A stretch of DNA of 64,000 nucleotides from Rhodothermales bacterium (GTDB lineage: Bacteria > Bacteroidota > Rhodothermia > Rhodothermales > Bin80): contig JAJEDR010000062.1 in assembly GCA_022821385.1 (NCBI GenBank), positions 1-64,000 on the forward strand, written 5' to 3'. The position numbers and the translations under genes are program-made. The notes beneath the pieces are model-generated. The model was given only the letters and a program-made list of their open reading frames with translations, was not told the DNA's origin and ran no database searches. Numbering within the stretch: the first letter of the stretch is position 1; each line of letters starts with the position of its first letter. This document shows positions 1 through 64,000 of the stretch, piece after piece.

Positions 1-1
1 T

Positions 2-1150
2 ATTAATCCCGGACGTTTGGAATATGTCAAGGAGTATATGGGAGTTGACTGCCCAACCTATACAGACTTTGACGAGATGATGCGAGCTGCTATGATGCGG
101 GGCGCTAAGCCCGATACTGTGATCGTGACAACGGTTGACTCCACGCATCATGAGTACATCATTCGTGCTCTGGAATACGGTTGTAATGTGGTTACAGAAA
201 AACCGATGACCACGGATGCAGAAAAATGTCAGGCTATACTTGATGCGCAGGCCCGCACTCGCAAGGCGGTAACCGTCACATTCAACTACAGATACTCGCC
301 ACACCGCCAGCGTATGAAGGAGCTACTAATGGCGGGTCGTATCGGAAAGGTAAGATCGGTCGATTTTCACTGGTACCTGGATGTGTATCACGGAGCGAGT
401 TATTTTCGCCGCTGGCACGGCAAGGAACGCTATGGAGGCACGCTCTTCGTTCACAAGGCAACCCATCATTTTGATCTCTTGAATTGGTGGCTGGAATCTG
501 AACCTGAGGAAGTGTTTGCCTATGGGGAGCTGGAGTATTATGGGCATAACAACCCATTCCGGCACACGAATTGCCGCGGCTGCCCACACGCTGACCAATG
601 TAAACACTATTGGGACATTACGACGGATTCACGTGCAATGGATCTCTACGTTGCGCACGAGCATCACGATGGTTACCTACGGGATGGATGTGTGTGGAGT
701 GAAGAGATAGACATATATGACAAAATGTCCGCTCAAATTCAATATGCCAACGGTGTTCATGTGAGCTATTCATGTACGACCTATTCGCCGTATGAGGGCT
801 ATCGGATCGCCTTTAACGGAACCCGTGGCAGACTGGAGGCTTGGGTGAAGGAACGTCAGCCATGGCGGAGGGAACCGTATGACGAAATCCGTATAACGGA
901 CAACTTTGGGGAGACTGAACTGATTCAGATTCCTCACGGTGGTGGTGGCCATGGAGGAGGAGATCAAAGGTTGAAAGATCGAATCTTCAAGGATCCCACC
1001 ATGCCTGATCCGTATCGCCAGGCGGCCGGTGCCCGTGACGGTGCCATGTCAATCTTAGTGGGGATCGCAGCAAGAGAAAGCGTCAAAACAGGTGAGCCTA
1101 TCAGGATTGCGTCGCTCACCTCCCTCAAACCGAGGGCGATACGCCCTTAA
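2..1150 (+). CDS. Gfo/Idh/MocA family oxidoreductase (5'-truncated by window edge)
   Basis: Frame is open to the left edge (INPGRLEYVKEYMG...). VTEKPMTTDAEKCQAILDAQ and THHFDLLNWWL motifs are typical of Gfo/Idh/MocA dehydrogenases. Confidence 0.85.
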   Translation: MNPGRLEYVKEYMGVDCPTYTDFDEMMRAAMMRGAKPDTVIVTTVDSTHHEYIIRALEYGCNVVTEKPMTTDAEKCQAILDAQARTRKAVTVTFNYRYSPHRQRMKELLMAGRIGKVRSVDFHWYLDVYHGASYFRRWHGKERYGGTLFVHKATHHFDLLNWWLESEPEEVFAYGELEYYGHNNPFRHTNCRGCPHADQCKHYWDITTDSRAMDLYVAHEHHDGYLRDGCVWSEEIDIYDKMSAQIQYANGVHVSYSCTTYSPYEGYRIAFNGTRGRLEAWVKERQPWRREPYDEIRITDNFGETELIQIPHGGGGHGGGDQRLKDRIFKDPTMPDPYRQAAGARDGAMSILVGIAARESVKTGEPIRIASLTSLKPRAIRP

Positions 1151-1169
1151 CCTTAATCACACGCCTATT

Positions 1170-1583
1170 ATGCGTTTTATTCAAGTCAGCATAGTTCTGC
1201 TCATAGTCCTTTTCGCTAGTTCATGCGCGTCCTCCCGCGAAATGGCAACACCTGAACCCACGAACCCTCTTCTAGGGAGTTGGGAGTACGCCATTGATAC
1301 CCCAGATGGTATTTTTAAGGGTGGAATGTACATAAATGAGGGGGAGTCGGGTCTGAGTATTGGCCTGACACAGGAAGGTCAGCCGGAAGGAACCGATCCG
1401 CTTATGGTTGACGAAATCACATTCGACGAGGAATCACAGGCACTTTCTTTTTCCTTTGTTGATGATGACTATGGAAAAATGGTTGTCAATATGGTGCTTG
1501 CCGAGGAAGGGATGACTGGCACCATGAGAGTGACCCAGTTTGGTGTAGATGTGCCGATTACCGCGATGCGCGCAGAGGAGTAG
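1170..1583 (+). CDS. Putative lipoprotein, unknown function
   Basis: Internal ATG gives MRFIQVSIVLLIVLFASSCASS, a lipobox-type signal peptide. Confidence 0.6.
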   Translation: MRFIQVSIVLLIVLFASSCASSREMATPEPTNPLLGSWEYAIDTPDGIFKGGMYINEGESGLSIGLTQEGQPEGTDPLMVDEITFDEESQALSFSFVDDDYGKMVVNMVLAEEGMTGTMRVTQFGVDVPITAMRAEE

Positions 1584-1592
1584 CTCTCGGAC

Positions 1593-1871
1593 ATGTATAG
1601 CCTTATAGGTAAGCAGGTTCGAGTCTATCTCTATGCACACGGAGGTGAAATGATGGGACCAATTTCCGGTCGAGTAGCGGATGTGGCTGCCGACGTCGAA
1701 GTTCGTCCTGGTATGAAAAAGGATTTAGCGTTCGTTATAGACATTGAAGTGCCAGAGGGTGAGGTTCCCTACAGGCATGTCTACGAGAAAAGAAATGAAG
1801 GGTGGTTTGCCATTCAGGATATGGAGATCATAGAGGATGAAGAGGTAGTGCCCGGTTGGTTTAACAATTGA
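1593..1871 (+). CDS. Hypothetical protein (92 aa)
   Basis: Complete ORF in a co-directional gene series; no recognised family. Confidence 0.5.
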   Translation: MYSLIGKQVRVYLYAHGGEMMGPISGRVADVAADVEVRPGMKKDLAFVIDIEVPEGEVPYRHVYEKRNEGWFAIQDMEIIEDEEVVPGWFNN

Positions 1872-1877
1872 TTACCT

Positions 1878-3005
1878 ATGCGTATCTATCCCGTCATAAT
1901 TACTTTGGCAGTTATTACTTCCTGTCAAATTCCCGAACAACCGAGGCCAATGATAGAACGCACGTCCTTTGGCATGCTACCGGAAGGGGAAGAAGTCGAG
2001 CGTTTCCAATTACGAAATACTGCGGGAGTTGAAGCTTCAATCATTACGTACGGGGCAACACTGACTGCCCTGACCGTACCCGATCGGGACGGCATTATGG
2101 AAGATGTCGTATTGGGGCACGAATCACTGTCCGGTTATCTCGAAGCCAATCCGTATTTCGGTTCGATTGTGGGCCGGTACGCCAATCGTATTGCCGGAGG
2201 GACCTTTAATCTGGACGGAGAAGCCTATACCTTGGCTCGCAACAATGGTCCGAACCATCTGCACGGGGGTGTCAAGGGGTTTGACAAGGTAAACTGGGAA
2301 GTGGCAGAAGTAATTGAAGACACTAATCAGGTGGGTTTATCCTTGAATTATGTAAGTGTCGATGGAGAGGAAGGATATCCTGGTACGCTCACTGTACGTG
2401 TAACCTATCTGCTTACGGAGAATAACCAGCTTGTTGTTGACTACGAGGCCATTACAGATAAAGCTACCCCAGTGAATCTTACGCAGCATGCTTATTTCAA
2501 TTTAGCAGGAGGGGGGTCGATAGAGGGGCATCACTTGACGTTAGCCGCAAGTCACTACACCCCGGTTGATTCAACATTGATTCCAACCGGAGATGTACTT
2601 CCAGTAGAAGGAACAGCGTTTGATTTTCGATCAGGAAAAAGGATTGGTGAGCATATAGGTCAGGATGATATACAGCTACTGTATGGAGGAGGGTATGATC
2701 ACAATTTTGTACTTGATCGTGTGTCAGGAGACTTAATGGCGGCTGCGACTGTATTGGAACCGGAGAGCGGTCGAATTCTCGAAGTCCATACGACCAAGCC
2801 AGGGATTCAATTTTATACGGGTAATTTCCTGGACGGGAGCATCACGGGTAAGGGTGGAGTACAGTATGGGCGAAGAACAGGTTTTTGCCTGGAGACACAG
2901 TATTACCCAGATTCACCGAATCAGCCAAACTTTCCGTCTACAATTCTGCGACCTGGGAAGGTATATCAAACACAGACGGTGTTCGTATTCCGAACAGAGG
3001 GATAA
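1878..3005 (+). CDS. galM: Aldose 1-epimerase (galactose mutarotase), secreted/lipoprotein form
   Basis: NRIAGGTFNLDGEAYTLARNNGPNHLHGG, LTQHAYFNLAG and GIQFYTGNFLDG motifs; N-terminal signal ending in SC. Confidence 0.9.
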   Translation: MRIYPVIITLAVITSCQIPEQPRPMIERTSFGMLPEGEEVERFQLRNTAGVEASIITYGATLTALTVPDRDGIMEDVVLGHESLSGYLEANPYFGSIVGRYANRIAGGTFNLDGEAYTLARNNGPNHLHGGVKGFDKVNWEVAEVIEDTNQVGLSLNYVSVDGEEGYPGTLTVRVTYLLTENNQLVVDYEAITDKATPVNLTQHAYFNLAGGGSIEGHHLTLAASHYTPVDSTLIPTGDVLPVEGTAFDFRSGKRIGEHIGQDDIQLLYGGGYDHNFVLDRVSGDLMAAATVLEPESGRILEVHTTKPGIQFYTGNFLDGSITGKGGVQYGRRTGFCLETQYYPDSPNQPNFPSTILRPGKVYQTQTVFVFRTEG

Positions 3006-3076
3006 TAGATTGGCACTTCCCTTATCCCGAAGGCTTCCGAAAACAACCGATCCACTAGCGAGTGGACGACCGAATG

Positions 3077-4207
3077 TTACTGTAACGCCTGATTGAAATC
3101 AGCAATCAGGTCATCTTCGTGCTCAATTCCTACCGAAATACGTAGCAGGGAATCCCGTATTCCTGCGATTTCTCGCTCCTCCGGTGTGAGTCCCGCGTGA
3201 GAACTGATAGCCGGCCGTGTCATGAGTGACTCTACGCCACCGAGGCTCGGTGCGTAGAGGGGCAAATGGAGGCGGTCGATCAAGTCTGTGACAGCGTCCA
3301 GCTCCCCTCTAAGTTCAATGCTCAACATTCCACCAAAGCCTTCAAAGAGACGAGCTGCCCGCTCGTGTTGCGGGTGGGAAGGAAGCCCAGGATAGTATAC
3401 ATGCGCAACTTTATCGTGGTTTGCGAGGAATTTGGCCAGAGCAAGCGCGGTAGAGTTGTGCTGTCTCATTCGCAGCGCAAGCGTCTGCATACCTCGGTTG
3501 AGCAAAAAGCAGGCATGAGGGTCGAGGGCACCTCCTAGATGCTTAAGAGTTTTGCGCGCTTTATATACTAATTTCTCGCTGCCAACGATTACTCCTGCGA
3601 CGATATCAGAATGACCGTTCAGGTATTTAGTCGCGCTATGAAGAGACAGGTCAAATCCGGCAGCGGTAGCTTTATAATTGAATGGCGTAGCAAATGTATT
3701 GTCAATCAGCGATATAAGATTGTTGGCTTGCGCAAATGCAACGATGCCCTCCAGGTCACAGACATGGAGCAGGGGGTTCGTAATAGATTCGACATAAATT
3801 GCACGTGTATTTGTCTGGAGAAGTGATCGCCATGTATCTGGTGCATCTGCATCAAAGAACGAAACGGTTATTCCAAGGTCCGCCAGCAGCGTGCGCACAA
3901 ATCCGTGCGTACCACCATAGAGACTGTTCTGTGCAAGCAAATGTTCGCCTGGTTTGAGTACTGACAGGATTGCTCCCGTGATGGCTGTCATGCCACTTCC
4001 TGTGACCAGGGCCTCCTCTGCACCCTCCAGTACTGCAAGTTTGCGATTGAGCACTTTCTGGTTGGGTGTGTTATTGTAGCGGATATATCGTAAGGGGCTG
4101 TCATCATGCTCAAACATGGCAGTCTGAAAAATAGGCATGCGTACTGCCCCCTCCACGCGACCCGCTTCCCCCGCATGAATGAGCTGTGTGTCAATAGCGT
4201 GGTTCAT
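3077..4207 (-). CDS. PLP-dependent trans-sulfuration enzyme (cystathionine gamma-synthase / methionine gamma-lyase family)
   Basis: SGMTAITGAILSVLKPGEHLLAQNSLYGGT and SLHSATKYLNGHSDIVAG (PLP lysine) motifs. Confidence 0.88.
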   Translation of the reverse strand: MNHAIDTQLIHAGEAGRVEGAVRMPIFQTAMFEHDDSPLRYIRYNNTPNQKVLNRKLAVLEGAEEALVTGSGMTAITGAILSVLKPGEHLLAQNSLYGGTHGFVRTLLADLGITVSFFDADAPDTWRSLLQTNTRAIYVESITNPLLHVCDLEGIVAFAQANNLISLIDNTFATPFNYKATAAGFDLSLHSATKYLNGHSDIVAGVIVGSEKLVYKARKTLKHLGGALDPHACFLLNRGMQTLALRMRQHNSTALALAKFLANHDKVAHVYYPGLPSHPQHERAARLFEGFGGMLSIELRGELDAVTDLIDRLHLPLYAPSLGGVESLMTRPAISSHAGLTPEEREIAGIRDSLLRISVGIEHEDDLIADFNQALQ

Positions 4208-4268
4208 TAATTATTCTTGTTCGTTTAATGGAAGCCCCAATAGAGACGATATTTGCGAAACGATACGG

Positions 4269-5150
4269 TCAAGGCACATGAAGTGTACCGACTATTACGG
4301 TAACCGCTTCTCCTCCGACTTGGACCGCAGATATATCGTTACGCGGCCCCAATACTCTTACGCGAGCTCTCCCGGGGCGCTGCATCCAGGTTCCCTGCGA
4401 TGCAATAAAATCGGGTACATCAATGAGACCATGATACCACAAGTATGCTCCCATTCCTCCCGTGGCACTTCCTGTAAATGGATCTTCGAACACGTCTGGC
4501 GGACTGGCAAAATGGCGGGCGAACGTCCCAGAATCTATTTGGGCAAACAGGTGCACACTGAAAAATAAAAACTTATGACGCAGCTTTGTGAGGGCATCCA
4601 CGTCGACCTGAATTTTTCTCAGACATTCTTGTTCTCGCACGGGCACCATGAGTTGCGGGGTTCCGGTGCTGACGACTTGCACGGGCTTTCCGGGTACGAG
4701 ATCTTCGGTTGACAGTCCGAAAACCGATGCAGCCTTGTCATGGGGGACCGTAGAGAGGAATTCTGGCTTGAGTTGTGTCATGACGATCTCGCGGGGTGGT
4801 TCCTCGGCCGATAAAACATCCACAGGCACGATCCCGGCCTTAAGCTCGAGGGAAATTCTAGTCCGCTCCCCTGTGAGCGCTACGCGGTTGGCCTCTATCA
4901 ACGTGTGGATAGATGCAATAGTAGGATGGCCGGCAAGCGGAATTTCTTCAGCCGGCGTGAAATACCGGGCCCGTACGTCAGCTATATCTGAGTGCAGGAT
5001 AAATGCGGTTTCCGAAAGATTCTGTTCACGTGCGATCGCCTGCATTTGATCGCTGGTCAGTGGATCTGCGTCAAGTACAACTGCACAGGGGTTGCCTTGG
5101 AGGGGCTGACTTGCAAATGCATCTACTTGAAAGAAGGGGAAGGACGCCAT
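4269..5150 (-). CDS. PhzF family isomerase-like protein
   Basis: FFQVDAFASQPLQGNPCAVVLDA, NLSETAFI and DPFTGSATGGMGAYLW motifs. Confidence 0.88.
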   Translation of the reverse strand: MASFPFFQVDAFASQPLQGNPCAVVLDADPLTSDQMQAIAREQNLSETAFILHSDIADVRARYFTPAEEIPLAGHPTIASIHTLIEANRVALTGERTRISLELKAGIVPVDVLSAEEPPREIVMTQLKPEFLSTVPHDKAASVFGLSTEDLVPGKPVQVVSTGTPQLMVPVREQECLRKIQVDVDALTKLRHKFLFFSVHLFAQIDSGTFARHFASPPDVFEDPFTGSATGGMGAYLWYHGLIDVPDFIASQGTWMQRPGRARVRVLGPRNDISAVQVGGEAVTVIVGTLHVP

Positions 5151-5249
5151 CTGTCAGGAGCTACCAGACCATGAAATGCGGATCGGAAGCACAACACTTG
5201 CAAAGTTGAAAGTAATGGCTTTTATTACTAGTCGCAGTCACACGAGATC

Positions 5250-5345
5250 ATGAACCGTAAGCAGCGCAAAAACATCGTAATAGCACTCGCTATCCTCGTG
5301 GGGATCACCGTGATTCTGGCAATTGTAACCCAGTTGAGCAGTTGA
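5250..5345 (+). CDS. Candidate 31-aa single-TM microprotein
   Basis: ATG...TGA reads MNRKQRKNIVIALAILVGITVILAIVTQLSS: basic N-terminus followed by a hydrophobic helix. Below the ORF-track length cutoff. Confidence 0.35.
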   Translation: MNRKQRKNIVIALAILVGITVILAIVTQLSS

Positions 5346-5379
5346 TAAGCCTAACTTATGGGCTTGCTGGCAGCCGGGG

Positions 5380-6081
5380 TTATGCTAGCTCGGAAAAGAA
5401 CACATCAAAGTCATCCTCATCTTCCTCCTCATTCTCCAGGAACGGATAGATATCCTGTAAGAGCTCCTGAAGCTTTGTACGTCCGCGATTGATTCGGCTC
5501 TTCACGGTACCCATCGGCAGACCGGTGATAACAGCAATTTCCTCGTAGCTGAGCTGCTGAATATCACGCAGGATCACAACCTCACGGAAGTGGTCAGGTA
5601 GTGCAAGAAGTCCCATCTGGATATGCTGATCCTGGATGGCACTCTCGGCATGCTTGTCAGGTGCGAAGGTCTCATCGGGGAGGGGCATTTCAAACTCCTC
5701 ACCATCCCGGTTGAACGACTGGATGGAGTCCATCCGACGCCTGCTGCGTTTGCGGTACTCTGTTTTTGCCAGGTTGCCGGCAATCGTATACAGCCAAGTG
5801 GAAAACCGGGCAATTCTTTTGTACGAGTGCCGGTTGCGGTATACACGAAGGAAGGTTTCCTGGATTAGATCCTCACAGGCTTTCTTATCTCCCGTAAACC
5901 GGTACAGAAAATTGACCAGGGGACCGGTCCAGCGCTCCCAGAGGATATTATATGCCTCGACTACGCCAGCCTGGAAATGCTCCATCAGGTCCTCATCGGA
6001 CATCTCCTGTAGCGCGTCGAAGCGGCTGAGAGCCGAACGTCGTCTAACGTCCTTTCGAATGATGCGTGCTATGTTCCTCAC
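5380..6081 (-). CDS. ECF-type RNA polymerase sigma factor (paralog 1)
   Basis: Sigma-70 region 2 (DLIQETFLRVYRNRHSYKRIARFSTWLYTIAGNLA) and region 4 (LSYEEIAVITGLPMGTVKSRINRGR). Confidence 0.92.
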   Translation of the reverse strand: MRNIARIIRKDVRRRSALSRFDALQEMSDEDLMEHFQAGVVEAYNILWERWTGPLVNFLYRFTGDKKACEDLIQETFLRVYRNRHSYKRIARFSTWLYTIAGNLAKTEYRKRSRRRMDSIQSFNRDGEEFEMPLPDETFAPDKHAESAIQDQHIQMGLLALPDHFREVVILRDIQQLSYEEIAVITGLPMGTVKSRINRGRTKLQELLQDIYPFLENEEEDEDDFDVFFSELA

Positions 6082-6357
6082 GTTTCTCTTGATTTATTTT
6101 TTAACGGGACCAATCTCGGCCCCCGTTACGTATTATATATACACCTTGTTACACTCTATGGCATAACGGACTTAGGTTTCATAAAATTGCCTTTACTGTA
6201 TAAAGCAAGAAACCCCTGTACGCCCATAGAGTAGCTCAGCGAATGTTCGTCAATTTGTTGTACGGCGGAGCTTGTGACAATCTGATGTTGTAGTCACCGG
6301 CTCCAGTACAGCTAAGAAGTTTACGACATATTTTTTACAAAGTCAAGTGGTTGCCCA

Positions 6358-6371
6358 TTGATTATAATCAA
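6358..6371. promoter_or_regulatory. FNR/CRP-family-like palindrome TTGATTATAATCAA
   Basis: Matches TTGAT-N4-ATCAA; the palindrome extends to 16 bp (ATTGATTATAATCAAT, 6357-6372). About 275 bp upstream of the ECF sigma start at 6081. Confidence 0.35.
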
Positions 6372-6539
6372 TTTGATTTTGTCCAGGCAGCAGGTAATCC
6401 TTTCGAGAGATAGTAGTCTCCCATTTTCGTTGAGTGGCTACGGCAGAGTTGCTGTTAGTGTGGCCTAACGGGGATCCGTGCTCGTTACTGTTGAATCGAC
6501 CATGGAATCGTTCCGATGATCCACGGCCGGGTTGTGGGG

Positions 6540-6872
6540 CTATCTACAACACGGACACATTGCACGAAGGCGTTCCCACGTGAAAATGCCGCTGTTATGT
6601 CCATCATCCCAGGTCAGGCGTAAGCCTACGCTGCCTGCTACTTCAACTTTGACATTCTCCCACCGCATGAGGGCAGGTAATTGGAAAATTTCTGGATCTG
6701 GCAACTCATGCATTTTTTCATGTCCCTGACAGCCCGCGCACGGACACGCGCGCCGTAGCCCATCCAGCGGAAAGACGCAGTCATGATTATCAGACCATTG
6801 GATGTGGAAAGTCTGACGCTCGCGGTTGACAGTCACGCGCAGGCAGGTTACCGTGTCAGGCGTACTGCTCAT
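6540..6872 (-). CDS. DUF971 domain-containing protein
   Basis: DGLRRACPCAGCQGH, VAGSVGLRLTWDDGHNSGIFTWERLRAMCPC are characteristic of DUF971 / butyrobetaine hydroxylase-like N-terminal proteins. Confidence 0.8.
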   Translation of the reverse strand: MSSTPDTVTCLRVTVNRERQTFHIQWSDNHDCVFPLDGLRRACPCAGCQGHEKMHELPDPEIFQLPALMRWENVKVEVAGSVGLRLTWDDGHNSGIFTWERLRAMCPCCR

Positions 6873-6956
6873 TCGGCAGTATATGGTTGACTGACACTAT
6901 CGCAGGTCTCTTGGCAATGAGATACCCTAATTGCATGACTCTTTCCTCCTGATCGG

Positions 6957-7721
6957 TTAATTACGCTTGTAGCGTCCATTCTTATCCTTGTTGAATGGAT
7001 ATACCCCCTTTAAAAGGTCCTGGAGTTTAGCGCGTCCCCGATTAATACGGCTTTTGACGGTCCCCATTGGAAGACCGGTGATCTGAGCGATTTCATTGTA
7101 TGTAAGTTGCTGGATATCACGAAGGATCACCACCTCTTTAAAGTTTGGCGGGATAGAATCCAGGGCATCATGGATATACTGGTCCTGCAACGCGCTTTCT
7201 GCGTGCTTATCGGGTGAAAAGGTCTCGTCCGGTAAGGGCATTTCGTATTCTTCGTTGTCTTTGTTTACAGACTGGATAGAGTACATGTGACGACGTTTCC
7301 TTTTACGGTACTCACTCCTTGCAAGATTGCCGGCAATAGTATAGAGCCAAGTGGAGAACTTGGCAATACGCTGATAGGAATGTCGGTTGCGATGAACGCG
7401 GAGAAAGGTTTCCTGCAGGAGGTCTTCGCAGCGCTTGCGGTCCCCCAGAAAACCATACAGATAGTGCACTAGGCGCTCGCTATATCGGCTTACCAAGATA
7501 TCGTAGGCTTCGACGGTCCCTGACTGGAAGAGCTCCATCAGGTCCTCGTCCGGCATTTCATGCAGGGCATCAAATCGACTGGCAGCCGACGAGCGTCTGC
7601 GGTCATTATTACGGGCTACTAAGCGGACTGTACTGGCCACGACCTGCGTGCTCTCACACGATATTAATTGGATTGGAGAGTAAGAGTAACAGTTTCCTAT
7701 GTAAGTCTGTCTGTTCGACAC
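6957..7721 (-). CDS. ECF-type RNA polymerase sigma factor (paralog 2)
   Basis: Long near-identical stretches to the 5380-6081 product (RIAKFSTWLYTIAGNLARSEYRKRKRR, ITGLPMGTVKSRINRGR). Confidence 0.92.
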   Translation of the reverse strand: MSNRQTYIGNCYSYSPIQLISCESTQVVASTVRLVARNNDRRRSSAASRFDALHEMPDEDLMELFQSGTVEAYDILVSRYSERLVHYLYGFLGDRKRCEDLLQETFLRVHRNRHSYQRIAKFSTWLYTIAGNLARSEYRKRKRRHMYSIQSVNKDNEEYEMPLPDETFSPDKHAESALQDQYIHDALDSIPPNFKEVVILRDIQQLTYNEIAQITGLPMGTVKSRINRGRAKLQDLLKGVYPFNKDKNGRYKRN

Positions 7722-8023
7722 TCCTGCATAGCGAAATTACGCACTGCTACGTTATAGTCGACCGCAATCAGCATGCATTGATACATTGTCGTATAATAGT
7801 TGCAAGATACTGAATTGGAACACAACAGGCTGTAGAGTGACAGCGGGCTTGATACCGACACCCAAGTATGTACGTCGATACGGAACGGTCCACTTGTGTC
7901 TATTCTCGGCAAAGAAACAGCTGACGCTCTGTGTTTAGATAGGTCGACGGTATAATTTCCAAAACATATATGATGGTATTCTCGGCATTGCGGGGTGCCT
8001 GATGATCAAAACCAGAGATTAAC

Positions 8024-8329
8024 TTGCCAAGCAATACTGATCAAAAGACCGAAGACCTGATCCGTTACCCTACAGACGGAGTATTGGATTTGCACACGTT
8101 CCATCCACGGGATGCGGCCGGGGTAACACGCGAGTATCTTCGCGAGTGCCATAGAGAGGGTATATACTGTGTGCGAATTATTCATGGTAAGGGCACGGGA
8201 ACGCTGAGAACTATCGTGCACGCAGTATTATCTGATTGTCCGCTGGTTGACTCTTGGGGAACTGCGCCAGATTCAAGTGGCTGGGGAGCAACCGTGGCTA
8301 ACCTCAAGAGGAATTACACTTCTGATTGA
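8024..8329 (+). CDS. Smr-domain protein
   Basis: LDLHTFHPRDAAGVTREYLRECHREGIYCVRIIHGKGTGTLR contains the Smr LDLH and HGKGTG motifs. Confidence 0.85.
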   Translation: MPSNTDQKTEDLIRYPTDGVLDLHTFHPRDAAGVTREYLRECHREGIYCVRIIHGKGTGTLRTIVHAVLSDCPLVDSWGTAPDSSGWGATVANLKRNYTSD

Positions 8330-8650
8330 CCGTCGTATTCTGCCGTTGCATAATCAATTAATAGGTCACAGGAGTAGTAGCCCGAGCACCCTCACTGTAT
8401 GGTTGCTCCAATCCAGGAGGTGAGTATATCTGCACTTGCCCATATGCTTCGTGCTGTTGCGCGAGCACGGCGTTCCATACGAGCCTGCCTGAACAGGCGA
8501 ATTTACCTAAGGTCATCGTCTTGGCCTGATTGCCGGCAATAACTTCTGTGTGGTGCTGGCCGAATCAGCTTCCCTTTCTCTTAGCCCCTGTCATAAAGGG
8601 AATCCCGGCGGCACGACCTGCTCTACTCGATCGGTTATACACGTATAGAA

Positions 8651-9598
8651 TCAAGCATTTGACTGACTCAATACGCGCTTGAGTGCTTCAAAATTACTCC
8701 GGATATGGTTTGCAGAAATGTCCATTAGCGCCTGTTCGGAATCGTTCAGATCAACCGTTACTATCTCTTGGATGCCCGAGTGACCAAGACGCACGGGCAG
8801 GCCAATAAACAGATCAGAAAGACCATATTCCCCCGAAGGGCGTGCAGCGCAGGGAAGCACTCTACCGGAATTCTTTACAATTGCTTCGACCATTTGTGCG
8901 GCCGCAGCACCGGGGGCATACCATGCAGAAGTACCCATCAGCTTTACGATCTCGCCGCCCCCGCTTTTGGTACGCGCTACAATTTCGTCGATTTGGTCCG
9001 CGGCGAGCAGTTCCGTGAGGGGTATTCCTCCGACAGTAGTATAGCGTGGAAGAGGTACCATTGTATCCCCATGTCCACCCAGCAGGAGTGCCTGAATATC
9101 CTTGACAGACACATAAAGTGCCATTGCAATAAAGGCTCGAAATCTGGCTGTGTCCAGTACTCCGGCCATTCCCATGACACGGTTAGCCGGGAAACCACTG
9201 GCCTCGTGTGCCACATAAGTCATCACATCAAGTGGGTTCGAAACCACAATGATGATAGAATTTGGGCTTCTGGCTACAAAGGACTCGGTTACCGTGCGCA
9301 CAATGTTGGCATTGATTCCCAGGAGGTCGTCGCGGCTCATGCCTGGACGCCGGGGGACTCCACTGGTGATTACGCAAATGTCGGAGTCTGCGGTAGCTCC
9401 ATAATCGTTTGTAACTCCCTTGACTTCCGTATCAAACAAATGAATTGGAGCAGATTCTGCTATATCAAGGGCTTTCCCTTCCGAAAGACCATCCTTAATA
9501 TCAATCAGGACAACCTCATTGACCATGTCCTTGTGGGCCACGCATTCTGCAACGGTGGCTCCGACATTACCAGCTCCAATAACCGTAACCTTGTTCAT
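8651..9598 (-). CDS. mdh: Malate dehydrogenase
   Basis: MNKVTVIGAGNVGATVAE, VSNPLDVMTYVA, GMAGVLDTARFR, GGHGDTMVPL; internal ATG preferred as start. Confidence 0.93.
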   Translation of the reverse strand: MNKVTVIGAGNVGATVAECVAHKDMVNEVVLIDIKDGLSEGKALDIAESAPIHLFDTEVKGVTNDYGATADSDICVITSGVPRRPGMSRDDLLGINANIVRTVTESFVARSPNSIIIVVSNPLDVMTYVAHEASGFPANRVMGMAGVLDTARFRAFIAMALYVSVKDIQALLLGGHGDTMVPLPRYTTVGGIPLTELLAADQIDEIVARTKSGGGEIVKLMGTSAWYAPGAAAAQMVEAIVKNSGRVLPCAARPSGEYGLSDLFIGLPVRLGHSGIQEIVTVDLNDSEQALMDISANHIRSNFEALKRVLSQSNA

Positions 9599-9668
9599 AA
9601 TAATTACCTTGTTATGTTGAAAGCGAAAGTGGTACGCATAACCACGCAAATTTACTCATATACATCCT

Positions 9669-11303
9669 ATGCATGTTCGGGATGCAACGTTTGTGATCGT
9701 TGACCTGGAAACGACAGGAACGCATGCAACGCGCGATCGGATCATTGAGATCGGAGCTGTCAAGGTGCGGTCGGGTGAGGTGGTGGACACAATGGAGACG
9801 CTGGTTGATCCCCAGTGTACTATTTCGCGACACATTACTCGAATTACAGGTATCACTAGCGCGGATGTTTCTGATCAGCCGCTGATAGAAGAAGTACTGC
9901 CGTACTTCCTGGATTTTTTGGGAGATGCAATTTTTGTTGCGCACTACTGCCGGTTTGACTCAAACTTTATTAATGCCGAACTGCAGCGTACGGGCTTGTC
10001 TCCACTCAGCAATCCAACGCTTTGCACGCTGCGTCTGGCACGTCGACTGCTTCGGGGATTACCATCCAAAGGTCTCAGTAGCCTGATCACTTTTTTCGAC
10101 CTTGATCCGGGACCGCGTCATCGTGCTTTGAGTGATGCAATCGCCGCGCAACAAGTACTCACCCGATTACTTTACAGGCTGGAGGAGCAGTACGAAATGA
10201 CTGAAGTAGACGCGCTTCTTGCTTTTCAGTATTCCACGTATAAGGGGGTTCACCCGTATCAGGGACGGCAAGTGCGAATCCGAGAGAAATTATTGCCAGA
10301 ATTGCCGCGTGCATCAGGAGTGTATCGCATGATAGGCCCAGGAGATGAACTGCTATACATTGGCAAAGCTCGTGTGCTTAGCGACCGGGTTCGCAGCTAT
10401 TTTGCAGGAGTGGAGGGACATCCCCCGCATATTCGGAAAATGGTGCAGAAAGTACAAGACATCCAATGGACGGAGACAGCAACAGAGCTTGAAGCACTTC
10501 TTTTGGAATCACGCCTAATCAAAGAGCATGTTCCACCGTTCAACAAGGCGGCACGGAAATATCGTCGACGTTCGTTTTTGCGTCTTGGTACAATTGCGGA
10601 TTCAGACTGGATTACGGTGATTGAACATGTACGCGCAGACGGAGCTCGGCATTACGGGCCTTTTGCCAATCGTCGGGAAGCAGAGCTTTTGGCCGAGGCA
10701 CTCGTGACGTTGTATGGTACCTCACCAGGTTCGTTCAAGAACCCCGAACGGGTTGGTGTAGGATTGGGATCAGCCCGGATCGGTGGTCGTCTGACGGAGG
10801 AGGGGTTTGCGCAGGCGACAGCTTTTCTCCAGGGAGAAAGCAGCGAGGCAGTGACCGCGCTAGAGCAGAGAATGCAGCACGCTGCCAAAAGGCAGGCTTA
10901 TGAGCGAGCAGCCCAGATACGTAACTGGCTGGTCGCGATGAAGACGATTCATTCGCGTCCGCACTTTACTCGCGTTGCGCTGTTAGAGCGGAGCGGTGCT
11001 GTACTATACCGGAATGAGGATAAAATAGAAGTGCATTTTGTTGTTCATGGTTGTCCGACTTTACATCGGGTTTGGCCGTATGACAAAGATGTTTTCAGAG
11101 AAGCACTTGTGGTGTTTCAGGATCAAATGTTTCAACCGCAAGATCGATTAAAAATGCATCAGGTTGATGCAGTCAGTCTCCTGAGCTCCTGGATGTTCAA
11201 GAAGAGGGATCACATACATGTGCTTTTGTGGGCAACGGAGAAGTCTTTGTCAGCGTTTGAGTGTGAGTTGCGGTCGTTGCTTGAAGAAATGCGCACTAAT
11301 TGA
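9669..11303 (+). CDS. DEDDh 3'-5' exonuclease (DnaQ-like) fused to GIY-YIG (UvrC/Cho-like) nuclease domain
   Basis: FVIVDLETTGTHATRDRIIEIGAV (exonuclease), LPRASGVYRMIGPGDELLYIGKARVLSDRVRSYF (GIY-YIG), later UVR-like helical stretch. Confidence 0.88.
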   Translation: MHVRDATFVIVDLETTGTHATRDRIIEIGAVKVRSGEVVDTMETLVDPQCTISRHITRITGITSADVSDQPLIEEVLPYFLDFLGDAIFVAHYCRFDSNFINAELQRTGLSPLSNPTLCTLRLARRLLRGLPSKGLSSLITFFDLDPGPRHRALSDAIAAQQVLTRLLYRLEEQYEMTEVDALLAFQYSTYKGVHPYQGRQVRIREKLLPELPRASGVYRMIGPGDELLYIGKARVLSDRVRSYFAGVEGHPPHIRKMVQKVQDIQWTETATELEALLLESRLIKEHVPPFNKAARKYRRRSFLRLGTIADSDWITVIEHVRADGARHYGPFANRREAELLAEALVTLYGTSPGSFKNPERVGVGLGSARIGGRLTEEGFAQATAFLQGESSEAVTALEQRMQHAAKRQAYERAAQIRNWLVAMKTIHSRPHFTRVALLERSGAVLYRNEDKIEVHFVVHGCPTLHRVWPYDKDVFREALVVFQDQMFQPQDRLKMHQVDAVSLLSSWMFKKRDHIHVLLWATEKSLSAFECELRSLLEEMRTN

Positions 11304-11400
11304 GGGCATTCTGATTTTTTTGGGGAACAGACCGGGTTGTAACTTGGAGTATCTGGCTAGATTTGCCTAAATTCGCACTGGCAGATTTTATTCACAATAA

Positions 11401-11904
11401 ATGCTTGCAGAGACATTTTTTGTTGCGGCTGGCCTGGTGGCGGTGATTGCAGCGTTGGGGATGCTGGTTTCGCGCAGTCCTGTGCGGAGTGCGCTGTGGT
11501 TGATCCTGGTTATGCTGTGCGTAGCCGGACTGTATATGACTTTGAGCGCTGAATTTATTGCTGTTGTTCAGGTATTGGTCTATGCCGGGGCCATTATGGT
11601 TCTGTTCCTGTTTGTCATTATGCTGCTCAATCTGGGAGCGTTACCCAATCTTGAGCGGGTTGATTTCAAGAAGGGGGTTGGATTTGTTTTGGGTACTGTG
11701 ATCTTGGCCCAGTTAGTCTACATCACGGCTACGGCCTCTGACCCACTGGTAAAGGCGTCATTTAATCCTGCGGAAACCGGGTCAGCCCTGAAGATTGCGG
11801 AGGAACTGTTTACGCGCTATGCACTTCCGTTTGAGATCATTGGGATTTTGCTGCTAGTGGCGACTGTCGGAGCAGTTATGCTGGCAAAGCGCACATTCGA
11901 GTGA
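11401..11904 (+). CDS. nuoJ: NADH-quinone oxidoreductase subunit J
   Basis: SPVRSALWLILVMLCVAGLYMTLSAEFIAVVQVLVYAGAIMVLFLFVIMLLNL. Confidence 0.93.
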   Translation: MLAETFFVAAGLVAVIAALGMLVSRSPVRSALWLILVMLCVAGLYMTLSAEFIAVVQVLVYAGAIMVLFLFVIMLLNLGALPNLERVDFKKGVGFVLGTVILAQLVYITATASDPLVKASFNPAETGSALKIAEELFTRYALPFEIIGILLLVATVGAVMLAKRTFE

Positions 11905-11929
11905 TTAACAGCATTCGGTTCATAATTCA

Positions 11930-12235
11930 ATGGAAATTCCGCTTACATGGTATCTGACGCTTAGTGCGGTGCTCTTCTCAATCGGAGTGATGGGGGTACT
12001 TTTTCGAAGTAATCTCATCGTGATACTGATGTCCATTGAGTTGATGCTTAACGCGGTTAATCTCACACTGATTGCCTTCGGTCAGTTTATGGGAGATATA
12101 ACGGGCCAGATACTGGTATTCTTTGTAATTTCGGTGGCTGCCGCTGAGGCTGCCGTAGGTCTGGCGATTGTGATTGCGATCTTCCGTAACAAGCTCACTG
12201 TGGATGTTAACGATATCAAATTATTCAGGCATTGA
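11930..12235 (+). CDS. nuoK: NADH-quinone oxidoreductase subunit K
   Basis: [22 protein letters not shown] and [19 protein letters not shown]. Confidence 0.93.
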
Positions 12236-14238
12236 GTCAGTTAATGTCCACTGATCTGATTGTTCGATTCATCATTCTTTTGCCACTCGCTGGAGCGGTA
12301 TTCCTGGGATTGGTCCCTCTGTTTGCGCGTGGTATACGCGCATATAAGGGATTTCTGGGTGCTGTGGGCGTGCTGATGGTTGCGATACCGTTTGGCCTCA
12401 CAGCTTTCCTTTTTGCTCAGGGGGTAGATTCTGCATATGTTGCTGCCCTTTACACATGGCTGGGTGCTGGTGATTTTTCGGTTTCAATTGCCTATCGGAT
12501 CGACGAACTCTCTTTGATCATGACCCTGGTGGTTACGGGGGTGGGAGCGTTGATTCATGTGTATGCGATCGGCTATATGGCGGAGGATCGATCATTCTGG
12601 AAATTCTTTTCCTACCTGAACCTGTTCATATTTATGATGCTCAACCTAGTCCTGGCTGACAATCTGTTAGTCATGTTTCTGGGTTGGGAAGGCGTGGGGT
12701 TGTGCTCCTATCTGCTGATTGGATTCTGGTATGAGGAACGCAAGAACAGTGCGGCAGCGAGTAAGGCCTTTATTGTCAACAGGGTAGGGGATTTTGCATT
12801 CCTGCTGGCTATGTTCATTCTGGTCAAAGAGTTGGGCAGTTTGGATTTTGACGCTGTTCTTGCAGGCGCGGAGGCGATGTCAGAAGGAACCATAGCAACG
12901 GTCGTGCTGCTCCTGTTCGTGGGCGCCACAGGCAAGAGCGCACAGATTCCGTTGTTTATTTGGTTGCCTGATGCAATGGCAGGACCTACGCCGGTATCTG
13001 CTTTGATCCATGCGGCGACTATGGTAACCAGTGGGCTCTATTTACTGGCCCGGCTTTCGTCGCTGGTGCTTATGGCACCGGGCGTGATGATACTGATTGC
13101 CGTAATCGGCGCAGTTACGGCTTTGGTCGCGGCAACGATTGCGCTGACGCAGCGAGATATCAAACGTGTGTTAGCCTATTCGACCGTGTCTCAATTGGGA
13201 TTCATGTTTATGGCGGCCGGTGTAGGAGCATTCTTTGTTGCAATTTTTCACGTGGTCACTCATGCTTTCTTCAAAGCGTGCTTATTTCTAGGCTCTGGCA
13301 GCGTGATACATGGAATGCACCATATGGAGCATGACCTTCGACACAAGGGGTATGAGGGTTCGTTCGATGCACAGGATATGCACTACATGGGAGGGCTGAA
13401 AAAGTATATGCCATTGACCCGTTGGACCTACCTCATAGCGACCCTTGCGATTGCGGGCATACCGCTAAGTGCAGGCTTCTTTTCGAAGGATGAAATTCTG
13501 TTCAAGGCCTTCGAGTACGGGTACGACGGTAATCCTTATGCATGGTTTGTCTGGGGAGTAGGTATTGTTACAGCACTCCTTACTGCGTTCTATATGACTC
13601 GCTCGTATATGCTGACCTTTGAAGGGAAGGCTAGGTGGCCTATGCAGGATCAACTGCATCCGCATGAATCACCGAGATCTATGACATGGCCGCTGATGAT
13701 TCTAGCAGGCCTGTCAGTAATCGGTGGTTTCATTGGCTTACCCAAGGTTGCCAAAGAGCTTGGACTGTCCAATTGGATTCACGATTACCTAGTCGGGCAC
13801 GAAGGTCATCTGGGACCTGTGGCCGAACCTGAGATTCATGCTCATGTGAGCGTCATGGCTGAGATTGCGCTTATTCTGCTTGGCGCCGGTATTGCTGTGG
13901 TTGGGGTTATATGGGCTTGGCGATTTTTTGCCAGATATGAACTTGGCGGTGACCGGGTCATCCAGAGCCGATTCGGTTCCCTCTATCGCTGGTGGCAGTC
14001 CAGCTATTATTGGGACAAGTTTTATGATCGTACGCTCGTACGGCCCGTGATTGGTGGTGCGCAAAAGGCCTTTGCACCTTTTGATCAGCATATTGTAGAC
14101 GGACTGGTCAATGCTGCGGGGCGCGTAGCCATGGTGTTCGGATGGCTGTTTGGAAGGTTACAGACTGGTGTTGTGCAGAATTATGCGCTCGCAATCGTAC
14201 TTGGGACCGTTCTGATCATTGCTCTCTTACTGCTGTAA
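12232..14238 (+). CDS. nuoL: NADH-quinone oxidoreductase subunit L
   Basis: [49 protein letters not shown] starts at TTG 12232; ATG at 12244 is an alternative start. Confidence 0.94.
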
Positions 14239-14257
14239 CGGGAAAGAGATAAAGGCT

Positions 14258-15877
14258 ATGGAGTTTGCACATATCTTAACGGTCATCATTTTTCTGCCCT
14301 TGATAGGAGCGTTGCTCATGCTCCTCGCACCGACCGACCGGGCAGTGCGGCTGTTTGCCCTGATTGTGACAACGGCAACCTTCCTGCTCTCACTCCCACT
14401 CTGGTTTGGTTTTGAGGTGGCAGCTGCGGCTGAACTTCAGTTCAATGTGATAGATTTTCCATTGATTTCTGAAACCCTTGATGTTCGCTACCTGGTGGGA
14501 GTTGATGGGTTCAGTCTGCTTCTTGTACTTCTAACGACATTTCTCGGACCTATTGTGGTGTTATGCTCCTGGACGTACATCAAGGAAAGCTCGAAAGGAT
14601 ATTACATCCTATTGCTTGTTCTCCAGACGGGCATGACAGGTGTGTTCTGCGCCTTTGACGTTCTCCTATTTTACATTTTTTTCGAGTTAACCTTGATCCC
14701 GATGTACTTTCTGATTGGGATCTGGGGAGGAGAGCGCCGCATCTATGCGGCGATCAAGTTCGTGATCTATACGATGGTTGGCTCACTTCTGATGCTCGTC
14801 GCGATTTTGTATCTGGGATATGCGGCAGGCAATGCCGTAAACGATGGCGTGTTTACCACGAATTATTTCAAGCTTCTATCGTTTGACGTGCCGCTCGGGA
14901 TGCAATCCTGGTTGTTTGTTCTGTTTGCGTTCGCATTTGCAATCAAAGTTCCAGTTTTTCCCTTTCACACATGGTTGCCGGATGCTCATGTTCAGGCACC
15001 GACAGGCGGCTCAGTTATTTTGGCTGGCGTCCTGCTAAAAATGGGTACTTATGGGCTGGTGCGATTCTGTCTGCCCTTTTTTCCCAGCGCATCTGCGTCG
15101 CACACCACACTCATTGGTATTTTGGCGGTTATTGGTATTGTGTATGGTGCACTGGTATCGCGCGCACAAAATGATGCCAAAAAGCTGGTTGCCTATTCAA
15201 GTGTCAGTCATCTGGGATTTGTGGTACTGGGTATTTTTGCAGTAACACTTGAGAGTATCCAGGGCGCCATGATCCAGATGATTAATCATGGTATTTCTAC
15301 CGGAGCGTTGTTTCTCATTGTCGGGATGCTGTACGAGCGACGACACACACGTTTGATGGCCGATTATGGTGGCATTGCCAAATCAGTCCCCGTGCTCACT
15401 TTCTTTATGGTTTTGACTGCTCTTGCCAGTGCAGGGCTTCCAGGACTTAATGGGTTCGTGGGGGAGTTCCTGATTCTGGTTGGAGCATTCGGCAGCGACG
15501 CTCCCGGCATGCAGGTATTGACGGTGGTCGCAACCCTTGGAGTGATCCTCGCGGCAGTTTACCTGCTTTGGATGCTTAGTCGTATGTTTTTCGGACCCTT
15601 ATCGACCGAGGCAAACCGTAAGATGTCGGATCTGAACGTTCGGGAGCTCGTCATATTGGTCCCGATGGCATTACTGATGGTTCTCCTTGGCCTCATGCCG
15701 CAACCCTTCTTAAAGGTAAGCGAGCCGGCAGCGGCGCGTCTATTGGAAGTGGTGGAGCAGAAACGTGCCTACGCCGAAATAGATGACCCTATGCTACAGC
15801 GCAGGCTTGAAATAATGGAGAGAACATCTCCGTCCTCCTCAACCCCGTCGGCAGATGAATCGCTGCCTCAACCATAG
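14258..15877 (+). CDS. nuoM: NADH-quinone oxidoreductase subunit M
   Basis: FFELTLIPMYFLIGIWGGERRIYAAIKFVIYTM, HTWLPDAHVQAPTGGSVILAGVLLKMGTYGL. Confidence 0.94.
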   Translation: MEFAHILTVIIFLPLIGALLMLLAPTDRAVRLFALIVTTATFLLSLPLWFGFEVAAAAELQFNVIDFPLISETLDVRYLVGVDGFSLLLVLLTTFLGPIVVLCSWTYIKESSKGYYILLLVLQTGMTGVFCAFDVLLFYIFFELTLIPMYFLIGIWGGERRIYAAIKFVIYTMVGSLLMLVAILYLGYAAGNAVNDGVFTTNYFKLLSFDVPLGMQSWLFVLFAFAFAIKVPVFPFHTWLPDAHVQAPTGGSVILAGVLLKMGTYGLVRFCLPFFPSASASHTTLIGILAVIGIVYGALVSRAQNDAKKLVAYSSVSHLGFVVLGIFAVTLESIQGAMIQMINHGISTGALFLIVGMLYERRHTRLMADYGGIAKSVPVLTFFMVLTALASAGLPGLNGFVGEFLILVGAFGSDAPGMQVLTVVATLGVILAAVYLLWMLSRMFFGPLSTEANRKMSDLNVRELVILVPMALLMVLLGLMPQPFLKVSEPAAARLLEVVEQKRAYAEIDDPMLQRRLEIMERTSPSSSTPSADESLPQP

Positions 15878-15893
15878 CCAACTCAGTTTTTCA

Positions 15894-17432
15894 ATGGCCG
15901 CTTCACGCGTATCCTGTTTATTGTTCGCACTAATTCTTGTTGGTGGTGCCTCTCACGCTCTGGCTCAGGAGGCAGACCATAACACTGAACCTCTCATTGA
16001 AGCTGACGGAGTTGATTCAGGCGAGGGTTTAACTGATCCGGCAGAAGGGCAGGAAGCTGCTGGCGCACACGGCGATGAGGGAGATCATGGGGATGGGCAC
16101 GCAAAGGTGATCCCTCCACTCTGGCTGGTTGCCCCATTCATCATCTTACTTCTGATGATTGCCACAGGGCCGCTGTTCTACGTACATCACTGGCATAAAC
16201 ACTACCCCAAGTATGCAGTGGGCCTGGGTATGTTCGTGACCGTGTATTATCTGTTCGTACTGCATGACGGGATTTCGATGCTTCATGCGCTCCAGGAATA
16301 TCTCTCCTTCATTGCCTTGGTGGCCTCTTTGTTTATTGCCGCGAGTGGAATCTTCCTAAAGGTGAATGCTCGAGGTACCCCGTTGGCGAATATTTCACTC
16401 CTCTCCGTAGGGGCGGTAATTGCAAATTTAATTGCAACAACCGGTGCAGCGATGCTGTTTATCCGGCCATATATGCGGCTCAACAAGGGACGCTTGAAAG
16501 CTTACCATATTGTCTTCTTTATTTTCATTGTGGCTAATGTAGGCGGGGCGCTGACTCCGATTGGGGACCCGCCCTTGTTTCTAGGCTTCCTGCGTGGTGT
16601 TCCGTTTTTCTGGACAGCGGCGCACGTCTGGTATATCTGGATTCCGACCATGCTTGCATTGCTGGCCATTTTTTATGTCATTGACAGCCGCAACAAAGCG
16701 CAATCCACGACTGATATTTCCTCTGGAAAAACAATTGAGTTGCAGGGCACACGCAGTTTCATCTTTGTTGTGGTCATTGTGTTATCGGTGTTCATCGATC
16801 CGAATGTGATCAGTGCATTAAAAGGTACTCCATTGGATTTGGTGGGCACCTATCATCTTCCATTTGGGATTCGTGAGATCATCATGTTCTCAATGTGTGC
16901 AATTGCCTTCAAGTTCTGCGATAAGGAAGCACTCACAAAGAATGAGTTTACTTTTGAGCCCATTCGGGAGGTTGGCTGGTTGTTTTTAGGCATTTTTGCC
17001 TGTATGGTGCCGGCACTGGCGTTGATCTCGCATTACGCCCAAAGCAATGCTGATGCGTTGACTGCTACCACGTTCTATTGGGGGACGGGTACACTTTCGG
17101 CAATCCTAGATAATGCGCCCACATATCTAAACTTCCTGGCTGCCGCAATGGGTAAGTTCGGACAGGATGTGAATGTAGCGACGGAAGTGCAGGCGTTCGC
17201 AAACAGCATTGATTCCATGCTGTATCTGCAGGCAATTTCGGTGGCTGCAGTATTCTTTGGTGCAATGACTTACATCGGCAACGCACCAAACTTTATGGTC
17301 AAGGCCATTGCAGAATCGAATAATGTGGATGCACCTTCCTTTGTCGGATACCTGGTCAAGTATGGACTGACCATTTTGCTGCCGGTCTATGCGCTTGTAT
17401 GGCTGGTTTTCTATAGCGGTTGGATATTGTAG
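15894..17432 (+). CDS. nhaD: NhaD-type Na+/H+ antiporter
   Basis: NVGGALTPIGDPPLFLGFLRGVPFFW and GTLSAILDNAPTYLNF motifs of the ion transporter superfamily; sits between nuoM and nuoN. Confidence 0.85.
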   Translation: MAASRVSCLLFALILVGGASHALAQEADHNTEPLIEADGVDSGEGLTDPAEGQEAAGAHGDEGDHGDGHAKVIPPLWLVAPFIILLLMIATGPLFYVHHWHKHYPKYAVGLGMFVTVYYLFVLHDGISMLHALQEYLSFIALVASLFIAASGIFLKVNARGTPLANISLLSVGAVIANLIATTGAAMLFIRPYMRLNKGRLKAYHIVFFIFIVANVGGALTPIGDPPLFLGFLRGVPFFWTAAHVWYIWIPTMLALLAIFYVIDSRNKAQSTTDISSGKTIELQGTRSFIFVVVIVLSVFIDPNVISALKGTPLDLVGTYHLPFGIREIIMFSMCAIAFKFCDKEALTKNEFTFEPIREVGWLFLGIFACMVPALALISHYAQSNADALTATTFYWGTGTLSAILDNAPTYLNFLAAAMGKFGQDVNVATEVQAFANSIDSMLYLQAISVAAVFFGAMTYIGNAPNFMVKAIAESNNVDAPSFVGYLVKYGLTILLPVYALVWLVFYSGWIL

Positions 17433-17440
17433 GTGAACGA

Positions 17441-17734
17441 ATGAAGCGTAAGCCTTTAGATCGGGATGCAATTGATCTGGCACTGCGGTCACTTCCAGGC
17501 TGGGAGCATAGCGACGATCGCCTGGTGAAAACCTTCGTTTTGGGGGATTTTCGTGAGGCAGTGGCTTTCATCGTGCGTATCGGATTCTGTGCAGAATCCT
17601 TGAACCATCACCCCGAACTGTACAATGTTTATAACCGTGTCAGGGTCGAGATAACTACTCATGATGCGGGGAACAAGGTCACCACTATGGATATGGTATT
17701 GGCGCGAAACATTGACGAGGTGGTCAGCAAGTAG
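17441..17734 (+). CDS. Pterin-4-alpha-carbinolamine dehydratase
   Basis: LPGWEHSDDRLVKTFVLGDFREAVAFIVRIGFCAESLNHHPELYNVYNRVRVEITTHDAGNKVTTMDMVLA, PCD signature. Confidence 0.9.
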   Translation: MKRKPLDRDAIDLALRSLPGWEHSDDRLVKTFVLGDFREAVAFIVRIGFCAESLNHHPELYNVYNRVRVEITTHDAGNKVTTMDMVLARNIDEVVSK

Positions 17735-17742
17735 TCTTATTA

Positions 17743-19242
17743 ATGGAGCTAACAACTGCATTTGATACTATTCTCTCGGATTTAGTCGGGGGTGCTTCAA
17801 TCCTTTGGCTGGCGCTTGCTGGTGTCGTGCTGATTGTTTGGGACATTTTTCGCAGCAATGCACCGATTCTGCCTTGGCTGGCTGGTCTGGCAGTGGCAGT
17901 GGCTGCGGCAGTAGAAATATTCCGGCTTGGGGATCCTTCTTCGACTGTGTTTTTCTCACTCATCCGGACTGGGGGGCCAGCTTCATTTGTGAACCTGGTC
18001 ATTCTGATCAGTGCGCTCTGTTCAATTATGCTGTCCGTACCCTATCTCGCGCGCATCAAGCACGGTTATGGAGAGGTCTACGCGCTCATACTGTTTGCCA
18101 CAAGCGGAATGGTCATGTTGGGGACGGCCAACAACATGGTTACTGTTTTTGTTGGCCTTGAGACTATGTCGATTGCACTCTACATACTAACCGGACTTGT
18201 TCGAAGCGATGAGGGGGCTATGGAGAGCGCACTTAAGTACTTCCTATTAGGTGCTTTCTCAACCGGTTTCTTTCTGTACGGCATCGCATTAATGTATGGT
18301 GCCACTGGAACCATGTACTTCACAGAAATGGCGTCGGGGTATACAGGCAGCGAGTTACAGCCGCTGTTTTGGGTTGGCGTTGCCTTGTTTCTAGTCGGGT
18401 TCCTGTTTAAGGTTGCGGCGGTGCCATTTCATATGTGGACTCCCGATGTTTACCAAGGTGCCCCCACCACGTTGACTGGCTTTATGGCCACCGCGTCAAA
18501 AACAGCGGCTTTTGCGGCTCTGGTGTTGGTGCTTTATCACGGCATAGGGACCTTGGCGCCCGGTGATGGAGAATGGCAGTTGGCATTAGCACTAGTTGCC
18601 CTGGTTACGGTGGTGATGGGCAATATACTCGCGCTTAATCAGGACAACGTAAAAAGGATGCTGGCCTACTCATCCATTGCTCATGCGGGTTACGTACTGA
18701 TTGGGCTCGCAGCAGGTACGAGCGAAGCTTACGCAGGTGCGGTCTATTATCTGTTGATCTACGCTCTGATGAACATTGGTGCATTTGGTGTGATTGCACT
18801 ACTGGAATGGGATGGCAAAGAGGGGCGGGTACAGACGATTGACTCGCTGTCGGGCATTGGTTTTAAGAAACCGCTACTGGGAGTAACGATGGGGGTCTTT
18901 ATGTTTAGTCTGATGGGTTTTCCTCCTCTGGGAGGGTTTTTTGGCAAGCTTGCTGTATTTGCTCCTGCCGTCAATGCCGGGCTTACCTGGTTAGCTATAG
19001 TCGGTGTACTTGCGAGCGTGTTCTCGGGGTATTATTATCTGCGTGTACTGTACGTTTTCTGGATGAAATCCCCTAACGCAGCTGATCCGGCTGCCCGGTC
19101 GGCGGACTTTCCTGTACCTCGAACCTCTTCGATAGTGATAGTGGGGTGTGCGGCCCTGTTACTGGTAATTGGTTTGATCCCGGGGTTACGAGACCTAACC
19201 CTTTCCTTTTTTGCTCAGGGAGGACTTGCAGCCCTGCCGTAG
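17743..19242 (+). CDS. nuoN: NADH-quinone oxidoreductase subunit N
   Basis: VPFHMWTPDVYQGAPTTLTGFMATASKTAAF and KRMLAYSSIAHAGYVLIG. Confidence 0.94.
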   Translation: MELTTAFDTILSDLVGGASILWLALAGVVLIVWDIFRSNAPILPWLAGLAVAVAAAVEIFRLGDPSSTVFFSLIRTGGPASFVNLVILISALCSIMLSVPYLARIKHGYGEVYALILFATSGMVMLGTANNMVTVFVGLETMSIALYILTGLVRSDEGAMESALKYFLLGAFSTGFFLYGIALMYGATGTMYFTEMASGYTGSELQPLFWVGVALFLVGFLFKVAAVPFHMWTPDVYQGAPTTLTGFMATASKTAAFAALVLVLYHGIGTLAPGDGEWQLALALVALVTVVMGNILALNQDNVKRMLAYSSIAHAGYVLIGLAAGTSEAYAGAVYYLLIYALMNIGAFGVIALLEWDGKEGRVQTIDSLSGIGFKKPLLGVTMGVFMFSLMGFPPLGGFFGKLAVFAPAVNAGLTWLAIVGVLASVFSGYYYLRVLYVFWMKSPNAADPAARSADFPVPRTSSIVIVGCAALLLVIGLIPGLRDLTLSFFAQGGLAALP

Positions 19243-19253
19243 TATTCTCTTGG

Positions 19254-19787
19254 ATGCGTTCTTTGATCACGGACCTACTGCCGCATGCTCCCAAGATGGG
19301 GCTGTATGTTGCTCCTGACGTGCCGGAAAAGAAGGTGAGGGGAGCAGTTCGGGATTACGCAAAAGGTGTGCACTCAGAAGATGTGATTGCGCTCTACGAC
19401 GGTACACTGCTCGGCAATGGCAGGGACGGTGCGATTTTCCTGGATGATCGTCTGATCTTTCAGAACTCAGACTTTGAACCTGCTCAGACTGTGCATTACC
19501 GCGATCTGGTAAATCTGGTTACCAAGCGTTCCAGGCTTCGTGGGACTTTCATTGAGATGGAAGTCAACAGGGGACGGGCAACCTTCTCGGCAAAGCTGGA
19601 TCTTTCAAGAAATCCAGGCAGTCTCGAGTACATTGAGCGGTTACTCCAAAATGTCATGCTCATACCAGAGCAATCCACTCCCGGTGAGACTGATTGGAAT
19701 ACAGTATCTCGGGTTCTGGAGGAATTGCGCTCAAGTGGAAAGCTTACAGAGGCGGATTTTCACAAACTCATGAATTGCCGTCCATAA
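19254..19787 (+). CDS. Hypothetical protein
   Basis: Complete ORF with RVLEELRSSGKLTEADFHKLM tail. Overall layout suggests a PH-like domain, not assigned. Confidence 0.6.
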   Translation: MRSLITDLLPHAPKMGLYVAPDVPEKKVRGAVRDYAKGVHSEDVIALYDGTLLGNGRDGAIFLDDRLIFQNSDFEPAQTVHYRDLVNLVTKRSRLRGTFIEMEVNRGRATFSAKLDLSRNPGSLEYIERLLQNVMLIPEQSTPGETDWNTVSRVLEELRSSGKLTEADFHKLMNCRP

Positions 19788-19864
19788 CTTGCTCAACTGG
19801 TGGGGATTCCTGAACAAATTGAATTATTCGTGGTATCTCTCCGCCAGTTTATTCATATCAAAAA

Positions 19865-20479
19865 ATGGCCTTCAAACTACCCAATCTTCCGTACGCACAT
19901 GATGCGTTGGAGCCCTATATCGATGCGCGCACCATGGAGATTCACCATGGCAAGCATCATCAGGCGTACACTAATAATCTGAACAACGCCCTGGGGGGAC
20001 ATGAGAACCTACAGGGACAGTCTATTGAAGCATTACTGCGTGGCATAGGTGAGGTGCCCGAAGCCATTCAGGGTGCTGTTCGCAACAATGGGGGTGGCTA
20101 TGCTAATCACAACCTTTTTTGGACGGTGCTTAGCCCAGCCGGCGGTGGTTCTCCAACCGGAGCGTTAGCCGCAGAGATAGACAATGCATTTGGATCATTT
20201 GATGATTTTAAGGCCAAGTTCTCCGCGGCTGCAGGTACGAGATTTGGTAGTGGATGGGCTTGGCTCGTCGTTGACAGTAATGCTACGCTTCAGGTATATT
20301 CCACAGCCAACCAGGACAGCCCGTACATGGAAGGCCATACGCCCATCCTCGGGTTGGATGTTTGGGAGCATGCGTACTACCTCAATTACCAGAATCGTCG
20401 CCCCGACTATGTTGCCGCGTTTTGGCATGTGGTCGATTGGGATCAAGTTGCTGCGAATCACGCTGCTGCAACAGGCTGA
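19865..20479 (+). CDS. sodA: Superoxide dismutase (Fe/Mn)
   Basis: [36 protein letters not shown] and [20 protein letters not shown]. Confidence 0.95.
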
Positions 20480-20546
20480 TTGTCCGGGTGGTGTAATTGC
20501 CCGCTGACATAGCCCAGGAGTCATATTAGTATCGTGGGAGAGGTAT

Positions 20547-20850
20547 TTGATTTTATCCCCGGCGGTCTTGTATTCGTGTGTGAGGAATGGGATAGCCTTC
20601 TGCAGTTACTGTCCAGAGGGACACAGATTGGGAAGTTCGGGGATTTACTCTCCATTTGTACTGCGTGAGACTCACGATTTGCAGTTCACACTCGGGCACA
20701 TTCCGATTGCTGATATCCAGTTTGATCCCAATAATCGGGATGATATTCCGGCAGTATTGATGGGCTAGAGGCACCGTGGCCCGACGAGAACATTCGGAGA
20801 AGAGCCGTTGAGGTTCTCAAGAGGTGTGTGCGGCCTGAGGTTCGTCCTCC
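20547..20850 (+). pseudogene. Degenerate IS transposase N-terminal remnant, possibly ISNCY-like (copy A)
   Basis: LQFTLGHIPIADIQFDPNNRDDIPAVLMG followed after a frameshift by GLEAPWPDENIRRRAVEVLKR. The same reading with a frameshift at the same place occurs in copy B. Confidence 0.4.
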
Positions 20851-20977
20851 GCACTGAGAAAAGAAAACCGTCCATTCATTGCACTGGCTGCAATGCTGTG
20901 CATCTTCACTGAACCGAAGAGCTAAAGGGCAAGAGTTGCAGCTTCATTTCAACGACTTTTGATGCTCCAATTCCAGA

Positions 20978-22969
20978 TTAGCGTACGATTAACGGTCGTG
21001 TCACCTGCCTGTTATCGGTGATGAGCCGCAGATGATACATTCCTCCCGAAAGCTGCCCGGTGGCCAGCTGTAGGCTGTGGGAACCGGCCGCCTGGGCCGC
21101 ATTCAGCACGCTGATTACCTCACGCCCAAGAAGATCATGGACTGACAGCTGGACTTGGCTCGTCTTTGAAAGCGTGTATTCAATCGTGGTGGATGCTCCC
21201 GTGGGATTCGGGTAATGCGTAAAGGTTGCCGGGATCTTTAAACTCAAGGGGGATACCGTCTCCAACGCTGTGGCCGTGGCATTCCATAACCTGAGTGCTA
21301 TTCTGCCGGCCGATGCAATGAAGTGTTCGTTCCCGGAAATGGCTATGGAATAAACAGGGTATCCATGGTTCAGCCGGTCAACCTCCCGTCCTGTGGCTAA
21401 ATCCCACAGACGAATCATATTGTCATCTGATCCCGAAGCCAACAGTGCGCCATCCGATGAAAATACTACGGAATTAACGTCACGTATATGTCTATCAAAG
21501 CGCTGCATCTCCTTCCCCGTGGCTACATCCCACAGACGGATTGTGTGGTCATCTGACCCCGAAGCCAGCTGCGTGCCGTCTGGTGAAAATACCACGGAAT
21601 TAACACCCTGGATATGCCTAATAAAGCGTAGCAGCTCCTGCCCTGTGGCTACATCCCACAGACGAATCGTACTGTCCTCTGACCCCGAAGCCAGTTGCGT
21701 GCCGTCTGGTGAAAATACCACGGAATTGACCCAACTTGTATGCCCCTCAATGCGCCGTATTTCCTGTCCCACGGCCACATCCCACAGACGGATGGTAAGG
21801 TCATCCGACCCCGAAGCCAGTTGCGTGCCATCCGGCGAAAATACCACGGAATTAACCAGATTTCTATGACCTTCAAAGCGTCGGACTTCCTGTCCAATGG
21901 CCAGATCCCACAGACGGAGACTCCAGTCATGTGACCCCAAAGCCAGTTGTGTGTTGTCTGGCGAAAATACTACGGAAGGAATATTTCTTGTAGGCCCTTC
22001 AAAGCGTCGGACTTCCTGTCCAGTGGCCACATCCCACAGACGGATGGTATCGTCCAATGACCCCGAAGCCAGCTGCGTGCCGTCCAGTGAAAATGCCACG
22101 GAATTAACCCGACGTGTATGCCCTTCAAAGCGTCGCACTTCTTGTCCCGTGGCCACATCCCATAGACGGATCGTTAGGTCCGCTGACCCAGAGATTAGCT
22201 GCGTGCCATCCGGTGAAAACATTACGGACAAAACCCAACTTGTATGCCCTTCACAGCGCCGCACTTCCTGCCCAGTGGCTACATCCCACAGTCGAATCGT
22301 ATTGTCCCGTGATCCCGAAGCCAATTGCATGCCATCCGGTGAAAATACTACGGAACGAACCCAGCCTGTATGCCCATTAAAGCGTTGCACCTCTTGACTC
22401 GTGACAACATCCCACAGACGGATCGTATTGTCATCTGATCCCGAAGCCAACTGCGTGCCGTCCGGTGAAAATACCACGGAAGTAACATAATCTGAATGCC
22501 CTTCAAAGCGCCGCAGCTCCTGTCCCGTCGCCACATCCCACAGACGGATTAACCTGTCCCGTGCCCCAGAAGCCAGTTTGGTGCCATCCGGTGAAAATAC
22601 CAGTGAAGCAATCTTGGATCTGTACCTCCTCTGAAAGCGCTGCAGTTCCTGCCCGGTAGCTATATCCCACAGAAGAATCGAACCGATCTCTGATTCAGAA
22701 GCCAGCTGCGTACCGTCTGGTGAAAATGCAACGAAATTACCACCGAGTCGATGTCCTTCAAAGCGCTGTACTTGCTGCACCGCGGCTACATCCCATAGAC
22801 GAATCGTTTTATCCCCTGATCCAGAAGCCAGCTGCGTGCCGTCTGGTGAAAATACCACGGAAGTAACAGACGAAGTGGGTCCTGCGTCTACAACTGTCCA
22901 ACCTTTCTGTCCTGCGGCGGACGCAGACAGCGCAAACGTCAACACAACGATCCCGTATTTCATACTCAT
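20978..22969 (-). CDS. Secreted WD40 beta-propeller protein with C-terminal T9SS-like sorting domain (copy A)
   Basis: Signal peptide MSMKYGIVVLTFALSASAAGQ; about 13 SVVFSPDGTQLASGSDDxTIRLWDVATGQE repeats; FTHYPNPTGASTTIEYTLSKTSQVQLSVHDLLGREV tail. Confidence 0.92.
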   Translation of the reverse strand: MSMKYGIVVLTFALSASAAGQKGWTVVDAGPTSSVTSVVFSPDGTQLASGSGDKTIRLWDVAAVQQVQRFEGHRLGGNFVAFSPDGTQLASESEIGSILLWDIATGQELQRFQRRYRSKIASLVFSPDGTKLASGARDRLIRLWDVATGQELRRFEGHSDYVTSVVFSPDGTQLASGSDDNTIRLWDVVTSQEVQRFNGHTGWVRSVVFSPDGMQLASGSRDNTIRLWDVATGQEVRRCEGHTSWVLSVMFSPDGTQLISGSADLTIRLWDVATGQEVRRFEGHTRRVNSVAFSLDGTQLASGSLDDTIRLWDVATGQEVRRFEGPTRNIPSVVFSPDNTQLALGSHDWSLRLWDLAIGQEVRRFEGHRNLVNSVVFSPDGTQLASGSDDLTIRLWDVAVGQEIRRIEGHTSWVNSVVFSPDGTQLASGSEDSTIRLWDVATGQELLRFIRHIQGVNSVVFSPDGTQLASGSDDHTIRLWDVATGKEMQRFDRHIRDVNSVVFSSDGALLASGSDDNMIRLWDLATGREVDRLNHGYPVYSIAISGNEHFIASAGRIALRLWNATATALETVSPLSLKIPATFTHYPNPTGASTTIEYTLSKTSQVQLSVHDLLGREVISVLNAAQAAGSHSLQLATGQLSGGMYHLRLITDNRQVTRPLIVR

Positions 22970-23290
22970 GATTCGCTGCCCTCTCTGGACGCATCAGATC
23001 TCTTATCTGAACTTCTCCCCCTGTCACCTTCTCCAATATACGAGGTATCCCAGCAGTTTGGCGTCCAAATCAACGAAAATGACATTTATAATTCCCCTAT
23101 TCGGGGAATTCACTGCGAAAAAGATGGAGATTGAAGCCTCAAAAAACGCTTTAATCCTCAGAAACTTACGGCTGGGAGGAAAAATGGGAAGTTCAGACAA
23201 GAGGTAGCAGTCCACTCGTGGGTCCGTCGTACAGTCAGTGCTTTCTAATGGGAATCATATTCGTAACCAAGACTACTTGTTACCTGGTTC

Positions 23291-23356
23291 CTAATTGGCT
23301 AGATCCTTAACGGCCGCTATGCCTATACGGTTAGAGCTGCTCTGGTGAATGAGTAG
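23291..23356 (-). pseudogene. 3' fragment of the downstream lyase gene (duplication remnant)
   Basis: Minus-strand reading LLIHQSSSNRIGIAAVKDLAN-stop matches the true gene end LLIHQSSSNRIGLVTIKDLAN-stop (gene 26486-27733). Confidence 0.85.
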
Positions 23357-23377
23357 TTCGGGACTACGATCCTCAGG

Positions 23378-23503
23378 CTTGATGTTTGGGAGCATGTGAA
23401 CTGCCTCAATTACCGGAATCGACGCCCGGAATATGTTCCCCCGCTTTGGCATTTAGTCAATTGGAATCATGTTGCTGTGAATCACGCTGCTGCAACGGGC
23501 TGA
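23378..23503 (+). pseudogene. 3' fragment of superoxide dismutase (duplication remnant)
   Basis: Reads [41 protein letters not shown]-stop versus [41 protein letters not shown]-stop in the intact gene. Confidence 0.9.
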
Positions 23504-23639
23504 TTTTCCGGGCGGAGTAATTGCTCGCTGATAGGCCCGGGAGCTATATCAGATTTTGTAGGAGGTGTTTGATCCTACCCGCTCGGTTTTTTATTTGTGC
23601 ATGAGGAATGGAATGGTCTTCTGCAGTTACTGCTTACGG

Positions 23640-23880
23640 GGGATAGACTGGGAACTTCGGGGATTTACTCTCCTTTTCTACTGCGTGAGACTCACGATTT
23701 GCAATTCACACTCGGGCAGGTTTCGATAGCTGAAATCTAGTTTGATCTCAATTATCGGGATGATATTCCGGCGGTGTTGGTGTGCTGCAGGCACTGTGGC
23801 ATGACGAGAACGTTCGGCTGAGGATCTTCGAGATTCTCAAGAAGCCCGGGCAGCCTGAGGTTCGTCCTCCTCAAGGAGAA
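23640..23880 (+). pseudogene. Degenerate IS transposase N-terminal remnant, possibly ISNCY-like (copy B)
   Basis: Parallel to copy A: IYSPFLLRETHDLQFTLGQ..., then LQALWHDENVRLRIFEILKKPGQPEVRPP after a frameshift. Confidence 0.4.
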
Positions 23881-24003
23881 AAGATAAACGTCTGTTCATT
23901 GTATCGGCTGCAATGTTGTGAATCTTCACTGAACCGAAGAGCCCAACGGGCTCCAGATACCGTCTCATTTCATTCCGAGGACGTTTGATGCTCCAATTCC
24001 AGA

Positions 24004-26166
24004 TTAGTATACGATTAACGGTCGGGTCACCTGGCTGTCATCGGTGATGAGCCGCAGAAAATACACTCCTCCCGAAAGCCGCCCCGTGTCGAGCTGCAAG
24101 CTATGGGAACCGGCTGCTTGTGCCGCATCCAACACACTGACCACCTCGCGTCCAAGAAGATCATGGACTGACAGCTGGACTTGACTCGCCTTTGAAAGCG
24201 AGTATTCGATCGTGGTAAATGCTCCTGTAGGATTCGGGTAATGAGTAAAGGTTGCCGGGATCTCCGGACTCGAGGGGGTTACCGTTTCCAATGCTGTCGC
24301 CGTGGCATCCCACAACCTGAGCGCTGTTCTGCCGGCCGATGCGATGAAGCGTTCATTCCCGGAAATGGCTATGGAATAAACAGCGTAACCATGGTCCAGC
24401 CGGTCGATCTCCCGTCCAGTGGCTATATCCCACAGACGGATTGAATTGTCATTATAAGAACCCGATGTCATGAAAGCATCCGACGAACCAGAAGCCAGCT
24501 GGGCGCCGTCCGGTGAAAACACGACGGGCCCAACAGCACCTGTGTGCCCTTCAAAGCGCTGCACCTCCTGTCCCGTGGCTACATTCCACAGACGAATCGT
24601 TTTGTCCCCTGACCCAGAAGCCAACTGGGTGCCGTCCGGCGAAAATACTACGGAACTAACCCAAACTCTATGCCCTTCAAAGCGTCGCACCTCTTGCCCC
24701 GTGGCTACATCCCACAGGCGAATCGTTTTGTCCAATGCCCCAGAAGCCAACTGCGTACCGTCTGGAGAAAATACCACGGACTCAATAGAATTTGCATGCC
24801 CTTCAAAGCGCTGCACCTCCTGTCCCAAGGCTACATCCCACAGACCGACCGTACTACGGTCTCCAAACCCAACAACAGCCAACTGTGTGCCATCTGGTGA
24901 AAACACCACGGACGTTACACGTGTACGTCCTTCAAAGCGTTGCGCCTCTTGTCCCGTGGCTACATCCCACAGACGGATCGTTCTGTCATTTGACCCAGAA
25001 GCCAGCTGCGTACCGTCTGGCGAAAATGTTACCGAATTAACCCACCCTGTGTGCCCTTCAAAGCGTCGCACTTCCTGCCCTGTGGCCACATCCCACAGAC
25101 GGATCGTATTGTCATATGACCCAGAAGCCAACTGCATGTCATCTGGAGAAAAAACTACGGAATTAATCAAAGCTGTGTGGCTCCTGATGCGCCCCACTTC
25201 CTGTCCCGTGGCCACATCCCATATACGGAGACTCCTGTCATCTGACCCAGAAGCCAGCTGCGTTCCGTCTGGTGAATACACTACGGAACGCACATCACCT
25301 GTATGCCCGTCAATGCGCAACAGTTCCTGTCTCGTGGCCACATCCCACAGACGGATGGTATTATCATCTGCCCCAGAAGCCAATTGCGTACCGTCCGGTG
25401 AAAATGCCACGGAATTAACAAACTCTGTATGCCCTTCAAAGCGTTGCACCTCCTGCCCCGTGGCCACATCCCACAGACGGATCGTGTTATCCCGTGATCC
25501 AGAAGCCAACTGGGTGCTGTCCGGCGAAAATACTACCGAGTTGACCCAACCTGTATGTCCTTCTAAGCGTTGTACCTCCTGGCTCGTGGCCACATCCCGC
25601 AGGCGGAGCGTACTGTCCGCCGACCCGGAAGCCAGCTGCGTACCGTCCGGTGAAAATACTACGGAAGTAACCCAACGTGTATGCCCCTCAAACCGTCGCA
25701 CCTCCCGTTCTGTGGCTATATGCCACAGACGAATCGTATTGTCTGCTGATCTGGAAGCCGACGACCCGGAAGCCAGCAGGGTGCCATCTGGAGAAAACGC
25801 CACGGAATAAACATCATCTGTATGTCCTTCAAAGGTCCATACCTCCAGCCCCGCGGCTACATCCCACAGACGGAGAGTCCAGTCCCATGACCCAGATGCC
25901 AGCTGCGTGCCGTCTGGTGAAAATACTACGGAAGTAAGTCCACGTGTATGCCCATCAAAGCGTTGTGTCTGCTGCCCTGTGGCTACATCCCACAGACGAA
26001 TCGTTTTATCCCCTGACCCAGAAGCCAACTGCGTACCGTCCGGTGAAAATACCACGGAAGTAACAGACTGAGTGTGTCCTGCCTCTATGATTGTCCAAAT
26101 TGGCTGTCCAGCAGCGGACGCAGACAGCGCAAAAGTCAACACAACGATCCCGTATATAACCCTCAT
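24004..26166 (-). CDS. Secreted WD40 beta-propeller protein with C-terminal T9SS-like sorting domain (copy B)
   Basis: Paralog of 20978-22969 with same signal peptide and tail; about 14 WD40 blades. Confidence 0.92.
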   Translation of the reverse strand: MRVIYGIVVLTFALSASAAGQPIWTIIEAGHTQSVTSVVFSPDGTQLASGSGDKTIRLWDVATGQQTQRFDGHTRGLTSVVFSPDGTQLASGSWDWTLRLWDVAAGLEVWTFEGHTDDVYSVAFSPDGTLLASGSSASRSADNTIRLWHIATEREVRRFEGHTRWVTSVVFSPDGTQLASGSADSTLRLRDVATSQEVQRLEGHTGWVNSVVFSPDSTQLASGSRDNTIRLWDVATGQEVQRFEGHTEFVNSVAFSPDGTQLASGADDNTIRLWDVATRQELLRIDGHTGDVRSVVYSPDGTQLASGSDDRSLRIWDVATGQEVGRIRSHTALINSVVFSPDDMQLASGSYDNTIRLWDVATGQEVRRFEGHTGWVNSVTFSPDGTQLASGSNDRTIRLWDVATGQEAQRFEGRTRVTSVVFSPDGTQLAVVGFGDRSTVGLWDVALGQEVQRFEGHANSIESVVFSPDGTQLASGALDKTIRLWDVATGQEVRRFEGHRVWVSSVVFSPDGTQLASGSGDKTIRLWNVATGQEVQRFEGHTGAVGPVVFSPDGAQLASGSSDAFMTSGSYNDNSIRLWDIATGREIDRLDHGYAVYSIAISGNERFIASAGRTALRLWDATATALETVTPSSPEIPATFTHYPNPTGAFTTIEYSLSKASQVQLSVHDLLGREVVSVLDAAQAAGSHSLQLDTGRLSGGVYFLRLITDDSQVTRPLIVY

Positions 26167-26485
26167 GATTCATTGCCCGCTCTGGATACATCAAATTCCT
26201 TATTCGTAGTCCCCCTGTTCGGCTTCTCCAAGATACGATATTCCCCAACAGTTTGGGAGCCAAGCCAACTAGAATGACTTATATGTACTCGTTTTTGGGG
26301 AATCCACTGTGAATAAATGGGGATTGAAGCTTCAAAGAAACGCTTTAATCCTCAACAACAATCGACTGGGAGGATACTTGGAGAATTTCAGTCAAGAAAT
26401 CGCCGTCTTCTGGTAGATCTGTCCTACGGTGAGTGCATTCTAATAGGAATCACATCCGTGACCAACACCACCTATTACCTCAGTC

Positions 26486-27733
26486 CTAATTGGCCAGATC
26501 CTTAATAGTTACTAGGCCAATACGATTAGAACTGCTCTGGTGAATGAGTAGCTTGTTTTCGCGCGTAACCCATACATGTCGGATGATTCCCACACCACTG
26601 GGAATCGCCCAGCTCTGAAAAGATTCTGTTTCAGGATCGAAACGAACCAAAGCATCAGGGCGCATGGCAGATTCATTGTACCAGACTTTATCATTGATCA
26701 CAGCCAAGGAATACGGGTGGGAGCGTGGTCCACTTGGTGATTCCCATTCCTTGATTTCACCGGTTGCAGGATCGAGACGACCAATTCGCCCTTTGGAAGA
26801 ATTCACGAACCAGATAATTCCCTTTGAGTCAATACCCAGTCGACGGATGCGCGTATCGGGATCAGACACGGTATAGTACTGAACCTCCATTGATTCTGGG
26901 TCCATAGCTCCAAGTTTATTGGTGCCATTGTAGGCAATCCATACAGTTTCGTCCTGAGCCACGATGATGCCATAAGGGCGTGGCTCAGTCGGTACTTCCT
27001 TAAGCTCACCCGTAACCGGGTTCAGCCTTCCCAGCATTGCCGCTCGCTGGGAGGTGAAGTACAGGTTACCATTTGGATGGAAAACTGCCGTATGCGGATC
27101 CCTTGCTTCGGTCGGGTACTCAGTGATGTCTCCTGTTGCTGGGTCAAGTTTTCCAATTGTACCGTTACTGTTACCAGTGTACCAAATAAAGCCATCCTCA
27201 TCCGGGACAATGCTGTGAGGTCTTGCCTCAGGGGGCAGGGGATATTCTTTCATGGTGCCGGTTACAGGATCAAGTTGTCCCACCAGGCTTGCCCACATTC
27301 CAGTCCACCAAATGGATCCGTCCGGTGCTTCAACTGGATCCCGAGAGCGCTGTCCCAGCGTAGGTACAATCCATTCCTGAATATCTATTTCAACCGGTCC
27401 ATCAACCAGTGTTGGTTTCCGATCTTCGCGTGCAGGGAAATGTTCAGCCAGGTATTCGGCGATGCTGACTGCTTCTGATTCGGATAACTGAATCATTGAC
27501 TCCTGGACAGAACGCCACATTTCTACGCCATCAAACCCCGATCTAGTGATGGCACTTATCGTGTGGCAGGATGTGCATGCCTGTTCTACAAGTACTTTTG
27601 CATGTCCCTCGGGAAGGGGAGTACTCTGTCTATTCTGAGCCAATATTGATTGTGTGCTCATCAACACGAGCAGCAATAGATATAGCGTAAGGCGCAAGCA
27701 ATGCATTAGAGAGGTGCTCATCGTGGTCCTCAA
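26486..27733 (-). CDS. Virginiamycin B lyase-like (streptogramin lyase) beta-propeller with N-terminal cytochrome c-like CxxCH segment
   Basis: VEQACTSCHTISAITRSGFDG; repeated GxIGRLDPATGEIKEYP units typical of Vgb-like propellers. Confidence 0.82.
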   Translation of the reverse strand: MRTTMSTSLMHCLRLTLYLLLLVLMSTQSILAQNRQSTPLPEGHAKVLVEQACTSCHTISAITRSGFDGVEMWRSVQESMIQLSESEAVSIAEYLAEHFPAREDRKPTLVDGPVEIDIQEWIVPTLGQRSRDPVEAPDGSIWWTGMWASLVGQLDPVTGTMKEYPLPPEARPHSIVPDEDGFIWYTGNSNGTIGKLDPATGDITEYPTEARDPHTAVFHPNGNLYFTSQRAAMLGRLNPVTGELKEVPTEPRPYGIIVAQDETVWIAYNGTNKLGAMDPESMEVQYYTVSDPDTRIRRLGIDSKGIIWFVNSSKGRIGRLDPATGEIKEWESPSGPRSHPYSLAVINDKVWYNESAMRPDALVRFDPETESFQSWAIPSGVGIIRHVWVTRENKLLIHQSSSNRIGLVTIKDLAN

Positions 27734-27738
27734 AGGGA

Positions 27739-29997
27739 TTAGCGAATAAATGTGTAGGTGTACTTCATAAGTACTCTCCGACCATCCAGGAGCGGAAGTT
27801 CTGGATCATTACTCAGACGGTCAGTGTTGCGTCCTTCATTGTACACGATCCAGAGGTCATTTCCTTCACGGAAGTTGTAGCGAAAGCGAACATTTGCTGA
27901 GACCACATCAGATGCAGTATTGTACTGCAGGAAGGCATTAATACTGGCTTGCGTTGTAAAACCAATCTGCGTCCGAATTCGAGCGATGTGCACAAAAAAA
28001 GCCTGCCCTCTGTCCGCGAATCGGACACGATTAAATTGATAGGTTGCTCCCAGCTCCAGATGACGTGAGAGGTTCCATGTAGGCTCTGCCTGGATTTCGA
28101 TATTGGTACCATCGTAAAAGCTTCCGACCCTTGCAGCCCCATCCACACGTAAAAGACGTCCACTCTGTGCCATATACTCCCATCCAAGATCATAGAAATT
28201 GTATTTTCCGATAGGCACTTCTGTGTCTTCGGGGAATTCTACGGCTTCACGTAGATCTTCCGTACGTGCTCGAAACTCAAATGTATGATATGATCCCGAT
28301 TTCATCGAAAGGAACCAGCTGAACCAATAAGCGCCAGTTTCGACGCTGCGATCCGAGTCACGCCGGAATTGTGTAAACAAGAGACGTGGACGCATAGACA
28401 GAATCTTGGAAGCTTCGCTTGCAAACCAGCCATAGCTGAATGTGACGAACGGCTGGATGAAGCCGGTACGTGAAATAAAACCCATTCCGGGTTCAAAATT
28501 GGGGCCACCCCAGGTCGATGACAACGTATATGCAAGTCCGATCTCAGTACGCCGCTCAATTCGTGCACGCGCATAGCTGTTGTCTCGAAGCGTGATATCG
28601 GGAAGGGCTTCGTCAAACACTTGCGCCCACTTGAATTCAAGGAATTCCCGGCTGCCTACCTTTATCTGGCTATCAAGGCCGTACACAATATTCCAGTACC
28701 CATTTGATGCAATCCGCGTAGTGACCATGCTGCCCACGTATGAGTTGGGATTGAATACCTGTTTACGTAGACGATAGACGCCAAAATTCTCAGATGGATT
28801 CCCGTGTGCAGCGGCGGTTTGCATGTTAATGGCCCCAACATCCCAGCTGCCAACACGACCCACCAGACGTGCCCCTCCATATATGGGCACAGTTTCTCCC
28901 TCGTAAAGACCAATCTGACGCGTATTGAAGAGTCTGTCGAACCGTCCTGCGGTTCGGAAATCAAAGATTCCCGCACGCTCTTGAAAAAATCGGCGCTTTT
29001 CGGGGAAGAAAAGGGAAAAACGTGTGAGGTTGACCTGTTCGTCATCTGCCTCCGCCTGTGCAAAGTCGGTATTGACGGTTAAGTCTAGAGTCAGGTTGTT
29101 GGTGATATTGTACTTCACGTCTCCTCCTATATCTCCGGTCCAGCTTGATTTGTGTTCATACCTGGACTCGTCGTCCAGGAGATTCGCCTCCGTAGCGCCT
29201 CCACCTGATACATAGGGCGTGATATATATCGGGCGCCCTGCGCGCACGTCGCGCAATTGGATACGGCCGAGTTGGCTGGGCTTGGCGAAGGACATGTTCC
29301 AATTCGGAGGTATCGCAGGAAATACATGGGTTTCGTTTTTCCTTGCAATCTGGCGTGCCACCGAAAAGCCCATCTCAACCACGCCCTCTTCAGATTGGAA
29401 ACCCAGACTGGTAAAGGGGATCCGCATTTCAACCGACCATCCAATATCGGTCACCTGTGTAGCTACATCCCAAAAAGTATTCCAGCTTGAATTAATAACC
29501 GTTCCAAAGGGGCTTCCTACAATTCCCTCCATATCATTCGAAATGGCCATATCGACACGAATCCCATTCGGATTGGTAAAGAACCACAGTCCATTTTGAC
29601 GGTCATTGAATGTATCCAAAATGAGACTTACGGTATCATCCCCGCTATACAAATCCCGGTACATAGAGTTAGCTCGAATTCCGGCCGGGTTACTGTCGTA
29701 CAGATTTCCTCCCAGGTACAGATACTGATCGTCATAGGCGATACGAATATCTGTTCGCTCAGACGGCGCCCCCCGGAATACGGGTTCGTACATGACAAGA
29801 GGTAATGGGTCAACCTCTTCCCATGCCGGATCGTTTATAAATCCGTCTATTTCAATAGGTTCAATAAGCCTTGTAGGGATAAAGGGGACATCGGCCTCTA
29901 CAGATTGGGAATGGGACCTCGTTGATGTCAAGGGAATCACTACGCAGACCACAATTGCAGCGCGCAATAAGGCCCGCCATTTTATCGGCCGAGGCAT
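27739..29997 (-). CDS. DUF5916 / carbohydrate-binding family 9-like domain outer-membrane protein
   Basis: IEIDGFINDPAWEEVDPLPLVMYEPVFRGAPSERTDIRIAYDDQYLYLGGNLYDSNP and YNFREGNDLWIVYNEGRN. Confidence 0.82.
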   Translation of the reverse strand: MPRPIKWRALLRAAIVVCVVIPLTSTRSHSQSVEADVPFIPTRLIEPIEIDGFINDPAWEEVDPLPLVMYEPVFRGAPSERTDIRIAYDDQYLYLGGNLYDSNPAGIRANSMYRDLYSGDDTVSLILDTFNDRQNGLWFFTNPNGIRVDMAISNDMEGIVGSPFGTVINSSWNTFWDVATQVTDIGWSVEMRIPFTSLGFQSEEGVVEMGFSVARQIARKNETHVFPAIPPNWNMSFAKPSQLGRIQLRDVRAGRPIYITPYVSGGGATEANLLDDESRYEHKSSWTGDIGGDVKYNITNNLTLDLTVNTDFAQAEADDEQVNLTRFSLFFPEKRRFFQERAGIFDFRTAGRFDRLFNTRQIGLYEGETVPIYGGARLVGRVGSWDVGAINMQTAAAHGNPSENFGVYRLRKQVFNPNSYVGSMVTTRIASNGYWNIVYGLDSQIKVGSREFLEFKWAQVFDEALPDITLRDNSYARARIERRTEIGLAYTLSSTWGGPNFEPGMGFISRTGFIQPFVTFSYGWFASEASKILSMRPRLLFTQFRRDSDRSVETGAYWFSWFLSMKSGSYHTFEFRARTEDLREAVEFPEDTEVPIGKYNFYDLGWEYMAQSGRLLRVDGAARVGSFYDGTNIEIQAEPTWNLSRHLELGATYQFNRVRFADRGQAFFVHIARIRTQIGFTTQASINAFLQYNTASDVVSANVRFRYNFREGNDLWIVYNEGRNTDRLSNDPELPLLDGRRVLMKYTYTFIR

Positions 29998-30010
29998 GGC
30001 CTAAATCCTT

Positions 30011-31297
30011 TTAGTATTGATGGAATGCCTGTGAAACAAAGTGCAGCACTACGGGCAGGCTTTCACGCCAGTAGGTCCATGTGTGTCCACCGTCCCGGAT
30101 GCGGAATTCGTGCGGAATATCACGTTTCCGCAATTCTATATGTGCCAGCGAATTGCCTTCGTACAGAAAATCATCGTCACCACAGTCAATGAACCACCGG
30201 ACTGATCCGATATCTTCTGCCGGCAACGAGCGGATCAGTTCTACTGCATTATGCTGTTTCACATAGGATGCAATTTCCTCATCTGAAATAGTTGATATGT
30301 CATTACCCCATCGTCTCATCGTATTCTTGTATCCTTCAACCGAACTAGGTCCAACCCATGCACTCAGTGGTGCAGCAGAGGAGAAGAGGTCAGGTCGGTG
30401 AAGCGCGTACATGAAAGAGCCCCCACCGCCCATCGAGAGTCCAGCGACTGCACGATAGCGTTTCTCGGATTTGATCCGAAACCGCTCCTCTACGTGGGGC
30501 ATCAGTTCCTCAAAAAAGAAGTCTTCGTACCGCCATGTGTTGCTTACATCATTGAAATAACCGCGAACTCCGGTATTCGCGTCGGGCATCACGATTACCA
30601 TAGGCGTTGCCTTTCCCGCTCGGATTGTTTTGTCCGCAATATGACGGACTTCGCCGAACTGGATCCAGCCTGTCTGATCGTCTCCTGCACCGTGCAGCAG
30701 GTAGAGTACTGGATAACTGCGCTCACTAGTATGGTAGTCCGGTGGCAGATAGACCGCAAATTTTCGTTCTGAGTCCAGAATATCGCTCTGCATCGTCAGT
30801 TCATCATGCACGGTGCTGTGTTGCGCGATCGTCCTACCAGGCACGAGGAATAAGACCAGTGCAAATACTGCGGCACATTTTCCTGCTTTTCCTCCGAGGC
30901 CGCAATCCAGGCTGTATTTACCGGGGCCAACAAATAGCATGCCTGCGCAAACGGACAGATTTTTCAGGGCATGTGCGGGGCTTCCCTGTCCAGTGGTAAT
31001 GTGCATCAGGGAGGCTACGAGCATGGTAAGTCCCAGCGCAGTTATTGCCGGGCGGTAGAATAGCCCAAGCGCAATACATATTGCACCAACCGACTCAGCC
31101 AGGGCGGCAAGGAATCCAAAGAATGTATGGCCAAAGCCAATACCGAAAACCTCCATAGCTCCACCGACATCCGCCCATACTTCGGGGCCGCCAGTGAGTT
31201 TACCCCAGCCGTGGAAGATCACCATGCTAAGTCCGAAACCCACCCGAAAAATGAGTAGTCCCAAGTCGGCATGCTTGTTTAGTTTGTTCCAGATCAT
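30011..31297 (-). CDS. DoxX-family membrane domain fused to esterase (alpha/beta hydrolase, esterase D/Fes-like)
   Basis: N-term GLLIFRVGFGLSMVIFHGWGKL...ALAESVGAICIALGLFYRPAITALGLTMLVA (DoxX); C-term YPVLYLLHGAGDDQTGW...AVAGLSMGGGGSFMYALHRPDLF (esterase). Confidence 0.85.
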   Translation of the reverse strand: MIWNKLNKHADLGLLIFRVGFGLSMVIFHGWGKLTGGPEVWADVGGAMEVFGIGFGHTFFGFLAALAESVGAICIALGLFYRPAITALGLTMLVASLMHITTGQGSPAHALKNLSVCAGMLFVGPGKYSLDCGLGGKAGKCAAVFALVLFLVPGRTIAQHSTVHDELTMQSDILDSERKFAVYLPPDYHTSERSYPVLYLLHGAGDDQTGWIQFGEVRHIADKTIRAGKATPMVIVMPDANTGVRGYFNDVSNTWRYEDFFFEELMPHVEERFRIKSEKRYRAVAGLSMGGGGSFMYALHRPDLFSSAAPLSAWVGPSSVEGYKNTMRRWGNDISTISDEEIASYVKQHNAVELIRSLPAEDIGSVRWFIDCGDDDFLYEGNSLAHIELRKRDIPHEFRIRDGGHTWTYWRESLPVVLHFVSQAFHQY

Positions 31298-31463
31298 GTT
31301 TGATCAAAGCTCTGTTTGAGAAAGTGAAAGTCCAAGGTACGGATTCAAGAGATTTTCTGAGCGTTCCTGATCACAAATATCTGAGTATTATGAGAGAACC
31401 TGTATTCACGGTGCCGCAATGTCGTTAAACAACCTTAATATTTAATCAATAACCGAAATTCAC

Positions 31464-32264
31464 ATGCTGATCGACACACACGCGCACATGTATGATAGTT
31501 GCTTTACGGACGATTTGGATGCTGTTCTTGCACGCGCACATGAGGCTGGGGTGGGAGAGATCTATTTACCTGCCGTGGACGTGGAGTCAGTACACCTTGC
31601 TCTCAACCTGTGTGCGCAGTATGACAACCTCCGCACAATGGCTGCCATTCATCCAACTTATATCCCAGAGGCGGCAGACGGTGATTTTGACAAGATTATT
31701 CAGCTATGCGAAGCTCCTCAGGTAGTTGCGGTGGGAGAATGCGGACTAGATTATTACTGGGACAAGTACTACGATAAAAGACAGCCCGATTTTTTTGCTC
31801 AACATATACGGTTATCTGTAGAGACAGGATTGCCATTGATCATACATCTGAGGGATAAGCAGCATCAATACAATGCACACCGTGACGCCGTCCGCATACT
31901 TAAGCGGGAACTGCCTCCACTTGGCAACGGACGCGCGCGCGGAATATTTCACTGCTTTACTGGTCCAGACTGGTTACCGGAAGCAGCAGCCAAGTTGGGG
32001 TTTCTATTGGGTGTAGGTGGTGCGGTAACCTTCAAGAATTCCGGTGTCGCGGATATGCTGCGCGACGTTCCGTTGAGTCAGATCGTACTCGAAACAGATG
32101 CCCCCTACATGACGCCGGTTCCATACAGGGGGCGGCGCAATGAGCCGGCCAGGGTAAAACTGGTCGCCGAAAAGATTGCCGAAATAAATAACTGTACAGT
32201 CGCCGAGGTGGCGAAGATTACTTCCGCCACGGCTCGGCGACTGTTCTATTCCGACAGTGTCTGA
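31464..32264 (+). CDS. TatD family DNase
   Basis: MLIDTHAHMYD, VAVGECGLDYYW, ETDAPYMTPVPYRGRRNEP. Confidence 0.92.
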   Translation: MLIDTHAHMYDSCFTDDLDAVLARAHEAGVGEIYLPAVDVESVHLALNLCAQYDNLRTMAAIHPTYIPEAADGDFDKIIQLCEAPQVVAVGECGLDYYWDKYYDKRQPDFFAQHIRLSVETGLPLIIHLRDKQHQYNAHRDAVRILKRELPPLGNGRARGIFHCFTGPDWLPEAAAKLGFLLGVGGAVTFKNSGVADMLRDVPLSQIVLETDAPYMTPVPYRGRRNEPARVKLVAEKIAEINNCTVAEVAKITSATARRLFYSDSV

Positions 32265-32267
32265 GGA

Positions 32268-34184
32268 CTACTTGTTTTCGTCATCGACAATCTCAAAATC
32301 AGCATCATCAATCACGTCCTCCTCGGACTCGGAGGCCTGTCCATTGTCTGATGTAGCCTCGGTATTTTCTTGCGTTTTCGCCTGTTGTGCAGCATAAATC
32401 TCCTGGCTCGCTTCTGCCCAAGCCTCATTGAGCTGATCAATGCCACTCTCCAATTCTCCGTAATTCTGGGATTGATGCAATCCTTCCAGACGCTCCAGTG
32501 CAGAAGTAATCTTTGCTTTTTTCTCGTCAGGAAGGTTTTCTCCGTACTCAGAGAGATTGTTTTTGGAAGTATAAATCAGCGTATCCGCTTTATTGAGCAG
32601 TTCAATCTCCTCACGCCGCTTTTTGTCCTCGGCGGCATTTTCTTTGGCCTGCTGTTTCATTTCCTCAATCTCCCTTTCCGAGAGACCGCTGGATGCCTCG
32701 ATGCGTATGGACTGCTCCTTGCCTGTAGCCTTGTCCTTCGCACTCACATTCAGTATTCCGTCCGCGTCCATATCAAAGGCAACCTCTATTTGCGGTATAC
32801 CACGCCTTGCCGGAGGGATTCCATCCAGGTGAAATTTTCCGATAGTTCGGTTGTGTATTACCAGATCCCGGTTACCCTGCAGTACATGGATCTCCACAGA
32901 AGGCTGATTATCAGCTGCGGTTGAGAACATTTCCTGCTTCCGTGTCGGGATCGTTGTGTTCGCTTCAATTAGCGTTGTCATAACTCCGCCCAGGGTTTCG
33001 ATCCCCAAATTCAGCGGGGTTACGTCAAGGAGCAATACGTCACTGATATCCTGAGACAGAACTCCGCCCTGGATAGCCGCACCCATAGCCACGACCTCAT
33101 CTGGATTAACAGACCTGTTTGGCGTTTTGCCGAAGAATTTATTAACGGTCTCCTGCACGAGGGGAATTCTCGTTGAACCGCCAACCAGGATCACCTCGTC
33201 AATCTGATCGCGATTGAGTTTGGCATCTTCCAGGGCTTTCTCCATTGGAGTGACAGTACGCCGCACCAAATGGCCGATCAGTTGCTCGAATTTTGAGCGT
33301 GAGAGCGTATCAGTTAAATGTTTCGGACCATCTGCGGTCGCAGTAATGAATGGCAGATTGATTGAGGTCTGCGTGCTGCTTGAGAGTTCTATTTTGGCTT
33401 TCTCTGCGGCTTCCTTCAGGCGCTGGAGTGCCATTTTGTCGGCACGCAGATCTACACCCTCAGACTGCTGGAACGAGTCGGCGAGATAGTTGATTAGCTG
33501 CTGATCAAAATCATCGCCACCGAGATGCGTATCGCCATTGGTTGACTTCACTTCAAAGACACCGCCTCCAAGCTCAAGGATAGAGATATCGTAGGTTCCT
33601 CCTCCAAGATCGTATACCGCAATGGTACGATCTTGCTGCTGCTTTCCGAGACCGTAAGCGAGTGCGGCCGCCGTAGGCTCATTGATGATTCTCCGAACCT
33701 TCAATCCAGCAATCTGGCCCGCTTCTTTTGTTGCCTTCCGTTGGGCATCGTTATAGTAGGCAGGCACAGTAATGACTGCCTCCGTGACTTTTTCTCCCAG
33801 ATAGTCTTCTGCAGTGCTCTTGAGCTTCTGCAGTACCATTGCCGAAATCTCTTGAGGTGTGTAGGTCTTGTCCTCAATGCTCACACGGGCGGTTCCGCCG
33901 TCTCCCTTTACAACCTTATACGGAACGGTCTTGAGCTCGCCCGGCACCTCAGAATAGCTGCGGCCCATAAAACGCTTGATCGAGAAGATGGTATTCTCGG
34001 CATTGGTTACCGCCTGCCTTTTGGCGGGGCCGCCGGCAAGTCGCTCACCGTCTTTCTTGAATGCTACGACCGACGGGGTTGTGCGTCCGCCTTCAGTGTT
34101 TTCGATGACCTTGGGTTCGCCTCCTTCCAGGACAGCGACCACAGAGTTTGTTGTTCCCAGGTCAATTCCAATAATTTTGCTCAT
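32268..34184 (-). CDS. dnaK: Molecular chaperone DnaK
   Basis: [56 protein letters not shown]; internal ATG preferred. Confidence 0.96.
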
Positions 34185-34358
34185 TTCTTTTTTGTTAGAG
34201 TTTGTTGTCAACGATGTGAACACAGCAGTAGCGAACAATAATCCGGCCATGACTGCAATTGGACAGAATGGCACATTTCTGCGTCAGTTATGTCCGTATC
34301 TGGCCACGAACGCGCGACAATGATTCGGGTACAATGAGGAACTCTGTGCAGATGTGCC

Positions 34359-34931
34359 ATGCGGTTCATACCCAATGCCATTACAGCATTTCGCATTGTG
34401 GTCACTCCTTTACTCATCGTTTGTCTTTTTCGGGAAACGGTGTGGTCGCATTCGCTTGCATTTGTCCTGTTTATCCTTGGAGCATTGTCAGATTTTGCGG
34501 ACGGTTATGTTGCCCGTGCGCTGAAAATGCAAAGTCGACTGGGACGTTTCCTTGATCCCATGGCAGACAAGGTGCTGGTACTGGGCACTTTTTTCGCATT
34601 GGCTTGGTTGTATCCGCAACAAGTGCCTTGGTGGGCAGTAGGTGTAATTGTCTTGCGTGACGTACTGGTGACCGTGTTGCGTATGATTGCCGAGGCTAGT
34701 GGGCGGTCCCTTCGCACTATGCGCGCTGCCAAGGCCAAGACTGCATTACAATTGGTATTTTTGGGTTTATTCTTATTATTGCTCGTATTGCGTCATATAT
34801 TTGGTACAGGACCATTTGCCGGTGAATTGTTGGAGGGTTGGTTTATGTACGGATTCATGATCCTCGTGGTCTTAGTGACGGGTTTGACGGGGTTGTTTTA
34901 CATCCAACAAAAAGTTGAGAAAAATAATTAA
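34359..34931 (+). CDS. pgsA: CDP-diacylglycerol--glycerol-3-phosphate 3-phosphatidyltransferase
   Basis: LGALSDFADGYVARALKMQSRLGRFLDPMADKVLVLG, CDP-alcohol phosphatidyltransferase motif. Confidence 0.9.
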   Translation: MRFIPNAITAFRIVVTPLLIVCLFRETVWSHSLAFVLFILGALSDFADGYVARALKMQSRLGRFLDPMADKVLVLGTFFALAWLYPQQVPWWAVGVIVLRDVLVTVLRMIAEASGRSLRTMRAAKAKTALQLVFLGLFLLLLVLRHIFGTGPFAGELLEGWFMYGFMILVVLVTGLTGLFYIQQKVEKNN

Positions 34932-35577
34932 GCAAACACGACCTATTTCGTTTCGAGTAGCTCGAGAGTTACTGAGGATTGGGGCGGCAGCCTATACGGA
35001 TGGGAAGCCGTTTGTTTGGGCCTCTGGAATGTTGTCACCGTTTTACTGTGACAATCGTCTCACGCTATCGTTTCCAGAAGTTCGCAGAATGCTGATGGAC
35101 GGGTTTGCCGAGAAGGCTTCGGGACTCGAATTTGATTGCGTTGCCGGCGTAGCAACAGCTGGAATTGCCCATGCTGCGTTTTTGGCTGATCACCTATCTC
35201 TTCCCTTGGTTTATGTTCGACCGGAGCCGAAGGGTCATGGTCACCAAAACCAAATTGAAGGACGCCTCGAAGAGGGGACGAGAGTATTAATGATTGAGGA
35301 CTTGGTTGCTACCGGTCTTTCGGCCATCCAGGCTGCCGAGGCCATCAAGGATGCCGCCGGCTTAGCGCCAGTAGCTACCCTAGCAATTTTTACATATCAA
35401 TTGGACGGTGTTGCCGAGCGGTTTGAGGAAAAAGGATCCCCGCTCATAACACTGACCAATTTTGATATTCTTTTGGCCACAGGGCTTGAAACTGGGTACT
35501 GGGATCCCGAAACAGTAGAATCACTGCGGGAGTGGCGTAACGGTTATCAGGCGTGGACGTTTGCAAATTGGAGGTAA
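34915..35577 (+). CDS. pyrE: Orotate phosphoribosyltransferase
   Basis: FVWASGMLSPFYCDNRLTLSFP, VRPEPKGHGHQNQIEG, VLMIEDLVATG. Confidence 0.9.
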   Translation: MRKIIKQTRPISFRVARELLRIGAAAYTDGKPFVWASGMLSPFYCDNRLTLSFPEVRRMLMDGFAEKASGLEFDCVAGVATAGIAHAAFLADHLSLPLVYVRPEPKGHGHQNQIEGRLEEGTRVLMIEDLVATGLSAIQAAEAIKDAAGLAPVATLAIFTYQLDGVAERFEEKGSPLITLTNFDILLATGLETGYWDPETVESLREWRNGYQAWTFANWR

Positions 35578-35582
35578 GTGGA

Positions 35583-36827
35583 GTGACAAAGCTCGTTGCG
35601 AGCATCGTAACTGTAGGTGAGGAGCTCCTTGTAGGTCAGGTTCTTGATACGAATGCTGCATACCTTGCAGCAGAGTTAACACGACTCGGCATCCCCGTCG
35701 TGCGGTCATGGACTGTTGGTGACGATAAGGAAGCCATAAGGGGAGCGCTTGCTGAGAGTATGCGGCATGGTCGACTGACTGTCTTAACAGGTGGTCTGGG
35801 ACCGACTCCTGATGATGTTAGCAGGGAGGCCGCCGCAGCATTGATAGAATCGAATCTCAGTGTAGATACTGCTGTGCTTGCCGCAATTGAGCGTCGATTT
35901 GCCCTGTTGGGCCGGGATGTGCCTGCCGGTTCTGAGCGTGTTGCCAGTGTTCCAGACGGGTTTGACGTGCTCCCCAATTCCAGGGGAACAGCTCCTGGGT
36001 TATGGTATGAAGCAGATAACGGAAGTATCGTTGTCCTCCTGCCTGGGGTACCTCATGAAATGCGGGCGATTTTTTCTGAGCATGTGGTCCCCCGGATTCG
36101 TGCATTGAGTGGTCGCACAGTAATTGCGCAACGAACGCTCCAGACCGCAGGAATAGGGGAGACGACGGTCCAACGCCAGATTGATGCCATATCTCATCTA
36201 TTGGACCCGGATGTTGTCGTGGCGTACCTGCCCAGATTACATGGTGTCCGAATAAGGCTGACAGTCACTGGGGAGGAGGCCAGTGACCGCCTAGATGCAG
36301 CGGAGAGACATGTTCGCGCAAAGCTTGGAACAGCGGTATATGGCTGTGACGATGATACGTTGGAAGGTATCCTGGGGGATCTGCTGAAGCGTCGTGGCCT
36401 TACAGTTGCGGTTGCCGAGAGTTGTACCGGTGGTTTGGTATTGCACAGGTTAACAAACATTTCGGGGGCGTCAAGCTATGTAATGGGCGGTATAGTAGCC
36501 TACTCAAATGTTATTAAACAACATCAACTGGGGGTAGACGGGGATACACTAAAACAATTCGGTGCCGTCAGTGAACCTGTCGCCATGCAAATGGCAGATG
36601 GTGTGCGTGCGCGTCTGGGGAGTGACGTGGGCCTGTCTGTGACAGGAATTGCAGGCCCCTCTGGGGGGACTGAAGAGAAGCCAGTTGGCACGGTCTGGCT
36701 TGGGTACGCAGACGACCATGACACCCGAGCCGTCAAACATCAATTTGGCCGGGACCGTCGGCGTAATAAGGACAAAAGCGCAATCGCTGCGATGAATTTC
36801 ATGCGTCAGATATTGTTACAATCGTGA
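35583..36827 (+). CDS. cinA: CinA family protein (competence/damage-inducible, NMN deamidase-like)
   Basis: [55 protein letters not shown] start at 35583. Confidence 0.92.
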
Positions 36828-36891
36828 CAAGACTTTTAGTTGTATCAACCGTAAGAGTTGTATTATTGGAAAAAAATACGAGAAGAAGGTC

Positions 36892-37914
36892 ATGGCTGAA
36901 AAGAAAAATCCAAAGAAACGGGCGCTGGATCTTGCAATCAAGGAGATTGAGCGGCAGCATGGTAAGGGCTCCATTATGCGGATGGGAGACGCGCCACCTG
37001 TACAGGTGGAAGCAATCCCAACGGGATCTATTGCACTGGATGCCGCGCTTGGTGTGGGAGGGATCCCGCGTGGTCGGGTGATAGAAATATTTGGACCCGA
37101 ATCCTCGGGTAAGACCACACTGTCGATCCATTGCCTGGCCGAAGCACAGAATCTTGGCGGACAATGTGCATTCATTGATGCAGAGCATGCGTTTGATCCC
37201 TCGTATGCGGAACAGCTAGGTGTAGATATTGACCAATTACTGATGTCTCAGCCAGACACGGGAGAGCAGGCCTTGAACATCTGTGAGACACTGGTCAGGA
37301 GTGGTGCACTCGACGTGATTGTAGTTGACTCTGTGGCAGCACTGGTTCCCTCGGCCGAAATCCAGGGTGATATGGGAGATGCTCATGTGGGGCTGCAGGC
37401 CCGCCTCATGAGCCAGGCATTGCGGAAGCTAACCGGGATCGTCAGTCGCTCAAAGGCCGTGTTGATCTTTATTAACCAGCTCCGAGAGAAAATCGGGGTT
37501 ATGTTTGGGAACCCGGAAACTACGCCAGGTGGGAAAGCCCTCAAATTCTACAGCTCGGTCAGACTGGATATCCGCCGTATTGGTGCGATCAAGAGCGGAA
37601 CAGACGTTGTCGGCAATCGGACGCGTGTAAAAGTTGTCAAAAACAAGGTAGCTCCGCCTTTTCGCAAGGCTGAGTTCGATATTGTGTATGGAGAGGGAAT
37701 CTCGTCAGCGGGAGAGCTCGTGGATCTGGCGGTAAACTACGATCTTATCGCCAAGAGCGGGTCGTGGTATGGCTATGGAGACGTGAGGATGGGGCAGGGG
37801 CGGGAGCAGGCAAAAAGGTGGCTCACAGACAATCCAGAGGAGTATGAGTTAATCAAGTCAGCCGTACGCACAAAGCTAGGGCTAAAAGATCCGGCTGCCA
37901 GCCTGCAAGCATAA
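36892..37914 (+). CDS. recA: Recombinase RecA
   Basis: [63 protein letters not shown]. Confidence 0.97.
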
Positions 37915-37919
37915 CGGTT

Positions 37920-38426
37920 CTAAGGAACTTGCAGCCTTAGCTGTGTATCCAGTGTTGCTTCAAGTTCCTCTATGTTCACGAGGCCGATGATGTGGTTTGT
38001 GATCATGCCGTCTGCGTTAATCACGTACGTCGCAGGCAGTGCGACCACTTTATAGACGGTTGCAATTGCCTCGCTGCCAAGGAGGATTGGATAGGGTATA
38101 GCCAGTCTTTTGGTGTAGTGGGTAATGATTTCAGTATCTCCATGATCTAGGGATATCCCAAGAACCGTGACGCCGCGCGCCTCCCATTCACGGTGCAGTT
38201 GCGCCAATAGTGGCATCTCCTGAAGACAGGGAGTGCACCATGTGGCCCAGAAATTCAAAAGGACTGTACGCCCCTTTAAAGAGGACAATTGCAGTGAATC
38301 TCCCTCCAGTGTTTTCAGTGTAAAGTCGGGAGCCGGGCGTTCAGACATGCCCGGTACAGTCCCCTGCTCTGGCGGATTACATGCGATACAGACAGCAAGG
38401 ACCAGTAAGCAGGTTGCAAATCTCAA
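37920..38426 (-). CDS. TlpA/ResA-like thioredoxin-fold lipoprotein
   Basis: LNFWATWCTPCLQEMPLLAQL active-site motif; N-terminal ACIAC-type lipoprotein signal. Confidence 0.88.
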   Translation of the reverse strand: MRFATCLLVLAVCIACNPPEQGTVPGMSERPAPDFTLKTLEGDSLQLSSLKGRTVLLNFWATWCTPCLQEMPLLAQLHREWEARGVTVLGISLDHGDTEIITHYTKRLAIPYPILLGSEAIATVYKVVALPATYVINADGMITNHIIGLVNIEELEATLDTQLRLQVP

Positions 38427-38755
38427 GAGGCCAGTGGAGAACTGATTGCTGAATGAATGTTATCCGCGGTTACAGCCCTGTGGGATGCATTAAAGATTGC
38501 CTTGCCCTGATGAAGAAGGATAACCTGTGGAGATTCGTGTCGAATTCCAAAGTGAGCTTCAATGTGGTTGGACAGGGGCCGAGCAGTTTGAACTACAAGC
38601 TCAAAAACAGTGATGTCAACCGTAGCCATTTCCTGCTTTGCCATCGCAGATAGATCACAGGTATAACTGTGCTTGAATAATACGACGGGTTCTGACTGAG
38701 ATTGATCAAGGGCATCCCGGAGCCCCGCGGTAGAATCAATTGACCGGTATGACAT
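38423..38755 (-). CDS. ytxJ: YtxJ-like thioredoxin-fold protein (bacillithiol system redox family)
   Basis: PVVLFKHSYTCDLSAMAKQEM...ARPLSNHIEAHFGIRHESPQVILLHQGKAIFNASH. Confidence 0.8.
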   Translation of the reverse strand: MSYRSIDSTAGLRDALDQSQSEPVVLFKHSYTCDLSAMAKQEMATVDITVFELVVQTARPLSNHIEAHFGIRHESPQVILLHQGKAIFNASHRAVTADNIHSAISSPLAS

Positions 38756-38839
38756 AGGGGTGTTTCAGAGGGTTGCGATGATATCTACAACAATAATCAG
38801 GATTCAAGGTTCTATGTGCACCAAAATTTTACCTGATAC

Positions 38840-40633
38840 ATGAGCAATCGATCGACCGGTGCAGAGGATGTGCGCTGGGATTTGACGCACCTTTACGAAG
38901 ATGAAACTGCTCTACGGCAGGACTTAACAGCATTGTACGATGCTGCCACGCGTTTCTCTGAGACTTGGTGGGGGCGAATAGCAGACCTAAAGGCGTCCCA
39001 ACTGCAGAAAGCAATTACTGAGTATGAACAGCTCCAAGAGCGGTCTGGCCGGGCGATGACTTATGCGTATCTGCACTGGGCAACGGCTACGCATGATCCA
39101 GCGCGTGGGGCACTCCTGCAGTATGTCCGCGAGACCTGTACAAAAATTGGGAAGGTGCTGCTTTTTTTCAGTCTGGAGTGGGGAAAGGTGGATGACAAGC
39201 AAGCTGAGCTCCTGATGAAGGAGGATACGCTTGCCGGATATCGCCACTTCCTAGAGTGTGAGCGGCTGTTCAAGGACCATACCTTATCCGAACCAGAGGA
39301 GCAAGTGCTTGCTGAAGCACAGGTGACGGGCAGATCTGCATGGATGCGCTATTTCACCGAAACCACTAGCCGGATGCGATTCACGCTGCGTGGGGAAGAG
39401 CTGTCCCAGGAACACATACTTGCAAAACTGCACGGACAGGACCGGGAATTGCGTAAGGAAGCGGCGGAAAGCTTCACGGAAGGACTTTCCTCAAAGGAGC
39501 ATACGCTTACGTTCATTTTCAACACGATTCTCGCGGACAAAGCAGCAATCGACCGTATGCGACGTCTGCCGCACTGGCTTAGGGCCCGCAATCTCAGCAA
39601 CGAGATATCAGATGAGACTTCAGAGGCCCTGATAGCGTCTGTGGTAAGCCGATATGATCTGGTTGCCCGCTTCTATCATCTTAAAAGCAGGATACTTGAT
39701 CTGAGCCCACTATATGATTATGATCGATACGCTCCTGTCGGCGATAGCGAGTTTTACTATTCGTGGGATAAGGCAAAACAAATTACGCTGGAGGGCTATG
39801 GGGAATTCCATCCACTCCTAGGCCAAATTGCCGATCGTTTCTTTGAGGAAAAATGGATTGATGCACCCGTGAAAGAGGGTAAGCAGGGCGGAGCGTTCAG
39901 CCATGGCGCGGTTCCCGGGGTACATCCGTATGTCTTGCTGAACTATACCGGACGCGCGCGAGATGTACAAACACTTGCTCATGAATTAGGGCATGGTGTG
40001 CATCAATTTCTTTCGAGAGAACAGGGGTACTTACAGGCCAGTACGCCGCTAACCACAGCGGAGACCGCCTCCGTTTTCGGTGAGATGCTAATTTTTCAGC
40101 GTTTGTTAGCAGAGGAATTGGATCCGCATAATGTGCTGGCACTCTTGATTAGCAAGATCGGCGATACCATGGCTACCGTTTTCCGTCAGATTGCCATGAA
40201 CCGCTTTGAGGTTGAGATCCATTCTGCGAGGCGTGAACACGGAGAGCTTTCTGCGGACGCTTTCGCAGAGTACTGGATATCAACGCAGTCAGCAATGTTT
40301 GGAGACAGCGTTACACTTACCGACAATTATCGTCGCTGGTGGAGTTATATCCCACATTTCTTACATACACCGGGTTATGTGTATGCCTACGCATTCGGTG
40401 AGTTGCTGGTCTTGGCCCTGTATGCCCGCTATTTGGAGTCTCCTGATGCATTTCCTGATCAGTACGTTGAGCTCATGCGGGCAGGCGGGTCGGACTGGCC
40501 ACACGAGCTTGTCGGTCACATGGGCGTAGACTTGCAGGATCCGGTCTTTTGGCATCAGGGCCTGGATGCAATAGAGAAGCTTATTGAGCGCGCCGAGGCC
40601 GTCTACACCGAGTGCCAACAGGCCTCAAGCTGA
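38840..40633 (+). CDS. M3 family oligoendopeptidase (PepF-like)
   Basis: VQTLAHELGHGVHQFLS (HExxH) plus TTAETASVFGEMLIF and PGYVYAYAFGELLVLALY. Confidence 0.93.
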   Translation: MSNRSTGAEDVRWDLTHLYEDETALRQDLTALYDAATRFSETWWGRIADLKASQLQKAITEYEQLQERSGRAMTYAYLHWATATHDPARGALLQYVRETCTKIGKVLLFFSLEWGKVDDKQAELLMKEDTLAGYRHFLECERLFKDHTLSEPEEQVLAEAQVTGRSAWMRYFTETTSRMRFTLRGEELSQEHILAKLHGQDRELRKEAAESFTEGLSSKEHTLTFIFNTILADKAAIDRMRRLPHWLRARNLSNEISDETSEALIASVVSRYDLVARFYHLKSRILDLSPLYDYDRYAPVGDSEFYYSWDKAKQITLEGYGEFHPLLGQIADRFFEEKWIDAPVKEGKQGGAFSHGAVPGVHPYVLLNYTGRARDVQTLAHELGHGVHQFLSREQGYLQASTPLTTAETASVFGEMLIFQRLLAEELDPHNVLALLISKIGDTMATVFRQIAMNRFEVEIHSARREHGELSADAFAEYWISTQSAMFGDSVTLTDNYRRWWSYIPHFLHTPGYVYAYAFGELLVLALYARYLESPDAFPDQYVELMRAGGSDWPHELVGHMGVDLQDPVFWHQGLDAIEKLIERAEAVYTECQQASS

Positions 40634-40732
40634 ACCTCCATCGAACTTCATATTGCCCAATCCCAGACCAGCACTGATCGGGCTATACGGCAATCCCCCT
40701 TCACTAGACCTTCTTTATGCCGCAGGGGAGTA

Positions 40733-41842
40733 TTAACCAGATTGGAATAGTGCGACACGCTTGAGGTAGGCTTCGCGTGCAATCCGCACATCTTCAAGAA
40801 ATAAAGGTAGCTCGTCAAGCAACAGTGCCTGTGGACCATCTACCAATGCTTTGGCAGGCTTGGGGTGGAAATCCACCAGCACCATGTTGGCCCCCGCAAT
40901 CACGCCTTGTGCCGTAACATGCATGACATCCATAAGGCCATCTGGGCTTTTTTGACGAGTACCGACCGAGTGAGACGGGTCGATGCAGACGGGCATTCGG
41001 GTGAGCCGGTGTACAACCGGAACATGTGAGAAGTCCACAAAATTTCGGTGCGGATCTCCAAGGTTACTCTTCATGCCGCGCAGTGCAAAGATCACGCGGG
41101 GATTGCCTTCGCTAGCCAGGTATTCTGCGGCATTCAAAGATTCATTCAGCGTAATACCAAACCCGCGTTTGATCAGAACGGGATACTCATCTTGACGGCC
41201 AACACACTTGAGCAATTCAAAGTTTTGCGTGTTGCGCGTGCCGATTTGAAGCATAACCCCGCTTGGATGGCCCGTGTCCTCTAGTGCTCTGCTGATTTCT
41301 TCGATATGAGATTCATGCGTGACTTCCATGGCGATGATCCGAATGCCATATTTGCCGGCCAACTCAAAGACATAGGGCAGGCAATCTTTGCCATGTCCCT
41401 GGAAGGAGTATGGGCTCGTTCGCGGTTTGTACGCCCCCATGCGGGTGCATACCTGCCCATTCTCCTGGAGGGCCTGCATCATGAGCTCTACATGCTCGGG
41501 GGTGTCCACTGCGCATAAACCGGCAAAAACATGCAGGCTTTTTTGGTTGAAGGTAACCCCGTTATATTCAAACTCGTGAGGGAAGTCTTCCTGACCATGT
41601 CGACCAAGTACACGGTATGCGTCCTGGACACGAACAACCCGCTTCACGCAAGGCAGGCTTCGCATGAAATCCCTCGCTAGGGCTTTTGTATTTCCTAGGA
41701 GATAGATCTCGGTCAGTCGGTGATCAACTCCCTGGACATGACGCACCCGATGGGTGATGTTCGCAAGCGAATCCAGGTAGCGCATCAATAATGCGTATTG
41801 GGGTGATTCTGGATCCGTATCAGGTTTTAATATGAGTATCAC
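40733..41842 (-). CDS. aroF: 3-deoxy-7-phosphoheptulonate synthase
   Basis: GAYKPRTSPYSFQGHG, LIKRGFGITLNESLNAAEYLASEGNPRVIFALRG, PVCIDPSHSVG. Confidence 0.92.
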   Translation of the reverse strand: MILILKPDTDPESPQYALLMRYLDSLANITHRVRHVQGVDHRLTEIYLLGNTKALARDFMRSLPCVKRVVRVQDAYRVLGRHGQEDFPHEFEYNGVTFNQKSLHVFAGLCAVDTPEHVELMMQALQENGQVCTRMGAYKPRTSPYSFQGHGKDCLPYVFELAGKYGIRIIAMEVTHESHIEEISRALEDTGHPSGVMLQIGTRNTQNFELLKCVGRQDEYPVLIKRGFGITLNESLNAAEYLASEGNPRVIFALRGMKSNLGDPHRNFVDFSHVPVVHRLTRMPVCIDPSHSVGTRQKSPDGLMDVMHVTAQGVIAGANMVLVDFHPKPAKALVDGPQALLLDELPLFLEDVRIAREAYLKRVALFQSG

Positions 41843-41857
41843 GAGTACATTAAGTAT

Positions 41858-42577
41858 TTATTTTTGGGTAAGACCGGTCGCCGCGGCCTCATCCAGTAAA
41901 ACGGTTACATTATGATGAGATTGCAGGGAACTGCCGGGAACGTCTTCTGTCTGCGGACCCTCAAGACAGCGGACCACCGCGTCGGCCTTATTTGCCCCGG
42001 AAGCCAGCAGGAGGATTTGACGGGTTTCCAGGATCGTCCTGATTCCCATGGTTACTGCCTTGCGCGGCACATCTCGGGAATGCTCGAAAAATCGCGCATT
42101 ATCGCGAATCGTTGAGGATGAAAGCCCTACTATACGGGTGCGCGAGTCAAATGCAGATCCTGGTTCATTAAAGCCAATGTGGCCATTGCTGCCCAAGCCG
42201 AGAATTTGCAAATCTATCCCTCCTTTGTCCTGAATCAGGTCATCAAAGGCAGAAGGCTCCCCGCTCACCGGCGGGAAATTAATACATTCCGGACGCACAT
42301 CCACATGTCCGAAAAGTTGGTGCTGCATGAAGAACCGGTAAGATTGGTCATGGTCCGCGGAGAGACCAACGTACTCGTCCAGATTCATCGTGGTAAGTCC
42401 ACTGAAGGTTATTTCTCCACGCTGGTAACACGTAATTAGCGATTTGTAGAGCCCGACTGGGGTACTGCCGGTGGCAAATCCAAAGACGCCGGTTGGCTTT
42501 TCAAGGATAGCAGCGGCCACAATATCAGCGGCATGAGAACTTATCGCCTCGTAATTCTCCAGGCACTTGATCACCAT
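41858..42577 (-). CDS. nagB: Glucosamine-6-phosphate deaminase
   Basis: FGFATGSTPVGLYKSLI, NLDEYVGLSADHDQSYRFFMQ, LGLGSNGHIGFNEPGSAFDSRTRIV. Confidence 0.93.
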   Translation of the reverse strand: MVIKCLENYEAISSHAADIVAAAILEKPTGVFGFATGSTPVGLYKSLITCYQRGEITFSGLTTMNLDEYVGLSADHDQSYRFFMQHQLFGHVDVRPECINFPPVSGEPSAFDDLIQDKGGIDLQILGLGSNGHIGFNEPGSAFDSRTRIVGLSSSTIRDNARFFEHSRDVPRKAVTMGIRTILETRQILLLASGANKADAVVRCLEGPQTEDVPGSSLQSHHNVTVLLDEAAATGLTQK

Positions 42578-42597
42578 TCGTATTAATCTCCGCTAGA

Positions 42598-43443
42598 TTA
42601 TTCTTGAAGAAGGTCCAGTAGATGAATCAATTTGCTGCGGAGTTCTCGTCGGTCAACGACGATATCAATAAAACCGTGATCCCGTAGAAACTCTGCACTC
42701 TGAAAACCCTTGGGGAGGTCCTGTCCAATGGTTTCCCGAATCACTCGGGGGCCGGCAAAGCCGATGAGCGCTCCGGGTTCTGCAATGTTGATATCGCCCA
42801 GCATTGCAAAGGAGGCACTAACTCCGCCGGTTGTAGGGTTGGTCAATACAGCTATATAGGGGATCCCTTTTTCATGCAGTTTTGCAAGGTTAGCGCTGGT
42901 CTTGGCCATTTGCATGAGGCTGAGTGCACCTTCCATCATACGAGCTCCACCGCTTTGTGCGATGACGATTACCGGTATATTCTGATCAATCCCGCGGCGA
43001 ATGGTGCGCGCGATTACCTCCCCGACAACAGAGCCCATTGATCCCCCGATAAACCTGAAATCCATAGCTGCTATGGATACGGCGTGTCGCTCCATTCTTC
43101 CCAAAGCGGCTTGCACGGCATCAGACAGCCCGGTTTTCTTTTGCGTAGCATGAAGTCGGTCTGAATATTTCTTCCGATCTGTAAAACCCAGGGGATCTTT
43201 CGCAGTCACATCCCGATCTTGAAATTGGCAGGATCCTTCGTCCAGAAGTAGCTCGAAGTAGCCCTCAGGATCCATACGACCGTGATAGCCACATTTTGGG
43301 CAGACCCTTAAGCTGGCTTGAAGCTCGCGTTGATTGTTAATGGCCCCACACTTCGGGCATTTTTCCCATTGCCCGGCAGGCATTTTGTTCTTCCCGTTGC
43401 CTTTGGTCAGGATGCCTTTTTTTGTTCTGTGAAACCAAGCCAT
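42598..43443 (-). CDS. accD: Acetyl-CoA carboxylase carboxyltransferase subunit beta
   Basis: CPKCGAINNQRELQASLRVCPKCGYH zinc finger; QSGGARMMEGALSLMQMAKTSANLA; GFAGPRVIRETIGQDLP. Confidence 0.95.
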   Translation of the reverse strand: MAWFHRTKKGILTKGNGKNKMPAGQWEKCPKCGAINNQRELQASLRVCPKCGYHGRMDPEGYFELLLDEGSCQFQDRDVTAKDPLGFTDRKKYSDRLHATQKKTGLSDAVQAALGRMERHAVSIAAMDFRFIGGSMGSVVGEVIARTIRRGIDQNIPVIVIAQSGGARMMEGALSLMQMAKTSANLAKLHEKGIPYIAVLTNPTTGGVSASFAMLGDINIAEPGALIGFAGPRVIRETIGQDLPKGFQSAEFLRDHGFIDIVVDRRELRSKLIHLLDLLQE

Positions 43444-43595
43444 GGATTGGAGTGGAGTAAACCCAGTTAAACTGCTTTAACCAAGTGTGTTCTCCATTAG
43501 ATGCGGTTATTGTCTTTCAGGTGTGTAGATTCTTCGCCCAGGCGTATATTTCGGTTGCAAAACATGCAAGGAAGGTAAATCAAGCAATAAGCCCC

Positions 43596-45719
43596 ATGAA
43601 AGTCTATAGTACGGATCACATCCGAAACGTTGTTCTCGTAGGTCATCAGGGCAGTGGAAAGACCACTCTGTCTGAATCTATGCTATATGTCAGTAAAAAG
43701 ACACGTCGTTTAGGGACAATCACGGAGGGGTCAACGGTAAGTGACTACCAGCCAAGCGAAAAAGAGCGCCAGATGTCCATCTTCTCATCTCTCCTGCATG
43801 TGGAGTGGAAGGGGCACAAGATCAACATCATTGATACCCCCGGATACCCTGATTTTGTGGGAGAGGTAGTCGCTGCTGTCCGTGTAGCAGACACTGCCAT
43901 TTTTGTCATGAATGCACAAGAGGGAGTAGAGGTCGGTACAGAGCTGGCCTGGAGTGCGGCTGCAGATAATGAGAAACCGGCGATGTTCGTGATCAACCAG
44001 ATTGATCGTGCACAGGCTGATGTTGAGTCATTAATTGAACAAATGAGGGATCGTTTCGGGGTGGGGGTAACTGTGGTACAGTTTCCCGGGAGTGCACCGA
44101 ATGTGCTCATTGATGTATTGGTCATGAAGCAGCTTACTTTTGATCCGGGTGCCCAAGGTCCGCCAATCTTCAGCGAGATCCCCGAAGCGTTTCTTGAACG
44201 TGCAGAAGAGTTGCATAACGCATTGGTGGAGGACATCGCGGTTAATGATGAGGAGTTGATGGAGAAATATCTCGAGGAAGAGATGTTGAGTGAGGAAGAA
44301 ATGCGTGCGGGGCTCAGGGAGGCGATGTTATCACGTTCGTTGTATCCAGTCTTCTGTACGGCCGCTGCCGCGAACACGGGTACCGCTCGCCTGATGAGTT
44401 TCATTGACAATGTACTGCCATCACCGCTGGCTGCACCGGCTGTTCCAGTGGAGGATGGCGATGCTCTTGATGCTGATACAGAAGCCAGTCCCGTAGTATT
44501 CGTTTATCGTACAATGGCTGAACATCATGTTGGCGATTATTCTTTCTTTCGTGTGTGCAGTGGCGCGATTGAACCTGGAATGGACCTGGAAAATGGCAGT
44601 TCCGGGACCAATGAGCGTCTAGGACAACTCTACGTATTATGTGGGAGAGATAGGGAAACAGTCCCGCGTATGGTGGCGGGCGATTTGGGAGCGCTTGTCA
44701 AGTTACGTGACACCCACACCAACAATACGCTTCGCAAAAAGGGTCATCGCGTGCTGGTGAAATCGATTCCCTTTCCTGAGCCACGGTATCGCGAGGCAAT
44801 CCGACCGAGAACAGAAGGTGAGGAGGATAAGCTGGCGCAGGGTTTGCATCAGATCACAGCGGAAGACCCCTCTCTAGTGGTTGTACACGAGCCACATTTG
44901 AGTCAGATTAGTCTGGGGGGGCAGGGATCTATGCATTTGAAGGTTGCTCAGTATAGGCTCAAGTCCAAGGTAAATGTTGAGGTGGATTATAGTCGACCTC
45001 GCGTAGCATATCGGGAAACGGTGACGACCGAAGCACGAGCGTCCTACAGACATAAGAAGCAAACAGGGGGGGCAGGGCAGTTCGCAGATATTTCAGTCCT
45101 GATCGAGCCTCTGGAAGGCGAATTCAAGAAGCGTCCAGACATCTCAGTGCGTAATACGGTTCAGTCTACTACGGGCTGGGGATCCACGATAGAGTTCATT
45201 GACGGCATTGTCGGTGGCGTGATTGATATGCGAAGATTCTTTGGTGCAATCCAGAAAGGGGTGCTGGAAGGCATGCAGAAGGGACCGGTTGCCGGTTACC
45301 CGGTAGGTGATGTGCGTCTGGTGATTTATGACGGGGGTATGCACTCGGTTGACTCAAACGAGAATGCCTTTCGCACTGCCGCCCGCTTCGGATTTCGTGA
45401 CGCGTTTCGAAAAGCTCGGCCCGTGATCCTGGAGCCTATTCATGATGTGAGAGTAACGATCCCGGATACATACACTGGAGATATTATGGGCGACCTGAAT
45501 GGGCGCCGCGCAACGATCAAGGGTATGGAAGCTGAGGGAACCATGCAGATCATTCTCGCACAAGTACCCGAGGCGGAGCTATATCAGTATTCAACACGGG
45601 TCCGGTCAATGACGCAGGGGCGAGGCATACACAGCGCACGCTTCAGTCATTATCAGGCCATGCCGAGGAACGTGCAGGAGCAGGTGGTAGTTGCTGCAGC
45701 TAAAGCTGCTGAAGAATAG
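43596..45719 (+). CDS. Elongation factor G-like translational GTPase paralog
   Basis: GHQGSGKTTLSESMLY, INIIDTPGYPDFVGEV, INQIDRA; EF-G domains IV/V; start chosen at ATG 43596. Confidence 0.9.
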   Translation: MKVYSTDHIRNVVLVGHQGSGKTTLSESMLYVSKKTRRLGTITEGSTVSDYQPSEKERQMSIFSSLLHVEWKGHKINIIDTPGYPDFVGEVVAAVRVADTAIFVMNAQEGVEVGTELAWSAAADNEKPAMFVINQIDRAQADVESLIEQMRDRFGVGVTVVQFPGSAPNVLIDVLVMKQLTFDPGAQGPPIFSEIPEAFLERAEELHNALVEDIAVNDEELMEKYLEEEMLSEEEMRAGLREAMLSRSLYPVFCTAAAANTGTARLMSFIDNVLPSPLAAPAVPVEDGDALDADTEASPVVFVYRTMAEHHVGDYSFFRVCSGAIEPGMDLENGSSGTNERLGQLYVLCGRDRETVPRMVAGDLGALVKLRDTHTNNTLRKKGHRVLVKSIPFPEPRYREAIRPRTEGEEDKLAQGLHQITAEDPSLVVVHEPHLSQISLGGQGSMHLKVAQYRLKSKVNVEVDYSRPRVAYRETVTTEARASYRHKKQTGGAGQFADISVLIEPLEGEFKKRPDISVRNTVQSTTGWGSTIEFIDGIVGGVIDMRRFFGAIQKGVLEGMQKGPVAGYPVGDVRLVIYDGGMHSVDSNENAFRTAARFGFRDAFRKARPVILEPIHDVRVTIPDTYTGDIMGDLNGRRATIKGMEAEGTMQIILAQVPEAELYQYSTRVRSMTQGRGIHSARFSHYQAMPRNVQEQVVVAAAKAAEE

Positions 45720-47097
45720 GAGGCAGGCTTATAGGACACCATTCCTGTATCCGGGTTGCCAAAGCAAGTACGGCTGCCTCTTGACGGGGTTTTCCGACAA
45801 TCTGCATACCGACGGGTAGCCCCTCAGGGCTTAGTCCGCAAGGGACGCTTGCGACCGGTAAGCTGGTTAGTGAAAGTACGGAGGTGGGGGCGAACCAGTC
45901 GTAGTAGGTAGATAGTTCTGTGCTTTCGATCCGGCGAGGATAGCCATCTGAAAGCCTGAAGGGGAGGACAGCCGTTGTAGGTGTCAGCAAAAAATCCACA
46001 TTTTGGAATACCCTTCGGAACGTCCGCCAAACTTCATCAACAATACGCTCCGAGTCGGCCAAATCCAATGCACTGTAATTCAGTGCTTCGTTGAGGTTTT
46101 GGGTCAGGAGTTCACCTGCTTCCTCAGGTTGGTTCAATCTGTTTCTATGAATAGCCAGCAGATGGTGGGCGCGAAGGACAGCGAATGCGCGAGGAGCATC
46201 AGCTAAGCTAAGGTTTACGGATTTAACGGAGATACTCCGGGATTTAACTGAATTGATAGCTGAGCGGCAGGTAGCGGCAACGACGGGCGCAAGTTCTAGG
46301 TTGGTGAGGTGATCACAGTACCCAAGTCGTATGTTCGCTTCCAGTTCAGGTAGTCCAAAACCAGGATGATGCGCAGGATATTGTAATGGCCTTGCGTCAT
46401 ACGGACCAGCAACAGCCTGCATGAAGAGACCTACATCCCCCGCGGTTCGGCCAAGTCCCCCAGCCACGGAGAGGCGATCCCGCAAGAAGCTCGCTGAATC
46501 CTCCGGGATGATTCCCGGCGAGGGACGCAAACCTACGATGCCACAGAATGATGCAGGCATCCGGAGGGAACCACCCAGATCTGTTCCATCTGCAAGGGCA
46601 ACCATGCCGGTCGCAACCGCTACTGCTCCTCCTCCGGTAGATCCCCCCGGGGATCGTGTAATATCCCACGGGTTACGAGTTGCCCCGAAGACCTCATTGG
46701 TGGTTTCACCTCCGACAGCAAAAGCGGGAGTATTAGTTTTTCCCAGAATGAGTGCACCGGCAGCTTTAAGCCGGGCAACAATTTCGGCATCCCGTTCGGG
46801 AACGTGATCACGATACGCAGATGAGCCGTAAGTTGTGCGCAGCCCGCATGTGTCCGTAGTATCCTTGATACCCACGGGAAGCCCGTACAGTAGGCCCTTG
46901 GGTTGCCGGGTTTCGAGTGTGCGTGCTTCCTCCAACACCCGGTCATTGAGGGTTACGATTGCATTGAGTCCAGGGTTGAGTTTCTCGTATACGTTGAGAC
47001 AGGCACGAGTAAGCTCAACGGGAGACAGTCTTCGTTCCCGCAATGCTCTCTGGAGGGTTGTTGCCGGGAGACAGGCAATGTCCATATCTGCACACAC
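45700..47097 (-). CDS. Amidase signature family protein
   Basis: GLPVGIKDTTDTCGLRTTYGS, NPWDITRSPGGSTGGGAVAVATGMVALADGTDLGGSLRMPASFCGIVGLRPS. Confidence 0.92.
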   Translation of the reverse strand: MCADMDIACLPATTLQRALRERRLSPVELTRACLNVYEKLNPGLNAIVTLNDRVLEEARTLETRQPKGLLYGLPVGIKDTTDTCGLRTTYGSSAYRDHVPERDAEIVARLKAAGALILGKTNTPAFAVGGETTNEVFGATRNPWDITRSPGGSTGGGAVAVATGMVALADGTDLGGSLRMPASFCGIVGLRPSPGIIPEDSASFLRDRLSVAGGLGRTAGDVGLFMQAVAGPYDARPLQYPAHHPGFGLPELEANIRLGYCDHLTNLELAPVVAATCRSAINSVKSRSISVKSVNLSLADAPRAFAVLRAHHLLAIHRNRLNQPEEAGELLTQNLNEALNYSALDLADSERIVDEVWRTFRRVFQNVDFLLTPTTAVLPFRLSDGYPRRIESTELSTYYDWFAPTSVLSLTSLPVASVPCGLSPEGLPVGMQIVGKPRQEAAVLALATRIQEWCPISLPPILQQL

Positions 47098-47100
47098 GAA

Positions 47101-48063
47101 TCAGGTGCGTTGCTTTTTGACGGGATACTCAATCTCCTCGAGCGTAAACTCTTCAACGAATGATTTATCCAATCGGACACGAACCGTACGCGAAAATATG
47201 TTTCTGTCTAAAACTTTCCCAATCCCATTCGCTGTGGAAACGCGCGAATGTTTTCGCGGGAAGGACTTAAGCGTTTCCATGTAGTGTTCAAGTTCATAAT
47301 TGAGGCAGCATTTGAGCTGCCCACATCTTCCCAAAAGTTGTTCCTCGGAAATATAGGACTGCGTCTTTCTGGCTGAGTGGATGGATACCGGAGGCATTTG
47401 ACGCATCCAGGAGGAGCAGCATAGCTCCCGGCCGCAGACCCCTAGACCTCCTATCCGTGCGGTTTCTTCACGTGGTCTCAGGCGACGAAAATCAACACGA
47501 GTCTTGAAATGTTTTCGGAGATCGCCGATAACTGGTCCCAAGGGAAGCTTCTTTTGTGAGGAAGTATAAAAAATTGAAAGCCGTTTCCGATCAAACTGCC
47601 ATTCCGAATCCACCACTTTGAGTTTGACCTGTTTCTTTCGGACAATTTTTCGTGCAGTAACCAAGGCATCCTTTTCGGAGGCCTGGTTTTTCAAATGGAT
47701 ATTTCGGTCGTTGGAAGAGGCCAGGCGAAGAATCTGGTGATAATTCAGGTGTTCTTTTGCGTGAAGATGCAACAGCTCACCAGTCAATGAAACTTGTCCA
47801 TAATCCAAACCACGTTGCTCAGAAACGATCACATCGTCACCTGCCCGCAGGGGGAGATGACGTTTGTTTCTGTAGATTTTTCTTCGACGTCCCTTGAATA
47901 CCACTTGGACCAAGTCGCACTGATCTCGCCCAGGATCCTTTGAAGATTTTGGTAACCAGTCAAAAATTTGTACGGACGGGCAACTGTCGTTACAGCCACC
48001 GTACCCCACCAAGGTGCTGCCACTACATCCACAAGCTCCGTTTGAGCCACACGCCATAATCAA
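47101..48063 (-). CDS. PSP1-domain protein (RicT/YaaT-like)
   Basis: RVDFRRLRPREETARIGGLGVCGRELCCSSW and GRCGQLKCCLNYELE. Confidence 0.9.
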   Translation of the reverse strand: MIMACGSNGACGCSGSTLVGYGGCNDSCPSVQIFDWLPKSSKDPGRDQCDLVQVVFKGRRRKIYRNKRHLPLRAGDDVIVSEQRGLDYGQVSLTGELLHLHAKEHLNYHQILRLASSNDRNIHLKNQASEKDALVTARKIVRKKQVKLKVVDSEWQFDRKRLSIFYTSSQKKLPLGPVIGDLRKHFKTRVDFRRLRPREETARIGGLGVCGRELCCSSWMRQMPPVSIHSARKTQSYISEEQLLGRCGQLKCCLNYELEHYMETLKSFPRKHSRVSTANGIGKVLDRNIFSRTVRVRLDKSFVEEFTLEEIEYPVKKQRT

Positions 48064-48202
48064 CCCGATTACTTAACCGTGCAATTTACGCCCTGCTACA
48101 TACAACGTTCATACGCGAGCTGAAGGGATGCGCAGTAGGCAAGGTGGTTTTCGACTGGGACAGATCCCAAGAGAAGCGCTGTGGTTATGCAAGAAAGTGA
48201 GG

Positions 48203-49357
48203 TTACAGGGTTGTAAGGGGCTTGAAAAGCACACCACTATGTGGGCCGCGCATGGCTTGCCCGAGGTTGAAAGACAGGTTTATAAGGAGCAACGTTGTAT
48301 TCACATTCGACTCGGTGAGCAACCGGGCTTCTTCGACAAGGCGAATCATTGCATCCAGGTCTGCATTGTCCAAGTTTCCGCAGAACCGGGCAATCTCAGC
48401 ATGCTGATCTTGGTTGACGATTGGGGCGTTTGCTCCAATTGTTCGGTAGAGTGAAACATCACGCATCCAACCCAAGAGAAGTTCGAGTAAATTCTTGATA
48501 CGGTTACGGCCGGCCTGATTAAACTCCTCAATAAGTGCTGTTTTCGGACCGATCTTTTGCGTAAATGCAAGACGGAGAAAGTCCAGAATTCGTTCGCGGT
48601 CGTGCCTCAGGTCTTCATTCTCAGCGAGTTCCACTGCACGGGAATAGGAACCATTAGACATGTTCGCGGCAGTAGTGGCGAGGCGTGCATCTATATTTTT
48701 GCGCTCCTGCAGCGCCTGGGCGATGACATCTGTTGCAAGAATGTCAAATGCGATGTGTTGGCAGCGAGACAAAATAGTTGGCAGCAGTAAATCTTTGCGG
48801 CGCGTGAGTGTAATGAATACTGTGTCTGGTCCCGGCTCCTCGAGCAATTTTAGAAAAGCATTGGCTGCCTGTTCGTGGATCGTGTGAATATCAAGAATAA
48901 TCGCAATCCGATAGCGGCCTTGCTGGGGCCGCCTAATCATTTTGTTGCGTAACTCCAGATTAATTCTTTCGATGGAGTAGAATGGCTGTTTGAGGGATTT
49001 GGGGGCGTTTTTTCGATTCAGCGAGGGAGCGCGGATGAAGTCTACAACAGCATATTCATCCTGAGAGAGCAGAGCTAAACGATCGGCGACATCCTCAGGA
49101 TCAGCATCACTTGGCTGTGGCATCATGATCTGGATATCAGGATGCCGGAACTTTAGTGCCCATTGACAGGGCTGGCAGGATATACTATCGTCGCAACCTG
49201 TACATTGTAACACCCGCGCAAACGCTAGTGCAGTCGCAAGTTTGCCTACACCATCAATACCGTGAAACAGATAAGCATGGGCTACTCGTTCCGAAGCAAC
49301 GGTACTTTTCAGCAGCTTAATGACTTTATCCTGCCCGATGATGTTGCTCCACTGCAT
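48203..49357 (-). CDS. holB: DNA polymerase III subunit delta'
   Basis: MQWSNIIGQDKVIKLLKSTVASERVAHAYLFHGIDGVGKLATALAFARVLQC; KLLEEPGPDTVFITLTRRKDLLLPTILSRCQ. Confidence 0.88.
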   Translation of the reverse strand: MQWSNIIGQDKVIKLLKSTVASERVAHAYLFHGIDGVGKLATALAFARVLQCTGCDDSISCQPCQWALKFRHPDIQIMMPQPSDADPEDVADRLALLSQDEYAVVDFIRAPSLNRKNAPKSLKQPFYSIERINLELRNKMIRRPQQGRYRIAIILDIHTIHEQAANAFLKLLEEPGPDTVFITLTRRKDLLLPTILSRCQHIAFDILATDVIAQALQERKNIDARLATTAANMSNGSYSRAVELAENEDLRHDRERILDFLRLAFTQKIGPKTALIEEFNQAGRNRIKNLLELLLGWMRDVSLYRTIGANAPIVNQDQHAEIARFCGNLDNADLDAMIRLVEEARLLTESNVNTTLLLINLSFNLGQAMRGPHSGVLFKPLTTL

Positions 49358-49447
49358 GTCTACCGAAAAAGTTGGGTATCTTGGTACCCCGGCTTGGATT
49401 GGTGGTTGCAACCAGTCTTGGATAAGTTCAGTTGAAGTCAGGCATTA

Positions 49448-49521
49448 GGCGTGGTAGCTCAGTAGGTTAGAGCGTGCGACTCATAATCGCAAGGTCGAGA
49501 GTTCGAGTCTCTCCCACGCCA
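49448..49521 (+). tRNA. tRNA with CAT anticodon (Met, or Ile2 if lysidinylated)
   Basis: GGCGTGG/CCACGCC acceptor stem, GCTC...GAGC D-stem, TGCGA-CTCATAA-TCGCA anticodon arm, GAGAG-TTCGAGT-CTCTC T-arm. Confidence 0.93.
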
Positions 49522-49586
49522 CTTTGCATTCTCCTCAGTTCAGGAGCCCACAGGCTATATGGTGGTTGAGCGACAAGACATGGGGG

Positions 49587-49976
49587 TTATGGTGCATCGG
49601 TATCAAGAAGCTCACCAATGATGTCTTCGTGATCCGGTCTGATCAACACGAGTAGGGCGTGATGGGGTACGATCAAGTATTTTGTGTTCTTATAGGTAAA
49701 CTCAATCGTCTCCTTGCGCTGATAGAAAGCCCGGTCTCCTACCTCTGCCTGAAGGGGCAGGTATCGTCCGATTGTTTTCGGTTCGGCCCAGGGTTCATTT
49801 TCGGAGTAGTCCGGGTTCGGGATCAGGTGACCGGGGCCTACCAGTTCCACTACGCCGGATCCGATCCTGTCTCGTTCGGCAACGGAGGCAGGCAGAACCA
49901 GTCCAGATTCTGTCTGTTGTTCACCAAGGTCAGGTTTGATCAAAACACGATCTCCAACAACGATTAGCTGTGACAT
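49587..49976 (-). CDS. GroES-like co-chaperonin family protein
   Basis: VVGDRVLIKPDLGEQQTESGLVLPASVAERDRIGSGVVELVGPG; no GroEL adjacent. Confidence 0.8.
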   Translation of the reverse strand: MSQLIVVGDRVLIKPDLGEQQTESGLVLPASVAERDRIGSGVVELVGPGHLIPNPDYSENEPWAEPKTIGRYLPLQAEVGDRAFYQRKETIEFTYKNTKYLIVPHHALLVLIRPDHEDIIGELLDTDAP

Positions 49977-49995
49977 TCTTGGGTGTATAGCTTGC

Positions 49996-51780
49996 TTATG
50001 ACGACGGTGAGAATGTATGTCTCAGGTAGAGCGTTGAAACCACTGCTACTACCAGTACGAGGATACCCGGCAAAATATTCCCCAGGATCAGGTAACCGGT
50101 TGCAAACAGGCAGGCGTATACCACTACAACACCAGCAACCCATTGGCGCATCATAGTGCTGATCGTAGCGTCTGGATGAAAATCGGGATACAGTGTCGCA
50201 ACGGATGACCAGCCGGGACCGGCTGGACGAACAAGTTTGTAGAACTCTTCAAGTGTGGACTGATCTGTTGGCTTGGTCAAAAAGGTTGCCGCCAGCCATA
50301 ACGCAGTGGTGAGTCCAACCACAACAAACAGATTAGAGGGGAAGGGGGCCTGAAGGCCTGGGATAGGCACTCCAACCAATGTAAGCAGAACCAGAACGAT
50401 GGGGGCCAGGGTTGCGACGAGTTCACTCCACGCGTTGATTCGCCACCAGTACCATCGGAGAATCAGAACCGTGCCCAATCCGGCTGACGCGGTCAGGATC
50501 AGAGTCCAGGCCTGACTGATAGATTCCAACTGCGTGGCCAAGAGAATGCTAAGGAATCCTACAACGAAAGTAAATATGCGCCCGGCGCGTACATAATGGC
50601 GTTCACTGCTGTTCGGTTTCACAAATCTTCGCCAGCAGTCATTTACCAAATAGGAGACTCCCCAGTTCAGTTGCGTCGAAATAGTACTCATGAAAGCTGC
50701 CAAAAAAGCGGCAAAAACCATTCCAAGCACACCAACAGGCAACACATCTCGCATAACCAGCACAAAGCCTTCCCGTGAGTCTGTCAGATTAGGATAGAGA
50801 ACCAGAGAAGCCAAGGCGACAATGATCCATGGCCAGGGCCGGAGGCAATAATGGGCTACCGTGAACAGCAGGGCGGAATAGGTAGCATTGCGCTCGCTGC
50901 TCGTTCCCATCATGCGTTGCGCGTTGTATCCACCGCCACCCGGTTCAGCGCCTGGATACCAACTGCTCCACCACTGAATGCCAATAAATGCCACGAATGC
51001 GGGAATAGATAATGCGAAGGCTGCTGCGGCTCCAGCCGTCTCTCCAACGGTCGGGAAAAACCGAAAAGTCTCAACAGGTAACTGTGACTTGAGACCGGCG
51101 ATTCCACCCACTTCAGGTACGCGAAGAACAAATATGGCCATCAGGATTGATCCGGCCATAGCCAGTGCGAATTGCATGACATCTGTAACAGCTACGCCCC
51201 ATAAGCCGGACAGGAGTGCAAAAATAGATACCAATATCGCCAGCACACTGACCACAACGAGCGCAGCGCTTATCGTAAAGTTGCCGATCACAATAGCGGT
51301 TTGGCCGAAAATAGTCAGATCGGGCCACAATACCTCAATCGCGGTTTCCATAGCAAGAGAAACCCATCCGATGATCACGACATTGAGAAGTAGACCAAAG
51401 TAGATTGCCTTGATGCCTCGGAGCCAGGCTGCGGCTCGTCCGGCGTAGCGAACCTCCACAAATTCAACATCTGTCTGAATTCCACACCGTCGCCACAACC
51501 GTGCGAAGAAGAATACCGTCAACATACCGCCAAAGGCAAAATTCCACCAGAGCCAATTGCCGGCTATGCCGTTTTCCGCAACAAGTTCTGTTACGGCCAT
51601 TGGGGTGTCGGCAGCAAAGGTTGTGGCTACCATACTTATCCCAGCAAGCCACCAAGACATGCGCCGCCCGCTCAGAAAGAATTCTGATGTATTGCGTCCA
51701 GCACGCCTGGAATAGTAAACGGCTATGCCGGCAACAGCCAGAAAGTAGAGGCAGACAATCCCCCAGTCAAATGGTGTCAT
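49996..51780 (-). CDS. Sodium:solute symporter family protein
   Basis: Multi-TM; FFLSGRRMSWWLAGISMVATTFAADTPMAVTELVAENGIAGNWLWW; AAFMSTISTQLNWGVSYLVND. Confidence 0.9.
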   Translation of the reverse strand: MTPFDWGIVCLYFLAVAGIAVYYSRRAGRNTSEFFLSGRRMSWWLAGISMVATTFAADTPMAVTELVAENGIAGNWLWWNFAFGGMLTVFFFARLWRRCGIQTDVEFVEVRYAGRAAAWLRGIKAIYFGLLLNVVIIGWVSLAMETAIEVLWPDLTIFGQTAIVIGNFTISAALVVVSVLAILVSIFALLSGLWGVAVTDVMQFALAMAGSILMAIFVLRVPEVGGIAGLKSQLPVETFRFFPTVGETAGAAAAFALSIPAFVAFIGIQWWSSWYPGAEPGGGGYNAQRMMGTSSERNATYSALLFTVAHYCLRPWPWIIVALASLVLYPNLTDSREGFVLVMRDVLPVGVLGMVFAAFLAAFMSTISTQLNWGVSYLVNDCWRRFVKPNSSERHYVRAGRIFTFVVGFLSILLATQLESISQAWTLILTASAGLGTVLILRWYWWRINAWSELVATLAPIVLVLLTLVGVPIPGLQAPFPSNLFVVVGLTTALWLAATFLTKPTDQSTLEEFYKLVRPAGPGWSSVATLYPDFHPDATISTMMRQWVAGVVVVYACLFATGYLILGNILPGILVLVVAVVSTLYLRHTFSPSS

Positions 51781-51810
51781 GTTTTCATGATGATCTACCT
51801 TGACGGGAAG

Positions 51811-52029
51811 TTAGCCGAAAAAACTGATAATCTTCCATTTGGGATTCTGGTGCTGCAATGTACGCAATTCGTATTGCACATCCGGTCTATTGTAGTGGCT
51901 TACTGCCTGGACTGAGCACACCTTGATGGTCATAGGACAGGCGATCTTGGATGTCCGCTCTGAGAATTCGAATTCCTGCAGAATCCTTGGAAGCCGATCC
52001 ATTGGAACACTTCGATAGCAATCGCCCAA
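51811..52029 (-). CDS. Hypothetical small protein (72 aa)
   Basis: ORF upstream of the symporter on the same strand; TTG start, no recognised family. Confidence 0.25.
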   Translation of the reverse strand: MGDCYRSVPMDRLPRILQEFEFSERTSKIACPMTIKVCSVQAVSHYNRPDVQYELRTLQHQNPKWKIISFFG

Positions 52030-52357
52030 TAAAAACCATCCTCGAATTGAAATGCATGATTTCGTCTACATTGATGGAGTGTCGTTTCTCACCTAATTGC
52101 TGATGTCCTAAACTGTTTTCAGGTATTGTTTACAAATTCTCGGGCGAGTTCTGGAGTTTGTTCCCTCATCTTGTGCAAGGGGAGGGCAAGGTCCGCCTTT
52201 CATGCGGGCCTTCATCTGTTGGTAAGGATGCCGCACTGTGTGTGCTTGGGAATGGCAAACTCCGATCTTAGGAAAGGAAGCAAGAGTGCTTTGCTAGAGA
52301 ATAAATCCCATTTCCCCCGCCGACCCGTGCAAACACGAACAATATCCAGGAATTGCG

Positions 52358-53185
52358 TCACAGGTCTCGCTTACGCAGATTCAGAAGCGAGAGCCCGAGC
52401 AATACCATGATGTAAGCCAGCGCAACGATAACGTAAATCCCGATATCAGAGCCTCCAAGACGTACAAGATCTAGTTCTGGACGCATAGGGTTCATATCCA
52501 CCAGCTCTGCGGGATAGTAAGCCAGATTGTTCCCAAGGTTCGAGACCACCTTAAGCGGAAGAAACTCAAGAGCGTCACGTAAAATCCTGCTTTCCATTCG
52601 GAGCGTCAGCAAGGGAATGATTCCTTCGACAATAATGTACAGGAACAGGATACCTAACGCCGATCCTGAAGAGCGGAGGTGCGTCGAGAGCATCAGGCCG
52701 AAGCTTCCATAGACCAGCAAGCCTAGGGCAATACCGCCCATGTAACTGAGATCACTAGGCCGGAAAATAATTGAGCCACTCTCGTCGGGGCTGAACATCG
52801 TACTACTAATGCCGATCAGCACGGCCACTGCCATGAAAAGTAGGACGAGTCCGGCAAGCAACATGATCTTTCCCGTGAAGAACTGCTCCTTGCTGAGCCC
52901 GTCAATTATGTTCTGGCGTGCCGTGCGCCATGAGAATTCTGGGGCGAAGAGCAGGATCATCAGAATGGCGGTGAAGAGCGGTCCGAACCCAGCTACGTCG
53001 CGCAGAATATCCGGCCATATCTCGGGCAGAGTATAGACTGCATCTGGAATAGTTAGGGCCAAGCGGATCCCTATGACTGCACGAATCGCGGTGAAAAGGC
53101 CGAACGCACCAATGGCCAGCCAGAAGATTCGCCGCTTAGCCGCCTTGAGCCATTCGATTCGCAGGAGCATAATCAGAGTCTTCAT
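52358..53185 (-). CDS. ABC-2 type transporter permease
   Basis: Six or so TM helices; REWRTA-type layout (FAPEFSWRTARQNIIDGLSKEQFFTGK); overlaps the ATPase gene by 4 bp. Confidence 0.82.
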   Translation of the reverse strand: MKTLIMLLRIEWLKAAKRRIFWLAIGAFGLFTAIRAVIGIRLALTIPDAVYTLPEIWPDILRDVAGFGPLFTAILMILLFAPEFSWRTARQNIIDGLSKEQFFTGKIMLLAGLVLLFMAVAVLIGISSTMFSPDESGSIIFRPSDLSYMGGIALGLLVYGSFGLMLSTHLRSSGSALGILFLYIIVEGIIPLLTLRMESRILRDALEFLPLKVVSNLGNNLAYYPAELVDMNPMRPELDLVRLGGSDIGIYVIVALAYIMVLLGLSLLNLRKRDL

Positions 53186-54201
53186 GACGCGAGCCCAGTC
53201 TTTGGATCCATGGCGTCCCGGGTTACGTCAATGAAGACTTCTTCCAGGCTCGGCCGGTGCGGCACCAGAAGGGACAAGTATATTCCCTGCCCAGAAAGAT
53301 AACGTGTCACGTTTGCCAGATCCCCCGAGTCCAGCGCTACGACAATGCCGTCTTCCGTCTTGCGCACAGATGTGGCGTCTGGGTAGGCTTCCATCGCGCC
53401 CAAAAGGACGTCGATATCTTCCGAACGAAGCAATACAGCATTCCCTTCTCCCACCATCTCCGCGACCGGGCCCCACTTAATTATTCGTCCATCGCGAATG
53501 ATGGCGACGTGGGAACATGTACGCTCGACTTCCACAAGCAGATGGCTCGACAGGAATATCGTCTTGCCGCGCTCGGCAAGAGTGTGAATGATCTCGCGGA
53601 TTTCCCTGATTCCCTGTGGATCGAGCCCGTTGGAAGGCTCGTCAAGAACAATCAGCTCGGGGTCGTTTAACATGGCAGCCGCGAGCGCTAGCCGCTGCTT
53701 CATCCCTTGCGAGTAAGTCTTGAACCGGTGCTTCGCGCGGCGGGATAGTCCGACGAGCGCTAGGCACTCCTTAATGCGGGATCGATTCACTCCTTTGATA
53801 GCCGCAACAATTCGCAGATTATCGCGACCGCTCATGTATGGGTAGAAGTTGGGCGTTTCCAGCGTGGCGCCAACGCGAGCTCGTGCGGCAGTGAGTCCTC
53901 TGGAATCGGAATTGCCAAAAAGGCGGAAGCTGCCCCCCGTTGGCATGATGATGCCCACGAGCATCCCGATGGTGGTTGTCTTGCCGCTCCCGTTGGGACC
54001 GAGAAAGCCGAATACCTGGCCCTGTTTTACGGCGAAAGAGATCCGGTCCACGGCTAGCACCGATTTCTTGGCGCGCATTCCGTACCGCTTGGTCAGGTCT
54101 AGCGTCTGGATCACATCAACACTCGTAGAGGCTTGGTCTTGCAAGTCCATATCAGGAGCGTTCAGTGAAAAATCATCCATTGTAGTCAACGACGAGGCCA
54201 C
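53182..54201 (-). CDS. ABC transporter ATP-binding protein
   Basis: Walker A GPNGSGKTT, signature YSQGMKQRLALAAAML, Walker B LIVLDEPSNGLDP. Confidence 0.95.
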   Translation of the reverse strand: MASSLTTMDDFSLNAPDMDLQDQASTSVDVIQTLDLTKRYGMRAKKSVLAVDRISFAVKQGQVFGFLGPNGSGKTTTIGMLVGIIMPTGGSFRLFGNSDSRGLTAARARVGATLETPNFYPYMSGRDNLRIVAAIKGVNRSRIKECLALVGLSRRAKHRFKTYSQGMKQRLALAAAMLNDPELIVLDEPSNGLDPQGIREIREIIHTLAERGKTIFLSSHLLVEVERTCSHVAIIRDGRIIKWGPVAEMVGEGNAVLLRSEDIDVLLGAMEAYPDATSVRKTEDGIVVALDSGDLANVTRYLSGQGIYLSLLVPHRPSLEEVFIDVTRDAMDPKTGLAS

Positions 54202-54367
54202 CTATAGTTGTAGGGATCAAAAGTTTATCCATAGAACGTTGGTTTCCATTCGGGCTTAAGAATTAAGATGAGATTGCCGTGAGCCAGGCTATCTGGCAAA
54301 ATTGTAGCGGTCGCAACCGCACCAACGAACCAACCGCATAGAACCGTAACCATTGTTGACCACTATC

Positions 54368-54375
54368 CAATTTTA
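54368..54375. repeat. 8-bp target site duplication, left copy (CAATTTTA)
   Basis: Identical to 56943-56950 and directly abuts the 31-bp IR. Confidence 0.9.
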
Positions 54376-54434
54376 GGGAATTATATACCTGAGTACCCAA
54401 AATAACTTTGAGATTAAGGTAAAGACTGCTGATT

Positions 54435-54608
54435 TTACCGATTCTTGATTGTACGTGGAGGCGTGTTTAGAAGAATCTTTGCGAACTCCTCTGGCTCCAT
54501 AGGAATTGATCCGCTTACCTCTGACCAGTCCTTTCTCGGACGACCTCGGGGCCTGCTGGTTTTCTTCGTCTCAGTGGACGATTTAGGCTTTTTAGGTTTT
54601 TGCTTCAT
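54435..54608 (-). CDS. Small AT-hook protein (57 aa), third passenger gene
   Basis: MKQKPKKPKSSTETKKTSRPRGRPRKDWSEVSGSIPMEPEEFAKILLNTPPRTIKNR; RPRGRPRK is an AT-hook core. Starts 11 bp after the MTase stop; absent from the ORF track because of its length. Confidence 0.75.
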   Translation of the reverse strand: MKQKPKKPKSSTETKKTSRPRGRPRKDWSEVSGSIPMEPEEFAKILLNTPPRTIKNR

Positions 54609-54619
54609 GGTTACAAAGA

Positions 54620-55789
54620 TTAAGCTGCTAAACGTAGATGCTTCTGCAAGTACTCCATACCCCGATCTCCTTTAACGCTGTTACAGTGTGCACAAAGCAA
54701 CTGCAAGTTGTCAATATGATCCGTACCGCCTTTGGATCTGGCAATGATATGATCCACCGTGAGATTTCTGAACTGGAAGTGGGTATCACATCCGGCACAT
54801 AGGCCTTGCTGTGCACCATATAACTTCGTTTTATTCTCCTTGCAGTTATACCTGGGCAACTTGCCCAAATCCGTACGTTGAGGTACGTCCTTCCTGAGAA
54901 AGACCTGTTCCAAGATAGATTTTTGTTTAACTCCGTCTTCGTGATATACGGCACCTTGATTCTGACGTAAGCGAAAATTTACCAATTCATAAGCCTTTTC
55001 CGAAATGTCAATGCCCACCCAGTTACGGTCCAGTAATTCCGCTGCTACGCACGTCGTAGCACATCCACAGAATGGATCAAATACCAAGTCTCCCTCATTA
55101 CTGGATACCTTGATGATGCGCTCTAAAAGTTTGAGCGGCTTCTGAGTACGGAAACCAGTACTTTCTGGCTGATTACCCCGTAGGGCTGAGATATCCCAAA
55201 CATCTCGCATCGTGACCATTCGGTAAGGACCAACTTTATCTTCAAAGATTTCTATGTTAGAAAATCCATATTTGTGTGCTATGTATGATTTTTCTTTTTG
55301 AGGATAGAATTGATATGATGTTGTTTTGCCATATGACAGAATAATATCATGTTTTCGGCCTAGCCATCTTTTACCGGCTCCACCAGTTTTATAATACCAT
55401 ACAATTTCATTGATAAAATTCTTTCTACCAAAGATGACATCCATCATGATCTTCAGGTAGTGGCTCATAGTCGGATCACAATGTAGATAGATTGAGCCCG
55501 TAGGTTTGAGCAACCTCTTCATTTCCAGTAAGCGTACGGCCATGTAGATCAGATAGGATTTATCGCTATCCCTTTGGGTTGCCATGATCACACGCCATAA
55601 CGGTTTGTTCTTATTCTGCAATAAGTCCAACCATTCTACATCCAGGTCACTGAGGGTCCATACATCCTTGAATTCAGCTCCAGCCGCCTTGCTTCCAATG
55701 GGAGCTGCATAATTCGCGTTACTGTTGAATGGGGGATCCAGGTAGATCAGGTCTACGGTCTCAGAGTTCATGCCACGCATGATATACAA
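54620..55789 (-). CDS. Beta-class DNA methyltransferase fused to C-terminal HNH endonuclease domain (5' end out of frame as sequenced)
   Basis: DLIYLDPPFNSNANY (motif IV) precedes DPFCGCATTCVAAELLDRNWVGIDIS (motif I); C-term CAGC...LTVDHIIARSKGGTDHIDNLQLLCAHCNSVKGDRG is HNH. The reading frame continues upstream through NFRAKTIWAGDN to the poly-C tract. Confidence 0.9.
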   Translation of the reverse strand: MYIMRGMNSETVDLIYLDPPFNSNANYAAPIGSKAAGAEFKDVWTLSDLDVEWLDLLQNKNKPLWRVIMATQRDSDKSYLIYMAVRLLEMKRLLKPTGSIYLHCDPTMSHYLKIMMDVIFGRKNFINEIVWYYKTGGAGKRWLGRKHDIILSYGKTTSYQFYPQKEKSYIAHKYGFSNIEIFEDKVGPYRMVTMRDVWDISALRGNQPESTGFRTQKPLKLLERIIKVSSNEGDLVFDPFCGCATTCVAAELLDRNWVGIDISEKAYELVNFRLRQNQGAVYHEDGVKQKSILEQVFLRKDVPQRTDLGKLPRYNCKENKTKLYGAQQGLCAGCDTHFQFRNLTVDHIIARSKGGTDHIDNLQLLCAHCNSVKGDRGMEYLQKHLRLAA

Positions 55790-55825
55790 ATTGTCACCGG
55801 CCCAAATGGTCTTGGCACGAAAATT

Positions 55826-55836
55826 GGGGGGGGGGG
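55826..55836. repeat. Homopolymer tract G11 (C11 on the coding strand) in the MTase start region
   Basis: Eleven consecutive G on + strand. ATG at 55853 (minus) is out of frame with the MTase at 11 nt and in frame at 10 or 13 nt. Confidence 0.9.
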
Positions 55837-55857
55837 CTTTTGTCTGTGGGCATTGTG

Positions 55858-56829
55858 CTATGACCTTGTTTCTGGATTCCGAGTCAGAATCTTGTAAGTG
55901 ATCTGTTTTCCAAACAGGCCCTTCGCAGTTTCGCCCATTTGCTCAACCGTATCCAACCGGCGTAGGTTATGCCGGCCAACAAACTCGTCTACGTAACGCT
56001 GCAAATGCTCTTTGGACATCTTATGGTAGGTACCATAGTAGCCCCGCTTCAACAACGACCAAAAGGATTCCATGCCGTTGATATGCGCCATACCGTCAAC
56101 ATATTGTTTGACCGAGTGCTTAACTGTTGCGTGAGCGGCTCTCTTTAACGCCTGGTAAGCTTTTGCGTCATCGGTGTAGGTTTGGGCCTTTTGCCTTGAC
56201 GTGCTGTACACGAAGCCTGTGAGCGTTTCAGCGGTGGTATTTTCAACAACCTGTGCCTGTATCTGCTTTGTAGTACGGTCTTTCGTTCCAACTACGGCCG
56301 TTTTGCCAACGGTTCCCCGCCCGGCATTGAGTTTCTTATCTGCGTGCTTGTTCTTTTCCTTGCCACCAATATAGGTCTCATCTACTTCAACCGGACCGTT
56401 GAACTGTTCAAGGTCATAGTTCCATGCTTCACGGATTCGGTGGGCCAGATACCATGCAGTTTTTTGTGTAACATCCAGATCACGGTGCAATTTCATACTG
56501 GACGTTCCCTTGATTCCGACATTGAGAATATAGATGGCCATAGCCCAGGTCTGATAATCCAGCTTGGTATCCTGCATGACCGTTCCTATGCGGACACTGA
56601 ACCGTTTCCTGCATGATCTGCACCGATAAGGCATTGTTGGGTGCTTCGCCCTAGTCTGGACGATTGTTGATCCACAATGCGGACAGGCAGGTTCATTTCC
56701 CCAGCGTTGCTGTGCAAACCACGCTTCGGATGTTTCATTATCGGGAAACATCTTCATCAACTTTCTCCATGAGAGACCTTGGCGGTACGATTTACCTGGA
56801 CCTGTTCTTTGCTTCTCTTTCTTCGCCAT
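55858..56829 (-). CDS. IS1595-family (ISXO2-like) transposase
   Basis: Zinc ribbon CPHCGSTIVQTRAKHPTMPYRCRSCRKRFSVRIGTVM; VDETYIGGKEKNKH; HINGMESFWSLLKRGYYGTYHKMSKEHLQRYVDEFVGRHNLR. Full length. Confidence 0.95.
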   Translation of the reverse strand: MAKKEKQRTGPGKSYRQGLSWRKLMKMFPDNETSEAWFAQQRWGNEPACPHCGSTIVQTRAKHPTMPYRCRSCRKRFSVRIGTVMQDTKLDYQTWAMAIYILNVGIKGTSSMKLHRDLDVTQKTAWYLAHRIREAWNYDLEQFNGPVEVDETYIGGKEKNKHADKKLNAGRGTVGKTAVVGTKDRTTKQIQAQVVENTTAETLTGFVYSTSRQKAQTYTDDAKAYQALKRAAHATVKHSVKQYVDGMAHINGMESFWSLLKRGYYGTYHKMSKEHLQRYVDEFVGRHNLRRLDTVEQMGETAKGLFGKQITYKILTRNPETRS

Positions 56830-56942
56830 TGTCGCGAGTATTTTATTGTGTCTGAGTACCCAATATACGCATTATAACGAAATAAAGTTTCAAAATATAC
56901 ACGATTACTTTGTTATTTTGGGTACTCAGGTATATATTTCCC

Positions 56943-56950
56943 CAATTTTA
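56943..56950. repeat. 8-bp target site duplication, right copy (CAATTTTA)
   Basis: Identical to 54368-54375 and directly abuts the 31-bp IR. Confidence 0.9.
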
Positions 56951-57428
56951 CTACTCTATCCAACTAACTACTCTTTGCCGTTGGAGGTAAAAGATACACG
57001 GCTTCTTCATATAAATGAACTTTCGCGCCTACCATCGAAAGCAGCAGGGCTCTATTTGGCCAAAATCCATGGAACAGGGAATTTATCATTCTTGGTGGAA
57101 CCAATCCCATTGCCGAGGGTGGTGGCCGCGTTTGCACTTCGTCAATACACGGTATTATCTATCGAAATCCCAGTTAGGACAAATGTTACGGTTCGTTTAT
57201 GACAACACGTAAGTGGTGTGGGAATCTATACGTACGTCTTCGCCGGCTATGTGGGATCATAGAAGTGCAGGAAGAAACGAGCAAGCATTTGTCTACAAAT
57301 AGATCAACGACATGGTGTATGCGGGCGGACTAGATCATGTTCAAGCGTGTGCATCTAGCAACGTGCCGCTACCTGAGTGCGTACACACCACCATAGGTAA
57401 ACTAATCCTAAAGTATTTCCAAGGGGCC

Positions 57429-58094
57429 ATGTGCGAGCCTGTCGCAATGTGTTTCAGCGGGGGAAAGGACAGCATGATGGCTCTCCAGGCGTTGCATAAC
57501 GACGACCGGTATGAAGTTGTTGATCTTATTACCACGGTCACCGATGCTTACGACCGCGTGAGCATGCATGGGACGCGTCGGAGTTTACTCCGATTTCAGT
57601 GCGCAGCCATTGGCCTTCCGGTGACGGAAGTTGTCGTTCCGCCGGAGGCGACAAATGCCATTTACGAAAGAAAAATGGGGCAGGCATTCGCAGCCATGGC
57701 AGCCAAGGATTTACGCAAGGTTGTGTTCGGAGACATATTTCTGGAGGACTTGCGTACATATAGGGAAAACCAGATTGCAGCTTTGGGTCTGACAGGGGTG
57801 TTTCCGTTGTGGAAGCAGTCCACGCGAACCTTGTCACGCCAGTTCATCACGGACGGTTTCAAGGCAATTGTCGTCTGTGTAGACGGCAAGGTATTGAATG
57901 CCTCTTTTGCGGGACGAAGTTTTGATATGTCGTTTCTGAATGATCTACCGACTGGCGTGGATCCGTGCGGAGAGAACGGAGAGTTTCACACGTTTGTACA
58001 TTCCGGGCCTGTATTGTCTGCTCCAGTTTCTTTTTCACACGGCGCTACCGTGCGGCGCGGCGATTTCTTTTATCACGACTTGCACCCCGCATAA
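57429..58094 (+). CDS. Dph6-related ATP pyrophosphatase (diphthine--ammonia ligase-like)
   Basis: MCFSGGKDSMMALQALHND PP-loop; VVFGDIFLEDLRTYRE; GENGEFHTFVHSGP. ORF opens at 57312; ATG 57429 is a plausible start. Confidence 0.85.
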   Translation: MCEPVAMCFSGGKDSMMALQALHNDDRYEVVDLITTVTDAYDRVSMHGTRRSLLRFQCAAIGLPVTEVVVPPEATNAIYERKMGQAFAAMAAKDLRKVVFGDIFLEDLRTYRENQIAALGLTGVFPLWKQSTRTLSRQFITDGFKAIVVCVDGKVLNASFAGRSFDMSFLNDLPTGVDPCGENGEFHTFVHSGPVLSAPVSFSHGATVRRGDFFYHDLHPA

Positions 58095-58350
58095 GGCGAT
58101 GACTACACTTTGAGGCGATTATTATAGGGTTTAATGGCTTTTCCACACGTCATGCGCGGACTCACTGGCGTGGCATCTATCCTGTCTGGATTCCATGGGG
58201 AACGGGAAGCCGGCCCTTGTGTGGGTCAGGCGTGGGAATGGCACAGAAGTGAGATATAATTCCAGTTCCGTTAAAAGTCTCCCAGCATACGATAATCGGT
58301 CGGAAATAGGAGTAGGCTTCTTATTTTACGGCACAATTAATAGTCACAAC

Positions 58351-59181
58351 ATGGAACGTTCTGGATTATTGACCGGCAAGACCGGGGTTGTCTTTGGTGC
58401 CCTGAACGAGAGCAGCATTGCCTGGGCAATTGCTCACTCTGCACACCGGGAAGGAGCACGGTTTGCACTTTCTAATGCACCGGTTGCTAAACGACTTGGA
58501 TCATTGGATGCACTAGCTGAGCAGGTTAATAGCCCAGTGATCTGGGCGGATGCGACGAAAGATCAGGATCTGATTGCGCTATTTGATGAGCTCAAGGAGC
58601 ATTATGGTCAGATAGACTTTATCGTTCATGCTATCGGTATGGGGGTAAACGTTCGCAAGCGCCGGCCATACGAAAACCTGAACTATGACTGGTATGCCAA
58701 GACTTTGGATATTTCTGCGATCAGTCTGCATCGAATCATTCACCATGCAATGCAGACCGAGGCCCTGAGAAGCGGGGGCTCAATCCTGACGCTTTCCTAC
58801 ATTGGAGCGCAACGGTCATTCTCGCATTACTCCGAAATGGGTGATGCCAAGGCTTTACTCGAAAGTATCGTACGAACTTGGGGATCTCGGTTAGGTGAAC
58901 ATAATATTCGCATTAATGCCATTTCCCAGAGCCCAACACGCACCACAGCTGGGCAGGGAATATCCGGTTTTGATGCTATGTTTGAATTTGGCGACAGAAT
59001 GTCCCCATTGGGGAATGCGGATGCGGCTAGTTGTGGAGATTATGCGGTAACCCTTCTAAGTGATCTGACACGTATGGTCACAATGCAGACGCTGTACAAC
59101 GATGGAGGCTTCAGCGGTATGGGCATTGCGCACGCAATGGTTGAGCCCATGATGCAGATGCTAGATGCAAAAAAACAATAG
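58351..59181 (+). CDS. fabI: Enoyl-[acyl-carrier-protein] reductase (NADH)
   Basis: GLLTGKTGVVFGALNESSIAWAIAHSAHREGA; LTLSYIGAQRSFSHYSEMGDAKALLES; internal ATG preferred. Confidence 0.9.
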   Translation: MERSGLLTGKTGVVFGALNESSIAWAIAHSAHREGARFALSNAPVAKRLGSLDALAEQVNSPVIWADATKDQDLIALFDELKEHYGQIDFIVHAIGMGVNVRKRRPYENLNYDWYAKTLDISAISLHRIIHHAMQTEALRSGGSILTLSYIGAQRSFSHYSEMGDAKALLESIVRTWGSRLGEHNIRINAISQSPTRTTAGQGISGFDAMFEFGDRMSPLGNADAASCGDYAVTLLSDLTRMVTMQTLYNDGGFSGMGIAHAMVEPMMQMLDAKKQ

Positions 59182-59222
59182 TTAATTTGGTGCTGAAGAT
59201 CAGTCCTCTACCAAGTTTGTGT

Positions 59223-59981
59223 ATGCGATTCTTGTTGCCTTGCGCGGTAGCCATGTGCTGCCTCATACATCCTGATTCTTATGCTCTGCAGGCACCTACA
59301 AGCAATGAATTGGATGCAGAACGACTCTATTATGTGACCAGTCGAAAGACAAGTCTGTATCGGGATATCGAAAGGTCAAAGCCCTATGTTCGACTTGCTT
59401 TCAGGGAGCCAGTCACTTTGCTGGCCGCTGAAGGATCCATCATGCAGATACGTACGATGGATGGTGCCACCGGGTACGTGAAAGAGGACGAAATATCAAA
59501 TATTTGGATCCTCGTGTCGAAACGCCGCAAACTCGTAACGCTCCATCGTGGCTTGGAAGTTGTAAGTGAGTTCAGGGCAGACTTTGGTTACAATGCCTAT
59601 TCAGATAAAGAGATATTGGGTACAGAGGGCAATCCCGATCATTGGCGGACACCGGAAGGGGCGTTCTATGTCGTGCGAAAAAACCCTTATAGTAAATTTT
59701 ACAGGGCTTTTCTACTCAATTATCCCAACGCAGAGGATGCCGCAAGGGGGTTGCGCGATGGACTGATCAATAAGCAACAGTTTGATATTATCATGCAATC
59801 TGAAAAAAGAGGGATCGCGCCTCCCATGGGAACTCCACTTGGGGGAATGATAGAGATTCATGGCCATGGCACAGGCTTGTCCTCTAACTGGACGCAGGGA
59901 TGCGTTGCCGTTCGTGATGAGGACATGGATTTTATGTGGACTTACGTGAAGGAAGGGACTCCAGTTATAATAGAGAAATAG
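59223..59981 (+). CDS. L,D-transpeptidase (YkuD-type) family protein
   Basis: GGMIEIHGHGTGLSSNWTQGCVAVRDEDMDFMW catalytic H/C motif; signal peptide; SH3-like N-terminal region. Confidence 0.87.
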   Translation: MRFLLPCAVAMCCLIHPDSYALQAPTSNELDAERLYYVTSRKTSLYRDIERSKPYVRLAFREPVTLLAAEGSIMQIRTMDGATGYVKEDEISNIWILVSKRRKLVTLHRGLEVVSEFRADFGYNAYSDKEILGTEGNPDHWRTPEGAFYVVRKNPYSKFYRAFLLNYPNAEDAARGLRDGLINKQQFDIIMQSEKRGIAPPMGTPLGGMIEIHGHGTGLSSNWTQGCVAVRDEDMDFMWTYVKEGTPVIIEK

Positions 59982-59987
59982 TCTAGT

Positions 59988-60617
59988 ATGACCGGATACA
60001 ATCGTGCAAACAGGCAAAAGCATTCACGTAAGGATCCGATTTCGCGTTGGCATGTGCGAAGTATGATGGAAGTAATCTATCGACTCGTGGAGAGTACGAA
60101 CCCGAAAACAGTGTTGGATGCGGGATGCGGAGAAGGATTTGTAAGCCAGTACCTCGCAACGCGTAATGGTTCAATGAGCATTACGGGGGTAGATGTCCAG
60201 CCCCAAGCCATTGAATTTGCGAAGAAAAATTTCGGAGAAACGGTTACCTATCGGTTGGGGAGTCTGTATTCGCTTCCTTTTTCGGATAACTCATTTGATA
60301 CGGTGGTCTGTAGTCAGGTTCTTGAACATGTGGACGACGTTGAAACTGCCATGGCTGAACTTAAGCGTGTTGCAAGGCGCTTTGTCGTAATCACGGTACC
60401 TCGTGAGCCTTATTTCAAATTAGCTAACGACTTTGCTCGAGCAATTCGCTTCAGCGAAGATCCGGGTCATGTTAATTTTTGGACCAGTTCAGACTTTCAG
60501 ATCTTCATGCGAGTACACTTCAAGCAGCCGAGGTTCGTGCGTAAACATGTGATCTATCAGTTTTCGGTCGCATCGGTTGATTCAAATAATGAATCCTTAA
60601 GACCGGATGAGGCGTAA
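59988..60617 (+). CDS. Class I SAM-dependent methyltransferase
   Basis: VLDAGCGEGFVSQYLATRNGSMSITGVDVQPQAIEFAKK; FDTVVCSQVLEHVDDVETAMAELKRVARR. Confidence 0.9.
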   Translation: MTGYNRANRQKHSRKDPISRWHVRSMMEVIYRLVESTNPKTVLDAGCGEGFVSQYLATRNGSMSITGVDVQPQAIEFAKKNFGETVTYRLGSLYSLPFSDNSFDTVVCSQVLEHVDDVETAMAELKRVARRFVVITVPREPYFKLANDFARAIRFSEDPGHVNFWTSSDFQIFMRVHFKQPRFVRKHVIYQFSVASVDSNNESLRPDEA

Positions 60618-60632
60618 AGATAGAATATAAGC

Positions 60633-62027
60633 TTGGTGTCATTGGACAAGGCCGAAAAAGTGAACAAGTCATTATTGCTCTTATTGCCCTTGCTGGTGCC
60701 TTCCGCGCTTGCTCAGGTACGGGCACCCAAACCCCTGGAGTTGAATTCAGACACCGGGGAAGGTCCGGTGTTTGTCGTGCCGGTTAACGGCATGATTGAT
60801 AATGGCTTGGCGCGTTATATCGACCGGGCTGTCGATGACGCAACCAGTCGTGGGGCGACGCTTACAGTCTTCGAGATTGACACATTTGGAGGACTGGTAG
60901 ATGCCGCTGACAAAATCCGCAAGACGCTTTTGAATGCGGAGATGCCCACAGTTGCATTCATTGATAAGAATGCAGCTTCAGCCGGGGCATTGATCTCCTA
61001 TGCTGCGGATCGCATTGTGATGGTGCCGGGGGCTTCAATCGGGGCGGCTACGGTGGTAGAAGGAGTAGGCGGAGAAGCTGCTCCAGACAAGTATCAGAGT
61101 TACATGCGCGGCCTTATGCGAGCCACTGCAGAGGCCAATGACCGTGATCCCCAGATTGCCGAATCTATGGTGGATCCGTCCCTGGAAGTGGAAGGAGTGT
61201 CTGAAGAGGGTAAAGTACTGACTTTAAGTGCGGAGGAAGCGTTTGAACTCGGCGTAGCAGATCGGGTACTCGAGTCAGTCGATGAGTTGATTTCCGCCTA
61301 TGGATTAGACGCCCCCATGCTGGTGGCGCATCGCGAAACTGGCGCTGAGCGGTTACTCAGATTTCTGGGTTCTCCTGTAGTTCAGTCAATCCTTATGCTG
61401 ATGATGCTAGGTGGATTGTACTTTGAGTTGCAAACACCTGGGGTGGGATTCCCTGGAGCAATTGCCTTGCTTGGAATTGCTCTCTTTTTTGCCCCTCATT
61501 ACCTGTTGGGTTTAGTTGAGATATGGGAGATACTGCTCTTTGCAATTGGAGTTGGATTAATATTGGTTGAATTACTTTTACTCCCAGGGTTTGGGATTGC
61601 CGGGATATCTGGATTGGTGCTGATGTTATTTGCTCTCGTTGTCTCGCTAGTCGGTAATGTGGGGCTGTCATTTCCTCCGATAACGGATATTATGCCCAGT
61701 ATCTACACCGTGGCAATAACACTGGTGGCACTGGTTATTGGTGCAGTTATGATGGGGCGTACACTCACGCACACCGCTGCCTCAAATCCCTTCGTATTGC
61801 ACCCCGAACTCAAAAGCAGTGAGGGTTATACGACCGCTGTTACACACTCGGAGTACATTGGCAGAGTGGGGCGGACGCTCACGGCCCTCAGACCGTCTGG
61901 TGCGATGCTGATTGACCAGGAGCGTGTTGATGTGATTACGGCGGGCGAGTATATTGATCAAGACGTACAGGTCCGAGTGGTTAATGTGCGTGGCAACCGT
62001 GTCGAAGTTAGAATTCACGAATCCTAG
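60633..62027 (+). CDS. NfeD-family protein with ClpP-class serine protease domain
   Basis: FVVPVNGMIDNGLARYIDRAVDDA, IDTFGGLVDAADKIR, KNAASAGALISYAADRIVMVPGASIGAA, C-terminal NfeD domain. Confidence 0.9.
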   Translation: MVSLDKAEKVNKSLLLLLPLLVPSALAQVRAPKPLELNSDTGEGPVFVVPVNGMIDNGLARYIDRAVDDATSRGATLTVFEIDTFGGLVDAADKIRKTLLNAEMPTVAFIDKNAASAGALISYAADRIVMVPGASIGAATVVEGVGGEAAPDKYQSYMRGLMRATAEANDRDPQIAESMVDPSLEVEGVSEEGKVLTLSAEEAFELGVADRVLESVDELISAYGLDAPMLVAHRETGAERLLRFLGSPVVQSILMLMMLGGLYFELQTPGVGFPGAIALLGIALFFAPHYLLGLVEIWEILLFAIGVGLILVELLLLPGFGIAGISGLVLMLFALVVSLVGNVGLSFPPITDIMPSIYTVAITLVALVIGAVMMGRTLTHTAASNPFVLHPELKSSEGYTTAVTHSEYIGRVGRTLTALRPSGAMLIDQERVDVITAGEYIDQDVQVRVVNVRGNRVEVRIHES

Positions 62028-62029
62028 CT

Positions 62030-62512
62030 GTGGAAACTTTAATCCCCATTCTGTGCATTTTGGCAGGGCTCCTGCTGATCACCGTGGAGGTCTATTTGAT
62101 CCCAGGATTCAACGTGATTGGTGTACTGGGTGCTCTCCTGATTGTATTTGCAGTAGGGTATGCATACAGTGAGTCCGGTATATTGGGTGGAACGATTGCC
62201 TTGGTAGGGACGCTGGGTAGTGGTGTGCTGTTGTTCGTTCTACTTTGGCGTTCAGGGGCATGGGACAGATTTATACTATCAACCACGCTCAAGACAGAAG
62301 TTGATGAGGCTAGTCGCAGAAAAGATAAACGTGCCCGCTATCTGGGGAAAACGGGAGTGGCAATTACACCGCTTCGGCCAACGGGAATTGTAGAGATTAA
62401 TGGCGAAAGGATTGAAGTGGCCACTGAGGGTGAGTTCATTGCGGTAGGAAGCAATATCCGTATAGTTGCGATGGATCGTCGGCGATTCTTTGCGCGATTG
62501 GATACTGCGTAG
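62030..62512 (+). CDS. NfeD-like membrane protein (short)
   Basis: VEVYLIPGFNVIGVLGALLIVFAVGYAY and KTGVAITPLRPTGIVEINGERIEVATEGEFI. Confidence 0.88.
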   Translation: METLIPILCILAGLLLITVEVYLIPGFNVIGVLGALLIVFAVGYAYSESGILGGTIALVGTLGSGVLLFVLLWRSGAWDRFILSTTLKTEVDEASRRKDKRARYLGKTGVAITPLRPTGIVEINGERIEVATEGEFIAVGSNIRIVAMDRRRFFARLDTA

Positions 62513-62518
62513 GTCAGA

Positions 62519-64000
62519 CTACCATTGTAGTCGAGCAGAGAATGTGAAAGTTCGACGCAGCAGATAGCTCATCTCATCGGTCAGCCTCCGATTTTCGTCC
62601 TCAAATACACTCTGCTGTCGCAGGTATCGATGCGCGGGATTCGCACGATCAAAGGCATTGAGTACATCAAGTCGCAGCTGTAAAATGCCATTGCCAGCTC
62701 TGTCTCGTATGAGTGCAGCCAAGGCAACGTCCAATTGACTGAATGGAGCAAGCTCATGCCCAGGTGCTGTAGGATTCGTGAAGGAGTAGCCATCAAAGGT
62801 TGGTATATCACTACGGTCTTGGTCTCTATAGTAAATATCTGATCCCAGGAAATCATAGTAAGTCTGCTGAAATCCCCATTTCCGCCCCCAGGCGCCTCGC
62901 CAGCGGACTGTTCCTTCCAGCAGCGGGATTGGTCGCACGACTATTTTGGTGTGGAACTGTCGGGGGATATTCCAGGGAACAGGCAAAACCACAGGCTCTT
63001 CGTTGAGGAACGTATACTCCCGTCTTGATTCGCTGTACTCATAGCGCAGTTCAAGGTCAAGCTTTTCACCCTTCTGCATTAGTTCAGCCGCTGTTCCGAA
63101 TGCAAATCCATGGGTGTTTGTCACGAACTCATTAATGGCGGTGATCGGAGAGGCCTCCGTTTCCCGGCGCCAGAGCATCGGGTAATCAATTCTGTAAAGC
63201 CGGCGCTGATCCTTGTAGTAGTACTCAATCCCAAACTGCCAATAAGTCCAGAGCTGTGCTGAAAGGTCAGCACTGTAATGATAGGCAAGAGGTGCACGGT
63301 TGGTTTCGTCTATAGGCAGCCAAAAGCGGGTTGACGGGACAATCGTGCTTGGGCTGATAGTGGCAATCTCAAATTGATTCAGGAATTGATAATATACACC
63401 GGTAGCAAGTCTAAGGGATACTCCGTAACCTCCTCTGTACGGAGATTTGAATAGTATCGCAGCACGCGGCTCCAAATGAAACCGGTCCTGTGCTTTTATC
63501 CAGGTCAGGCGGAAGCCTGTGGTTAGCTCCGTCCATGGCCAGGGGCTCCAGGTTTGCTGTACGTACCCGGACGATGTGCGTGACTTGCGCTCATGTTCCA
63601 GAACACGGGGAAATACATGTTGGATGCTGAAGCGATGATTTGACCATGAGAGATCCCAGCCTGCACGCACATGAAGCTGAGGAGTCGAGTAATCAATGGA
63701 TAGGCCAAGATCATTATTCAAGAGACTGTTCTGGTCGCTGGTTTCTATGACATTATATTGGTACAAGCTGTACGCTGCATGGACACTGTTTTGGCGGTCA
63801 AGTCCACCGTAATCATGCGAGAGTGCGTAATTCCCCCGGCGCCACGAGGTACGCCAGCTAAAGAGATCCGTGAGCTGCTGACTCCAATATATGCGCATGC
63901 TTTGATTCTCCCAGGCATGGCGGTCAGGAGGGACCTTTCCAGTACTGTCTGTTGCAGCCGACAGTAATCTGCCTTCAAGCGCGCTGTTTCCTTGATACCA
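62519..64000 (-). CDS. TonB-dependent receptor, C-terminal part (continues beyond window)
   Basis: Frame open to right edge; many alternating beta-strand segments; ends YLLRRTFTFSARLQW (terminal aromatic). Confidence 0.8.
   Translation of the reverse strand, partial: WYQGNSALEGRLLSAATDSTGKVPPDRHAWENQSMRIYWSQQLTDLFSWRTSWRRGNYALSHDYGGLDRQNSVHAAYSLYQYNVIETSDQNSLLNNDLGLSIDYSTPQLHVRAGWDLSWSNHRFSIQHVFPRVLEHERKSRTSSGYVQQTWSPWPWTELTTGFRLTWIKAQDRFHLEPRAAILFKSPYRGGYGVSLRLATGVYYQFLNQFEIATISPSTIVPSTRFWLPIDETNRAPLAYHYSADLSAQLWTYWQFGIEYYYKDQRRLYRIDYPMLWRRETEASPITAINEFVTNTHGFAFGTAAELMQKGEKLDLELRYEYSESRREYTFLNEEPVVLPVPWNIPRQFHTKIVVRPIPLLEGTVRWRGAWGRKWGFQQTYYDFLGSDIYYRDQDRSDIPTFDGYSFTNPTAPGHELAPFSQLDVALAALIRDRAGNGILQLRLDVLNAFDRANPAHRYLRQQSVFEDENRRLTDEMSYLLRRTFTFSARLQW

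Follow-up and report, generated by a model that had tools for sequence, protein, structure and literature searches.

What does a run of 11 cytidines do just inside the start of a DNA methyltransferase gene that it throws out of frame? The question arises in the window, the 64,000-nucleotide stretch of a Rhodothermales bacterium contig (JAJEDR010000062.1) analyzed here, where the gene in question encodes a methyltransferase joined to a C-terminal HNH domain (Table 1). On the minus strand, the start region reads ATG CCC ACA GAC AAA AG, followed by the C tract and then by AATTTTCGTGCC. As sequenced, translation from the proximal ATG at 55853 yields MPTDKSPPPQFSCQDHLGR and ends after 19 amino acids, whereas at C10 (and equally at C7 or C13) the same ATG would be fused to NFRAKTIWAGDNLYIMRGM..., giving a protein of ~410 amino acids including the leader. 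The initial annotation had described the minus-strand C11, this ATG and the 19-residue stop, and had predicted the full-length enzyme of ~410 amino acids at C10 or C13; its coordinates and both translations are correct, and beyond the tract the frame continues uninterrupted for 401 codons, as far as 54620.

The arrangement probably represents a phase-variable methyltransferase-HNH enzyme that travels as a passenger of an IS1595-family element and is governed by the length of its poly-C tract. Slipped-strand mispairing within the run of Cs that closely follows the start codon would add or remove one or more Cs and thereby bring the proximal ATG into the reading frame of the enzyme or take it out again, such that C11 would correspond to the off state (the 19-amino acid stub) and C10 or C13 to the on state (~410 amino acids). 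The best reading of the assembled consensus, with its C11, is that the enzyme is off. We infer that the tract changes length within the population and that enzyme production and DNA methylation would follow, and the locus could be a phasevarion in the sense of controlling a regulon. A switch at the DNA level is supported because the tracts of relatives differ in length, because two sister elements carry C13 and C11, because the protein is under purifying selection, and because the surrounding transposon is complete. With a simple sequence repeat near the start whose length sets the frame, the gene has the organization of a phase-variable DNA methyltransferase.

The position of the true start is central to this reading. 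The mechanically called open reading frame opens at TTG 55789, downstream of the GDN segment, and therefore lacks NFRAKTIWAGDN. This segment belongs to the enzyme, since it is conserved across the aligned relatives, T8 and D13 without exception, and since the alignment of solved Type III Mod chains to the profile begins at position 6 or 7. Initiation at the called TTG or at an ATG inside the gene can be ruled out, given that the GDN segment is conserved and that 54 of 54 non-tract relatives start upstream of it. The called frame is thus truncated at its 5′ end, as had been suspected. The opposite outcome, in which homologs would begin downstream without the KTIWAGDN segment, is not what is seen, as nearly all of them include this segment and an in-frame start.

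The gene lies within a complete IS1595-type transposon of 2,567 bp (54376-56942; ends GGG...CCC), and the hallmarks of the family are all present: a transposase, terminal inverted repeats and an 8-bp target duplication. The inverted repeats (34 nt, 94% complementary) enclose the transposase and methyltransferase genes, and the latter begins five bases past the transposase stop codon. The proposal that the gene sits on a mobile element is borne out by these features, including the perfect duplication that flanks them. The AT-hook-like frame that forms the third gene has a homolog in a related IS1595 element of G003 (L116), with no match in PADLOC or PHROGs. The sister elements of G110 and G111 likewise have 8-bp duplications and carry an IS1595-type transposase inside inverted repeats, there divergent from the methyltransferase gene. 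At one G111 locus (L261 3175-8039, G111:C4), an IS1595 element with a poly-C methyltransferase has landed inside the poly-C methyltransferase gene carried by an older element, and target duplications accompany both of the nested transposons. In two genomes (L022 and L018), the methyltransferase-HNH gene apparently abuts a tRNA-like 3′ end that precedes it, a hint that copies not housed in IS1595 elements may integrate in another way.

Table 1. Coordinates of the transposon, its genes and the proposed switch in the window.
Feature	Coordinates	Strand	Remark
8-bp target site duplication CAATTTTA, left	54368..54375		
Left terminal inverted repeat	54376..54406		
57-aa AT-hook-like ORF	54435..54608	-	PRGRP; PRGRPRKDW; third gene of the element, after the methyltransferase
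Intact methyltransferase-HNH frame after the tract	54620..55825	-	401 codons and stop; joined to ATG 55853 at C10
C-terminal HNH domain (PF14279/PF01844)	54635..54799	-	Pfam match 4e-14
N6_N4_Mtase domain (Pfam PF01555)	54980..55756	-	profile match 4e-45
Frame as sequenced from proximal ATG 55853 (OFF)	55794..55853	-	19 codons and stop
C11 tract, proposed switch	55826..55836	-	
IS1595-type transposase (ISXO2-like)	55858..56829	-	directly upstream of the methyltransferase, same strand
Right terminal inverted repeat	56912..56942		
8-bp target site duplication CAATTTTA, right	56943..56950		perfect match to the left copy

The methyltransferase belongs to the permuted beta class, as it contains an N6_N4_Mtase domain in which motif IV (DPPF) precedes motif I (DPFCG). 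Both ends of the protein are conserved between copies and the center, which corresponds to the target-recognition region, is highly divergent; between G003 and G007, identity along the chain runs at ~80-90%, drops to 27-40% and returns to 73-100%. This is the pattern expected of exchanged target-recognition domains, and different copies therefore probably mark different motifs. The element consists only of the transposase, the methyltransferase-HNH gene and the 57-amino acid frame, with no Res neighbor of the kind that accompanies a Type III Mod subunit.

Relatives of the methyltransferase are common in metagenome-assembled genomes of several phyla, with at least 19 in one genome among the matches listed. 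Their start regions (123 compared, a tract copy being one with at least 8 Cs) fall into two kinds. Non-tract copies place an ATG or GTG a few codons ahead of a conserved N[F/W/V] and have an in-frame start in all 54 that were scored. An in-frame start is absent from six of nine assembled tract copies versus none of the 54 non-tract copies (Fisher p = 1.2e-6, a value that ignores relatedness). Searching by pattern through 55 genomes, and through 252 genomes of the class, added two more tract copies. Within the window's genus, tracts occur in the window, G003, G004, G005, G007 and twice in G001; beyond it, they occur in G110 and (two copies) G111, which represent one other genus of the order, and in the Proteobacteria AqS3 and Rhodobacteraceae GM7ARB2. 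The initial annotation had called for a comparison of tract length across related copies, and this comparison finds the tract at the same site with differing lengths: C9 in G003, G004, G005 and G007, C14 and an interrupted C6 in G001, C13 in G110, C11 and C10 in G111, and C8 in both AqS3 and the Rhodobacteraceae genome. Runs of at least 8 Cs are rare in the window's genome (8 in 3.39 Mb, as counted by pattern searches; ~1e-4 expected per 40-nt stretch), and the recurrence of the tract at one site in diverged relatives is far beyond chance. Mapping the tract label onto a tree of 87 relatives takes at least six changes, and therefore the tract has been gained or lost repeatedly at the same site. 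No relatives were found in IMG/VR, and the plasmids and phages searched yielded only relatives below 60% identity.

These distributions bear on the possibility that the tract is an error of assembly or sequencing, the true length being C10 and the gene simply on, or that the out-of-frame copies are decaying pseudogenes. The C11 of a draft assembly is error-prone, the genomes compared are mostly draft metagenome assemblies in which homopolymers of 11-13 can be miscalled, and broken genes account for four of the 12 tract copies (G004, the two in G001 and the second one in G111). However, out-of-frame tracts of C8-C9 recur in unrelated assemblies, and an error in the window copy would still leave a C8-C13 tract at a conserved site. 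Decay, for its part, is at odds with the long stop-free frames of the window gene, G003, G005, G007, AqS3 and G110, and with the strongly purifying selection on G003 and G007. Over the first 145 codons, dN/dS is 0.053 between G003 and G007, two out-of-frame copies, and 0.075 between G110 and G111, values that are approximate because dS is high and synonymous sites are near saturation. Rough as these values are, the protein is clearly maintained by strong purifying selection, out-of-frame copies included, which would not be expected of a permanently silent gene. An origin in error or decay is thus very unlikely. All 17 genomes of the family have MutS, so hypermutability through loss of mismatch repair is ruled out as the cause.

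A paired length comparison is offered by the transposons of G110 and G111, which are 87% identical over 1,683 bp and ~90% identical upstream of the start. Both contain ATGACAATAG, followed by C13 in G110 or C11 in G111, and the same ATG is in frame at C11 and out of frame at C13; these are sister elements of different species rather than members of one population. In G110, two codons that precede the proximal ATG, a GTG at 54 nt and an ATG at 102 nt upstream, are in frame, such that this copy may not be fully off, although both are located around a TATAAAT box and seem less likely as starts. Taken with the homologous tracts of differing length and with the evidence for selection, the C13/C11 pair supports the original claim that the poly-C tract sets the frame of a beta-class methyltransferase-HNH gene.

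A different role for the tract would be to promote programmed +1 ribosomal frameshifting, in which the tract is purposely maintained in the +1 frame and a proline tRNA slips forward by one base on the C run by the start codon, supplying a small, constant dose of full-length enzyme. There is precedent for such an event: with CCC-C at codon 2, next to AUG, +1 frameshifting in E. coli reaches up to 1% (PMC4519876). The G003 and G005 copies carry AUG-CCC-CCC-CCC. Within the window's genus, +1 is needed in six of seven copies, four intact and two broken; all six copies with a proximal ATG other than the dead C14 share this frame (p ~0.004 for sharing any one frame if frames were drawn in random thirds). 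A pure programmed frameshift was suggested by the first six copies, all of which were +1, but is weakened by those from G110, G111, AqS3 and the Rhodobacteraceae: one G111 copy and the Rhodobacteraceae copy are already in frame, and a shift of +2 or -1 is required in AqS3, in G110 and in the second copy of G111. The +1 requirement is conserved within the genus, whereas intact copies elsewhere need 0 or +2, and non-tract relatives simply start in frame. Counted over all 12 tract copies, three have the proximal start in frame, six need +1 and three need +2, numbers that are compatible with equal thirds; the eight unbroken copies (two in frame, four +1, two +2) show no departure from equal thirds either. 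The presence of all three frames favors length switching over one fixed programmed frameshift, which we regard as unlikely.

Slippage of RNA polymerase on the C tract, which the initial annotation had raised and which would generate mRNAs of mixed length with some in frame, is extremely improbable. Homopolymers of 9-13 would in principle be long enough for it; however, transcriptional slippage in bacteria is best documented on runs of A and T rather than C, and by itself it leaves the differing genomic tract lengths of sister elements unexplained.

Length switching at the DNA level is the reading to which any contribution from ribosomal slippage would be added. A leaky off state, in which +1 slippage at AUG-CCC-C supplements the length switch, is a live addition, kept alive because six of the seven copies in the window's genus need +1. 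In its fullest form, which is tentative and rather unlikely, the tract would double as a DNA length switch and a ribosomal slippery site, with +1 lengths (AUG-CCC-CCC-C) giving a low leaky dose and +2 lengths none, thus constituting a three-level switch moved between hosts by transposons.

Comparisons can be drawn with known systems. Like the Type III Mod proteins ModA, ModD, ModH, ModM and ModS, the window enzyme is a beta-class methyltransferase switched, as proposed here, by a simple sequence repeat within the reading frame, with conserved ends and a highly variable target-recognition region (PMC11475388). Unlike them, it is shorter, is fused to HNH, has no adjacent Res subunit and is a transposon passenger, and the hosts of its kind are uncultured environmental bacteria rather than pathogens. 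The phase-variable Type IIG enzyme of Campylobacter jejuni differs in architecture from the C-terminal HNH fusion seen here and is not known as a transposon passenger. It resembles the predicted window enzyme in combining methyltransferase and putative nuclease parts in a single chain (PMC4889913). Compared with IS1595-family elements that carry passengers, the window element has the same transposase, terminal inverted repeats and 8-bp target duplication, but its passenger bears a poly-C tract of variable length. A literature search found no description of such a poly-C passenger, which is weak evidence of novelty because many journals lay outside the search.

Most descriptions of known phasevarions concern systems resident in host-adapted pathogens (PMC11475388, PMC7394358). 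Were the proposed switch to operate, the presence of a phase-variable methyltransferase among transposon cargo would make the epigenetic switch itself able to spread and insert at new sites, and random switching would confine the cost of the methyltransferase or nuclease to part of the population. The surveyed family, with members in several bacterial phyla and well over a dozen copies in some genomes, could serve as a test bed outside pathogens.

Other C runs are found in the same genomes. Two G111 methyltransferase genes (L107 5169 and L108 4763) have a second, internal C tract in the coding sequence, C7 in one and C8 in the other, and the C8 copy is frameshifted there. The window's genome also contains a C12 at the 3′ end of a 202-amino acid frame, 41 nt before a 173-amino acid frame (G000:C56:53010-53021, L114), and a C16 near a contig end (G000:C37:23549-23564, L113). 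Relatives in the genus (e.g., L125 and L126) have up to ~40 runs of at least 9 Cs, many of them apparently intergenic and consisting of C9-13 followed by ATTTTT, and at one apparently orthologous site in two species of the genus the run lengths are 9 and 10.
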